Assembly (NCBI GenBank): GCA_946412245.1
Contig: CAMKGM010000023.1
Location: 1-42,256 of the forward strand
DNA from: an uncultured Bacteroidales bacterium
Lineage (GTDB): Bacteria > Bacteroidota > Bacteroidia > Bacteroidales > Muribaculaceae
Reading direction: 5' to 3'
DNA length: 42,256 nt
The position numbers and the translations under genes were made by a program. Positions 1 through 42,256 of the stretch are shown here, one piece after another. The notes under the pieces were generated by a model that was not told where the DNA came from, ran no database searches, and saw nothing but the letters and a program-made list of their open reading frames with translations. Positions within the stretch are counted from its first letter, which is position 1, and the number at the start of each line of letters is the position of its first letter.

Positions 1-232
1 CGGCGTCTCGGAAAAACTCAAAACAAGTTTTGGTTTTTCGCTCAACTTGCACTAAGTAGAGTGATAAATATCGACTTATTTGCCTAAATACTTGTAAGTA
101 GCGAACTTTTAGCGACTTAATCAGTAGATTAAATGGGAAACAACTCCAAATTTGGGGCTGAACTGATTGCCCAAAAATTGCCGATTTGGCGTTTTTGTTT
201 CCCGATAATTGTCGTAAAATTGTCGTAAAATT
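1..232. other. Noncoding region upstream of integrase 1
   Basis: No gene is seen here. An A/T-rich imperfect hairpin lies at about 10-39 (GAAAAACTCAAAAC against GTTTTGGTTTTTC, one bulged base). An 11-bp tandem repeat (AATTGTCGTAA) occupies 207-232, just before the integrase start codon. The related strings 'cgactta' and 'aagtag' recur between 50 and 130. Repeats like these could be integrase arm-binding or autoregulatory sites, but that is inference. No convincing TAnnTTTG box was found. Confidence 0.4.
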
Positions 233-1420
233 ATGGCTACACTTTCATTGACAGTAGTGCCCGGCAAGGCACTCAAGGACGGAAGACACAAAGTCCGTAT
301 CGCGGTGGCTCACCGCTCACAGACCCGCTACATCCTCACCGATGTCATCATCAACTCCACCAAAGAGTGGAAAAACGGCAAGATCGTCAAGCGTGACGAT
401 GCCACTTACCTCAACACGAAGCTGCTCCAGCGTATGCAGGAGGTACAGCGCATCATCGACGAGACTCCATACACTGAGGGAATGACCTGCGCCGAGCTGG
501 TTGCCACAATCCTGCACACGCGGGCCAAGAAGACGCACACGCTGCGGTCGGCTTTCGAGGAGATGCTGGAGGTGTCAACAGCAAAGGACACCACCAAAGA
601 ACGCTACCGCACGCAGTTCAAGTCCATCACGTCGGTTATCCCCGAAACAACGTTCATGTCACATTTCACTCCACTCATGGTCCAACGCTTCATGAAGAAA
701 CGTGGAGCCGAGATTGCACCCATCACTCTGCAGACGCAGGTGACACTGCTCTCTCAGATCGTCAAGTTCTGCCAAATGAACGGTTACACCGATTTCCGCA
801 TACCGCCAACACAGGGCTGCTACCAGCGAGTAGTTGCCGTGAGGCAGAACTGGCTTACTCCCGACCAGGTGAGGTTCATTCGCGACAACAAGACGAACCG
901 CAGAGGCTATAACAAGTTCCGTGACCTGTTCATGCTGTCCTACTACCTCGGCGGCATCAACCTCATAGACCTTGCTCACATCAACTTCAACGTGTGTGCA
1001 GATACGCTGCACTACGTCCGCACGAAGACAGAACGAAAGACAAAGGTCAATCCTTATGTAGAGTTTGAGATACCATCAGAGGCGAAGCCCATTATCGACA
1101 AGTACAAGGGTGAGGACGGCAAGTTGAAGATGTATAAGGCGGCAGACATACACCAGTGCCACTCAATGGTACGCACGGTGCGTTCCTATCGTGATGACTA
1201 TGGACTGCCGGGGCTTACGTTCTACTCGGCTCGCAAGTCTTTTGCACAGCACGCCTTTGCCCTGGGCGAGAGTGAGAGTGTGATTGACTATGTTCTTGGT
1301 CACTCACTGGGCGGTGGACACAACAAGATGCTGTTTGCCTACATCAAGGTCACGCCTGAAATGGCTACCGCATGCGTGAGAAAAGTGTGCGACTTTATCG
1401 CCTCAACGAGAAATTTTTAG
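233..1420 (+). CDS. int: Tyrosine-type site-specific integrase (integrase 1)
   Basis: Probable phage integrase, catalysing recombination between phage and host att sites. The 395-residue protein has the Bacteroidetes arrangement: N-terminal arm-type DNA-binding region (about 1-90), SAM-like core-binding domain (about 105-195) and C-terminal catalytic domain (about 210-390). Visible catalytic-domain residues are R334 in the YSAR motif (where HxxR is usual), H357 in LGHS and the candidate nucleophile Y370. The first catalytic arginine appears to be missing: the segment normally reading like YMRGM reads YLGGI, putting Gly240 at that place. The ATG follows an A/T-rich leader with no Shine-Dalgarno site. 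The gene stands alone and is followed by a -7 promoter box and a terminator. Its position next to a repeat-rich noncoding region fits an int-attP arrangement. Whether the protein is fully active is uncertain. Confidence 0.85.
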   Translation: MATLSLTVVPGKALKDGRHKVRIAVAHRSQTRYILTDVIINSTKEWKNGKIVKRDDATYLNTKLLQRMQEVQRIIDETPYTEGMTCAELVATILHTRAKKTHTLRSAFEEMLEVSTAKDTTKERYRTQFKSITSVIPETTFMSHFTPLMVQRFMKKRGAEIAPITLQTQVTLLSQIVKFCQMNGYTDFRIPPTQGCYQRVVAVRQNWLTPDQVRFIRDNKTNRRGYNKFRDLFMLSYYLGGINLIDLAHINFNVCADTLHYVRTKTERKTKVNPYVEFEIPSEAKPIIDKYKGEDGKLKMYKAADIHQCHSMVRTVRSYRDDYGLPGLTFYSARKSFAQHAFALGESESVIDYVLGHSLGGGHNKMLFAYIKVTPEMATACVRKVCDFIASTRNF

Positions 1421-1428
1421 TATCTTTG
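1421..1428 (+). promoter_or_regulatory. Bacteroidetes -7 box TATCTTTG (candidate small-RNA promoter)
   Basis: A perfect TAnnTTTG box begins on the base after the integrase stop codon. No good -33 TTTG element is visible at the usual spacing. It is followed about 50 bp later by a strong intrinsic terminator, so it would produce a transcript of about 80 nt with no convincing gene. Confidence 0.5.
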
Positions 1429-1432
1429 CAGC

Positions 1433-1516
1433 GCATTTGGTTCATCTGCAAAGGTGAATTAAAATGTTTGACTTGTGTGACACCTGGCCGTGATGGTTCG
1501 GTGTCACTATTTTTTA
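1433..1516 (+). ncRNA. Candidate phage small RNA, antisense to several phage leaders
   Basis: Predicted from a TATCTTTG box at 1421 and an intrinsic terminator at 1477-1516; the start site near 1433 is an estimate. Bases 1454-1476 are identical, on the same strand, to 40766-40788. Those bases lie just upstream of the minus-strand gene starting at 40758, so this RNA would be exactly complementary to 23 nt of that mRNA leader. It matches 14823-14838 and 29329-29344 (leaders of the genes starting at 14812 and 29317) over 13 contiguous bases, plus more across a one-base bulge. The 5' part can fold (TTCA against TGAA with U-A and G-U extension). A 9-codon ORF starting at 1464 (MFDLCDTWP) is also present. 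Alternative: a displaced copy of a repeated leader element with no RNA function. Confidence 0.4.
1477..1516 (+). terminator. Intrinsic terminator after integrase / candidate small RNA
   Basis: An 8-bp perfect stem, GTGACACC (1477-1484) and GGTGTCAC (1500-1507), encloses a 15-base loop and is followed by TATTTTTT. It would end rightward transcription from the integrase or from the promoter at 1421. Confidence 0.75.
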
Positions 1517-1758
1517 ACAAGTTGCCGGCTATATGGTTACCTTTTTACGAAAAAAGTAACACAAGGGCGAACCTTATGTTACTTTCTCGGTAATATTAGG
1601 TGTAACGCAAGAATACCTAAGTGCTGTTGAAAATGCGTTGCGCCCCTGCTTTTGCCCGGCAGGGGCTTTTTGTGTGAAACTACCCCGACTTTCGCAAGCC
1701 AGGGCAGAGCGTTAACCTAAAATTCATATTATGAAAAAGATCTACACAGTGCTCATGA
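1517..1758. other. Repeat-rich noncoding region, candidate attachment-site region
   Basis: Contains a 9-bp perfect inverted repeat, AAAGTAACA (1553-1561) and TGTTACTTT (1577-1585), with further GTTAC/GTAAC strings around it. A second inverted repeat, AACGCA and TGCGTT, flanks about 1604-1640. It ends in a terminator and a tiny ORF (1731-1766). Inverted repeats between an integrase and the next module are typical of attP regions, but no core site can be named without the host sequence. Confidence 0.3.
1642..1671 (+). terminator. Second intrinsic terminator
   Basis: Perfect 8-bp G/C-rich stem GCCCCTGC (1642-1649) and GCAGGGGC (1659-1666) with a 9-base loop, followed by TTTTT. It is a second rightward terminator. 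No annotated rightward gene lies between it and the first one. Confidence 0.8.
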
Positions 1759-1766
1759 TTATATAA
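1731..1766 (+). other. 11-codon ORF, possible remnant of a gene start
   Basis: After an A/T-rich leader the sequence reads MKKIYTVLMII then stop, running into the 3' end of the minus-strand lysis gene. Its K-rich start and hydrophobic run look like the beginning of a signal peptide. It could be the 5' end of a gene cut when modules were joined, or chance. Confidence 0.15.
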
Positions 1767-2307
1767 ATCGCCTCACAAGGGCAAACAATGGTTTTCGGAA
1801 TACTACTCCAACCCCAACGACAGACGCGCCCAGGAGCCACCAAAATGCGTCCAGACGGAATTTTTCCCATGGGGTGAGTTGCTTCTCAACAGGAACAGGC
1901 ACTTTGAGCTCCCTGTTGCGGTAGATGACCTGTGTTTTGGTCTCCACCGGCTTCTTGAACGGTATCGGCACGCTCTGCGGCTTGCTCTCCAGCTTGTGCG
2001 ACAACGTGCCGTCTTTGTTGATGGCGACATGGCTGATTGCCCAGTCGTTCTCCAGCACGCTTGCACTGTCTTTCGTCACGATCTGCGCCGTCTGCACCGG
2101 CACATCGAAGTACAACGTGTCATGGACGAAGTGAATGCTGTCGTGAGTCTCGATGAGGGTGACTTCACGGACAATCTCTTTCGGTGACTTGCACCCCACC
2201 AGCAACAGGAATGCGCCGAGGAAGAGTGCAATAACGAGGGTAAAACAACCTCCGGCGAGGATGGCCTTCGCCTCGGCACGTTCTTCGTGGTCTAATTGTG
2301 GTCTCAT
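1759..2307 (-). CDS. Spanin-like lipoprotein with C-terminal membrane segment
   Basis: 182-residue last gene of the lysis cassette. Residues 17-38 form a hydrophobic segment ending in a lipobox-like LVGC, with C39 as the probable lipidated cysteine. The middle (40-145) is hydrophilic and rich in beta-prone V/T residues. Residues about 152-175 form a second membrane segment, with a basic tail (RRF). A lipoprotein with a C-terminal membrane anchor is the layout of unimolecular spanins, which link outer and inner membranes and disrupt the outer membrane at lysis. Its place directly after holin and amidase supports this. The ATG overlaps the stop codon of the amidase gene. The family is not recognised by sequence, so the function is inferred from topology and context. 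Alternative: an unrelated Rz-like envelope protein. Confidence 0.6.
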   Translation of the reverse strand: MRPQLDHEERAEAKAILAGGCFTLVIALFLGAFLLLVGCKSPKEIVREVTLIETHDSIHFVHDTLYFDVPVQTAQIVTKDSASVLENDWAISHVAINKDGTLSHKLESKPQSVPIPFKKPVETKTQVIYRNRELKVPVPVEKQLTPWEKFRLDAFWWLLGASVVGVGVVFRKPLFALVRRFI

Positions 2308-2894
2308 GACAGCGAATTGAGGTAGTTGATGATGCCTTCAACGTGCAAGTCAACAATCTTCTTCTTGCCCTCCTCGCTCTTGAGGATTGCAAGGTCTTCC
2401 TTGTTGTCGTAGAACAGGTTCTCGGTCAACACCGCAGGGCAGTTCGTCCGGGCGATAATCGTGAAATTTGCTTCCCAATAGCGGTCCTTGGGCACGCTAC
2501 GGTTACCTTTCAGCCCTCGTGCCTCGGCCGCGTCATACAACGACTGCGCAAGTCGGTGGCTCGCGTCACTGGCTACCTTAGCGCAGAACACGGAGAACCC
2601 TCTGGCATTGTACCAGCCACCGTTGCCGGCAGCATTGGCGTGAACGCTGACGAGGATGACGTTCTTCCTGCCCAGCTTGTTGCACCATGCGTTGACACGA
2701 CGCACGCGCTCACTGAGTGTCACATCAAGTGCGTCTTCGGTGACTATGCGCTCGGCGTCATAGCCTCGTTTCTTCAACTCCTCAACCAGCGGAATGGCGA
2801 TTTTGCGGTTGAATTTCCACTCGTAAAAGGTCATATCGGGCGACCTCTTTCCGGGCGTGTTCTGCCCATGCCCATTGTCAATCAGAATTTTCAT
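2304..2894 (-). CDS. N-acetylmuramoyl-L-alanine amidase (endolysin)
   Basis: 196 residues, an almost pure Amidase_3-type catalytic domain that cleaves the bond between N-acetylmuramic acid and L-alanine in peptidoglycan. The zinc-site pattern is visible: H9 in DNGHG, E25 in the YEW segment and H85 in SVHANA. The likely catalytic glutamate is E158 in LTENLF. No signal peptide and no cell-wall-binding domain are seen, so release probably depends on the neighbouring holin. The start overlaps the end of the holin gene and the stop overlaps the start of the spanin-like gene, making a tightly coupled three-gene lysis operon. Confidence 0.92.
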   Translation of the reverse strand: MKILIDNGHGQNTPGKRSPDMTFYEWKFNRKIAIPLVEELKKRGYDAERIVTEDALDVTLSERVRRVNAWCNKLGRKNVILVSVHANAAGNGGWYNARGFSVFCAKVASDASHRLAQSLYDAAEARGLKGNRSVPKDRYWEANFTIIARTNCPAVLTENLFYDNKEDLAILKSEEGKKKIVDLHVEGIINYLNSLS

Positions 2895-3390
2895 TTTTCT
2901 CGTCTTTTAACTCGGTTAAATCAATATCGAAATGCCGGGCGGTCTTGTCAACCATGATTTTCTGCAACCACCGCCAAAACTTGCTGTCGGCTTCGTCTCG
3001 GCAACTGCTCTCGTTCTCCATGATTGACCATGCCTGCTCGAAGCATATCACACCTGTCACGATATACGATAAGGGTATCTCCACATGGATGAACACCCAA
3101 TGCTCGACAAGATAAGCCAGCAAGATGAGCATCAAGCGCTTCGGGATTGTCGTTGTGATGACTTTCCCGAATGCAAAGGATGTGAACTTGGCTTTCTCAC
3201 GCGTTGTCTTCTCGGGGTACTTCTTTTTGACTCGCTTGTCAAGGCAATAGGCCGTGTAAGCGTCGTACACTATGAAGATGATCGCCACAATGATGAGAGG
3301 GAACGTCGGGTGGAACTCGCCCACAAGCCAGCCGAGCCAGCCGCCGATGGCGACGAATGCGGCCTTCCAAAAATTAACAAAGTCTGTCAT
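2878..3390 (-). CDS. Phage holin
   Basis: 170-residue membrane protein with three or four hydrophobic segments (about 8-24, 30-48, 80-100 and 104-122) and a charged C-terminal tail rich in K, E and D. The form matches the phage_holin_4 type of Gram-positive and Bacteroidetes phages, which permeabilise the inner membrane to time lysis. It is the first gene of the lysis operon and follows the late-type promoter at 3429-3478. The ATG at 3390 lies about 34 nt downstream of the predicted transcription start. Confidence 0.85.
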   Translation of the reverse strand: MTDFVNFWKAAFVAIGGWLGWLVGEFHPTFPLIIVAIIFIVYDAYTAYCLDKRVKKKYPEKTTREKAKFTSFAFGKVITTTIPKRLMLILLAYLVEHWVFIHVEIPLSYIVTGVICFEQAWSIMENESSCRDEADSKFWRWLQKIMVDKTARHFDIDLTELKDEKNENSD

Positions 3391-3428
3391 AGTCGTTAGT
3401 GTTAGTTGTTGTGTCGTTATTATTCCAA

Positions 3429-3483
3429 CAAAAGTAATAACTATAATGGACGACTTTGGAGATGCCTGAATTCTTGAACAGGC
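3429..3483 (-). promoter_or_regulatory. Late promoter of the lysis operon (P-lysis)
   Basis: On the minus strand the -7 box TACTTTTG lies at 3429-3436. The element TTCAAGAATT lies at 3469-3478, exactly 32 bp further upstream. The same two elements with the same spacing occur before the tail operon (14096-14145) and the portal gene (28577-28626). Here the element is the loop of a 5-bp dyad, GCCTG (3464-3468) and CAGGC (3479-3483). Read rightward, that dyad is followed by TTTTT and could also be a terminator. Confidence 0.7.
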
Positions 3484-3553
3484 TTTTTCGACGCAAAAAC
3501 AACGAAAAGGGCTGAAATTGCGCTAATTGTGATTTTTATCAATCCACTTCTCG

Positions 3554-3561
3554 TATCTTTG
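3554..3561 (+). promoter_or_regulatory. -7 box TATCTTTG for the inversion recombinase
   Basis: Perfect TAnnTTTG box ending 11 nt before the ATG at 3573, which implies a very short 5' leader of about 7 nt. No TTCAAGAATT element is present, so this promoter is not of the late class and could be active in the lysogen. Confidence 0.6.
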
Positions 3562-3572
3562 CGCCAAAAAAA

Positions 3573-4562
3573 ATGGAACTCAACGAACTATTGAACGAGA
3601 TTACGAAGAAGCTGCAAGGTCATGTTGCAGTAGTGCAGATATTTGTGGACGGTGAGGTGCATGTGCGCCGTGTCGGTGATGCTAATAGGCTCATCGACAA
3701 CCCGAGCCTCATACCACCGTCCTCTACCCTCTCATTTCTTGAATGGATGGCGAAACAGATTGACGAGGCGAACGTTACCAACGGAACAAAGTCTAATCAT
3801 CGCAACTGCCTCAAGCACCTGAGGCGATTCAAGCCGACAATGACTTTCGGCGACATCACATACCAAACGGTGTGCGACTTTGACCGGCATCTGCGTGCCG
3901 TAGGGCTGGCCACCAACACCATCGCCAAGGTGATGAAGATATGGCACCGCTACATCGGCATCGCCCTGGGCGAGGATCTGCTGGTGCGTGACCCGTTCCG
4001 CAAGTTCACCATCCACCGTGAGGCGACACACAAGCACTCGCTCACCGAGCGTGAGATGCGCAAGATCGAGGACGGAGCCGACACTCTGCCTGATCCCGAA
4101 CGGTCGGTGGTTCGGGCGTTTCTGTTCTCATGCTACACTGGGTTGAGATATAGCGACCTCTGCCGTGTGCGTGGCACCGATGTCCGCTCAATGGGGCGGC
4201 AGCGGTGGCTCACGCTGAAGACACAGAAGACAGGCAGCGAGGTGCGGATTCCGCTGTCTGTCACGTTCAGTGGCAAGGCCATTCCGCTCGTGTCGGGGCA
4301 GGGCAGGCTGTTTACGCTGCCTGGCAATGCCCGGGCCAACTTGCTGCTGGCTCGTGCGCTGCGTCGGCTTCACATCCGCAAGCACATCACCATGCATTGC
4401 GGACGTGTAACTTGTGCCACCATCTGCCTGCTTCGTGGCGTGCCTTTGTCCACCATTCAGCATGTGCTGGGGCATCGCTCTATCAACACGACTGCATCGG
4501 TCTATGCTCAAGTTCTCGACAACACTATATCTCGCACTATGCGCCGTGCATGGAGGGCGTAG
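3573..4562 (+). CDS. Tyrosine recombinase, predicted DNA invertase for the tail-fibre switch
   Basis: 329-residue XerC/D-like recombinase with a SAM-like core-binding domain (about 65-150) and a complete catalytic set: R192 in TGLRYSDL, K216/K219 in LKTQKTG, H275 and R278 in HCGR, H301 in LGHRS and Y311 in the VYAQV segment. It is transcribed toward the fibre gene. Its TAG stop (4560-4562) takes its last two bases from the left inverted repeat of the invertible segment, so the gene keeps the same end in either orientation. The tight physical link to a pair of identical inverted repeats is the main evidence that it inverts 4561-5538. It has its own early-type promoter. It may be incomplete as a system if a host DNA-bending factor is needed. 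Confidence 0.85.
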   Translation: MELNELLNEITKKLQGHVAVVQIFVDGEVHVRRVGDANRLIDNPSLIPPSSTLSFLEWMAKQIDEANVTNGTKSNHRNCLKHLRRFKPTMTFGDITYQTVCDFDRHLRAVGLATNTIAKVMKIWHRYIGIALGEDLLVRDPFRKFTIHREATHKHSLTEREMRKIEDGADTLPDPERSVVRAFLFSCYTGLRYSDLCRVRGTDVRSMGRQRWLTLKTQKTGSEVRIPLSVTFSGKAIPLVSGQGRLFTLPGNARANLLLARALRRLHIRKHITMHCGRVTCATICLLRGVPLSTIQHVLGHRSINTTASVYAQVLDNTISRTMRRAWRA

Positions 4563-4581
4563 TTCCCTCGGAACTAAATTC
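4561..4581 (+). repeat. Left inversion site (IRL)
   Basis: 21 bp, identical to the reverse complement of 5518-5538; the matches stop on both sides. It contains the 15-bp dyad AGTTCCCTCGGAACT (6-bp arms, 3-bp centre) followed by an A/T-rich TAAATTC, the form expected of a tyrosine-recombinase core. Read as codons it is SSLGTKF. Confidence 0.88.
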
Positions 4582-4989
4582 AACAATTCGGTCATCACTT
4601 CGTTTGATGAAATATACCTTTTCACCTCTTTGTCCGTATTGGGAGGTTTCAATGGTACTTCACTTCCTAGCATGAACGTGCCAAGCAATATCGTTACTAT
4701 AGATAATGGTGCGTTCATGGACTCATTGCTTGAAGAGATTGTGATGCCGGCCACACTTCAGGCCATTAGAGGATCTGCATTTATTGCGCACGGTAATGCC
4801 TATAGAAAATTAACTAAGGTCATCATATATGCCGAAACACCGCCTACAATGAGCAACAATGCTTTCTTGGGGCAGAATTATGTGAACATATACGTTCCCG
4901 ACGCGTCGGTTGATACATATAAATCAGCTCAATACTGGAGAGATAGCGCAAGCAAAATCAAGGGGCTGAGCGAACTTCCGTCATCATGA
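4561..4989 (+). CDS. Silent alternative C-terminal cassette of the tail fibre
   Basis: An open frame of 142 codons plus stop that has no start of its own: the same frame upstream runs through the recombinase gene out of its frame. It begins with SSLGTKF, as does the expressed fibre end from residue 1654, and is homologous to it throughout. The order is SSLGTKF, ITSF, an LFT segment, BspA-like repeats with ETPP/AETPPTMSN, then IYVPDASVDTYKSAQ near the end. Its stop TGA (4987-4989) abuts the stop of the expressed end (4984-4986), so the two versions meet tail to tail. Inversion of 4561-5538 would join it in frame to fibre residue 1653 and give a protein of about 1795 residues. In the present orientation it should not be translated. 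Confidence 0.85.
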   Translation, partial: SSLGTKFNNSVITSFDEIYLFTSLSVLGGFNGTSLPSMNVPSNIVTIDNGAFMDSLLEEIVMPATLQAIRGSAFIAHGNAYRKLTKVIIYAETPPTMSNNAFLGQNYVNIYVPDASVDTYKSAQYWRDSASKIKGLSELPSS

Positions 4990-7900
4990 TTCGGGAATAG
5001 CTTGTATCTTGGAAGCATAAGTAGACCAATTTTGTGCGGATTTATAAGCGCTGACTGACTCTGATGGGACATAGATTGCAGTGAGTTTTGAGCATCCTCC
5101 AAAAGAATTAGAATTTGACAAAGTAGGAGGTGATGTCCTGCGAACTGTTACGGTTACTAAGCTGGTATTATTTTGGAAAACACCAGTACCTATTGATGTC
5201 ACCGATGCCGGAATGTCTATGCTCTTCAATTTAGTGTTATAGCACGCATTATCTTGAATGGCGGTGAGCGTAGATGGCAATGCTAAAGTTTCTATCGGCG
5301 CACTGTTGAAAGTATTACCACCAAGTGTTGTAAGACTTGTCGGCAATGTGACATTCTTTAATCTATAACAATTTCGGAATGTTGCGTACGTGCTTGTAAT
5401 TTGGTTAGGCATAATGACGGTGACGAGATACTGACAGTTATAGAATGCACTATTTAGGTTACCCAAACCTGTGAATAATGCAAGTTCTTTAAACGATGTG
5501 ATGTTATTATTTGCTTGGAATTTAGTTCCGAGGGAACTGACTGCCGCTGCTTGCGCGGGAGTGATGCCCTCACCGACCTCAACCTTGTCATACGCTCCAG
5601 CTCCAGTGTTGGCGGTCGCCACGACATTGTAGTTGCCGGTGTTGTTCTTGTTCTGCACATACGTTCCGTCCACCAAGTCATAGCCGCCATTGCCTGCAGC
5701 AGCTGTGACGGTGAGGTCATAGCCTCCTGTGCCGCCAGCGTTAGGCTGGTACTCGGTGTGGTGGTCGCCCCAGTTGACGGCGCAGATGCGCTGCACCTCG
5801 GGGTCCTCAAAGCGGATGTAGTAGGTGTCGCACACAATCGTGAGCGTGTTGCCGAAGTAGGCACGGAGGGTGTTCAGCGTGTCCTCATACATCGGCGTAG
5901 TCACATTGATGGTGCCTTGCAGTAGCGCATGGGTATTTTCGTTTCTGACTCCTCCTTTTTCTGGGTCATAGATCACTCGACCGAATCCTGTGTTCTCGTC
6001 AGGATCATACGGCACGGCCAATGTGGCAAGCAACTCCATCTCTGCACCCGTCATGTTGATAGCTCCCTCCCATATCAGCGAAACGAAATGAAGATGGTTG
6101 CCAGCAGTGTTGAGGATGCTGTTGAGAAGTGCGATGAAGCCAATCTGTGCACAATTGTTGACATACATACCGGAAATGCTTGCCTTGGCAGTCGCACTCA
6201 AAGTCATGTGCTGATCATCAAGCATCGGCAGTGTATGCAAAAATAGGGTAATCAACTGGTCCGGGAACGACACCTCGCTGACCTTGCTGCCGATGGGCAG
6301 CAGCATGTTTGGTGCTGATGATCCTGCAAACAGTGCCTTGCGCAGACGTGGGCATCCTGCCAATGAAACGGTATTGTTCAGTGTGACCACATTGCGGCAG
6401 TCAACCTCCTCGATGCAGTCACCGCTGATGTTGAGTGTGCCGGCGTTGAACAGCACGTTGGAAGCGACGGCGTCGCCGACCTTGACACGCTGCAGTCGCT
6501 TGCCGCTGATGCTCATGGAGGAACCAACCGATGCGTCACCGCCTCGGGTGGTCAGCGCAAGACCACTCAAGTCTCCCAGTTCGGTGTACCAGTCAACACC
6601 CTTGAGATAAAATGTGGTCGTACCATCGGAGGTCGCCGTGATGGTGCATGCAGTGCCAGCGGGTGTGCGGACACCTCTGATGATCGTACCGCCACCTCGG
6701 TTGCCAGTGGGGTACATCTCAACGGCAGGTTTGATGGCGAAGTTGAACGACTGGGCAGGCGTGAACTCAAGACGGCCCATGCCATCATCGCCAGAGCCTG
6801 TGAAGGCTGCGATGCTGTATTTCGAGAACAGTGACACAAGGTGCCACTCGACCCACTTGCGCTCAGCCTCCAACTGGGTGCCGTTTGCCTGACGCAAGGG
6901 CGGCACATTGTTGTACACTGCCGTCGGGTCAAGTTCCCACACGTCAATGTACGACCAATCGGCATCGGCATTGTATGCGGTCAGCGGGAAATAGTATGCG
7001 GAGTGCTCCCAGAAGTAGTACTGCATCATGTTCATCACACTCTCATGGATGCTGGGGCCGTTCACGTTGTACTGCGAGGCAAGGGACACCAACGAGGTGA
7101 CCATCGACTCTAGCATGTCCTTGACACCGCTCTGATAGCCGTCGGGATGGTTGATGATCTCCCAGAACGATGACGAGCAGCCCTGGTAAATGTCCACACC
7201 GTCGGTGGTCACGTCACCCACCTCGACGCTCGGCGACTTTGTCTGTTGCCCATTGTTGTCGGTCATGAGGATGGTGTCCATGTCGTCCTGACACCATATC
7301 CAGCGGCCACCTTGTGCGAGGGGCTTCCACTTCATGGGGTAGGAGTTCTTGGCATGGTTGTCGCTGCAGGCAATCAACTCGCAGAATGCCTCGTGATAGC
7401 ATGCGGCATTGATTGACCAGTATCGGCTGGCTTCTGCCTTGAACTTGGCGATACGTGCGGCACGCAGTTGTGCGGTCGTGGGCGATGACGACGAAGTGAT
7501 GGCCGTCAAGTAGGTGCCGAGGTAAGCCTTGATGTTGTGCGTGACCACAACTTCATAGTCGGAGTCATAGTCCTCGAGGTTGGCAAGCACCTCATACTTA
7601 CCCGTGCTGGTGCGGTAGTAGATGAGATTGTAGTTGCTGTCATACAACTGCAGCACATCATTCTTCTTGTTGCCATAGATGTTGCGGCCTGCACGGAAGT
7701 TGTCAATGTCGGCATTCAGCGCAGAGAGCGAGTTGTAGCCAGCCTCGCTCAGAGACACGAGGAACGGTGAGCACAGGTAGGCGATGTTGTAGGCTGGCTT
7801 CCACTCCTGCTCAAAGAGCGCAAGCACATTGGCGGCATCGCTCGCCTTGTCGGTCGAGAATCGGCATGCACCGACATCCCATGCCTCCTCGCCGCCGAAA

Positions 7901-10497
7901 CACAGGGTCTCTTGCGTGTAGTCGTAGGTAACATCTATCCAGGGGTGCAGGAACCGGGTGCCGAGAGGTGCGTGGTTCGGGCCCTCGATCGAGAGCAATG
8001 ACGGGTAAGTAGTCGTGTCATAGCCGCGCGTGCCGGCATCGTTCTTTGCGGGACCGACGGTGTACAGGCCGATGAACTTGTAAGAGCCGTCAGCATACTT
8101 CTGGAAGCCGAGCATCGGGTATTGGTAGATGCTCACACGCACATCCTCGCTGGGCAGGCCGCTGCCAAGACCGACAGCCTTGAACAACTCATCGAACATG
8201 TTGCAGGCTCCCATCTTGTGGCCCTGCATGGACGATGCCACATTCTTCTTGGCCACGATGTCGTTGACCTTCGGGTGCAGACCCTTGCCGGCAATGTAGC
8301 CGCTCACATTGTCGGTCGAGCCGTCGGCATAATGCCAAACGGCACTTGACTTCTTCAACTTGTTGCGCAAGTTCCATCGGTAGTAGCGCATTGATGTGGT
8401 ACCCTGACCGCTGATGGGGGCGTTGGTGATCTGCACATTCCAAGTGGGGTGGTCTGCATACTCCAGCCACACGGTCGAATTGCCGCCAGTCGAATTGGTC
8501 AGCGAGGGTACGTCGTCATCGTTCTGCATCTGGATGACCATGGTATTGAAGCCGGCTGCCTTGCACAAGTCATACGAGATCTCACCACCGTCCATGATGT
8601 TGTTGTCATGGCGCACACCGCTGCGGGTGTAGTCCATGCCGTCGATGATTGAGTTCAAGAAGTTCTGCTTCACACTCTCGCTCTCGAGCACCTGATTGTA
8701 CACACGCATGGTATAAAGGTATAGATCGGCACTTGCCTGGCCGAGACGCAGTGGGCCACTGCCGAACGAACCAGTGCCGTCGTACTCGAATACGCACTGC
8801 TGCACACCATTGATGTAGATACGGCAGAGGTTGCGACCGGTGGCCTTGTACAGGCGCTGCAGCACGACCACCACATGCAGGATCCTGTCCTCGCTCAGTT
8901 GCACCGTCTGCGGGGTTATCTGCCTGTCTGTGGACGAGAGCACCACAAGTCGGGTGGGGAAGAGGATAATGCCGTTGGTGGTGGCTGCGTTGTAGGTCGG
9001 CGTGCTCATCAGTGACAGGATAGGCGTATCGTAGTCGCTGATGTTGCTGCATCTGTACTTAAACTCAATAGACACACTGCCCACCGATGCGCGGGTCAGC
9101 GGAGTGAGGTCTCCCACTTCGACCGTGCTGCCAGCCTTGATGACGAGGCACTTGTTACTGTCGCTGTCCTGGTACCAGCCATCGGTAGACCATGACATGT
9201 TCGTCCACTCGGCATCATACGATGCTACAGTGGCTCCTGTGGCAGCGTTGATGATCTCTGCACGGTCTGCACTACCGTTGCTGCGGTTTGCTGAGTTCAT
9301 GTAGAACACGGCACCCTCCACTGCGGCATAAGACTGGGAGTTGTCGATGTCGGTGCGCATCATGGCGGTCATGCCGTCCACCGCCGCGGCGATGGTCAAC
9401 TTGAAGTCATTGCCCTCGATGTCAACCTCAAGTGCCTTGGTGTAATCCACCTTGGTTTGTGTCTGCACACTGATGGCCTCGTGGTCAACCACAACGATGG
9501 CCTCATTCCCGTTCTGGGCAGTCAGTGTCACCTCCACCTGTGTGGCGTTGTAGGTGGCGAAGCGGAACAGGCGCTGCGTCTCGTAGTTCACGGCGGGATT
9601 GATGATCTCGTTGATGCACACCAGCGACACCTGATTGATGTGCTGTGTCTCCACGCACATCACATTGTACTTGTAGTGTTGCGTCTCAACTCCGTCTCCG
9701 GCCAGCCATATCTCGATAGTGTGGACACCTGTCTCGCCGGGAAAGTGGTCCGTTATGATGAACTCATAAGGAGCGGTCGTGTAGTTCGTGCCTGACGGGA
9801 AGGTGCGTGTATAGGTCTGCTCGTCGTCATCGTCGATGCGGACATACAGCGTCTTCTGCAGGTTGCCGGAGAAATACAATCCGTTGATGGCATACTCCTC
9901 GCCCTCGAGCCAGGGATTGTTCCAGTTGTAGCGGGAGGTCAGTGTCAGCGAGGTGACCGAAGCCGTGAATGTCGTGGTCTTGGTCTGTCCCGAGTCCTTG
10001 CCCGTGACCGCCACTTTCACACGGTTGGTTCCCACCGAGAGGTAATTGCGCACATTCTGCGTGATGGTCGCTCCACTGAGGCAGTCACCGCTGGCCTTCT
10101 CGACGAAAGACCCGCCACCGTTGTCCACAAGCAGCGACCAATGATAGTCCTCGGCAAAGGGTGTCATCTCGCCGCCGAGCGTTCCGCTCTTGGTCGACGG
10201 AGTGACATTGATGTTTGCCACGGTGTCGTCCTTCAGCACATAGAACGAACTGGGCGTGGTGCTTGTCAGCGTGATGGCGTACACCGTACCGCTCAGTGGC
10301 ACGATGCCCAACTGAGTGCCGCCCTCGCTGTCGTAGAACACAATGTTGCCGTTCTCGTAGGTGATCCAGCCCACCTTCCCCTCGGTCGCAGCCTGCAGCG
10401 CGGCCAGCTGCGCCTTGATGAACTCCTCCACGCGGCTAAACTTGTAGCCCTCCCACGGGGTGCCAATGCCCGGTATTCTCTCGTCAATTCCTGCCAT
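4984..10497 (-). CDS. Giant tail fibre / receptor-binding protein with switchable C-terminus
   Basis: 1837 residues, the last and largest gene of the tail operon. Visible parts, in order: N-terminal virion-attachment region; Ig-like or beta-rich segments to about 460; a LamG/concanavalin-like domain (about 470-620); and a region of about 690-1100 with CotH-kinase-like features, namely QGTTSM near 698, the DNH segment D1046-N1047-H1048 and DDMD at 1071-1074. Beta-rich repeats follow (about 1300-1500), then a Gly/Asn-rich linker (about 1590-1650), then BspA-like leucine-rich repeats of the LRR_5 type (1654-1837). From S1654 on it lies inside the invertible segment. Role by position and domains: host-surface recognition. 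The CotH assignment is inferred from motifs only. The start at 10497 is 24 bp after the preceding small gene. Confidence 0.85.
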   Translation of the reverse strand: MAGIDERIPGIGTPWEGYKFSRVEEFIKAQLAALQAATEGKVGWITYENGNIVFYDSEGGTQLGIVPLSGTVYAITLTSTTPSSFYVLKDDTVANINVTPSTKSGTLGGEMTPFAEDYHWSLLVDNGGGSFVEKASGDCLSGATITQNVRNYLSVGTNRVKVAVTGKDSGQTKTTTFTASVTSLTLTSRYNWNNPWLEGEEYAINGLYFSGNLQKTLYVRIDDDDEQTYTRTFPSGTNYTTAPYEFIITDHFPGETGVHTIEIWLAGDGVETQHYKYNVMCVETQHINQVSLVCINEIINPAVNYETQRLFRFATYNATQVEVTLTAQNGNEAIVVVDHEAISVQTQTKVDYTKALEVDIEGNDFKLTIAAAVDGMTAMMRTDIDNSQSYAAVEGAVFYMNSANRSNGSADRAEIINAATGATVASYDAEWTNMSWSTDGWYQDSDSNKCLVIKAGSTVEVGDLTPLTRASVGSVSIEFKYRCSNISDYDTPILSLMSTPTYNAATTNGIILFPTRLVVLSSTDRQITPQTVQLSEDRILHVVVVLQRLYKATGRNLCRIYINGVQQCVFEYDGTGSFGSGPLRLGQASADLYLYTMRVYNQVLESESVKQNFLNSIIDGMDYTRSGVRHDNNIMDGGEISYDLCKAAGFNTMVIQMQNDDDVPSLTNSTGGNSTVWLEYADHPTWNVQITNAPISGQGTTSMRYYRWNLRNKLKKSSAVWHYADGSTDNVSGYIAGKGLHPKVNDIVAKKNVASSMQGHKMGACNMFDELFKAVGLGSGLPSEDVRVSIYQYPMLGFQKYADGSYKFIGLYTVGPAKNDAGTRGYDTTTYPSLLSIEGPNHAPLGTRFLHPWIDVTYDYTQETLCFGGEEAWDVGACRFSTDKASDAANVLALFEQEWKPAYNIAYLCSPFLVSLSEAGYNSLSALNADIDNFRAGRNIYGNKKNDVLQLYDSNYNLIYYRTSTGKYEVLANLEDYDSDYEVVVTHNIKAYLGTYLTAITSSSSPTTAQLRAARIAKFKAEASRYWSINAACYHEAFCELIACSDNHAKNSYPMKWKPLAQGGRWIWCQDDMDTILMTDNNGQQTKSPSVEVGDVTTDGVDIYQGCSSSFWEIINHPDGYQSGVKDMLESMVTSLVSLASQYNVNGPSIHESVMNMMQYYFWEHSAYYFPLTAYNADADWSYIDVWELDPTAVYNNVPPLRQANGTQLEAERKWVEWHLVSLFSKYSIAAFTGSGDDGMGRLEFTPAQSFNFAIKPAVEMYPTGNRGGGTIIRGVRTPAGTACTITATSDGTTTFYLKGVDWYTELGDLSGLALTTRGGDASVGSSMSISGKRLQRVKVGDAVASNVLFNAGTLNISGDCIEEVDCRNVVTLNNTVSLAGCPRLRKALFAGSSAPNMLLPIGSKVSEVSFPDQLITLFLHTLPMLDDQHMTLSATAKASISGMYVNNCAQIGFIALLNSILNTAGNHLHFVSLIWEGAINMTGAEMELLATLAVPYDPDENTGFGRVIYDPEKGGVRNENTHALLQGTINVTTPMYEDTLNTLRAYFGNTLTIVCDTYYIRFEDPEVQRICAVNWGDHHTEYQPNAGGTGGYDLTVTAAAGNGGYDLVDGTYVQNKNNTGNYNVVATANTGAGAYDKVEVGEGITPAQAAAVSSLGTKFQANNNITSFKELALFTGLGNLNSAFYNCQYLVTVIMPNQITSTYATFRNCYRLKNVTLPTSLTTLGGNTFNSAPIETLALPSTLTAIQDNACYNTKLKSIDIPASVTSIGTGVFQNNTSLVTVTVRRTSPPTLSNSNSFGGCSKLTAIYVPSESVSAYKSAQNWSTYASKIQAIPES
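5518..5538 (-). repeat. Right inversion site (IRR)
   Basis: 21-bp partner of 4561-4581 in inverted orientation and inside the fibre coding sequence (codons for S1654 to F1660). The flanking bases differ on both sides, so the identity ends sharply at the repeat. Confidence 0.88.
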
Positions 10498-10520
10498 ATT
10501 ATTGATGTGTTGTTTAGTCG

Positions 10521-10679
10521 TTAGTTATGCCATGTGTTGTCACTATGCCAGACCAGCTCGCCCCGCCAGTATGAGGCCACCTTGCTCCACACCAGGCGTG
10601 TGCCCTTGTAGATGGCCATGATGGCGCGGCTGCCCTTCTGTACCAGCCCCACACGGCGGTTGTCGCGATAGATGCTCAT
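10521..10679 (-). CDS. Small tail-associated protein, 52 residues
   Basis: Begins MSIYRDNRRVGLVQKG and ends DNTWHN. It contains the segment IMAIYKGTRLVWSK, a short beta-rich 'IYKG..LVW' pattern that recurs in Bacteroidales phage fibre and tail proteins. The ATG overlaps the stop of the upstream gene (ATGA). It sits between two tail genes in the same operon, so it is probably a small structural or fibre-assembly component. No catalytic motif is visible. The function is not known. Confidence 0.6.
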   Translation of the reverse strand: MSIYRDNRRVGLVQKGSRAIMAIYKGTRLVWSKVASYWRGELVWHSDNTWHN

Positions 10680-11128
10680 GACTCGTAGATGAAGTATTTG
10701 GTGTTGGGGTCAATCGTGCCGGCGTCAATCATCGCGTTGTACTCCGCCTCCGTGCAGTAGACCTCGGCCAAAGCCTCTAATTGTTCGGCCACAATCCTCA
10801 GGCTGCCCTGCATCAGGCCAAAGTCCGAGGCCAGTCTGTCCAGGCCGTCGCCATTGATGTCCACCTGGCGTTGAAGGCGCAACAAGTTACTGGATACGGT
10901 GTTTATGCCGGTCCACATTTCAGCCTTGTATGCCTCGATGGCTGTCTCTGCAGCACTGTACAACTGGTCGTAGAGCACGGAGTACTCTACCCTTCGCCCA
11001 CCATTGAGCTCGATGTTGTCACCGCTCGTCATCGTTGTGACTGGCGTCAGCTGCATGATGGTGCGGCCGTTGGTCTTCAAAGCGGCGATAACAGCCTGTA
11101 CTATCTCTTGTTTTTCTTCGGGTGTCAT
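10676..11128 (-). CDS. Tail protein of unknown role, 150 residues
   Basis: Starts MTPEEKQEIVQAVIAAL, a helical region. The middle contains a heptad-like stretch (about 55-115), and the end is a compact EAEYNAMIDAGTIDPNTKYF segment of the type found at the ends of phage fibre or baseplate proteins. The N-terminal TPEEKQ..V...I..L pattern is common in small fibre-linked proteins. Its ATG overlaps the stop of the preceding tail gene and its stop overlaps the next ATG. Probably a fibre adaptor or trimeric structural protein, by context. Confidence 0.6.
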   Translation of the reverse strand: MTPEEKQEIVQAVIAALKTNGRTIMQLTPVTTMTSGDNIELNGGRRVEYSVLYDQLYSAAETAIEAYKAEMWTGINTVSSNLLRLQRQVDINGDGLDRLASDFGLMQGSLRIVAEQLEALAEVYCTEAEYNAMIDAGTIDPNTKYFIYES

Positions 11129-11970
11129 ATCTCAAGAATTATTACGTTAGAGTTCTCGGTGCTGTCTATTCTGTCAAGGGTGTCGTTCACCCGGCGGATG
11201 GCAACTTGGCTCTCATCCTCATAGTCTGCATCAATGCGTACGGTCTTGCGCAACTGCTGAGTGAACACAAAGGAGTCAAGGCCTTCTATTAAGATCTCTT
11301 TGTTTGGCACATTATTGCTCTCACGCACATAGCGCACGGCATTGACGTACACGAACTGGCAAGTGAGCAGTCTGTTAAGCAGAGCGCCGAACCACACAGG
11401 GACACCGATAGAGTTGCCCATCGTGAAGGTCTTGATGATGTAGTCGCTGGCATACAGTTCAACGACATCCTGATACTGCGTAGTGAACTGTTCGTTCTCC
11501 ACCCCGAGCTCCCACCCAGAATCCTTGAAACCGCCAGGGACACGGAAGTCGAAGAAATAATGTACTCCGTCTATGATGAACGCCACGTCATCACGCTGCT
11601 TGTTGTCCTTGTTGCTGTACTGCAACAGCGTGGTCTTAGACAAGATGCCCTCGTCGCTCGTGATGCGGAACACCTCACACGTCTTGTCTGCGATAGTCAG
11701 ATAATAGAAGCCGTCAGACAGACCGCAATATACGTGGAAGAACACTATCGTGTCGTCATTTATCTCCCATTCGTTCCATGTGATGGTTCCGATGGCGGTA
11801 TCGGTGCAGGCATCATAGAGCGTTGCCGTTGGAGCAGTCTCCTCGGCATCGGCAACGACCTGTATCATTATCTGGTCGGTTGGCGCAAACACTTGCGTGT
11901 AACGGCTGTGAAGACCGTCGGAGGCGTTGCTTTCAGCGAAATTCAGCGGTGTAAATGGACTTAACTTCAT
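11125..11970 (-). CDS. Tail-tip / baseplate protein of unknown family, 281 residues
   Basis: Beta-rich protein, starting MKLSPFTPLNFAE, with no signal peptide, membrane segment or catalytic motif seen. It lies between the 707-residue tail-tip protein and the fibre-adaptor genes and overlaps both neighbours by 4 nt. Second genes in such operons usually encode distal-tail or baseplate connectors. That role is inferred from order alone. Confidence 0.6.
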   Translation of the reverse strand: MKLSPFTPLNFAESNASDGLHSRYTQVFAPTDQIMIQVVADAEETAPTATLYDACTDTAIGTITWNEWEINDDTIVFFHVYCGLSDGFYYLTIADKTCEVFRITSDEGILSKTTLLQYSNKDNKQRDDVAFIIDGVHYFFDFRVPGGFKDSGWELGVENEQFTTQYQDVVELYASDYIIKTFTMGNSIGVPVWFGALLNRLLTCQFVYVNAVRYVRESNNVPNKEILIEGLDSFVFTQQLRKTVRIDADYEDESQVAIRRVNDTLDRIDSTENSNVIILEI

Positions 11971-14090
11971 ATCTCGGTGATTTCTTTAACTATTAGTGTA
12001 TATTCCACTCCGTTGCGCTTGCCGAAACGGCACTCGGCCTCCTTGATGAAACCTTTGATGCGGAAGCCTTTGTAATCCAGCTGCACTAATGCGTTGATGT
12101 CACTCGGCATCTCCATGTCATCGGTGGTGAACTCCAACTCGGCGGCGGTGAACAGCGCGGTGCCGGCGGCAATCTCCACGCTGCCGAGTGCGTTGTTGCC
12201 GTCGCTGCTGGTCATCGTGAGCGTCACCGCTTTGCCGTTGCCGAACACGGCGATGAACGCCTTGTTGTTCTCCACGCACACGCTGGGGTTGTAGTCATCG
12301 TTGTTGCTCGGCTGGTAGGTGTTCACTCCTGTCGAGGCGTTCTCGGCGATACGGATGAAGAACACATCCTCATCGGCCTTGTCGTCCTTCGTCTCGCTCT
12401 CGCTCTTGCGTGCCGTGAACTCCAAGCCGTAACTGTCGGCGCGGTACTTGCTCTGCAAGGTGAGTTTCTTGTCGGTCAACGAGAAGCCCGTGGAGTAGTA
12501 ATTGGTGAAGTTTTTCTCCAGTCGTCCGTCAATCTCGCCGTACTCCTTCTTGGAGTACCCGGCCTCGATGGTGGTGTAGATGAGATCGTCCACGATGCTC
12601 AACTTCACGTCACGGAAGTTGTCTATCGTCTTGGCTACCTCGTCCACGAACACTGCGGAGCGGTGGACGAATTGCAGTTCGTCACCCACGACGCGGTAGG
12701 TGTAGCCGAACACGGCCTCCATCCAGTCGGCGAAGTTGCCGAAGGTGCTATACACTTTCGCCGTGCTGATTTGTCGCAGTTCCTCGCCCGGCAGCAGGTA
12801 GGTCTTGGCGATAAGCCCGGCATCGTCCGCGGCGATAGACACGGCGGTCTCCTCGCCGGTGATGCTGCGCACAATTTTGGTGATGAGTTGCAGGGGTGAG
12901 ATACAGCGACACGACAAGGTGTTGCGGATTGGGTCGGCCCAGTTTGCGATGAGTGTAGCATACTGGAACGTCATTTGCCCCTCACACCGCAACCGAACAT
13001 GAGTGTCTTGCCATATATTGTCAGCAGGAACCGTGGCATACTCGTCCACTTGTCGGTCTTGGTAGTAGTTCTCGGGTGTCCCCTTGTTAATCCAATGGCC
13101 GTTCTGGAACTCATAGATTGTGTTGTTCTGCCAGTAGGACGCGGAGTTATAGTCGCTATACGAACCAACAACACCAAATATGCCGTTATAGTCGTTGCTG
13201 ATTGAGCCATAACCACCGAAACGAGCCAATGCCGCGTCATTCAACTCGGTGACGTCGCGGAACACATTCTCCTTAATGCTATTGACGAGGATGTTCGTGC
13301 GCTGGCCGTGTATTCGCTTGTACTGCACAGCATCGTCAAAGTTGAAACTCGTAATCAGGCGAAAGTTCTCATCGTTCAACTGGTAATCTGCATAGACTGA
13401 CAACTGAGACACCGCAATGTCGCTGCCATAAGCCGAACCGTCTTTGGTGTAGGGGCAGAAGAAGCAGCGGACTGTTCCCTGCGCCCTCAACGTCAGTGCC
13501 GCACCATGAGTTTTGCAGTGAGCGAAGAACGAGTTGCTTGATGCTTGGTTGGACAACTCGATATACTCTTTCGAGATTATCTGCGACGCGTTCTCGTTTA
13601 GGTTTAGTTCCACAAGGCCGTTGAGCGAACTGCCGACAAAGCTGAATAAACCATAGTTGGCAATCTCAATGCGGCTCACGTTGACCCGTGTGGCGCTGAA
13701 ATCGCTCACCGGGTACTCGTACTTCTGCGACTTCTTGCTCTTCAACAGCGAGGCAAGGGCGTTGTCCATCGCGTTAATCGACAACGAGCCGGACTCTATC
13801 TCAACGGTCGAGAAGTCCAACGCCGCCGAATACTGCAACTCCCACTCATGGCGGTTGGTGATAGTGTACACGGCGACACTCGCCGAGGCGAGGAAACCTT
13901 TATCCAGGTACTCGGCAAACAAAAGGTCGTAAATCTCGCCCACGAAGATGAACTCCGTGGAGAAAGAACGCATCACGCCCGAATAGTCGGTGCGCTTGAG
14001 CGAGAACGAAATCTCGTCCCAATTCTTCAAGCACTCGTCGGGGATCTCGTACTCCGTGGAGCCTATTGTCAGTATGTACTTCGTCAGCAT
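11967..14090 (-). CDS. Tail-tip protein, 707 residues
   Basis: First gene of the tail-tip/fibre operon. The protein is mostly beta-rich with an N-terminal LTKYILTIGSTEYEIP segment and a C-terminal domain ending in YTLIVKEITEI. No enzymatic motif is recognised. Size and order (after the tape measure and before the fibre) fit a distal-tail or tail-associated hub protein of siphoviruses. The ATG lies only 5 bp after the -7 box of the late promoter, so its mRNA may be leaderless or nearly so. Family not recognised. Confidence 0.65.
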   Translation of the reverse strand: MLTKYILTIGSTEYEIPDECLKNWDEISFSLKRTDYSGVMRSFSTEFIFVGEIYDLLFAEYLDKGFLASASVAVYTITNRHEWELQYSAALDFSTVEIESGSLSINAMDNALASLLKSKKSQKYEYPVSDFSATRVNVSRIEIANYGLFSFVGSSLNGLVELNLNENASQIISKEYIELSNQASSNSFFAHCKTHGAALTLRAQGTVRCFFCPYTKDGSAYGSDIAVSQLSVYADYQLNDENFRLITSFNFDDAVQYKRIHGQRTNILVNSIKENVFRDVTELNDAALARFGGYGSISNDYNGIFGVVGSYSDYNSASYWQNNTIYEFQNGHWINKGTPENYYQDRQVDEYATVPADNIWQDTHVRLRCEGQMTFQYATLIANWADPIRNTLSCRCISPLQLITKIVRSITGEETAVSIAADDAGLIAKTYLLPGEELRQISTAKVYSTFGNFADWMEAVFGYTYRVVGDELQFVHRSAVFVDEVAKTIDNFRDVKLSIVDDLIYTTIEAGYSKKEYGEIDGRLEKNFTNYYSTGFSLTDKKLTLQSKYRADSYGLEFTARKSESETKDDKADEDVFFIRIAENASTGVNTYQPSNNDDYNPSVCVENNKAFIAVFGNGKAVTLTMTSSDGNNALGSVEIAAGTALFTAAELEFTTDDMEMPSDINALVQLDYKGFRIKGFIKEAECRFGKRNGVEYTLIVKEITEI

Positions 14091-14095
14091 ACCGA

Positions 14096-14159
14096 CAAAA
14101 GTACCGACAAATAAGGCTGATTTCTCAAAACTCCAAATTCTTGAAGCCCGAGAAATCAG
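14096..14159 (-). promoter_or_regulatory. Late promoter of the tail operon (P-tail)
   Basis: The -7 box TACTTTTG lies at 14096-14103 and TTCAAGAATT at 14136-14145, again exactly 32 bp apart. The element lies inside a perfect 10-bp inverted repeat, CTGATTTCTC and its complement, at 14117-14126 and 14150-14159. Read leftward, this stem could also terminate the accessory operon that ends at 14202. A direct repeat TTGTCGGTA flanks the -7 box. Confidence 0.7.
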
Positions 14160-14201
14160 TGATATTTACGCTAACTCGCTATATCATAGCGGTTAACAAT
14201 C

Positions 14202-14480
14202 TTACTTAACCATGTCACTCGCACAGAGCACCGCATTGCCGGCGATGTAGTCGTGGGGGAAGATAGCATGGCACCCTTTTGCAATGACAGTGGCCATCAT
14301 GTTCGGGTACAATCTGCCCTTACCGTCCTCGTTCACGACCATGATGGTCTTCTCGGTGAGGTCGATGATCTCGATGCACCCCTCAACACCTTTCTGCAAC
14401 TCTTCGAGCGTGAAGTCCATGCCGTTCGCAGGGACAAACTCGGTCACGCTCGCCTCGGGAGTAATCAGTAACCCTTTCAT
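14202..14480 (-). CDS. DUF3846-like small protein
   Basis: 92 residues. The order is an N-terminal KGLLITPEASVTEFVP strand, a helix (LEELQKGVEG), then MVVNEDGKGRLYPN and a C-terminal IAGNAVLCASDM segment. This matches the layout of DUF3846 proteins in phages and mobile elements, where the last part corresponds to the 'I.G.vlv' strand. The role of that family is unknown. The start overlaps the stop of the upstream gene, so the two are co-transcribed from the promoter at 14870. Confidence 0.65.
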   Translation of the reverse strand: MKGLLITPEASVTEFVPANGMDFTLEELQKGVEGCIEIIDLTEKTIMVVNEDGKGRLYPNMMATVIAKGCHAIFPHDYIAGNAVLCASDMVK

Positions 14481-14812
14481 ACGGCAATGGCAATGAAGTT
14501 CTCAACTCGGAATGAACGGAAGGCGTTCTTCTTGGTGTCCCAGTAGCACATGGTGCCGTAGTTGGGCGCTTTCTTGCCGCCCTTTCGGGAAGTGATGCCG
14601 GCAGGAAGATTGCACAGGGTGCCGTAGGCAACTCGGGCACTGCCGTCCACTTTCTCAAAGTAGAACTTGACCACTCCCTGGCGCATCAGCTTGGCAAGGC
14701 GGTAAAGCTGCCAGGCTTTCTTGAGGGCGTCACTCCAAGAGATGACGGTGGTCACAAAGATGTGGTGAGCATAGCTCATGACTCTCACGCGGAAACTTGA
14801 TGTCGTTTTCAT
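14477..14812 (-). CDS. SH3-barrel (DUF2693-like) small protein
   Basis: 111 residues. A helical stretch (SWSDALKKAWQLYRLAKLMRQG) precedes a beta segment (VVKFYFEKVDG, FRSFRVENFIAI). This is the usual layout of small SH3-fold DUF2693-type proteins, common on Bacteroides phages and conjugative elements. Function unknown; a role in modulating host transcription or nucleic-acid binding is speculative. The leader carries the repeated element AAGTCAAACATTTAAT 10 nt before the ATG. The promoter is a twin of the one upstream of 28727-29317. Confidence 0.65.
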   Translation of the reverse strand: MKTTSSFRVRVMSYAHHIFVTTVISWSDALKKAWQLYRLAKLMRQGVVKFYFEKVDGSARVAYGTLCNLPAGITSRKGGKKAPNYGTMCYWDTKKNAFRSFRVENFIAIAV

Positions 14813-14822
14813 AAAAAGATGA

Positions 14823-14838
14823 ATTAAATGTTTGACTT
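14823..14838 (-). promoter_or_regulatory. Repeated leader element, copy A
   Basis: On the minus strand reads AAGTCAAACATTTAAT, ending 10 nt before the ATG at 14812. Other copies: 29329-29344, 40766-40788 (with one extra T) and, in the integrase downstream region, 1454-1476. The consistent distance to start codons suggests a translation-initiation or RNA-binding site. Confidence 0.6.
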
Positions 14839-14869
14839 TTAGTGAATTGTTTGTTTTCTTTTAGTATTG

Positions 14870-14924
14870 CAAAGTTAATACCAAAGTGCCTTTGGACGGT
14901 TCTCTTTTTTGCCGTTTTTTTCGT
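14870..14924 (-). promoter_or_regulatory. Promoter of the DUF2693/DUF3846 operon (class II)
   Basis: The -7 box TAACTTTG is at 14870-14877. About 20 bp upstream a CGG-N12-CCG dyad lies within a run of conserved bases. The order GGTA(T/C), GAACCG and AAAAAACGGC is shared with the promoter at 29367. It lacks the TTCAAGAATT late element. Confidence 0.6.
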
Positions 14925-14964
14925 CATCGAACTTTATTTAACGTGATTGTTCTTATTGCCTTAT

Positions 14965-15435
14965 CTAATTAACATTGACCAACTTTGCCAACATTCTGCG
15001 CCCGTCATGTACCCTGCGCTTGACCGTCCCGAGCGGTACGTCCCTGGCAGTGGCCACCTCTTGCAGGGTGTAGCCTTTCGCCACATCCATCAGAGTCTCC
15101 ACAGCCACGCTGACTCGGCATCGATCAATGGCTGATAGCACGTCGCCTACCATGACACGCTGGTCGGCTTCCTCTCCTCCTGGCTCATCCCAATCGCCAA
15201 GTGGCTGGGTCTGGGTGACGGATAGTTTATGTTCGGTGTTCGTCCAAAGGTTTCGCATGATAACCCGGCACCATGCGAGCAACGGACGGGTCTCGTCGTA
15301 GCGGTCGCGGGCTTCCAGCGCCCTCACCACCGTGTCGGCGGCAAGATCGTGCGCCCGGTCATCGTGATAGTAGTACCTACTCGCTATCGCCAAGAGCGAG
15401 TAGTACGCCTCCACGATAGCTGCATCAAAGTTCAT
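14965..15435 (-). CDS. Sigma-70 family (ECF-like) RNA polymerase sigma factor
   Basis: 156 residues. Region 2 is seen at about 15-65 (HDLAADTVVRALEARDRYD then LLAWCRVIMRNLW) and region 4 at about 105-150 (a helix-turn-helix reading YTLQEVATARDVPLGTVKRRV). Such factors direct RNA polymerase to specific promoters. The gene follows a 56-residue coiled-coil-like gene whose end overlaps its start. Which phage promoters it recognises cannot be read from sequence; the late promoters have a normal Bacteroidetes -7 box, so it may act on others. A host-type sigma acquired by a phage to redirect transcription is the simplest view. Confidence 0.85.
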   Translation of the reverse strand: MNFDAAIVEAYYSLLAIASRYYYHDDRAHDLAADTVVRALEARDRYDETRPLLAWCRVIMRNLWTNTEHKLSVTQTQPLGDWDEPGGEEADQRVMVGDVLSAIDRCRVSVAVETLMDVAKGYTLQEVATARDVPLGTVKRRVHDGRRMLAKLVNVN

Positions 15436-15595
15436 GGCTCATCAGAAGCATCTGCCGGGCCGCTTGCTTCATCTCATTGATAAGGTTGTCCATCCTTCTT
15501 TCTCTCTCAAGCATCGCCTTCATGTGGTCGATGTCTTTTCGCACCGCACGCACCTCGTTGCGCAGTCTGCGGATTTGTTGCTGTGTTCTTCCCAT
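15425..15595 (-). CDS. Small basic coiled-coil protein, 56 residues
   Basis: Starts MGRTQQQIRRLRNEVR and continues as one amphipathic, charged helix with heptad-like spacing (R/K and E rich) to the end, MSHEL. It overlaps the sigma-factor start by 11 nt in a different frame, so the two are translated together. A regulator or anti-sigma role is possible but only suggested by the pairing. The promoter-like TTACTTTG and the perfect 15-bp dyad lie upstream. Confidence 0.6.
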   Translation of the reverse strand: MGRTQQQIRRLRNEVRAVRKDIDHMKAMLERERRMDNLINEMKQAARQMLLMSHEL

Positions 15596-15634
15596 TTTAT
15601 TGTGTGTTTTTAGTTAGGCGTGCTGTTGTGGGTG

Positions 15635-15663
15635 CAAAGTAACTACATGAGTGTGCCACACTC
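15635..15663 (-). promoter_or_regulatory. Sigma-operon promoter with 15-bp dyad operator
   Basis: On the minus strand a near-consensus -7 box TTACTTTG (one mismatch) lies at 15635-15642. A perfect 7-1-7 dyad GAGTGTG-C-CACACTC lies at 15649-15663, a few bases upstream, where a repressor could occlude polymerase. No obvious cognate repressor is in the window. Confidence 0.45.
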
Positions 15664-15882
15664 TTACACACTTAATATAATTATTGTGAATTATTGTGAT
15701 TTTACCGTTCTTTTGGCCACAAATTAGGGTGAAAATTGCCCTTTTAATGCCTTGAAAATGGGCGTTTTAGTGCCGAAAATTGAGTGAAATGGGAGAGAAA
15801 AATGAGCGAAATAGTGCCCTTTGAGGGCTATTTTAGGCCGATTTTGGACGGATTTTAGTCAGTTTTTGGGCGATTTTTGCGC

Positions 15883-15910
15883 AAAAAAGGGCGCGAAATA
15901 TTCCGCACCC
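15883..15910 (-). terminator. Intrinsic terminator after the gene ending at 15949
   Basis: Minus-strand stem GGGTGCG and CGCGCCC (one G-U pair) with an 8-base loop, followed by TTTTTT. It ends the head-tail transcript after the tape-measure cassette and insulates the sigma operon. Confidence 0.75.
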
Positions 15911-15948
15911 TCCAACAATCGCAGTATATAGGTAGGCAAACTGAATGA

Positions 15949-16554
15949 TTACAGGAACATTCCCATACTGGGAGGCATCTTCGCCAATGCTTTGCTCCGC
16001 TCGCTGGCAGAATGGACCAGGTTGGCATAGATGGCGGCGTTGAGCGTGGCAGGGTCAATGCTGGTCTTCAACATCGACATCACGAAAGCAATCTCACTGT
16101 ACCATGACTTGCGGATGTCTTGCGTCTTAGTCACTATCTTAGTCACTTTTTCCTGACTAAGTTCCTCGTGACGCTTGATTTCATACACCACCTCGTCGAG
16201 CATCGCCTTGCAGCGCGTCTTCACCTTTTCGTCGGTGTCAATGAGGTGGGGCGATACGTCAAGTTCGAGCAGAACGTCCCTCGCCATGTCGGGGCGGTCT
16301 TGGCTGCAAAGCGCGAAGCACAGCCGCAAACACTTCTCCTTCATGCGGAGTTTCAGCAGTTCCTCGGCTTCGAGCATATCTATCTTCGCTTGTGACGGCG
16401 ATGCGAGGCTCTTGTACTCATCGAGCAGTCGGGCGGCTCGCTCTATCATCTCTTCCTCGGTGGGTTTCTCGTCACCCACGAGCAGAACCGACCTGTCACC
16501 ACACGACAAGTCTATAAGGTTCTGCAACGTCAGTTGGTCAAGTCGTTCAATCAT
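15949..16554 (-). CDS. Conserved-context protein after the tape measure, 201 residues
   Basis: All-helical charged protein (starts MIERLDQLTLQNL, ends PPSMGMFL) with no domain I can name. It overlaps the tape-measure gene by 4 nt and lies just before a terminator, so it is the last gene of the long structural transcript. In siphoviruses this place often holds a tail-tip connector; that is only a positional guess. Confidence 0.6.
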   Translation of the reverse strand: MIERLDQLTLQNLIDLSCGDRSVLLVGDEKPTEEEMIERAARLLDEYKSLASPSQAKIDMLEAEELLKLRMKEKCLRLCFALCSQDRPDMARDVLLELDVSPHLIDTDEKVKTRCKAMLDEVVYEIKRHEELSQEKVTKIVTKTQDIRKSWYSEIAFVMSMLKTSIDPATLNAAIYANLVHSASERSKALAKMPPSMGMFL

Positions 16555-19500
16555 ATTCTACGGGCGATGTATGCGTTAAACTTTTGGCGTTTCAGTTGGC
16601 GCGCCATGTCAGTGCGGAAGTCTCGTAGTTCTCGGGTCACGGCTTTGGTGTTGCTCGCCACACGGCCTTCCAGTGCGGTGTAGTCGTTGATGATGATCGG
16701 CGCACCCGTCAAGCGGTCGCGAGGAATGTTCGACACCGCTCCCATGAGGGCGACACGCTCGGCATCGGGTAGCACCTCCGCGCCCTTCGGCAGATCCACA
16801 AGCGTCGGGCTGTCGGGAGTGACCCACGCCTTGCCGTTGTACAGCACCAACTCGGCTTTGTCTGCATCACCCACAAGGGCGAGGCCACCGGGGTGAGGCT
16901 TCTTCGTGCCATCGGCATAAGCCTTGATGGGCTGCGCCAACGCGGTGGCGATTTGCACGGCACCCATCGCGCCGACAAACACCGAAAGTGGAATGTTCGG
17001 TGGCCACATGGCGAGAGCCTGCATGATACCGAGAGCGGTGGCGATGCCGATTTGAGCAATGCTGTTCGCTTTCTCCATGACGGCTTTCTTATATTCCAGT
17101 TGCGCCTTGCGTTTCTCCAACTGCTCTTGCTTTGCAGCGGTGGCGGCAGCGGCTTCACGCTTGCGGAATTCGGCCTCCTCACTGGTGATGGCACCACGCT
17201 CGGCGAGGTACTCGATGTGTTCCACCTCTTGGTCGTAACGCTGCTGCTCGGCCTCAAGAAGTTCATCAATCTTGGCGATTTGGTTGTCGTACATGGCGGA
17301 CATAAACTCGCCGATGCGCTGAATGGCTTCGCCGGCCTTCTGCACCCATTCCTGGGCGTTCTCTATGCGCTGGTCACGAGCCTTCTTGTCGGCATCATTG
17401 ACACGCTGGATTGCGGCTATCTCTGCGTCAGCCTCCGCATTAGCGATGTCAGCCTGCGCCTTTGCCATATTCTGCGCGAGTTGTACGGCTTCGTCATGCG
17501 CCATACCCATCTTTTCAAGCAAATCAGCGTTGGCTTCAACGTTACTGAGGTCGTCTACGAAATACTCAAAAGTTCCATCTCCACGGAATGCCTCAAGCTG
17601 TTTCTTGTAAGCGTCCATCTGTCTCTTGGCTGTCTCAATGGCATATCGCTCCTGTGCCTCGGCTGATAGATTGGCATACCTGTCACGAATTGCTTGTATC
17701 GCAGCTTCATTGTGGCCGACGGCTTTGATTTCCTCGGCCTCATGCATCTTGAGTGCGGCGAGACGTTGTTGTAATATTGCGTCTTGCTCGGCTTGCTCCA
17801 TAGCGGCGGAGCCTGCAATTTGGTCGAGGCGTTTCTTGAGGTAATTCTGGTTCAAGTCAAGTATCTGCTTGTTGTACTTGTCGAAGATAATTTGCACGTC
17901 GGCACCAGTCTTGGCGGCTTCTCTTACCTCCAACTCATACTGCCTGTCAAGTTCAACCATCTTGAGGTGGTATTCCTCCTCGCTTCCTTCCTCGACAGCG
18001 GCGAGGCGGTTTTTGAGGTCTATCTCGGCTCGGTTCGCGTCGTAGGCGGCTTGGGCTTGGGCGACCTTGACAGCGCACTCTTTAGTGAGGGCGACTCGCA
18101 ACTGCTGCTCTTTCTCACTGTTCCCTTTGATGGTATCGAGCTTCTTTTTATACTCAAGGCGAATGAGTGCGAGGGTCTTAGCGATGCCGTCCTCCATAGC
18201 ATTGATTTTAGCCTCTTCAAGCTTCTCAATGATTTTCAACTCTTCCTGTGCTGCTTTATCCAACGCCTTTGACCTGCCACCGCCATTGCCCTCGGTGTCA
18301 GAGCCTCCACCGCCACCGCCATTGATGCGCCCAGTTCCTCCGCCACCGACATCAGCACTGCCAACAGTGCTGTAATCAAGCAGGGCAACTTTCTTGGGAC
18401 GCAGCACGGCATTCATGCTATCCATTAAGTTGTTGCCGATTTCCGTGCCAAAAGCTTTCGCATCGTTGGCCACCTCTGTCCATGTGACCTTGAAGTTGTC
18501 CATGAGCTGGTTGAAACCACTGGCAACCTTTTCGGGACTAATCGTAAACACGCCCTCCACTATATCGCCAAGCGCATGGAGCGAACGGCCCATGGCTTTG
18601 ATTGCATCGATAATGACGTTGAAGATGACTTTCAATGCGGCATATGTCGTGCGCCAGCCGTTGTAAATCGCTTGGACACCTGCGCGCACAACGAGGCTCT
18701 CGTTGTACCAGTCAATGAAATAGTTGATGAGGTCAACGACCCACTTGATGGCGGCGACAAGCCCCTCCTTAATCCAAATTTTCGCTTTGGTGGTCACGCT
18801 CTCAAATCCTCCACCTGTGATGTCGAACAACGAGGCGACGACATCCTCGAGCTCTTTGTTCACCTCGACCTCTTTCAGCTTCAACCGCTGTAAACTATCC
18901 TCCTTGCCCAGCAGTTCTTCCATGCCCTTGTTGCTCTCTGCGAGGAAGTTGATGAAGCCCTCACCGATGGCGGACTCACCCCGTGCACCGAACAACTCCT
19001 TCATCACGATGGCAGCCTCTTTTGAGTCACTTCCCATCTCTTGGAGTTTTCCGGCTATCTCGCTCATAGCCTGACTGACGGACTTCTCGCCATTCTGTAC
19101 CTGTCGGCTCATCTCGGCGGCATCAATGCCGATGCCCTTCAACGAAGCTGCGGTCTTATCGCTCATGGTGCGCAGTTGCAACGAGGCTTTGCCCATAGCG
19201 GTCAAGGCACGCTGCGAGTTTACACCAGCTTTCTCTATTTGTGACATGGCGGCGACCATCTCCTCGGCACTCATGCCCATCTTGTCGAAGGTGGGCGCGA
19301 AGCGTTCAAGGTTGGAGAGGAACTGCTGGCTATTCACACCGCCAGCGGCGAAACCTTTTGCAATTAAATCGGTCGCCTCGTTCACGCTCACGCCCATATT
19401 GGCGGCGATGGCATTTGCCGTTTTCAGCGTAGCGGTAAAGTCTTGGTTGAATGTGTCGGCGACTGCCTGCACGTTGTCACGGACAGAGCGCATGGCATCA

Positions 19501-20975
19501 CCTGTCAACCCTGTGAAATATTTGGTCAGGCGGCTGGCCTCTACCAGTCCCTTGTTGTAGTCGTAGAACCATTTGAACCCCGCGACCACACCTGCGACGG
19601 CGAGAACGTATGGGTTCTTGAGCAAACCGAGCAATGTATTGCCGAAAGCCTTAAGACTATTGCCCATGCCAGTAAGCATTGACCCTCCTTGTGCGGCATT
19701 GGCAGACAGCGACTTCAGCGACGAGCCGAAGTTGTTGTTCACTCCTATAAGATTTGTGATTTGCTGGAACAGGTTATTGCTCGCCTGGGCATTGTCACGA
19801 AGGCTCCCTGCGTTCTGCTGAATATAGTTCTTGTTCGATTGGATCTGCGCGTTATAGGTGCGGATTTTATCCGCTGCTCCTGCACTGCGGTCATCAATCA
19901 GCTTCAATGCCTCAGCGAGCCTGCGGTTCTGTTGCTCGGCTTCCTCCACCGAATGAGCCTGCACACCGAGAATGTCGCTCACATCGGAAATGCGTTGCTT
20001 GTTCTCGGCAATCTTGGCATTGATGCGCTCCAGCGTCTGCGCATAGTTTGCGTCTTGTGTGTCAAGTTTGGTTTTCGCATCTTCCAGGGCTTTGTTCTGC
20101 TCGATGCAACCCTCAATGGTGGCGGCATTCATGCCCAACACCCTGTTTAGGTCATCCATCGAAGCGACACCATTTTGCAGGGCGATAGCGTAATCACCTA
20201 CATTGCGGTGGTGCTCACCCATCAATTCGTCTTGGTGTTTCAGTTCGTTGCTCAACTGCTGCTCGGATTGAATGAGCAACTGCAATTCCTCGGTAGTGAG
20301 AGAAGTCGCATCATCGCTTCGCAAGGCTTGTTTCAGACGCACAAGTGATTGGGACATATTCTCATAACTGCCCTCTGCGCTATTCATTATCTTCTGGTCG
20401 GCATTGATGATGCTCTGCAACTTCTGTGAAGCAACAGTTAGTTCTGTCTTCCTCGCAGTAACTTGTGCGAGCCTGTCGGCATATTGCTGTTGGGTAATCA
20501 TGCCGTTGTCAAACCGCTTTTTCAAGTCACTCATCTCTTTGTTGACCTGTGCGATTTGTATTTTGTACTGCGCTTGCAGGTGGATGTTCTGCTGTAACGA
20601 GCCGAGTACCTTGTCGGTGACTGCCATCGCCTCACGATTGACGCTTGTCGCCTGACGTGTGGCCTCATTGGCTTGTGCCTGCCTCTGTAACTGCTCGGCA
20701 ATGGCGGCGGTGGTGCGCCCGATTATCTGCTGTTGCTGCTGCAACTGCTGGGTGTATTGCTGTGTGGCCTGGCTCGCTTGCTGAAAGGTGTTGCTGGTAA
20801 GCTCACGAAGCCTTTCAAGGTCGCCGTTAACTACCACAGGGACCTTGATGCCTTGCGCCAATTCACGGGCACAATTCTGGAACTGCGTCAGCGTGCCCTC
20901 CATCTTGCGGTCCAACTCTTCCAGCTGGTCTAACGCCTGCTGCGACACAAGGTCGGTAATCAGTGTCTCGTTCAT
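16551..20975 (-). CDS. Tape-measure protein
   Basis: 1474 residues. Long coiled-coil-like stretches rich in Q, A, E and K cover about 1-430 and 900-1350. A hydrophobic membrane-type segment lies at about 452-476 (NPYVLAVAGVVAGFKWFYDY), then the TMP core with GMSAEEMVAAMSQIEKAGV and a Gly-rich linker (about 880-900). The C-terminal part is a hydrophilic tail. It sets tail length and is threaded through the tail tube; at about 0.15 nm per residue it would correspond to a tail of roughly 220 nm. Its length and the absence of a sheath protein indicate a siphovirus-like tail. Confidence 0.9.
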   Translation of the reverse strand: MNETLITDLVSQQALDQLEELDRKMEGTLTQFQNCARELAQGIKVPVVVNGDLERLRELTSNTFQQASQATQQYTQQLQQQQQIIGRTTAAIAEQLQRQAQANEATRQATSVNREAMAVTDKVLGSLQQNIHLQAQYKIQIAQVNKEMSDLKKRFDNGMITQQQYADRLAQVTARKTELTVASQKLQSIINADQKIMNSAEGSYENMSQSLVRLKQALRSDDATSLTTEELQLLIQSEQQLSNELKHQDELMGEHHRNVGDYAIALQNGVASMDDLNRVLGMNAATIEGCIEQNKALEDAKTKLDTQDANYAQTLERINAKIAENKQRISDVSDILGVQAHSVEEAEQQNRRLAEALKLIDDRSAGAADKIRTYNAQIQSNKNYIQQNAGSLRDNAQASNNLFQQITNLIGVNNNFGSSLKSLSANAAQGGSMLTGMGNSLKAFGNTLLGLLKNPYVLAVAGVVAGFKWFYDYNKGLVEASRLTKYFTGLTGDAMRSVRDNVQAVADTFNQDFTATLKTANAIAANMGVSVNEATDLIAKGFAAGGVNSQQFLSNLERFAPTFDKMGMSAEEMVAAMSQIEKAGVNSQRALTAMGKASLQLRTMSDKTAASLKGIGIDAAEMSRQVQNGEKSVSQAMSEIAGKLQEMGSDSKEAAIVMKELFGARGESAIGEGFINFLAESNKGMEELLGKEDSLQRLKLKEVEVNKELEDVVASLFDITGGGFESVTTKAKIWIKEGLVAAIKWVVDLINYFIDWYNESLVVRAGVQAIYNGWRTTYAALKVIFNVIIDAIKAMGRSLHALGDIVEGVFTISPEKVASGFNQLMDNFKVTWTEVANDAKAFGTEIGNNLMDSMNAVLRPKKVALLDYSTVGSADVGGGGTGRINGGGGGGSDTEGNGGGRSKALDKAAQEELKIIEKLEEAKINAMEDGIAKTLALIRLEYKKKLDTIKGNSEKEQQLRVALTKECAVKVAQAQAAYDANRAEIDLKNRLAAVEEGSEEEYHLKMVELDRQYELEVREAAKTGADVQIIFDKYNKQILDLNQNYLKKRLDQIAGSAAMEQAEQDAILQQRLAALKMHEAEEIKAVGHNEAAIQAIRDRYANLSAEAQERYAIETAKRQMDAYKKQLEAFRGDGTFEYFVDDLSNVEANADLLEKMGMAHDEAVQLAQNMAKAQADIANAEADAEIAAIQRVNDADKKARDQRIENAQEWVQKAGEAIQRIGEFMSAMYDNQIAKIDELLEAEQQRYDQEVEHIEYLAERGAITSEEAEFRKREAAAATAAKQEQLEKRKAQLEYKKAVMEKANSIAQIGIATALGIMQALAMWPPNIPLSVFVGAMGAVQIATALAQPIKAYADGTKKPHPGGLALVGDADKAELVLYNGKAWVTPDSPTLVDLPKGAEVLPDAERVALMGAVSNIPRDRLTGAPIIINDYTALEGRVASNTKAVTRELRDFRTDMARQLKRQKFNAYIARRI

Positions 20976-20976
20976 C

Positions 20977-21198
20977 TCAATACTGCGTTATGATTTCTTC
21001 AAATGTTCCGTTATAAGCCTCGCCCTCGGTGACGAAGCGGAAGAACCCCTCGGGGGTCTTGTAGAGGACTTGCGCCTTGCCCTCGAGCAGGGCGGTCTTC
21101 TTGGCGAGGTCGCGCTGCTTGGCCCTGTCCCTCTGCCATTGCTCATGAATGCACCTGCAACTCATACCCTCGAATACCATTGCCGTAACCACGGCCAT
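20977..21198 (-). CDS. Small tail-assembly protein, 73 residues
   Basis: Starts MAVVTAMVFEGMSCRC and continues with a charged helix (HEQWQRDRAKQRDLAKK). The start chosen here is the first in-frame ATG that avoids a long unlikely upstream extension; it overlaps the end of the neighbouring gene by 37 nt. Position just before the tape-measure gene suggests a tail-assembly chaperone-type product, but the sequence shows no recognised motif. Confidence 0.5.
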   Translation of the reverse strand: MAVVTAMVFEGMSCRCIHEQWQRDRAKQRDLAKKTALLEGKAQVLYKTPEGFFRFVTEGEAYNGTFEEIITQY

Positions 21199-21707
21199 AG
21201 AAAATGTTCGTTGAAATGTCCCACCGAGGGCTCGGCAAGGCCAAAGATCTGCGAGCCGTACTTGCGCTCCACGGCGGGGCCCTCGTCCCAGCCAAAAGTG
21301 AAGATTTCGACACCCTGCGGGGTAGCTTTGGAGTCGATAGAACCGTGGAATGTGCCGACGATGAACAGGTTCGGCGTGTCGCTCGACCTCGCCGGAAGTC
21401 CCAGACGCTGGCTCGCCGACGGCGGCGTGATGCGCTGCTTCCAGGCGATGTAACGCTCGGGGTGCATGAAGCACGACACCCAGTGGTCGGCATCCTCGTC
21501 AAAGAACCCTGCACGCGGGTCACGGAAGTATGGGTCTTGGCTGTAAGACGGCGAGAGCGGTGCGCCACGGCCATCAATACCCGACCACAGCTGCTCGCGC
21601 ACGGACACAACCATTTCGTGCTTGTTGTCGCCCATGCACTGCACTATCTGCGGCTTGATGCCGTCCTTTGTGCGCCGTATCTTTTCGCGCATTTCTTTGA
21701 TGTTCAT
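21162..21707 (-). CDS. Head-tail or tail-completion protein, 181 residues
   Basis: Mixed alpha/beta protein with an N-terminal NIKEMREKIRRT helix; aromatic-rich end (WPWLRQWYSRV). I take the start at 21707 (MNIKEM) instead of the upstream in-frame ATG at 21752 because the upstream part has no family-like character. It lies between the tail-tube region and the tape measure. Function not recognised. Confidence 0.55.
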   Translation of the reverse strand: MNIKEMREKIRRTKDGIKPQIVQCMGDNKHEMVVSVREQLWSGIDGRGAPLSPSYSQDPYFRDPRAGFFDEDADHWVSCFMHPERYIAWKQRITPPSASQRLGLPARSSDTPNLFIVGTFHGSIDSKATPQGVEIFTFGWDEGPAVERKYGSQIFGLAEPSVGHFNEHFLWPWLRQWYSRV

Positions 21708-21775
21708 AGTCGGTTTGAAAAAAGGGTGCACGTCACACTCGGCGGCGCGCACCCTGTCGGGAGTTAATGGGGGAA

Positions 21776-21949
21776 TTAGGCTTTCTTTTCCTTACCGGCG
21801 ATGCGCTCATAGACGTCCGCCAACATCTTTTTGCGCGTCTCTTTGTCACGGTCAAGCCAGAAGTTGTCAATGTGGAGTTTGATGAACACCTCCTTCGACA
21901 TCGCTTTGACCGCTTCCGTGACAAAGGTTACACCCTCATACTTGTACAT
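21776..21949 (-). CDS. Small protein after the tail-tube gene, 57 residues
   Basis: Starts MYKYEGVTFVTEAVKA, ends AGKEKKA. It has a beta start and a charged helix. Its ATG overlaps the major-tail stop. Position between tail tube and tape measure is where assembly chaperones sit, but this gene is shorter than usual ones and shows no frameshift signal I can see. Confidence 0.55.
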   Translation of the reverse strand: MYKYEGVTFVTEAVKAMSKEVFIKLHIDNFWLDRDKETRKKMLADVYERIAGKEKKA

Positions 21950-22797
21950 CAGCCTACGAATGGCTCAATGCCGTAGATGCCGTTAGTCGCGAGAACGCTC
22001 GCCAGTTTCAGCGTGGGAGTGGTCGTGCCACTGGCCAGCGTGATGGTGAGGTAGTTGTTCGCGGCGTCGTAGGTGGCGGCGGTAGCACCAGTGAGGACAT
22101 TCGAGGCATTGTCGGCGATGAGTTCGCCATACTTGGCGGTGGCGTCGCCCTTTCCGTAGAACTCAACCAACTTGTAGTTGTTGCCGGTGGTACCGACTTT
22201 CTCCAGCGTCACAGGCATCAAGCCATAGACAGCCGATCCGGCCGAGAACTCGAGATGCACAACGTCAAGCTTAATCATGTACTCCTCAACGTCGATGTAC
22301 GACACGTTCACGGCGAGCGAAGCCTTGTCGCTTGCGCCCGGGTGGTCGTTGCCGCTCGGATAGATGGTCACAGGAATACCGGCGAGGGTCTCCGTGCCGT
22401 CGTTGAGGCCGTAGAGGTTGTTCTTCGCGTCGATGAGGTACATGTCGAACTCCTCGTCAACGTTCTTGAGGATTTCGGCACGCAGATAGTGACGGTACTT
22501 GTCGAGAGTGAACGCATCGGTGCGTGCGCTTACACCGTTGTACACGTTGGGGCCGTAACCCACCTGTGAGGTCTGCACCTCGCCGCCGTTGGGCTCCCAG
22601 TTGATGATTTGGGGAAAGCCGTAGGCGCGGTTAGGCAGGTCAGCATGACACATAGCACGCAGATTGTCGAGCGTGTCATACTCCAGTTTCACTCCGTGCT
22701 TGGTCAGCAGGAGGTACTTGATTTTGTCGTAGTCGATTTCGCAAACCGACTTGCCAGTAGAGAAGCTGTTGCTGGCACAGGAACGAATTCTTGACAT
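21949..22797 (-). CDS. Probable major tail (tube) protein
   Basis: 282 residues. The central part (EPNGGEVQTSQVGYGPNVYNG) and later beta-rich segment fit a tail-tube fold, and the gene lies between connector genes and the tape measure. A C-terminal portion (about 200-282, with IADNASNVLTGATAATY and TLKLASVLATNG) is an extra beta-rich domain, possibly Ig-like and surface exposed. The assignment is by order and fold character, not by an identified motif. Confidence 0.6.
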   Translation of the reverse strand: MSRIRSCASNSFSTGKSVCEIDYDKIKYLLLTKHGVKLEYDTLDNLRAMCHADLPNRAYGFPQIINWEPNGGEVQTSQVGYGPNVYNGVSARTDAFTLDKYRHYLRAEILKNVDEEFDMYLIDAKNNLYGLNDGTETLAGIPVTIYPSGNDHPGASDKASLAVNVSYIDVEEYMIKLDVVHLEFSAGSAVYGLMPVTLEKVGTTGNNYKLVEFYGKGDATAKYGELIADNASNVLTGATAATYDAANNYLTITLASGTTTPTLKLASVLATNGIYGIEPFVG

Positions 22798-22799
22798 AG

Positions 22800-23366
22800 T
22801 TATCTGCAGGTTTGATTGTTTACTTTGATTTCCAAAGAGCGGATGTCGATTGCGTCAATCGGCTCGCTCACTTCCTGACCACTCGGTGTCACCGCACCGT
22901 AACGGCCATAGTCGAAGTTCTTGCTCATCGTATGGGGGACGAACTCGGTCTCGCCATAACCCCAGTCGAAACGGGGGTCAGCCAACAATACTTCTATCAA
23001 CTTTTCGTAGATAGGCAACAATATGCGTTTGAACGAGGTCTCCATACGTTTCTCATTAGACCAGTCTTTCTTAGACGAACAGGCGATGATGAGGTTGATT
23101 TTCGTCTTGTACTGGTAATCGGCACTGTCAACGGTAATCACGTTCGGTGTCTGCAAAGCAATCAATGGGAACTTCACCGGCATGGCATTAGCACCCTTCG
23201 AACGCTCGTCGAGCATGTCCTTGATATACTGCGCAGAGCCGAAAATATAGTTCACGTCAACAGGCGACACCTCGTCGGTGGTGCCGTCAGGCTTGGTCTT
23301 GATGATGGTCACTGCCTGACCAACAGCATCGACTACACTCTTGAAAATTTCCTCTATCTGGTCCAT
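22800..23366 (-). CDS. Head-tail connector / tail terminator-like protein
   Basis: 188 residues from the ATG at 23366, which overlaps the stop of the upstream gene in TGATG; an in-frame GTG at 23369 is less likely. It has an N-terminal helix, a central beta segment (PVKFPLIALQTPNVITV) and a C-terminal strand (SLEIKVNNQ). Its place directly before the tail-tube gene fits a tail-terminator or connector protein. No motif gives certainty. Confidence 0.6.
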   Translation of the reverse strand: MDQIEEIFKSVVDAVGQAVTIIKTKPDGTTDEVSPVDVNYIFGSAQYIKDMLDERSKGANAMPVKFPLIALQTPNVITVDSADYQYKTKINLIIACSSKKDWSNEKRMETSFKRILLPIYEKLIEVLLADPRFDWGYGETEFVPHTMSKNFDYGRYGAVTPSGQEVSEPIDAIDIRSLEIKVNNQTCR

Positions 23367-23866
23367 CACAAGTTGAACTGGTTAATGGGAGTTACCATAT
23401 CGACATAATAGAACACATCATAGTCGCTCTCCTCCGCCCATGCAACGAATTGCTTGTTCAACTCCACCATGTCATTCCACACCTTCACCATGCGCTGGCG
23501 AGGTGCCTGGTTGTCGTTGGCAGACTTCAACTTCATCAAGCCGGTAATGGTCATGGTTTGGTTGACGTCTCCAACGAGTTTGAAATAGACATAGTGCGCG
23601 AACGAGGGTCGCAGTTTCTCGCACAACTCCTCCATCGCCTCGTCGGTGTAGTTCTCGTCCTTACCCCGTTCTTTGAGATAGGCGTTCACATCGGCGGACA
23701 ATTCCTTGCCGACCATCTTCAACAGGAACTCGCCCTGGTACCGCTCAATGTAACCGGTGATGGTCTCTTGAACGGCAATAGCGTTGTTGTCGATGTCGTC
23801 AATGGGACGTGCGTTCATGATCTGCAGCGGCCCGACGTAGAAATATGAGCAATCTATGAGGTTCAT
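23366..23866 (-). CDS. Head-tail adaptor-like protein, 166 residues
   Basis: Starts MNLIDCSYFYVGPLQI; mostly helical with an acidic middle (KDENYTDEAMEELCEKL) and an aromatic C-terminal part. Order in the head-to-tail connector block (major capsid, this region, tail tube) suggests an adaptor or stopper role. Not recognised by motif. Confidence 0.6.
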   Translation of the reverse strand: MNLIDCSYFYVGPLQIMNARPIDDIDNNAIAVQETITGYIERYQGEFLLKMVGKELSADVNAYLKERGKDENYTDEAMEELCEKLRPSFAHYVYFKLVGDVNQTMTITGLMKLKSANDNQAPRQRMVKVWNDMVELNKQFVAWAEESDYDVFYYVDMVTPINQFNL

Positions 23867-23875
23867 GGGTCGATA

Positions 23876-24250
23876 TTACTTTTTGCCTTTCTTTGGCGAC
23901 TTGGTTTCAACAGGGGGAATGTCCTTGCTTTCCTCGGAGGGGGCAACATCTTTGCTGTCCTCAACTGGAGCAACGTCCTTGGAGTCGTCGGGTACAACAT
24001 CTTTGCTGTCCTCAATTACCTCGTCCTTGCTTTCCTCGGAGGGAGTGTCTACATTTTTCTCCTCTGCTGGAACATTGTCATCAACGACGGGAACGTCCTT
24101 GACATCCTCTATGGGAGTTTCGGGAACGTCCTTGACAGGTGCTGGAGCCGCCTCCACGAAGGGGGTGAACTTAATCTCCCCCCTCGCTATGCGGATGCGG
24201 TTCTCTCGTAGAACCTTGTCAAGTGCGGGACCTGATACGATGTACTTCAT
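23876..24250 (-). CDS. Acidic repeat protein next to the major capsid gene
   Basis: 124 residues from the ATG at 24250, which overlaps the capsid stop. The first 30 residues are an ordered MKYIVSGPALDKVLREN segment. The rest is low-complexity, acidic and proline-rich, with imperfect repeats of SKDVAP, SKDVVP and SEESKD, ending in the basic PKKGKK. The DNA repeats make copy-number change likely. It may be a flexible head-surface or head-tail linker; no function is known. Confidence 0.6.
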   Translation of the reverse strand: MKYIVSGPALDKVLRENRIRIARGEIKFTPFVEAAPAPVKDVPETPIEDVKDVPVVDDNVPAEEKNVDTPSEESKDEVIEDSKDVVPDDSKDVAPVEDSKDVAPSEESKDIPPVETKSPKKGKK

Positions 24251-26112
24251 CACGATACGGTTACGACGCAGACGTCGGTGTAGGTGTTGGTTCCATCGCT
24301 CACGCTACCAGTAATGATAACGGTGCCGGCAGACTTACCAGTCACAACGCCGTTAGAGACGGTGGCCTTAGTGCTGTCGCTCGAAGTCCAAGTCACCTGT
24401 GCGCCAAGAGGCTTGGTGGTGTAGGACAACTCAACGGTGTCATCTGTTCCGCTGGTGTGGCCAACCGTAGCGGTGGGCTGCACGCGGAAGTCGTAGTCGC
24501 TGGGCTTGGTGATAGCCAACTTCAAGGTGGCGAGGTCGCCATAAGCGAATGCCCATGGGTTGTAGATCGGGAAGATAATCTCTTCCTGAGCGATGAGGAT
24601 GACCTGGTTGGTCAACTTGCTCTCCACATCCTCTGCCCACTCCAACGACAGGTTGGTGTAGTCCACGAGGGCAGCAGCGGCTGCGCTGAAGTCGCCGAGC
24701 AGATACTTGCCAGCAGGAATGCCGTCGTACTCGATGATAGGACGACCAGCGATGTACTTCACGCCGCCGTTGTCCACGATAAGACCCAGGTTGCGGCCCA
24801 GCGTGTCTTTCTCAGCCTCAATCATGTTGACGGTGATGGGATTGAGCACGATGGCGGTGGGCTTGAACTCGGCATAAGTCATCACGGCGAAAGCGGTCTT
24901 GATGGCGTCGAAGCTGTTAGGCTCGTCGATGCTCTGGAAACCGCTGTTCTTGACGTTGAACGTCATGCTCGCCACACCGGTTTCTGTACCGATGAGGGTC
25001 AGAGACGGAATGAGGATTTGACGGTCGTTCATCTTGATGACATCGAAGGTGGCGTTGAGGCCAGTGTTCACGACTGCGTTGGCAAACGTAATCTTCATGC
25101 CGTCGATGATGTCGGGCTGGGGATTGGTGAAAGTCACCACGATGCCCGCATTGGGGTTGTTGCTGCCGTCAAGGGTGAATGCAGCGACAGCATTCACGCT
25201 ACCGGCATTACCGCTCACGACAGACTCGGTGATGATGCTTTCGACGCTCTTCACGCCAGTCTTGTTGACGATACCGTCCAGGTTCTCGCCGTTACCGTCA
25301 CCGAACAAGATGTTCCAGTCCTCTGCGCGGTACACTGCCTCGGGCAGCATGGCGACAATCCACGACTGAATGTAGGCGCGGCTCTTGAGCATGCGCTTAC
25401 TGATGGCAAGGAACGTACCGAGACGCTTAACGGCTACGGTGTTCTCTTTCACCTTGATGTGCGACTGGCTCAGACGGCCATTCTCTGCAACGTAGCGGGC
25501 GTTGCGATCCATGCTCTCAATCTCGGTATAGGCGAGGTTGGGGAAAGCAGGGTCGCCAGTGAGCGAAGTCATCACGTCGCGCATATGCAGCTTCTTGGGA
25601 CCGTACTTGCTCACGACGCGGTTCTGCTGCTGGGTGATGAGGTTCGTGCCCGTGTAGTCGTTGGTCATGCTGTCGGGGGTGATGTCTTTCATCGAGAAAC
25701 CGGTGAACACACCAGTCTTGCGAGTGTGACCCTCAATGAAATCCTTGAACTTCTCGCTTTCGTACATCTCGTTCAGCTTCTCAGCGAAACGGCTGATGCC
25801 ATCAACGGCAGCACTGCCACCACGCTCCTGGGCTTTGGAGATAGCCTCCATCGCAGACTTGAGCATGTTGCGCAACTCCTCGTTGTCCTTTACTACTTGA
25901 GCGAACTTCTCGGCATCGTAGCCCTTCAGCTGCTCGTTGATACTCTCAAACTGAGCCTTCATGTCCTCGGCGGTGATGGCACCCTCCATTGCCTTGTTGA
26001 CAACATCGCACATCGCCCCAAGAATATTCTCCATGAAACTCTTCTGCTCGGCATCCTTGATGTTCTCAAGGTTGTAGCCGAAGTCCGATTTGGTTACCTT
26101 CTTAAAGGCCAT
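24250..26112 (-). CDS. Major capsid protein with C-terminal Ig-like (BIG_2) domain
   Basis: 620 residues, start at 26112 (MAFKKVTKSDFG), because the long upstream extension in frame overlaps the protease gene and is Arg-rich nonsense. The N-terminal helical part (about 1-105) resembles the scaffold-like delta domain. HK97-fold features follow from about 120. The last about 80 residues form a bacterial Ig-like BIG_2 domain with TWTSSDSTKATVSNGVVTG near its end, an add-on likely displayed on the capsid surface. Confidence 0.85.
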   Translation of the reverse strand: MAFKKVTKSDFGYNLENIKDAEQKSFMENILGAMCDVVNKAMEGAITAEDMKAQFESINEQLKGYDAEKFAQVVKDNEELRNMLKSAMEAISKAQERGGSAAVDGISRFAEKLNEMYESEKFKDFIEGHTRKTGVFTGFSMKDITPDSMTNDYTGTNLITQQQNRVVSKYGPKKLHMRDVMTSLTGDPAFPNLAYTEIESMDRNARYVAENGRLSQSHIKVKENTVAVKRLGTFLAISKRMLKSRAYIQSWIVAMLPEAVYRAEDWNILFGDGNGENLDGIVNKTGVKSVESIITESVVSGNAGSVNAVAAFTLDGSNNPNAGIVVTFTNPQPDIIDGMKITFANAVVNTGLNATFDVIKMNDRQILIPSLTLIGTETGVASMTFNVKNSGFQSIDEPNSFDAIKTAFAVMTYAEFKPTAIVLNPITVNMIEAEKDTLGRNLGLIVDNGGVKYIAGRPIIEYDGIPAGKYLLGDFSAAAAALVDYTNLSLEWAEDVESKLTNQVILIAQEEIIFPIYNPWAFAYGDLATLKLAITKPSDYDFRVQPTATVGHTSGTDDTVELSYTTKPLGAQVTWTSSDSTKATVSNGVVTGKSAGTVIITGSVSDGTNTYTDVCVVTVS

Positions 26113-26131
26113 AAAATTAAAATTTAAGTGG

Positions 26132-27184
26132 TTAATGTTTCTCGATAGCAGCGTTGAGGCTTCCGAAGAAAGTGCCATCGGCGGCTTTCTCCTTCTGCTC
26201 CTCGTCCTCGTCACGAGTGTCTTCTGACGGCTCGTCCTCGGTCTTCTCGGCAACAGAAGTTTCCTGCCCAAGCGTGATACTCGAACTATATACTCTCGAA
26301 TAGCAGTGCGGACAATAGGCATACTCGGCGAGGTCAGCCAGCGACTTCTGCACAAGTTCTGCATCAATCTTGCCTTCACACTTGCTCAATACAGGCGAGA
26401 GGATGGCAAGCACTGCGGCGCGGATTTCGGGCTTCAGCTTGCTCATCTCCTCGCGGACGATACCCTCGGTAAGCCAACGTAGGTAACTGTTGGCGGCATC
26501 CAGCACTTGCTGGTCGAAGGTGTGCCGTTCGGCTTCGTCCCACACAAACTCTTGCCCACAATGGGGGCAAGTCACTACGACTGCGCCCTCAAGCGCTTTG
26601 TTCAGCATGTCAAGTCTCATCTCGTATTGCTTTAGACGTTCGTCCGTGTAGCGCATCTGCAAAGCGCGGCGGATGAACTCGATGTTTTCCCGAACTGTCG
26701 CCGGATCATCGTTCTTAATCCCTACGAGGAACGTCTGCGGGTTGCTGCCCCATGAGGTCAGCGTCGAGTATTCCCACATCTTCCACTCGAGAACCTTTCG
26801 CTTGTCTTCGGGGTCGCGCTTGATGGCCTGAACACCTATCGAGTGCTCCAGCGTGCGACCGGCGGCGGCATACAGCTTGTAGTCTTCCAGTGTGTCGCGC
26901 CCAATCTGCTTGGCGAGGTTGAGCTGACCCACCATGACGAGGTTCCCGTCCTTCTCCTCGCCACTCAAGGGCACACCGAGCAACTGTGTCGTGTCGTGGT
27001 TCAAGAACCACTTCATGCGTGCGATGTTCTCCTTGAGCGTCTTGTTGAACGAGCCCGGCATTGAGATGTCATTCTGGGAGTCAACAATGCCGATGCCGTT
27101 GACGGCCACCGTGACGATGCCTTTCGCCTCGTCCAAATCATTCGCCTTCGTCTTGTACAGAAGGCGTTGATAAATCTCCTTCAT
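26132..27184 (-). CDS. Prohead protease (HK97/U35 type) with CxxC extension
   Basis: 350 residues. The protease domain (about 1-165) has the expected H63 (FLNHD) and S115 (EHSIG) of the S78/U35 family, which matures the procapsid by cutting the major capsid protein. The C-terminal half (about 165-350) is an acidic helical region with two CPHC pairs, about 85 residues apart, a possible metal site. It could work as a fused scaffold. It overlaps the end of the portal gene by 47 nt in another frame. Confidence 0.85.
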   Translation of the reverse strand: MKEIYQRLLYKTKANDLDEAKGIVTVAVNGIGIVDSQNDISMPGSFNKTLKENIARMKWFLNHDTTQLLGVPLSGEEKDGNLVMVGQLNLAKQIGRDTLEDYKLYAAAGRTLEHSIGVQAIKRDPEDKRKVLEWKMWEYSTLTSWGSNPQTFLVGIKNDDPATVRENIEFIRRALQMRYTDERLKQYEMRLDMLNKALEGAVVVTCPHCGQEFVWDEAERHTFDQQVLDAANSYLRWLTEGIVREEMSKLKPEIRAAVLAILSPVLSKCEGKIDAELVQKSLADLAEYAYCPHCYSRVYSSSITLGQETSVAEKTEDEPSEDTRDEDEEQKEKAADGTFFGSLNAAIEKH

Positions 27185-28553
27185 CTTCTTGTTGGGGTTT
27201 GGGGTTGGTAAATAATTTCACTCTCTCTATGTCTTCGGGCGTCATCTCACTCACGAGTTTGTCGTAGAGTGGGTCTTCCACCCGTTCATATCCTTGTTGA
27301 GCCCGCCAGTCGTTGAGCGTGATCAACGCACTCTCGAACTCAATCTTACAGCGGTCGCTGATGAAGCGGTTCACTTCCTGTTCCTCTTTCTTGCCAGTTT
27401 GCAGGCAGTCCACATCGCTGAAATCAGCGTCAATGTACAAGCCGTCTTGGTCAAGACCGAGGAAATGGGTAAACTCCTGACAGAACCGCTGGACCAGCGG
27501 AATGATAACCGACGAGTACACCGCTTTCTCAGCGTTCGCCTGGTTAGCATACGTTGACTGGTCTTTGCGAGGGATCAACACGGGCGGAATGCCGTATATG
27601 CCGGCGATTATCACCGCGTCGGCAAGCGTTTCATCGAACGGCTGGAGGTCGGTAATCGAAAGGTTGGTGCGGATGAACGACATCTTCACGTCACTGATGC
27701 CGTAAGGGTACTTGCCCTCGCCGAAACCGTACATCTTGTCGGCCTCTTCGAGTACCTGTTTCTTCTCTTCCTTTGTCAAGGCACGAGAACCCATATCGTC
27801 GCTCATCTCACTCACCAGCCAACCGAGACCGCCCTGCTTGACGTAGATGACGTTCCTCGCCTCATACACGGCGATGAGGTTGCTGATTGCTTTAAGCACT
27901 GCCATGAGGCGGCTCTTGGCTTTCAGCGGGTCGCCGTTGTAGAACCCGAACGTGTCGTCCACATCGTGGAACACGCACTGAGGAGCGATAGGACGGTGAA
28001 CGAATGTGCCGTAGTCGTGATAGTAGGCTTTAACCACGTCCTCGATGTCACTCACCCCGTAGATGTCGCCCATGGGCTGCTTGTACTCAATGGAGACGTA
28101 GGGGGCTTCCAGTGTGACGTAGCGGTCACACCACTTGTAGATTGTCTTCGCCCCTGCAAAGGCATCGCTCATGGCAGCCTTGATGTAGGAATTGCCGGTG
28201 ACGAGCTTGTATGCAAAGTGCTTCCAAAGGGTACGGTACCACGACTCAAAGGCATTTGGTCTCACCAGCAAGTTGTTTGCGAAGTCATTGTCCCAGACAA
28301 CAGTGTCGTCCTTGAACTTCTTCAGCAGATACCTCGCGCCTGCGGCTCGGCTGGCGATGTAGTTCACCGGCCATGCCACTTCGGGGATGGTGTTGAACAG
28401 CGTCACCCAGTTGGCGTTTGCCACATAAGGCATGGCAATCTCGTGCATCAGCCGCAACCTGCGTTGTGCAATGTCGCTGCTGCTCTCGGACTGCCCGCCG
28501 TCTACCGGGGTGGCGCTCTTGGTGATGAAACCTAATGTCTTTAGAATGCCCAT
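27138..28553 (-). CDS. Portal protein
   Basis: 471 residues from ATG 28553 (MGILKTLGF). An in-frame TTG at 28574 gives a longer form, but it lies upstream of the transcription start predicted from the late promoter, so the ATG is preferred. Portal proteins form the dodecameric DNA gate at the capsid vertex. The order terminase-portal-protease-capsid and the segment DTLADAVIIAGIYGIPPVLI support the call. The C-terminus is acidic and low complexity, as usual in portal tails. Confidence 0.85.
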   Translation of the reverse strand: MGILKTLGFITKSATPVDGGQSESSSDIAQRRLRLMHEIAMPYVANANWVTLFNTIPEVAWPVNYIASRAAGARYLLKKFKDDTVVWDNDFANNLLVRPNAFESWYRTLWKHFAYKLVTGNSYIKAAMSDAFAGAKTIYKWCDRYVTLEAPYVSIEYKQPMGDIYGVSDIEDVVKAYYHDYGTFVHRPIAPQCVFHDVDDTFGFYNGDPLKAKSRLMAVLKAISNLIAVYEARNVIYVKQGGLGWLVSEMSDDMGSRALTKEEKKQVLEEADKMYGFGEGKYPYGISDVKMSFIRTNLSITDLQPFDETLADAVIIAGIYGIPPVLIPRKDQSTYANQANAEKAVYSSVIIPLVQRFCQEFTHFLGLDQDGLYIDADFSDVDCLQTGKKEEQEVNRFISDRCKIEFESALITLNDWRAQQGYERVEDPLYDKLVSEMTPEDIERVKLFTNPKPQQEDEGDLSTPSVQDEGE

Positions 28554-28576
28554 GCGCTTTTTCGTGTTGAACAAGG

Positions 28577-28634
28577 CAAAGGTAAAGACGAAAAAGGTCG
28601 GTTTCGCAGAACGTGAAATTCTTGAAAACCGACC
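28577..28634 (-). promoter_or_regulatory. Late promoter of the head operon (P-head)
   Basis: Minus-strand -7 box TACCTTTG at 28577-28584 and TTCAAGAATT at 28617-28626, with exactly 32 bp between. The element lies within a 9-bp perfect inverted repeat, GGTCGGTTT (28596-28604) and AAACCGACC (28626-28634). On the minus strand this is followed by TTTTT and should terminate the upstream gene. Confidence 0.7.
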
Positions 28635-28726
28635 AACGAACAGAAAGGGGGCGTAAAATAATGGTTTGTTTGCTTAAAGGGTTGAAATATAGCGTAATAA
28701 ATAAATTTGCTCTCGTAGAGAAATAA

Positions 28727-29317
28727 TTACACTCGTGAACTGAGGTAGTAGTTCGTCTTGCCGACGATTGAGAATGCGCCAGTGGTGGCAGGGAGTATGC
28801 ACTTGTACTGCTTCTTCCAAATGTACTTGGAGCGGATATTGCGAGTGCAGACTGCAACGCGGAGGCGAGTGTCATAGTAGAGGAACGTCATTCTCTCCCA
28901 TGCACCCCGATTCGTTGAGTGCTTCACCACCACCTCATCGCCGTAGCGAATGAAGATGCCCTCGCGCTTGATGGCATATTGCTTGAATTGTTCCCAAAAG
29001 CGCTTCTCGTCGAATTGCTCGGTGAGTTCTGCTTCCAAATCGGTCTCGTCATCGTAGTACCAAATGTCCTCAATCTCGATGTCGGTGAGGTCGCCGACCT
29101 CAAGGTCATAGATGTACTCGGTTCCGAAGGCGTGGTCGAAGCTGTTGTCCACGACATTCACCTCGAAGGTGGCGCTCACATGGACGGTGAAGTTGCCAAT
29201 CTCAATCTCCATTGAGCAGCTTGTGTCGTCCTCGCTCTCGGGGTTGAACTCATGGTTCATAATCTCTTCGTAGAGGTTCTCGTAGAAGTCGTGCGGAAAT
29301 CTGATGTTCGTTTCCAT
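28727..29317 (-). CDS. Acidic protein of unknown function between terminase and portal
   Basis: 196 residues, strongly acidic in the first 115 (runs such as DDETDLEAEL) with a basic C-terminal part. It is a singleton: own class II promoter upstream, terminator downstream, and the repeated leader element 11 nt before its ATG. It interrupts the terminase-portal-capsid order, like a 'moron' gene. The N-terminal FPHDFYENLYEEIMNHEF resembles uncharacterised Bacteroidales proteins. A function in the phage-host interaction is possible but unproven. Confidence 0.6.
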   Translation of the reverse strand: METNIRFPHDFYENLYEEIMNHEFNPESEDDTSCSMEIEIGNFTVHVSATFEVNVVDNSFDHAFGTEYIYDLEVGDLTDIEIEDIWYYDDETDLEAELTEQFDEKRFWEQFKQYAIKREGIFIRYGDEVVVKHSTNRGAWERMTFLYYDTRLRVAVCTRNIRSKYIWKKQYKCILPATTGAFSIVGKTNYYLSSRV

Positions 29318-29328
29318 ATCGCAGATGC

Positions 29329-29344
29329 ATTAAATGTTTGACTT
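29329..29344 (-). promoter_or_regulatory. Repeated leader element, copy B
   Basis: Minus strand AAGTCAAACATTTAAT ending 11 nt before the ATG at 29317; identical to the copy at 14823-14838. Confidence 0.6.
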
Positions 29345-29366
29345 ATAGTGTTTTAATTTATATATG

Positions 29367-29422
29367 CAAAAGTAGTACCAAAAGAACAAAGTCGGTTCAT
29401 TTTCTCGCCGTTTTTTAACGCC
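29367..29422 (-). promoter_or_regulatory. Promoter of gene 28727-29317 (class II)
   Basis: -7 box TACTTTTG at 29367-29374, a GGTAC just upstream, then GAACCG and the CGG-N12-CCG dyad, all aligned with the promoter at 14870. The two unlinked genes therefore appear to be co-regulated. Confidence 0.6.
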
Positions 29423-29457
29423 TTAACCTTTGCTAACTCATTGAAAATCATCCGTGC

Positions 29458-31470
29458 TTACACACCACGAATGATGATGCGAGCCAAACCCGAAAGCACC
29501 GCCGAGGCTGCCATTTGCTCTGCCGGCGACTGTTCGTTGTAGTCAAGCACGTCGCCCATGAACGCGGCATACTCAGGCTCACTCATCTTCTCGGGGTCGA
29601 GGTGGACATGGGCACGCACCCAGTCGCTCATCGCCGAGATACGCACGCGGTGGTCGCTGCCGAGTTTCAGCACATTCACCTGTGGCAGGTCCTTGCGCAG
29701 GTCGCGCACCATCGGGAAGTAGGCTTGCTGGCACTCCACGACATACATCGTGGCGGTGAACGAGCGTATCCACCCCGCCATTTCGTCGTTGCCCTTTACA
29801 GGACGCAGGCGCACATCAGTGAGGTGCCATCGGTCGGCGATACGGGCTAGACGAGCAAGGGCGAAACGGCCACCGAACGACGGCAGCACATACACGATTG
29901 CCTGCTCGTAGTCGTACTCGGTGGCAGGGTTAAAGAACTTGAACTCGCCCTCGCTGTAGATTGACCGCTTGCGCCCCATGCTGAACTCCGTGTACTGGGC
30001 ACGCAACAAGTCGTGCACGGCGTAACGCAGCGTATCGCTGACATGACCATGCGCCTCATACTTCTGCTTGGTCACTGGGTTGGTCACTTTCTGCTTGGCG
30101 ATTGCGCCGTTCTCGTCCTTCTGCACAGCCTGGTAGTCGTCAATAGACGTGGTGCAGTCGTTGTCTATGCGGATAGCCACACCCGGCACACGACCATCCC
30201 ACACGGCATTGATGAACTCGCCAGTAGTTGCCACGGCAGGGTTCTTGTTTCCGATACAGTCCTCCACTTCAAAGCCCTCATGCTCCAATTCGTCAATGAC
30301 GAGGTCGAAGAACGAGCGGTTGTTCTCATCAATGGTGTTCGCCGCCTTGCCTGACGCGTCGCCATGCAGATAGACCTTGCCAGTGTAGTTGTATTCCCGA
30401 AGTTTCGCGGCTATCACCTTTGCGGCCTTGCGTGCCGAGTTGTTCGGGCTCTCTATCGGCAGCTCATCAAACTGCGTAACTTGCTGAACATCGTCGGGCT
30501 TATACTCTTTTTGGAAGAACGTGGCGGTGACATACGGCAGCACGTTGGAGTCCATGCCGATGTGAATGGGCAATTCGGGGTTGAATGGAAACTTGCCACA
30601 CACCACACCACGGTTGAACGAGGGGAAGAACTCCGCTCCTGTGCGGATGTGCCCCCACTCACCGAGCGCATAGACCTGGAAGTAGTCGGGGTCGTTGATG
30701 CGGTCACGCTCGAAGTTGGCGATAGCCTGGTAATCGTAGTAGCCGTACTTCCCATCAGGGCTACCCACTACCCAAAAGTTGTTCAAGTAGGTGGAATGGA
30801 TGATGACGGTGTCGGGGGCGTGTTCCTCGAACTCTCCCGTGCGGTGGTTGAGTATCATCTTCGGAGAGTTCATCAGCACGGCCTTCACCCTGCACAGCTC
30901 AGGCGGCAGCTTCTCGCCGCCGATGGTCAGTTCCATGGGCACCTCGTGCCACTCCTCAAGGTCGAACCACTTCTTCTTGATCCAGTGCTCCTCACTGATG
31001 GGGTTGAAGGCTGCGAGTATCTGCTGGCCTTCCATACCACGCAGACGGAGGCGTATCTGCTTGAGGTCGCTTTCCTCATACTCGGACAGCTCGTCGAGGA
31101 AGACACGCTTGTACTGGGAAATACCCTTGATTTTCTCGCTGTCGTCAAGACCGGTGAAGTCAATCTTCGCCCCGTTGTCGAACATGATGGAGTTCTGCTT
31201 GAAGCGGCAATGCTCCGCCAGGCCTTCGATGCCGTTGATGGCGGTCTTGAAGTCGGTGTAGATGGTTTTCTCTATGGATGCGCCCACCTTACGCATGACA
31301 AGCTGGTTTGTGCCCTCCCAATAGGTGAGTATCGACAGGAACTGGGCCACCGAGTAGGACTTCGACGATGACGAGCCACCCATGAGCACGATGTTACGCA
31401 CGCTCGGGTCGAGTGTGTAACGCCATACCCAAAAGGCATTCGGTGAAAACAGTTCTCTTTCGATGATCAT
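29458..31470 (-). CDS. terL: Terminase large subunit
   Basis: 670 residues. Walker A at about 31-38 (GGSSSSKS, K37) and Walker B at 123-127 (VFLDE) form the ATPase; the nuclease half has three spaced aspartates in the HIGMDSN, YLHGDAS and HVSDTLRY segments. It packages and cuts the phage DNA. The last about 170 residues are a C-terminal extension beyond the usual nuclease domain, of unknown role. The start ATG overlaps the small-subunit stop. Confidence 0.92.
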   Translation of the reverse strand: MIIERELFSPNAFWVWRYTLDPSVRNIVLMGGSSSSKSYSVAQFLSILTYWEGTNQLVMRKVGASIEKTIYTDFKTAINGIEGLAEHCRFKQNSIMFDNGAKIDFTGLDDSEKIKGISQYKRVFLDELSEYEESDLKQIRLRLRGMEGQQILAAFNPISEEHWIKKKWFDLEEWHEVPMELTIGGEKLPPELCRVKAVLMNSPKMILNHRTGEFEEHAPDTVIIHSTYLNNFWVVGSPDGKYGYYDYQAIANFERDRINDPDYFQVYALGEWGHIRTGAEFFPSFNRGVVCGKFPFNPELPIHIGMDSNVLPYVTATFFQKEYKPDDVQQVTQFDELPIESPNNSARKAAKVIAAKLREYNYTGKVYLHGDASGKAANTIDENNRSFFDLVIDELEHEGFEVEDCIGNKNPAVATTGEFINAVWDGRVPGVAIRIDNDCTTSIDDYQAVQKDENGAIAKQKVTNPVTKQKYEAHGHVSDTLRYAVHDLLRAQYTEFSMGRKRSIYSEGEFKFFNPATEYDYEQAIVYVLPSFGGRFALARLARIADRWHLTDVRLRPVKGNDEMAGWIRSFTATMYVVECQQAYFPMVRDLRKDLPQVNVLKLGSDHRVRISAMSDWVRAHVHLDPEKMSEPEYAAFMGDVLDYNEQSPAEQMAASAVLSGLARIIIRGV

Positions 31471-31991
31471 CAGTCTTTCTTCTTTGGAGCGAGCAATAAC
31501 TCTCCTTTTCCTGTCAAATTTACCGTTGTCGGAGCTTCCCAGCCATTCATTTTGGCCAGCAGTGCAGCCGCCTCGGTTTTGCCATTAAACTCGTAGGTTA
31601 TCTCGCCTAACTTGTTCTTGATTTTCTTGAGAGCCTTACGCATCCGTGTCGGCATCTGATTGGGCGATTTGAGCCTGACTTTGCCAGTTTCCTCGTCAAC
31701 ATAATACATCTCGGCTGGGTCAAGGTCAACGATGCACATTAGCACCTCTTCAACCCTTTTCCTGTCAACTTTTGTTTCCTCGGCACGCTTGGCCATAATC
31801 TCGTTTACCCTTACCGTAATCTTACCGTTTTTTAGCAATTCGCTTGCTTTAACATTTACCACGGATGGTTTCATGTTGGCACAGTTGTATGAAAGGCGAT
31901 AGGCCTCACTTGCGTTGCCTATATCAACGTAATGCTGGCAGAACATCTCTTGTTTTGGTGTCAGTCTGTCTTTGTTGTTGTCTTGTGCCAT
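31470..31991 (-). CDS. terS: Terminase small subunit
   Basis: 173 residues from ATG 31991 (MAQDNNKDRLTPKQEMF), the typical TPKQ..F..Y opening of Terminase_2 proteins. A longer frame to 32054 exists but its extra part is not family-like. It has a DNA-binding N-terminal HTH (NASEAYRLSYNCAN) and a helical oligomerisation region. Recognises the packaging start site. Confidence 0.85.
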   Translation of the reverse strand: MAQDNNKDRLTPKQEMFCQHYVDIGNASEAYRLSYNCANMKPSVVNVKASELLKNGKITVRVNEIMAKRAEETKVDRKRVEEVLMCIVDLDPAEMYYVDEETGKVRLKSPNQMPTRMRKALKKIKNKLGEITYEFNGKTEAAALLAKMNGWEAPTTVNLTGKGELLLAPKKKD

Positions 31992-32063
31992 GTCGTTGAA
32001 AATTAAAGACCGCCGGGCCCACGATGTCACGCAGGACACCGGCAGTCGAGTCAAACATCTATT

Positions 32064-32837
32064 TCATCTCCGCAGAGATGGTTCCGAAAACACCTGTGAC
32101 AAGCCTTGCTCGATGTTTCGGTACGGCAAAGGTACGGTGAAAATCGTCTCGTTTACCGATTGCTCGAAATTGTCGAGGGGCCGCAACTCGTCCGTGTAGT
32201 CAAGGTTGAGGGGCTTGTACTTGGCCACCTCGTCGCAAAACTCACGCACCGTGTTGCCCACAGGGTTCACCGCATTCACCAGTTGTCGGTTGCTGGCGTA
32301 GGCGTAGATGAGTGCTTCCACCGCGTCACCGATGTAGGTGAAATGGCGCACGTTGCGTCCGTCATTGTAGATTGTGCAGGTCTCCTCGTTAAGCAAATTG
32401 AACAGCAGAGTTCCCTCTCGGGGTGAGGGGCCATACACATTGTGCAAGCGGACACCAGTCGCTCTCGGGCAGTAGGCTTTCGCGAACTGCTCGTTAAAAT
32501 GCTTCGTCATGCCGTACATCGAGGTCGTGTTGCAGGCGTTCGCCGTGCTGCTGGACGCATAGACCAGCTTCACTCCGTAGCGGCGGCAAGCGGTGGCCAC
32601 CACCATGAACGCATGCACGTTCTCCCTTTCGATGTCGTCGAGGCGGTCGTTGAACACGCTCGTCTCGGCTGCAAGATGAAACACCACGTCAATGCCGCCG
32701 TTGGCAAGCAGAGGCTCGATGCGGGCGGCGTCACCGCCAATCTTCGTGTCGATGTGGATGACGTCGAAGTGCGGTGCAAGTCTTCGGCAGAGGGCCTTAC
32801 CAATGAAGCCCTCGCTGCCGGTAACGATTGCTCTCAA
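32064..32837 (-). CDS. NAD-dependent epimerase/dehydratase (extended SDR)
   Basis: 257 residues. Nucleotide-binding GxxGxxG at 7-13 (GSEGFIG), an active-site region with SSST (96-99) and the catalytic YxxxK (Y108, K112). The overall layout is that of NDP-sugar epimerases/dehydratases. The only plausible start is TTG at 32837, because the frame is closed by a stop 30 bp upstream and the binding motif begins at residue 7; a weak start codon could keep expression low. In a phage it could make a sugar for the adjacent glycosyltransferase or alter host surface polysaccharide. Substrate not predictable. Confidence 0.8.
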   Translation of the reverse strand: MRAIVTGSEGFIGKALCRRLAPHFDVIHIDTKIGGDAARIEPLLANGGIDVVFHLAAETSVFNDRLDDIERENVHAFMVVATACRRYGVKLVYASSSTANACNTTSMYGMTKHFNEQFAKAYCPRATGVRLHNVYGPSPREGTLLFNLLNEETCTIYNDGRNVRHFTYIGDAVEALIYAYASNRQLVNAVNPVGNTVREFCDEVAKYKPLNLDYTDELRPLDNFEQSVNETIFTVPLPYRNIEQGLSQVFSEPSLRR

Positions 32838-32871
32838 TAAGTTGGGTGTGCTGTTGGTCTAACTGGTTAAA

Positions 32872-33423
32872 CTACGGCACAAGGTTATCGAATAGACCGG
32901 GCAGCCTCGGCGTGAGGGCTTCGTGCTCCTCATGGAAGAACTGCTCTTTGGTCTTGCCCATTTTCTTTCCCTTGCGAGTATGCACGTCAAACGTGTACTC
33001 CGGCACATCAATCGGTTCGCGCCTGGCATCGTCCAACGCTTCGAGCACCCGCTGGTCGGTGAGGGCGAGTTTGTCCACCGCAAGGTTGTTGAGGTGGTCT
33101 GCGTCCCTCGACTTGTAGCACTCGCAAAGCAGGATGATCGCCTTGCCGATGAAGATGCGTCCTTTCGGCTCCTTCGCTCCTCGGTTCACCAGCTCGTAGC
33201 CGTTGTGCAGCGCGTCAATCTCGTGGGTGATGAGTCCCCAGCAGTCCTCGGCGCTTATCGTGTAGAGCCTTTTCCACACATAGTTGCCGTAGCCTGACTG
33301 CCAGAGCTCGACCCCGAAGAACGCAGCCACCACCACGTCATTGCGTCGGATGCTCTTCTGCAATGCGCTGGCACATTCAAGGAAGTCATATCCGTTTTTG
33401 GTTTTCAGTACGAAATGTCCCAT
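32872..33423 (-). CDS. MgsA/RarA C-terminal-like domain protein
   Basis: 183 residues. The segment ASALQKSIRRNDVVVAAFFG followed by YTISAEDCWGLI matches the helical C-terminal (oligomerisation, clamp-loader-like) domain of MgsA/RarA AAA+ proteins, but there is no AAA+ ATPase domain. C-terminal part is basic (RKGKKMGKTKEQ). A stand-alone collar domain may bind host replication proteins. Its role is unknown. The weak -7 box TAACTTTA at 33434-33441 is close to its start. Confidence 0.6.
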   Translation of the reverse strand: MGHFVLKTKNGYDFLECASALQKSIRRNDVVVAAFFGVELWQSGYGNYVWKRLYTISAEDCWGLITHEIDALHNGYELVNRGAKEPKGRIFIGKAIILLCECYKSRDADHLNNLAVDKLALTDQRVLEALDDARREPIDVPEYTFDVHTRKGKKMGKTKEQFFHEEHEALTPRLPGLFDNLVP

Positions 33424-33442
33424 ATTTTTTCTGTAAAGTTAG

Positions 33443-33500
33443 TCAAAATTTTCGATATATAGGCTGAAATTCAGCACTTTAACCTATGTGAAATTTTGTC
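33443..33500. repeat. Nested inverted repeats between two genes
   Basis: CAAAATTTTC (33444-33453) pairs with GAAATTTTG (33490-33498, one bulge), ATAGG (33459-33463) with CCTAT (33483-33487), and an inner GCTGAAATTCAGC palindrome (33463-33475) lies in between. It could be a terminator, attenuator or protein site. Confidence 0.4.
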
Positions 33501-33503
33501 AAA

Positions 33504-34259
33504 TCAAAATGGGAATGACGCACTGATGTTGTACTGCACCAGCGACTTGGTTTTGTCCTTGCCGTTGTTGCCTTGGCCTTTCAACTTGATGGCTTCGCCG
33601 AAATACTTTCGGATGAGCAGGATTGACCGCTGCTCCTCGTCCTGGTTGCGGATGGCTGACAAGCCGCCGGCATTGACGAAGGTGTTTTTCTGCTCGAAGT
33701 TGTAGCGCAGGTCGGTGAGGACACGGCGCTCGGTGTACTTCATGTAGCAGCTTATCCAAAAGTCCTCCTTCAGACGGAGTTCCTCGTTCCACCAAGTGTT
33801 CTTGTTGTAGCGCACACCATAGCTGCACCCCGTTATCATCTTGTCGAGGGAGAGGTATTCGGTTTCATCGTACATCACTGGTGAGATACGACTGGTGAAG
33901 CCGAACAGGTGCACGTCGAGGAGGCAGGCGATGTCGTAGAGGTTCTCGATGATCGCCGTTATCTCGTTTCGGTCTCGCAACCGTGCGCTCTCGCCCTTTT
34001 CCGAGTAGAGCCGCTTGCAGGCGTCCACGTCATCGTCGAGCATGAACAGCTCTCGGAAGTGTTTCGCCATCCAGTTGCGCTTCGGGATTAACCCGATGAT
34101 GTCATCGGGGTGGGTCACAATCTCGCAGTCGGGGTTGAACTCTTTGTAGAGATCCGCCTGCGACTTCGCCACGCAGATGATGGGGTCGTTGACCAGGTAC
34201 TTGGCGAAAACCCTGTCATGGCGCTTGTGCGAGGGGATGACGATGCGCAGCTTGCTCAT
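33504..34259 (-). CDS. TAGT-like glycosyltransferase (GT-A fold)
   Basis: 251 residues. The start LRIVIPSHKRHDRV and the metal-binding LDDDV (D75-D77) mark a GT-A glycosyltransferase. The layout, with a later FVNAGGLSAIRNQDEEQRS segment, is like TET/JBP-associated glycosyltransferases (TAGT), which in other phages act on modified DNA bases. No hydroxylase or hydroxymethylase partner lies in this window, so the acceptor is unknown. The ATG overlaps the ParB-like gene stop, so they are co-translated. Confidence 0.65.
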   Translation of the reverse strand: MSKLRIVIPSHKRHDRVFAKYLVNDPIICVAKSQADLYKEFNPDCEIVTHPDDIIGLIPKRNWMAKHFRELFMLDDDVDACKRLYSEKGESARLRDRNEITAIIENLYDIACLLDVHLFGFTSRISPVMYDETEYLSLDKMITGCSYGVRYNKNTWWNEELRLKEDFWISCYMKYTERRVLTDLRYNFEQKNTFVNAGGLSAIRNQDEEQRSILLIRKYFGEAIKLKGQGNNGKDKTKSLVQYNISASFPF

Positions 34260-34927
34260 TGCTTCGCCCCTCCCAGGCTTCGGGCTATCGCCTCACGGAA
34301 GTCTTGGATGCTGATGACGTTGCTCTTGCTCACCTTGCCGGTCTTGTACGACCTCATGTGCTGCATGTCGAGCGTCTCCCGCAACCAATTCGAGTCAACT
34401 TCATTAGAGGATTGAATGATGAACAATTCGTGGTGCTCATCGTACTTCGGTATCAACGGATACACTGCGGTCTCGTTGTCCATCGCCTCAAACCTCTCAC
34501 GGAACTTGTCTTTTGCCTTCGGCGTGTCGAACTCCATGCCCCAGTCGGCAAGTTCACCCTGGAACTCAGCCCACTCGTTGGCGATGATGTCCTTGTCGTC
34601 CTCGCCGTAGTTGATGTTGTCCTTTGCGGCATACTCACGAAGTTTCTTCGCTGGGGTGTCCGCCGGCAGCACCTTGCACGGCACGGTCTTGTAGCCAAGT
34701 TCCTTGCAGGCGCGAAGTCTCAAGTTGCCGCACACGACGACATAGTGGCCGTCCATGTACTCCACAACGATGAGTTCGCGGAGTTCCAACATCTCGGGAC
34801 TCTCCTCAATGCTCCGCTTGGTGGTGTCGAAGCGCTCCTTCTTCACCAGTCGCGGGTTTCTCGGCAGTCCCGGGACTTGCCCCTTATTCGGTGTGATAAG
34901 GGACACATCGATTTCTTTTCTCTCCAT
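34256..34927 (-). CDS. ParB/sulfiredoxin-like nuclease-domain protein
   Basis: 223 residues. The ParB-like core is visible at about 8-95, with the GxxR pattern at 67-70 (CGNLRLRACKELG). Phage versions often act as nucleases or DNA-binding factors. The C-terminal half (about 95-223) is an uncharacterised helical extension. The start codon is covered by a 9-bp stem formed by 34927-34935 and 34970-34978, a possible translational control. Confidence 0.75.
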   Translation of the reverse strand: MERKEIDVSLITPNKGQVPGLPRNPRLVKKERFDTTKRSIEESPEMLELRELIVVEYMDGHYVVVCGNLRLRACKELGYKTVPCKVLPADTPAKKLREYAAKDNINYGEDDKDIIANEWAEFQGELADWGMEFDTPKAKDKFRERFEAMDNETAVYPLIPKYDEHHELFIIQSSNEVDSNWLRETLDMQHMRSYKTGKVSKSNVISIQDFREAIARSLGGAKQ

Positions 34928-34978
34928 TGCTTTCGGATTTCAACAATAAAACAAATACAACAATACTCACGAAAGCAA
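34927..34978 (-). promoter_or_regulatory. Stem-loop at the ParB-like gene start
   Basis: Perfect 9-bp inverted repeat TTGCTTTCG/CGAAAGCAA with a 34-base A/T-rich loop. The 3' arm in the mRNA includes the A of the start codon, so the fold may limit ribosome access. Confidence 0.4.
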
Positions 34979-34980
34979 CA

Positions 34981-35331
34981 TCAATCCTTGTGCCTCAACC
35001 GCCAAGCGATGCGGTCTTTTATGACCTGCTCGATGTTCTTGCATCCCAGTTGGCGCAAGGCCAGGGCTGTGTCGATGATGATGTCGGCGGCGAGTTCCTC
35101 ACGCTCGCTGAACTCATGCTCGTAGGTCGGGCAGGCGTCATCGGCGTGCTGCTCGTCCACGAAATCTTGCGTCAGGTGCAGCGGCGGTTTCTTCCAGTGG
35201 CAGGCGTCCATGCGCCGCCAGTCTCGGGAGACACGGATTGACATGGCCCTCGGTGACGTGGAAGGTGTGATTTCGTCGCGCCTCAACATCTCGTCATGCA
35301 GCTCTTTGGTCAATTTGTTAAGCGTAATCAT
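34981..35331 (-). CDS. MazG-like NTP pyrophosphohydrolase-type protein, possibly degenerate
   Basis: 116 residues. The second metal-binding motif is clear: EREELAADIIID, then a helix with IEQVIKDRIAWR. The first EExxE motif expected near residues 28-45 is not visible (it reads RVSRDWRRMDA). MazG proteins hydrolyse non-canonical nucleotides, which fits a base-modification role next to the glycosyltransferase, but activity is doubtful. The leader carries a partial copy (AACATTTAAT) of the repeated leader element 13 nt before the ATG. Confidence 0.6.
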   Translation of the reverse strand: MITLNKLTKELHDEMLRRDEITPSTSPRAMSIRVSRDWRRMDACHWKKPPLHLTQDFVDEQHADDACPTYEHEFSEREELAADIIIDTALALRQLGCKNIEQVIKDRIAWRLRHKD

Positions 35332-35415
35332 TGACTTTTCACGGATTAAATGTTGCTGGATAGGTTCATTTTACGGAGGTCTGATAGTAGTCATAATGGT
35401 GATACTTATGATGAA

Positions 35416-35625
35416 TTACTGCGATGCCTCTTGCAGTGCCTCGATGAGTTTCTGCACCATAGGCAGGGGTACGGAGATGCGGTATCTCCGTTGCCCCTTC
35501 TCGCCTGAGTGTTCGGTGATCATCAAGTAGTCGCATTTGCCGTTCTTGCCGGCGTGGCGGTCAACTGAATATTGCTTGCCCGTTGAGTTGACCCACACCT
35601 GCTTGGCGATTTCGAGTTTGTCCAT
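35416..35625 (-). CDS. PUR/DUF3276-like small nucleic-acid-binding protein
   Basis: 69 residues. The segment CDYLMITEHSGEKGQRRYRI followed by a C-terminal helix (PMVQKLIEALQEA) follows the strand-helix layout of PUR-type (DUF3276) proteins of Bacteroidetes, which bind RNA or single-stranded DNA. The match is by pattern only. Start at 35625; gene stands alone between 35331 and 35650. Confidence 0.5.
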   Translation of the reverse strand: MDKLEIAKQVWVNSTGKQYSVDRHAGKNGKCDYLMITEHSGEKGQRRYRISVPLPMVQKLIEALQEASQ

Positions 35626-35649
35626 AGTGCTGTTGAGTTTTTGGTGACG

Positions 35650-36087
35650 TTAATCGGGGGCGTTTTCTTCCGTGCCGACGAACACATCAAGGATTTTAGT
35701 CTCCTTAATAGCTACTATCTCGTAGTCCGTGACGCAACCTCTCATGTGTTCTCTTGCGTGCTCTTTCGCCTTGTCAATGCTCTCCTCCTGGAACAGGACA
35801 TGGAATGGGGAGCGCTTCTCCTTCATGGTCTTCTCGTCGAGAGTGACAAAGTTGTACTTGACCAAGAAGAAAAGGTCGCCTCCATTGAACACCACCTCGT
35901 TGTACTGGGCAATCTTCTCGCCCACAACTGCAAACTCTCCAGTGATGTAGGGTTGCATCTCTCTTGTTATCCTCGCCTCGGCCTCAGTGAACGTCATCGC
36001 ATCGAGGGCGTAGGTCTCGCTGACCGTCTTTGTGGTGCCGTCAGTAAGCACCTTGTCAAGTTTGACTTTTACTTCAAAAAATCTCAT
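35650..36087 (-). CDS. DUF4494 family protein
   Basis: 145 residues. It reads as DUF4494 from end to end: FFEVKVKLDKVLTDG, then ALDAMTFTEAEARITREM, then the 'FNFVTLDEKT' segment and a final ILDVFV strand. The family is common in Bacteroidetes phages and elements; its function is unknown. Its ATG overlaps the stop of the upstream alpha-CTD-like gene, so these small genes form an operon. Confidence 0.85.
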   Translation of the reverse strand: MRFFEVKVKLDKVLTDGTTKTVSETYALDAMTFTEAEARITREMQPYITGEFAVVGEKIAQYNEVVFNGGDLFFLVKYNFVTLDEKTMKEKRSPFHVLFQEESIDKAKEHAREHMRGCVTDYEIVAIKETKILDVFVGTEENAPD

Positions 36088-36338
36088 GTCGGTTGTTTTA
36101 GTGATAAATCAAATGTCTTCAATAGTCTCTCTATCGCGTCCACATTGGTGGCGCCGAGAAAGCGGATAGAAAGCAACTCCTGTCGCGTGTGGTCGCAGAG
36201 TGTCTTGAGAGTGGTTATCCCTTGCCCTTTGAGTATTCTCAATACATTGGGAGGAAAACCGAGTTCGTTGAGCCTCGCACGGAGCAACTGCGCCATGTGC
36301 AGCTCATTCTGGTTGATGAGTTCGTTTATATTCATCAT
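36084..36338 (-). CDS. Stand-alone RNA polymerase alpha-CTD-like (helix-hairpin-helix) protein
   Basis: 84 residues from ATG 36338. The segment LGFPPNVLRILKGQGITTLKTLCDHTRQELLSIRFLGATNVDAIERLL has the LS..V...L...GI.t..dL...t..eLl.ir..G....d.I form of the RNA polymerase alpha C-terminal domain. There is no N-terminal assembly domain. It might bind host polymerase or DNA and change transcription. The alternative is a generic HhH DNA-binding protein. Overlaps its upstream neighbour by 35 nt. Confidence 0.6.
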   Translation of the reverse strand: MMNINELINQNELHMAQLLRARLNELGFPPNVLRILKGQGITTLKTLCDHTRQELLSIRFLGATNVDAIERLLKTFDLSLKQPT

Positions 36339-36705
36339 ATTCGTTCTCCAGTTCATTGAAAATGCCTTCAAGCCCCGTACCTCGTATGTCTTGTACGGTC
36401 GTGGTAAGGGTTATGGAGTTCCTTTCCATGATGTCAAGTGCCTCCCGCATCTGTCGCCGATAGTCGGGTTCATGTTGCATGAAGTGGCTCACGGCAGCAA
36501 GCAGTATCTGCCTTGTATCGGGGTTGTACTCCATCATCATGGCAACGGAGACAGCCACATCCTCGGCTCGCTTCTCACTGGTCTTTTCGGGCGAAGTCAT
36601 GAACAATGCACCGTGCTTGTCCTCAGTTAAGCCGATGACCAACATTGTCGGCATGATGGCTGCGACATCTTTAAGCAGTTGGTTCAGCAGTTGCTTGTTG
36701 TCCAT
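36304..36705 (-). CDS. Unknown early-region protein, 133 residues
   Basis: Helical, acidic-ended protein (MDNKQLLNQLLKDVAA... to EYKRTHQPE). No motif recognised. Overlaps both neighbours in the early operon. Confidence 0.5.
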   Translation of the reverse strand: MDNKQLLNQLLKDVAAIMPTMLVIGLTEDKHGALFMTSPEKTSEKRAEDVAVSVAMMMEYNPDTRQILLAAVSHFMQHEPDYRRQMREALDIMERNSITLTTTVQDIRGTGLEGIFNELENEYDEYKRTHQPE

Positions 36706-37147
36706 ATTTCTTCGCTTTTAGTTTTTCCGCCTCACGTTTTGCGAGGTCATCAAGAATGTCTTCGGGGATTGGTGGCATACCCTCATTGTCGCGTTGAGGT
36801 GTCATGGGATCTGGATTGTCGTTGGCGACATTGGCATCCTTGAACACCTCCTGTAATGCTTTTGCGGTGGCAAACTCGTAGAGGTCTGCTATCGCTTGCC
36901 TAACTACACTCGGATGCTTGCTGGTCTTGTCAAGCACACGCTTGTATTCGTCAAAGATGTAGTCCGCATTGAGCAACTCCTGCCGTGCAAGGCGCACTAT
37001 TGGCGTGGACTTCAATGCCCATGCGCCGCCTTTGCGATTGATGGTCACATCAATCTCGTTGATGTGCTTTTTCAGTTGCTTGTGAACCAAGTCATCGAAA
37101 TTCGCTGGCAAAAGGTCAGTAATGAGTACTTGTCGTTTCTGTTCCAT
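36671..37147 (-). CDS. Unknown early-region protein, 158 residues
   Basis: Starts MEQKRQVLITDLLPANFDDL. Mostly helical, with a proline-rich, low-complexity stretch (DNPDPMTPQRDNEGMPPIPED) and a lysine-rich end. No domain recognised. First of a run of overlapping small genes down to 35650. Confidence 0.5.
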   Translation of the reverse strand: MEQKRQVLITDLLPANFDDLVHKQLKKHINEIDVTINRKGGAWALKSTPIVRLARQELLNADYIFDEYKRVLDKTSKHPSVVRQAIADLYEFATAKALQEVFKDANVANDNPDPMTPQRDNEGMPPIPEDILDDLAKREAEKLKAKKYGQQATAEPTA

Positions 37148-37183
37148 TGTTGTGATTATTTATAGTTCGTCATTGTGTGGTTA

Positions 37184-37555
37184 CTAATTAAACAAGTCGA
37201 AAATATCAATTACCTCTCTTTTTAGCGAGGTCTCTTTTATGAAAACTGTTTCCTGCTCATATTCGTGATATTCTGTGGCAAGGTATCTTGTAAATACAAA
37301 ACCGTTGGCAAGCAACATCTTTGCATCTTCCAAAGAATACCAGTGAAGCAGATCTTCTTTATTGCTGCACGATGAGAACCAATCCCTGCCATCTTGTTTA
37401 TACCTCTTGTCATAATCCATCGGCAAAGATTTTGTTTTGCATGAGTCACTTAAAGAACCTATGCCCTCCTCGAAGCACCATTCTCCACTGCCATTATACC
37501 AAAGACCGCAAGAGTCGTCTTTGTATTCTAACCTGAACAGCCATTTCGGTTTCAT
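37184..37555 (-). CDS. Unknown small protein, 123 residues
   Basis: Starts MKPKWLFRLEYKDDSCGLWYNG; aromatic- and Cys-containing N-terminal part, beta-rich. No motif recognised. The ATG overlaps the stop of the upstream gene. Confidence 0.5.
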   Translation of the reverse strand: MKPKWLFRLEYKDDSCGLWYNGSGEWCFEEGIGSLSDSCKTKSLPMDYDKRYKQDGRDWFSSCSNKEDLLHWYSLEDAKMLLANGFVFTRYLATEYHEYEQETVFIKETSLKREVIDIFDLFN

Positions 37556-38025
37556 TCTTCATGTTTCATTTGCACTTTATACCACTCTTCGACCTCGTTA
37601 GGTTTCCAATTACCAATTTGGCCGTTCTCGTCAATGTCCATGATGATGTAGTCTCCGTAACCCTCTTCCTTTGGTGAAAGGAATGGAGGAACATAAAAAT
37701 AGTCATCGTTGTTACAAAGAACCTCATCACCCTTTTTGTAGGTAATCATGCAGTCATCGCACACTTTGTAGTGTACTGATGAAGTTACGCCCTTCTTCCA
37801 GTTGATGATGATACCTGTCTCAACGTCAATAATAGGTTTCCAACGATAATGGTCGCTGAAAATGTTTGTTGTCGGCTCAGGCTTCACTCGCTCTGCACAT
37901 GGCATTGCCGGAGCTCCTGCCCCTCTTGAGTCATAAAGGTTATTGTCTCTAATGCCGTTAATCTCGCTGTCTTCCCAATAGCGAACGCCGGCATCAACGT
38001 AAAGTAGTTTCTTTTTGTCTGTCAT
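37552..38025 (-). CDS. Unknown conserved mobile-element protein, 157 residues
   Basis: Starts MTDKKKLLYVDAGVRYWEDSEING, a pattern I associate with uncharacterised Bacteroides plasmid and phage proteins, with PIIDVETGIIINWKKG and a later GYGDYIIMDID segment. Function unknown. Confidence 0.55.
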   Translation of the reverse strand: MTDKKKLLYVDAGVRYWEDSEINGIRDNNLYDSRGAGAPAMPCAERVKPEPTTNIFSDHYRWKPIIDVETGIIINWKKGVTSSVHYKVCDDCMITYKKGDEVLCNNDDYFYVPPFLSPKEEGYGDYIIMDIDENGQIGNWKPNEVEEWYKVQMKHEE

Positions 38026-38038
38026 AATATATCTTTCA

Positions 38039-38818
38039 TTAAAAATTAAACAAATTCATTTGCTTGGGCGCTGATGGCAATGATGGCTCCACAACTTTCT
38101 CGGCTTCTTGTGAAAGGTCAACTGGTTCTTTTGCGAGGCTTCGCTTTGTGAGCTCATTTCGTCTTGCACAATATTCCTGCTCCGATAACTTGCGAATGCA
38201 ACAACATGGATTTGGAATAGGCCATTTGATTTCATTGACCTCATAAGCACCGATGAAGTTTTGTTCAAGGGCATCATGATGGACAACCTGGCCAAGCATT
38301 CCGTGTATCATGAAATTAAGGGTGCACATTTTCACGCAGACGGGGTCAAGATCTTCGGCATAGTAATAATAAAACTTTGTTTTGTCGCTCTTCACGAAGT
38401 GAGCAAGCAAGGTTCGTCCGCTACCACATGCACAGTCATTGACGGTTCGCATTTCGGGTGAGTAGGTAAGTTCCGCCATCACTTGACACAGGTCCAACGG
38501 AGTGAAAAACTGCCCCATTGCAGATGACTTAAACTTGCCTTTGACAGCTTCCTCATACATCGTGCCGAAGAAGTCATAGGCACCATCTTTGTTGATGCCC
38601 TGTGTAGCAAGCTCCAACCACCTAACGAGCAATTCAAACATATCGGGATTGTCCTGCTTTCGTTCAGCCAACAATGCAGGGTAGTTACACTTGTGACGCA
38701 TTACCCTGTCTGTGTCGAATGTCTCGATGAAAAAGTCCAGCATCTCCTCAAAGGCGATGGAAAAGTCCTTGCCGGTCTTGTAAGCGTATGCCCCCAACTT
38801 ATCTATTGATTTTTTCAT
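38039..38818 (-). CDS. N6-adenine DNA methylase-like protein without a normal motif IV
   Basis: 259 residues. The HsdM/N6_Mtase pattern is visible: GQFFTPLDLCQVMAEL (about 101-116) and motif I DCACGSGRTLLA (about 131-142). The expected NPPY/F motif IV is not present; the best candidate reads PNPCC. It may be an inactive or divergent methylase protecting phage DNA. The ATG overlaps the recombinase stop (TAATG), so it is coupled to it. Confidence 0.7.
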   Translation of the reverse strand: MKKSIDKLGAYAYKTGKDFSIAFEEMLDFFIETFDTDRVMRHKCNYPALLAERKQDNPDMFELLVRWLELATQGINKDGAYDFFGTMYEEAVKGKFKSSAMGQFFTPLDLCQVMAELTYSPEMRTVNDCACGSGRTLLAHFVKSDKTKFYYYYAEDLDPVCVKMCTLNFMIHGMLGQVVHHDALEQNFIGAYEVNEIKWPIPNPCCCIRKLSEQEYCARRNELTKRSLAKEPVDLSQEAEKVVEPSLPSAPKQMNLFNF

Positions 38819-39945
38819 TACCAGTTCACGTTTTTGTTAAACATTCGCTTCTGTTCTTCTTGACTTCTCTTGATGTAAATCATGGTCGTGTCAAGTCCGC
38901 TATGACCTAACAGGTCGGCAAGTTCTGTCACGTCCTTAGTCTTGCTCCGCTTGAGGTACATCTTGGCAAAGAAATGCCGGAACGCATGAGGGTGACACTT
39001 TTTGGCGTCAACTCCAGCGCGGTTGGCCATGGTGTGTAATAGTTGGGCTATACCACGAGTCGAGCAAACGCCACCAGTTCGACTGACGGCAATGGTTCCT
39101 TGCAAATTGTTTCTTTCGGCATATTCGGCACACTCCTGCTGTACTTTTGGCGTGAAGAAAAATCTCCTAACCTTGCTTCCTTTGCCCTTGAGATCCACAT
39201 GACCGGCGGCCACCATCTCGTAGGTGAACATCACGAACTCATGAACTCGTGCCCCAGTGGTAGAGAGAAGTCTTATCCAAATGTAGGCCTTCTCATTGTG
39301 AGCCTTGCAATAGGCAAGTAATTTTTCAACCTCTTTCTCTGTAGGCACGTTTTCAAGGCTCAATGTACGAGGTATCTTCGTATGCTTGATTTCTATGTGC
39401 TTGCCGAGATATTTTGCAAGTGCCGCAACAGCGTTGAGCCTGTTATTGACTGTCCTGGGCAATTTCCCTTGCTCTTCCATGGCAGCCTTATAGCCTTTTA
39501 CAACCTCGGTGGTAATTGAGGTTGAATAGCATAGGAAATCTTTTGCCCCAGATATATAGCCTCTCACCGTGTTCTGGCTGTATGCGTTCTCTTTGACAAG
39601 CCATTCCGAAAAGCCGTTCAAAATCTGCTGAGCCTTTTCGTCAAGCCTTGACCGCTTCTCTAAAGCCTTCGCCCGCACTCGCTTTTTGACTCCACCTATT
39701 TGCACTCCACACCATGAGAGGAAGTCGCCGATGGCTTTTTGCTGCTTTTGACTTAGGTGAAACTCGGCGGCGTGAGATTTGCGATACTTGGTATATCCCC
39801 GCTTGCTCACCTCATCGACTTCGGTCAGGAAGTCATAGACATATCCGAGGTGATGGTCGGGAGAGCCGGCACCTTTGGCGGTAACATGTGCCGTATATGA
39901 GCAAAACAATTCTTGCTTATCGGGTGATAATTTAGTCCTCTTCAT
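38818..39945 (-). CDS. Third tyrosine recombinase (XerD-like)
   Basis: 375 residues. N-terminal about 100-residue extension, SAM-like domain (about 110-200), catalytic domain with TGARVHEF, KGKGSKVRR, HAFRH, LGHSG and the nucleophile near Y357 (TMIYIKRS). All catalytic positions are present. It is transcribed with an HNH gene upstream and a methylase-like gene downstream. Its DNA target is not visible here. Confidence 0.85.
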   Translation of the reverse strand: MKRTKLSPDKQELFCSYTAHVTAKGAGSPDHHLGYVYDFLTEVDEVSKRGYTKYRKSHAAEFHLSQKQQKAIGDFLSWCGVQIGGVKKRVRAKALEKRSRLDEKAQQILNGFSEWLVKENAYSQNTVRGYISGAKDFLCYSTSITTEVVKGYKAAMEEQGKLPRTVNNRLNAVAALAKYLGKHIEIKHTKIPRTLSLENVPTEKEVEKLLAYCKAHNEKAYIWIRLLSTTGARVHEFVMFTYEMVAAGHVDLKGKGSKVRRFFFTPKVQQECAEYAERNNLQGTIAVSRTGGVCSTRGIAQLLHTMANRAGVDAKKCHPHAFRHFFAKMYLKRSKTKDVTELADLLGHSGLDTTMIYIKRSQEEQKRMFNKNVNW

Positions 39946-40622
39946 TTTCCCACACGTTTAACAAGCCTCGTCAATGGCTGCAGCCCCCAGCGGAGGCGAA
40001 CCTTGTCAGCTCGGATTTTTGCGTTCCTGCTTTCCTGTATCTTTGCCCTGCACGCAGCCTTGCGTTCTTCTGGCAAAGCATCATAGTTTTTTCGCAGTTG
40101 GGCACCGCGGCTTATGATGTACAGGTTGTCCAAATCACAGTTGGTGGTGTCTTTGTCCTTGAACATGACACACCATCCTTTAGGTATCGGGCCGTGAGCC
40201 TGTTCCCAGACAAAGCGATGTTTTGGTACCATTCGCTTACCGTTTGATGGTTTTATCCACCAGTATGACCGCCCTTTTTCTGTTCTGAGGCATTCATAGC
40301 CGGGCTTGCGGTTTTGCGGATTGTCTTGACGGCACTCGCCTTTACGGAAGCGTGTGCGTGATGAGTTGGCGACGCCCTCAGCGGTCATGTACGTCTCTTG
40401 TTTGCGTCCGGCATTGAACGGCTTATGACCCTTTCGGAACTGACCAACCTTACTACGCTCTGCCTTAAATTCCTTTGACTTGCGCAAGCCGAGGACAAAG
40501 GCTTTCATTTGCACGCTGCGAGGTGAGTGGTGAACCCACTGTGCGATGTCGGCACAGGTTCGAGTAGCATAGTGTTTGATGAGGTAAGAAACCTCATACT
40601 CTGTCCATCTTCTCTTGCCCAT
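39942..40622 (-). CDS. HNH endonuclease
   Basis: 226 residues from ATG 40622 (MGKRRWTEYEVSYLI). The N-terminal part is a Myb/HTH-like segment. The HNH_3-type region reads HRFVWEQAHGPIPKGWCVMF, then the KDTTNCDLDNLYIISR end that holds the N and D positions. Probable homing-type or free-standing nuclease. The longer frame upstream to 40712 is ignored because it overlaps a better gene. Confidence 0.7.
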   Translation of the reverse strand: MGKRRWTEYEVSYLIKHYATRTCADIAQWVHHSPRSVQMKAFVLGLRKSKEFKAERSKVGQFRKGHKPFNAGRKQETYMTAEGVANSSRTRFRKGECRQDNPQNRKPGYECLRTEKGRSYWWIKPSNGKRMVPKHRFVWEQAHGPIPKGWCVMFKDKDTTNCDLDNLYIISRGAQLRKNYDALPEERKAACRAKIQESRNAKIRADKVRLRWGLQPLTRLVKRVGK

Positions 40623-40758
40623 GATCGACGTGCTCGTTAAGCAGTTGGTTGATGTACTCGACTGATAGTCCTGTCTCTTCTGCGACCTCTTTAAGGCTGT
40701 GACCTTGCGCAAGCAAGTCTATCACATGGTCGCGTTCCTGTTCTCTTTCGTAGTTCAT
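40594..40758 (-). CDS. Small HTH protein, 54 residues
   Basis: Starts MNYEREQERDHVIDLLAQGH; the AQGHSLKEVAEETGLSVEYI segment is a helix-turn-helix. It ends KMDRV, overlapping the HNH start. Leader element copy C lies 7 nt before its ATG (counting from the end of the 23-bp repeat). A transcription regulator is likely by fold alone; it is a candidate for a phage activator. Confidence 0.6.
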   Translation of the reverse strand: MNYEREQERDHVIDLLAQGHSLKEVAEETGLSVEYINQLLNEHVDHGQEKMDRV

Positions 40759-40765
40759 TGTTTTT

Positions 40766-40788
40766 GTGAATTAAAATGTTTGACTTGT
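40766..40788 (-). promoter_or_regulatory. Repeated leader element, copy C (23-bp match to 1454-1476)
   Basis: The minus-strand element AAGTCAAACATTTTAAT lies 11 nt before the ATG at 40758. All 23 bases match 1454-1476. No TAnnTTTG box lies close upstream, so here the element works as a leader, not as a promoter. Confidence 0.65.
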
Positions 40789-40794
40789 AGTAGT

Positions 40795-41004
40795 TTATAA
40801 GTTATAACTAATATATTCCCTCCACGGAGGAGGAACGATGGCCAGCCAATCCCTTCCTGGGTGGATTGCTCTCCAGTAACGGACGCTCTCAAGCATCTTT
40901 TCGGCAATCATCTCTGGGGTCATACCCCTGCGCTTGATGCTTGGTATCGCTAGCAAATCGGAGCAGTCGGGGATCGGCGGCACATCGGGGAACAAACTCA
41001 TCAT
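40795..41004 (-). CDS. Unknown small protein, 69 residues
   Basis: Starts MMSLFPDVPPIPDCSDLL at 41004 (overlaps the upstream stop TGA); a longer frame upstream is a shadow of 41001-41219. No motif recognised. Confidence 0.5.
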   Translation of the reverse strand: MMSLFPDVPPIPDCSDLLAIPSIKRRGMTPEMIAEKMLESVRYWRAIHPGRDWLAIVPPPWREYISYNL

Positions 41005-41219
41005 ATTTTGATATTCCAGTTTTTTTTGATAAACTCCATCAAGTTTAATTCTGATTGATTGACGAGCCAACGCTTGTACAGATAAACCGTTTTGGTCAGC
41101 GTCTGTTCCGAAGGATGTTCGTCTGCCCACTCTGCGCCCTTGATGAAGTGTGACATGGCTCGGCACTCGTTTCCGTACTCGGCGAGTGCGCCGGCTTCAA
41201 TGTGCTGCTTTCTGCTCAT
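41001..41219 (-). CDS. Unknown small protein, 72 residues
   Basis: Starts MSRKQHIEAGALAEYGNEC; contains a WADEHPSEQTL segment seen in small Bacteroidales phage proteins. Overlaps both neighbours. Function unknown. Confidence 0.5.
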   Translation of the reverse strand: MSRKQHIEAGALAEYGNECRAMSHFIKGAEWADEHPSEQTLTKTVYLYKRWLVNQSELNLMEFIKKNWNIKI

Positions 41220-41497
41220 TGCTTCAATTCTTCCGGAAAATCGTTAAATCGTCTTACTATCTCCTTGCAGAGAGCATTCGCACTCTCTACGTTGCCCATG
41301 TGGATTTGTGCTATACAAACGTAAGCGTTGGAGCCATACTCTATACAAACGTAAGCGTTGAAGTCATCCTCTATACAAAGGTCGGCGTCAATTTCATTGC
41401 GTGATAAGATCTTCCCTCTCCCCGGCAAGCAGACGAGTTTCATCGTCTTTGTATCGTACTCGCCACTGGCGTAGTCCCCTGTTAGTTTTACTTTCAT
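41216..41497 (-). CDS. Small protein with an internal 10-residue tandem repeat
   Basis: 93 residues from ATG 41497 (MKVKLTGDYASGEYDTKTM). The middle is three exact-length 30-bp repeats (41311-41400) giving NAYVCIEYGS, NAYVCIAQIH and a diverged third copy. No motif recognised. Confidence 0.5.
   Translation of the reverse strand: MKVKLTGDYASGEYDTKTMKLVCLPGRGKILSRNEIDADLCIEDDFNAYVCIEYGSNAYVCIAQIHMGNVESANALCKEIVRRFNDFPEELKQ
41311..41400 (-). repeat. Tandem 30-bp repeat, three copies, in frame
   Basis: Copies at 41311-41340, 41341-41370 and 41371-41400; the first two are nearly identical, the third diverged. As 30 bp is 10 codons, copy changes keep the reading frame. Confidence 0.8.
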
Positions 41498-41498
41498 T

Positions 41499-41960
41499 TT
41501 AGTATCTCTTTTTTGTGAAGTGAATAATTGCAAGTGGCTTGGTTCTGTCGTAGTTTTTGAACCATTCAAGCCAGTCGTCTATTGAAAGTCCATCGTTAAA
41601 CGCCAAGCTACTTAATGCTACATCATAGCAATCTACGATAAACCTATCACATCCATAAAGATTGGCGATATCGAGGCGTTGAATACCAATACCGTCCTCG
41701 CGGGTAAGACGAGCAAGTTCTTCTTGCTTGCTGCGATAAGGAGCACCAGTCCATTGACGCACTGATAGGCAAGCCTCACCTGCGGCAATTTTCTGAAAAC
41801 GTTTCTCCCACAAGTCATAATTAGCACGGATTGTGTGATATTTTTTTGACATGCCGAAGACATCAGGATAAAAAAATTTATCCCGAAAATATGTCGGCTC
41901 CCCATGGCGCTTGTGCGTTGCTGGGAACGTCTTTGAAAGTGTGATTACATAGGTTTTCAT
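41499..41960 (-). CDS. Possible PUA/ASCH-like protein, 153 residues
   Basis: Starts MKTYVITLSKTFPATHKRHG; reads KYHTIRANYDLWEKRFQKIAAGEACLSVRQWTG, like the strand-helix-strand start of ASCH/PUA-like domains, which bind RNA or modified bases. Weak evidence. Overlaps the methyltransferase gene by 4 nt. Confidence 0.45.
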   Translation of the reverse strand: MKTYVITLSKTFPATHKRHGEPTYFRDKFFYPDVFGMSKKYHTIRANYDLWEKRFQKIAAGEACLSVRQWTGAPYRSKQEELARLTREDGIGIQRLDIANLYGCDRFIVDCYDVALSSLAFNDGLSIDDWLEWFKNYDRTKPLAIIHFTKKRY

Positions 41961-42256
41961 AAATCATTTAAAGTTTTACACAACGCCTCGCAGAGAACAC
42001 GAGCCATGTTGACTTCGACGGCGTTGCCGATGAATTTCTTTTGCTCTGCCTGAGTGCCGATGAGGGTGTAGTCGCTTGGGAAGCCCATAATGCGCTTGAG
42101 TTCCTTGATGCGGAGCATACGCATACGAATGTCGGCGATGCAGTAAAGGGCCATAAACTCCTTGATGCGCCTCGTCATGGGACTGTCAGTCTCGTACACC
42201 TCAATGGCAAGCCCCTCGTTTGTGCTGACAAGATACGGCGGCATCTTATCCATCCT
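41957..42256 (-). CDS. DNA cytosine-5 methyltransferase, C-terminal part (runs off the window)
   Basis: The visible about 99 residues contain motif IX/X features: LKRIMGFPSDYTLIGTQAEQ and GNAVEVNMARVL. The gene continues past 42256, so the catalytic PCQ and ENV motifs are not seen. Likely protects phage DNA from host restriction. Last gene of the early block. Confidence 0.8.
   Translation of the reverse strand, partial: RMDKMPPYLVSTNEGLAIEVYETDSPMTRRIKEFMALYCIADIRMRMLRIKELKRIMGFPSDYTLIGTQAEQKKFIGNAVEVNMARVLCEALCKTLNDL

Follow-up and report, generated by a model that had tools for sequence, protein, structure and literature searches.

Results

Features of the Locus

The window, by which we mean the whole 42,256-nucleotide stretch analyzed (contig CAMKGM010000023.1 from an uncultured gut-type Bacteroidales bacterium of the family Muribaculaceae), contains in a phage region a tyrosine recombinase gene followed by two convergent coding cassettes, one of which forms the present end of a large adhesin gene (Table 1). 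The adhesin matches PHROG 24896, a group of unknown function, at 6e-108, and a tape-measure protein is located on the same strand at 16551-20975 (PHROG). We infer that the gene encodes a receptor-binding tail adhesin.

Table 1. Coordinates of the proposed switch and the adjoining genes in the window.
Feature	Position	Strand	Remarks
Tyrosine recombinase, 329 aa, proposed invertase	3573-4562	+	Assigned by Pfam; stop codon overlaps left site
Left recombination site (proposed)	4561-4581	+	7-bp core CCCTCGG at 4565-4571; right arm from 4572
Silent tip cassette	4561-4989	+	142 codons from site; BspA-type LRR; phased with site; would form adhesin end after inversion
TCATGA, overlapping stops of the two convergent cassettes	4984-4989		Read from the sequence
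Expressed tip cassette	4984-5538	-	184 codons from site; BspA-type LRR; present adhesin end
Right recombination site (proposed), inside adhesin gene	5518-5538	-	7-bp core at 5528-5534
Large tail adhesin (putative), 1837 aa as sequenced	4984-10497	-	Constant part 5539-10497; downstream of tail genes

At spacings of 300 to 2000 bp, the longest inverted repeat of the window is a 21-bp pair with arms that are 100% complementary, compared with a longest of 16 and a mean of 12.8 when the window was simulated 100 times with a first-order Markov model. Within the 3.17-Mb, 138-contig host genome, the 15-mer AGTTCCCTCGGAACT occurs only twice when up to one mismatch is allowed, and both occurrences are the window sites. 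Alignment shows the cassettes to be homologous, with identity at 60 of 187 columns (32%, E 1e-20); both are matched by the BspA-type Pfam model LRR_5, and their TGA stops overlap. The adhesin is in frame both ways, giving 1837 aa as sequenced and 1795 aa with the segment read inverted. A preliminary description of this DNA had claimed perfect inverted repeats, homologous convergent cassettes with adjoining stops, BspA-like repeats on both tips, and alternative lengths of 1837 and about 1795 residues, and all were confirmed. The AlphaFold model of the expressed tip has a mean pLDDT of 85, with 92-99 in the LRR part by blocks of ten. The window phage was assembled through in one orientation.

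The recombinase matches the Pfam models Phage_int_SAM_5 (6e-17) and Phage_integrase (7e-16), an assignment that rules out a serine-recombinase switch of the Gin/Cin/Min type. Residues R192, K219, H275, R278, H301, and Y311, which we take to be catalytic, are invariant in all 12 aligned recombinase sequences. Bases 1 and 2 of the repeat complete the TAG stop at 4560-4562, which reads the same after inversion, and these coordinates uphold the earlier reading of an intact gene that inversion leaves unharmed. Two further tyrosine recombinases are encoded in the window, at 233-1420 (Arm-DNA-bind_5; PHROG integrase) and 38818-39945. The enzyme adjacent to the array is distinct from the integrase, and its similarity to the other two is not significant (best E 0.45).

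Related Arrays in Other Phages

Comparison with related phages for the repeat and the recombinase, as the preliminary description had proposed, brought out 14 related arrays, giving a set of 15 with the window included and 62 sites in total. In one set of 31 candidate loci, 14 were real and 17 were dropped because the site pattern lay outside any LRR adhesin end, as judged by translation. In three of the real loci (L022, L039, and L041), the adhesin carries a site and no second one lies in the stretch examined, which in L022 and L039 ends about 2 kb beyond the site. The 15 arrays hold two to six LRR tip cassettes, mostly tail to tail and 117-254 codons long when complete; 11 carry three to six, and only the window, L028, L047, and L074 carry two. 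In L051, two cassettes are found in direct order, an arrangement compatible with past deletion. The window represents the minimal version of the shufflon of these phages. The simple two-way switch originally described fits the window itself, but is better regarded as a reduced shufflon given that relatives carry up to six tips.

In each array site, the left side varies with position, a 7-bp core follows, and the right arm travels with the cassette; the site encodes S-S-L/I-G-T. The core is a single sequence throughout each array and takes four different forms between arrays (62 sites, 15 arrays), a uniformity that is partly built in, since the search patterns were those of known cores and would miss any other. 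For tyrosine recombinases, the overlap region must match between partner sites, and a core that is uniform within an array and differs between arrays is therefore what would be expected of such a region. Among 42 sites from 11 arrays, the left 16 nt hold at most 0.87 bit per column, and of the 4 nt adjoining the core, the third is T in all 42, though not in all L072 sites. The right arm in these 42 sites is of the type AACTnnnTTC with a core uniform within each array, the search pattern itself partly fixing the core and arm columns. The dyad reported earlier for the whole site is present in the window, but is only partly general, as its left half depends on position across relatives and the common element is the core plus right arm.

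The overlap of the recombinase stop with the site, previously singled out as unusual, is real but proves to be a lineage trait: in all seven close loci (the window, L050, L048, L049, L051, L012, and L014), the stop shares bases with the 4 nt immediately left of the core. Of the other loci among the 13 examined, the stop lies 0-1 nt from those 4 nt in L040, L037, L072, and L076, and neither overlap nor adjacency is found in L028 and L074, the latter having an HNH gene between recombinase and array. A strong recombinase homologue is located on the contig in 13 of the 15 arrays, window included. The exceptions are L023, whose contig ends inside the array, and L047/L082, where all that is present of the usual recombinase beside two intact cassettes is its final 34 codons, and a distant recombinase-like ORF lies beyond the array (E 4e-12).

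The exact 21-mer of the window has no match in IMG/VR, where the silent cassette has one weak relative (38% aa) and the expressed cassette none by tblastn, and DNA 3573-5538 has no match in the phage collection. Searched in 101 genomes of the genus, 3573-5538, the only form in which the expressed cassette was sought in genomes, found itself, G014 (69%, on a contig that breaks off within the first cassette), together with three matches of 33-49 bases. In 397 genomes of the family, silent cassette DNA found only the window's copy, and the recombinase at E<=1e-50 found only itself, G014 not being among the matches. Three phage records with 33-36% recombinase identity (MT835728, BS-TP2, and MT837781) were rejected as lacking an array; MT837781 has one chance-like site match with a 32-codon frame, and BS-TP2 has none in 36000-57555. 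Record MT835639 (L064), in which a 62-bp inverted repeat joins two adhesin ends, has no matching core and no recombinase by profile, and was set aside.

Proposed Mechanism and Alternatives

The window is very probably best explained as a two-cassette phage shufflon run by the adjacent tyrosine recombinase. The recombinase would bind both inverted sites and exchange strands in or about the core CCCTCGG, such that 4561-5538 would invert and the constant part of the adhesin would be fused in frame to either BspA-type LRR tip, with the other tip lying unexpressed and in reverse orientation behind the recombinase gene. This enzyme would be that of the switch, and the window copy is presumably active and invertible. 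What is demonstrated directly is the arrangement of the parts and their reading frames and, for related phages, cassette relocation with breakpoints at the core; rearrangement with breakpoints at the repeat is seen in relatives and not for the window's own cassettes. The evidence from relatives strongly supports the proposed recombinase-driven switching, and the invertible tail-adhesin switch of the preliminary description stands, with 14 related arrays behind it, as the best reading, in which we infer the inversion itself.

We compared 11 shared cassette pairs, each between two phages at >=80% nucleotide identity, and classed cassette positions as adhesin-attached, inner, or recombinase-adjacent. 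Four pairs keep their position class and seven occupy different classes, three of the seven being adhesin-attached in one phage and silent in the other; L012, whose contig has an unusual layout, contributes to two of the seven. In the moved pairs, similarity starts at the core, with 4-10 of the 20 nt to its left and 16-20 of the 20 nt to its right in agreement. In L008 and L009, the site-bounded segment adjoining the recombinase (9993-10891) has opposite orientations; its identity is 86.6% overall and 99.4% for one cassette, the other cassette being represented by a diverged paralogue.

Such patterns could in principle arise from exchange between phages by homologous recombination at the conserved ends of cassettes, rather than from site-specific inversion within one phage. 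Shared cassettes are more alike than their flanks in 8 of the 11 pairs: six (from L048/L049 and L050/L012) have cassettes 97.8-100% identical and flanks 68.5-94.5%, and two (L037/L040) have cassettes at 91-94% and flanks at 83-87%, whereas in three further pairs cassettes are not clearly more alike than flanks. Tail-to-tail partners also differ between related phages, and exchange between phages has therefore occurred by some route. However, similarity begins at the core, the sites are in inverted order, the recombinase gene ends at the array, and the reversed L008/L009 block is set between flanks 93-94% alike, all of which makes this explanation improbable.

Thirteen cassette pairs are silent in both genomes, and in the 12 that were computable dN/dS is 0.06-0.71, with a bootstrap upper bound below 1 in nine. 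Doubly silent cassettes thus appear mostly to be under purifying selection, and are therefore probably expressed at times. This selection, together with cassette movement in relatives, argues against the view that the recombinase is mainly a phage integrase and the inverted repeat and second tip a frozen relic or by-product. The recombinase does lie near one contig end, and a homologue with 47% identity in L015 (Prevotella sp. UBA2739) is followed, as at a prophage edge, by what we take from their translations to be SusC/SusD-like genes. Nevertheless, the window has two more tyrosine recombinases without significant similarity to this one, including a PHROG integrase, and a mainly integrative role is distinctly improbable. 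Inversion driven in trans by another host or prophage recombinase, as the L082 array without the usual recombinase might suggest, is very improbable in view of the strong homologue accompanying 13 of 15 arrays.

Discussion

Switches of the kind proposed for the window are already known. One is the Rin shufflon of Bifidobacterium prophages, in which a tyrosine recombinase switches the receptor-binding protein of a phage (PMC6109161), and a Rin-type shufflon also occurs in Eggerthella lenta clade 1 prophages (PMC8778435). With these precedents, and contrary to the earlier view of the switch as unusual, the use of such an enzyme on a receptor-binding protein of phages is not new; the sites of R64 Rci share the anatomy of the present ones (PMC11852207). 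Rin resembles the present arrays in having a phage tyrosine recombinase beside an array of alternative receptor-binding-protein C-termini, a separate integrase, and a short asymmetric repeat at each cassette. It differs in phylum and in its 95-100-residue ends (bifidophages), as opposed to BspA-type LRR tips of an adhesin of ~1.8 thousand residues; particular to the present arrays are a site that encodes S-S-L/I-G-T with a 7-bp core and right arm, tail-to-tail pairs with overlapping stops and, in the window lineage, a recombinase stop overlapping the site. The window family may be called Rin-like by function; none of the 18 phage records matching the recombinase at E<=1e-15 is named Bifidobacterium, in a collection that may lack Rin prophages.

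The R64 plasmid Rci/sfx system has a shufflon invertase, several alternative adhesin segments, and sites with a variable left arm, 7-bp core, and conserved right arm, as here, but serves a plasmid pilus adhesin and has other site sequences (PMC11852207). Gin, Cin, and Min of Mu, P1, and p15B (PMC6109161) also switch a phage tail-fibre gene by inversion, but are serine recombinases, unlike the tyrosine recombinase (Pfam) of the window. Hankyphage p00 has a 2,239-aa adhesin with a diversified 3' end, although a reverse transcriptase and template repeat, not inversion, diversify it (PMC12135933). By tblastn that adhesin shows remote homology to the one encoded in the window (21.7% over 54% of a 799-aa query, E 5e-10). 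Apparently new here are the Bacteroidota phage lineage, the LRR tips, the coding site, the signs of cassette passage between phages, and distant adhesin relatives with a diversity-generating retroelement.

Among 25 adhesin relatives, 13 have shufflon sites, and in two others (L073 and L077) the contig ends at or just after the first site. A reverse transcriptase and A-biased repeat take the place of the shufflon in five (L085-L089), and neither shufflon nor retroelement was found in five (L075, L080, L083, L084, and L090), some of which end soon after the adhesin. The window and L010 have flanks 86-99% alike and no cassette in common. Tentatively, there may be a cassette economy in which the recombinase also moves tips between co-resident phages at the core, somewhat as in integrons, and the adhesin is a scaffold for either an LRR shufflon or a retroelement with another tip.

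DNA inversion is used by Bacteroidota hosts to vary their surface, and it appears that their phages respond in kind at the adhesin. Alternative tips would recognize different receptors, such that the window phage could change receptor, and related phages with up to six tips can probably change what they bind. The array family provides natural tip sets on one backbone, making directly testable which tip recognizes which surface, and is a source of tyrosine invertases whose site requirement seems simple, a matching 7-bp core. Given one adhesin family with two unrelated diversification machines, shufflon or retroelement, the pay-offs of the two could be compared.

The probable invertible segment and the adjacent recombinase

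The preliminary description had reported 21-bp repeats to the left and right of two convergent cassettes with overlapping stop codons, and a recombinase stop codon running into the left repeat, and all of these features were found again in the sequence. Chance cannot account for the perfect 21-bp inverted repeat, because the longest seen in 100 simulated sequences, at a spacing of 300-2000 bp, was 16 bp. The host genome contains no further copy of the repeat's 15-mer core, even when one mismatch is allowed. The window is an entire contig (G000:C23), and its remaining genes include those for capsid, portal, terminase, tape measure and amidase. A 23-bp direct repeat lies close to both ends and is a possible attachment core, in which case one recombinase falls outside the element (see table).

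Coordinates of features in the window and in related records
Feature	Record	Coordinates
Proposed invertase	window	3573-4562
21-bp inverted repeats	window	4561-4581 and 5518-5538
Adhesin gene (minus strand)	window	10497-4984
23-bp direct repeat	window	1454 and 40766
Recombinase outside the direct repeat	window	233-1420
62-bp inverted repeat	L064 (MT835639)	15440-15501 and 16557-16618
HNH endonuclease gene	L074	9248-11432

By Pfam, the proposed invertase combines a SAM-like core-binding domain with the catalytic domain of tyrosine recombinases. Its NCBIfam matches (Xer, integron integrase and tyrosine-type invertase) all lie below their cut-offs. Residues R192, K219, H275, R278, H301 and Y311 are unchanged in 12/12 aligned sequences, two of which (L060 and L061) come from records in which no array was found. 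Two further tyrosine recombinases are encoded in the window, neither of them significantly similar to this one.

Related arrays

A recombinase query in IMG/VR returned five close relatives and one at 47%, and further relatives (L numbers denote fetched loci) came from searches with the site pattern and with the adhesin's constant end. The comparison with related phages that had been suggested thereby yielded 14 further arrays with the same site anatomy, giving 15 arrays and 62 sites with the window included. Two cassettes are present in the window, L028, L047 and L074; three in L051 and L023, the latter broken off by the contig end; four in L050, L048 and L037; and six in L049, L040, L076, L072, L052 and L012. 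On the 10.7-kb contig L012, which has two adhesin ends, intervening genes divide the six sites 4 + 2; this layout may be a genuine second array or an assembly error. Contigs retrieved under several handles were counted once (L010/L029/L050/L067; L008/L021/L048/L069; L009/L030/L049/L068; L011/L020/L051/L070; L012/L025; L013/L052/L081; L037/L078; L040/L079; L047/L082; L023/L071; L032/L074), and the single incomplete cassette of L004/L014 was left out. Contigs L077, L073, L014 and L023 stop at an array or just within it, L077 five bases past the core, as expected if multiple orientations disrupted assembly. Separately, a human faecal phage scaffold (L064) carries a 62-bp inverted repeat linking two convergent LRR adhesin ends; a profile search of this record gave no recombinase.

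Site anatomy and compactness

The sequence left of the core varies with position (adhesin, inner or recombinase), and a short right arm of the type AACTnnnTTC travels with the cassette. Inside every array the core is constant, as CCCTCGG, CCATCGG, CAATCGG or CGCTCTC, a uniformity partly built in by searching with patterns for known cores; where the third core base was left free (C or A), no array had both. The exchanged stretch may be slightly longer than 7 bp, because the second base to the left of the core is nearly always T (42/42 sites in one set and 12/14 in L072, L074 and L076). Codon phase is preserved at the sites as S-S-L/I-G-T, or T-S-L-S-T in L052. According to PMC11852207, the sfx sites of plasmid R64 likewise have a variable left arm, a 7-bp core and a conserved right arm.

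The arrays are compact. Frame ends overlap by 4-14 nt in 13/13 tail-to-tail cassette pairs from seven loci, and all seven window-lineage loci have a recombinase stop codon that runs into the 4 nt just left of the core; in L040, L037, L072 and L076 the gene ends 0-1 nt short of those 4 nt, and L028 and L074 are arranged otherwise. The end of the recombinase gene perhaps itself belongs to the site, because two arrays keep only that end beside it: the last 34 codons of the usual recombinase in the two-cassette array L082 (= L047), and the last 44 of the usual, closer recombinase in L074. Both have a more distant recombinase-like ORF beyond the remnant, preceded in L074 by an HNH endonuclease gene (NUMOD4, HNH_3, NUMOD1). 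An intact recombinase, which could act on that array in trans, is found on L037/L078, a contig that shares its IMG genome id with L082/L047. In L052 it is the start of the recombinase gene, not its end, that adjoins the array. L015 (Prevotella sp. UBA2739) belongs to the same branch, and there the recombinase homologue is followed by what we take, from our reading of the translations, to be SusC/SusD-like genes; a dual role including integration is possible for this branch.

Cassette movement, likely exchange, and selection

Eleven cassette pairs are common to two different phages at ≥80% nucleotide identity across ≥80% of length, four in the same position class and seven in differing classes. 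In the seven moved pairs, the 20 nt left of the core match at 4-10 positions and the 20 nt to the right at 16-20. L008 and L009 are 93-94% alike outside the array. Between them a 900-bp block is flipped between sites (86.6% across the block, one cassette being 99.4% alike and the second a diverged paralogue), one pair is added, and the adhesin bears a different tip. The window and L010 have no cassette in common, with flanks at 99.2, 85.6 and 95.9%.

Some exchange of cassettes among phages, by site-specific or homologous recombination, seems likely, because cassette identity exceeds flank identity in 8/11 pairs: 98.9-100 versus 93-94.5% in L048/L049, 97.8-98.3 versus 89.5% (adhesin) and 68.5% (recombinase) in L050/L012, and 91-94 versus 83-87% in L037/L040. 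Cassettes of L037/L047, L040/L047 and L040/L076 (87, 80 and 87, against flanks of 83-88%) are not clearly more alike.

We estimated dN/dS for ten of the eleven common pairs (the eleventh is identical) and six less similar pairs of our choosing, some with a common member. Thirteen of the 16 are silent in both genomes, one of them saturated; the 12 computable pairs gave 0.06-0.71, roughly so for two with dS >1.5, and the bootstrap upper bound was below 1 in nine, while three with few changes are still compatible with 1. Such a pattern would not be expected if the silent cassettes were relics.

The tip, and distant relatives of the adhesin

Residues 1600-1837 were modelled with AlphaFold at a mean pLDDT of 85, with 92-99 in the LRR part (blocks of ten) and an average below 50 in the first 40 residues. 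Foldseek matched the model to Bacteroides LRR surface proteins (E 4e-8 to 1e-6) and, in BFVD, to siphovirus LRR proteins, with modest TM-scores, those of the four best PDB matches being 0.33-0.47 by query length.

Five of 25 adhesin relatives, L085-L089, align with parts of the query at 25-26% identity. In place of a shufflon they have a reverse transcriptase (RVT_1, below the curated cut-off in L086) and an A-biased repeat pair. Mismatches fall at A of one copy in 14/14 cases each in L085, L086 and L087, 16/17 and 15/15 in L088, and 14/14 and 11/12 in L089; other repeat pairs in L087-L089 are without A bias, and the biased pair of L087 sits in a second gene adjoining the adhesin homologue. 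The distant homologue in L091 likewise comes with a reverse transcriptase and A-biased repeats in place of a shufflon. In Hankyphage p00 the bias is 10/10 at the 3' end of the homologous adhesin, adjoining its reverse transcriptase, and PMC12135933 reports that its tail fibre is a target of DGR activity. From this distant homology (22-26% identity), we infer that two diversification machines may serve one adhesin family.

Place among known systems

The switch had been called unusual, and this holds in part. Phage shufflons with a tyrosine recombinase acting on receptor-binding proteins are already known, as PMC6109161 describes. For Bacteroidota phages, no report of such a shufflon appeared among the listed open-access titles and abstract openings, which is weak evidence of absence; the accessible part of PMC8042965 held nothing on phage tail inversion. 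The window switch is a real, probably active, reduced shufflon with two tips, and adds a variant within a known category, not a category of its own.
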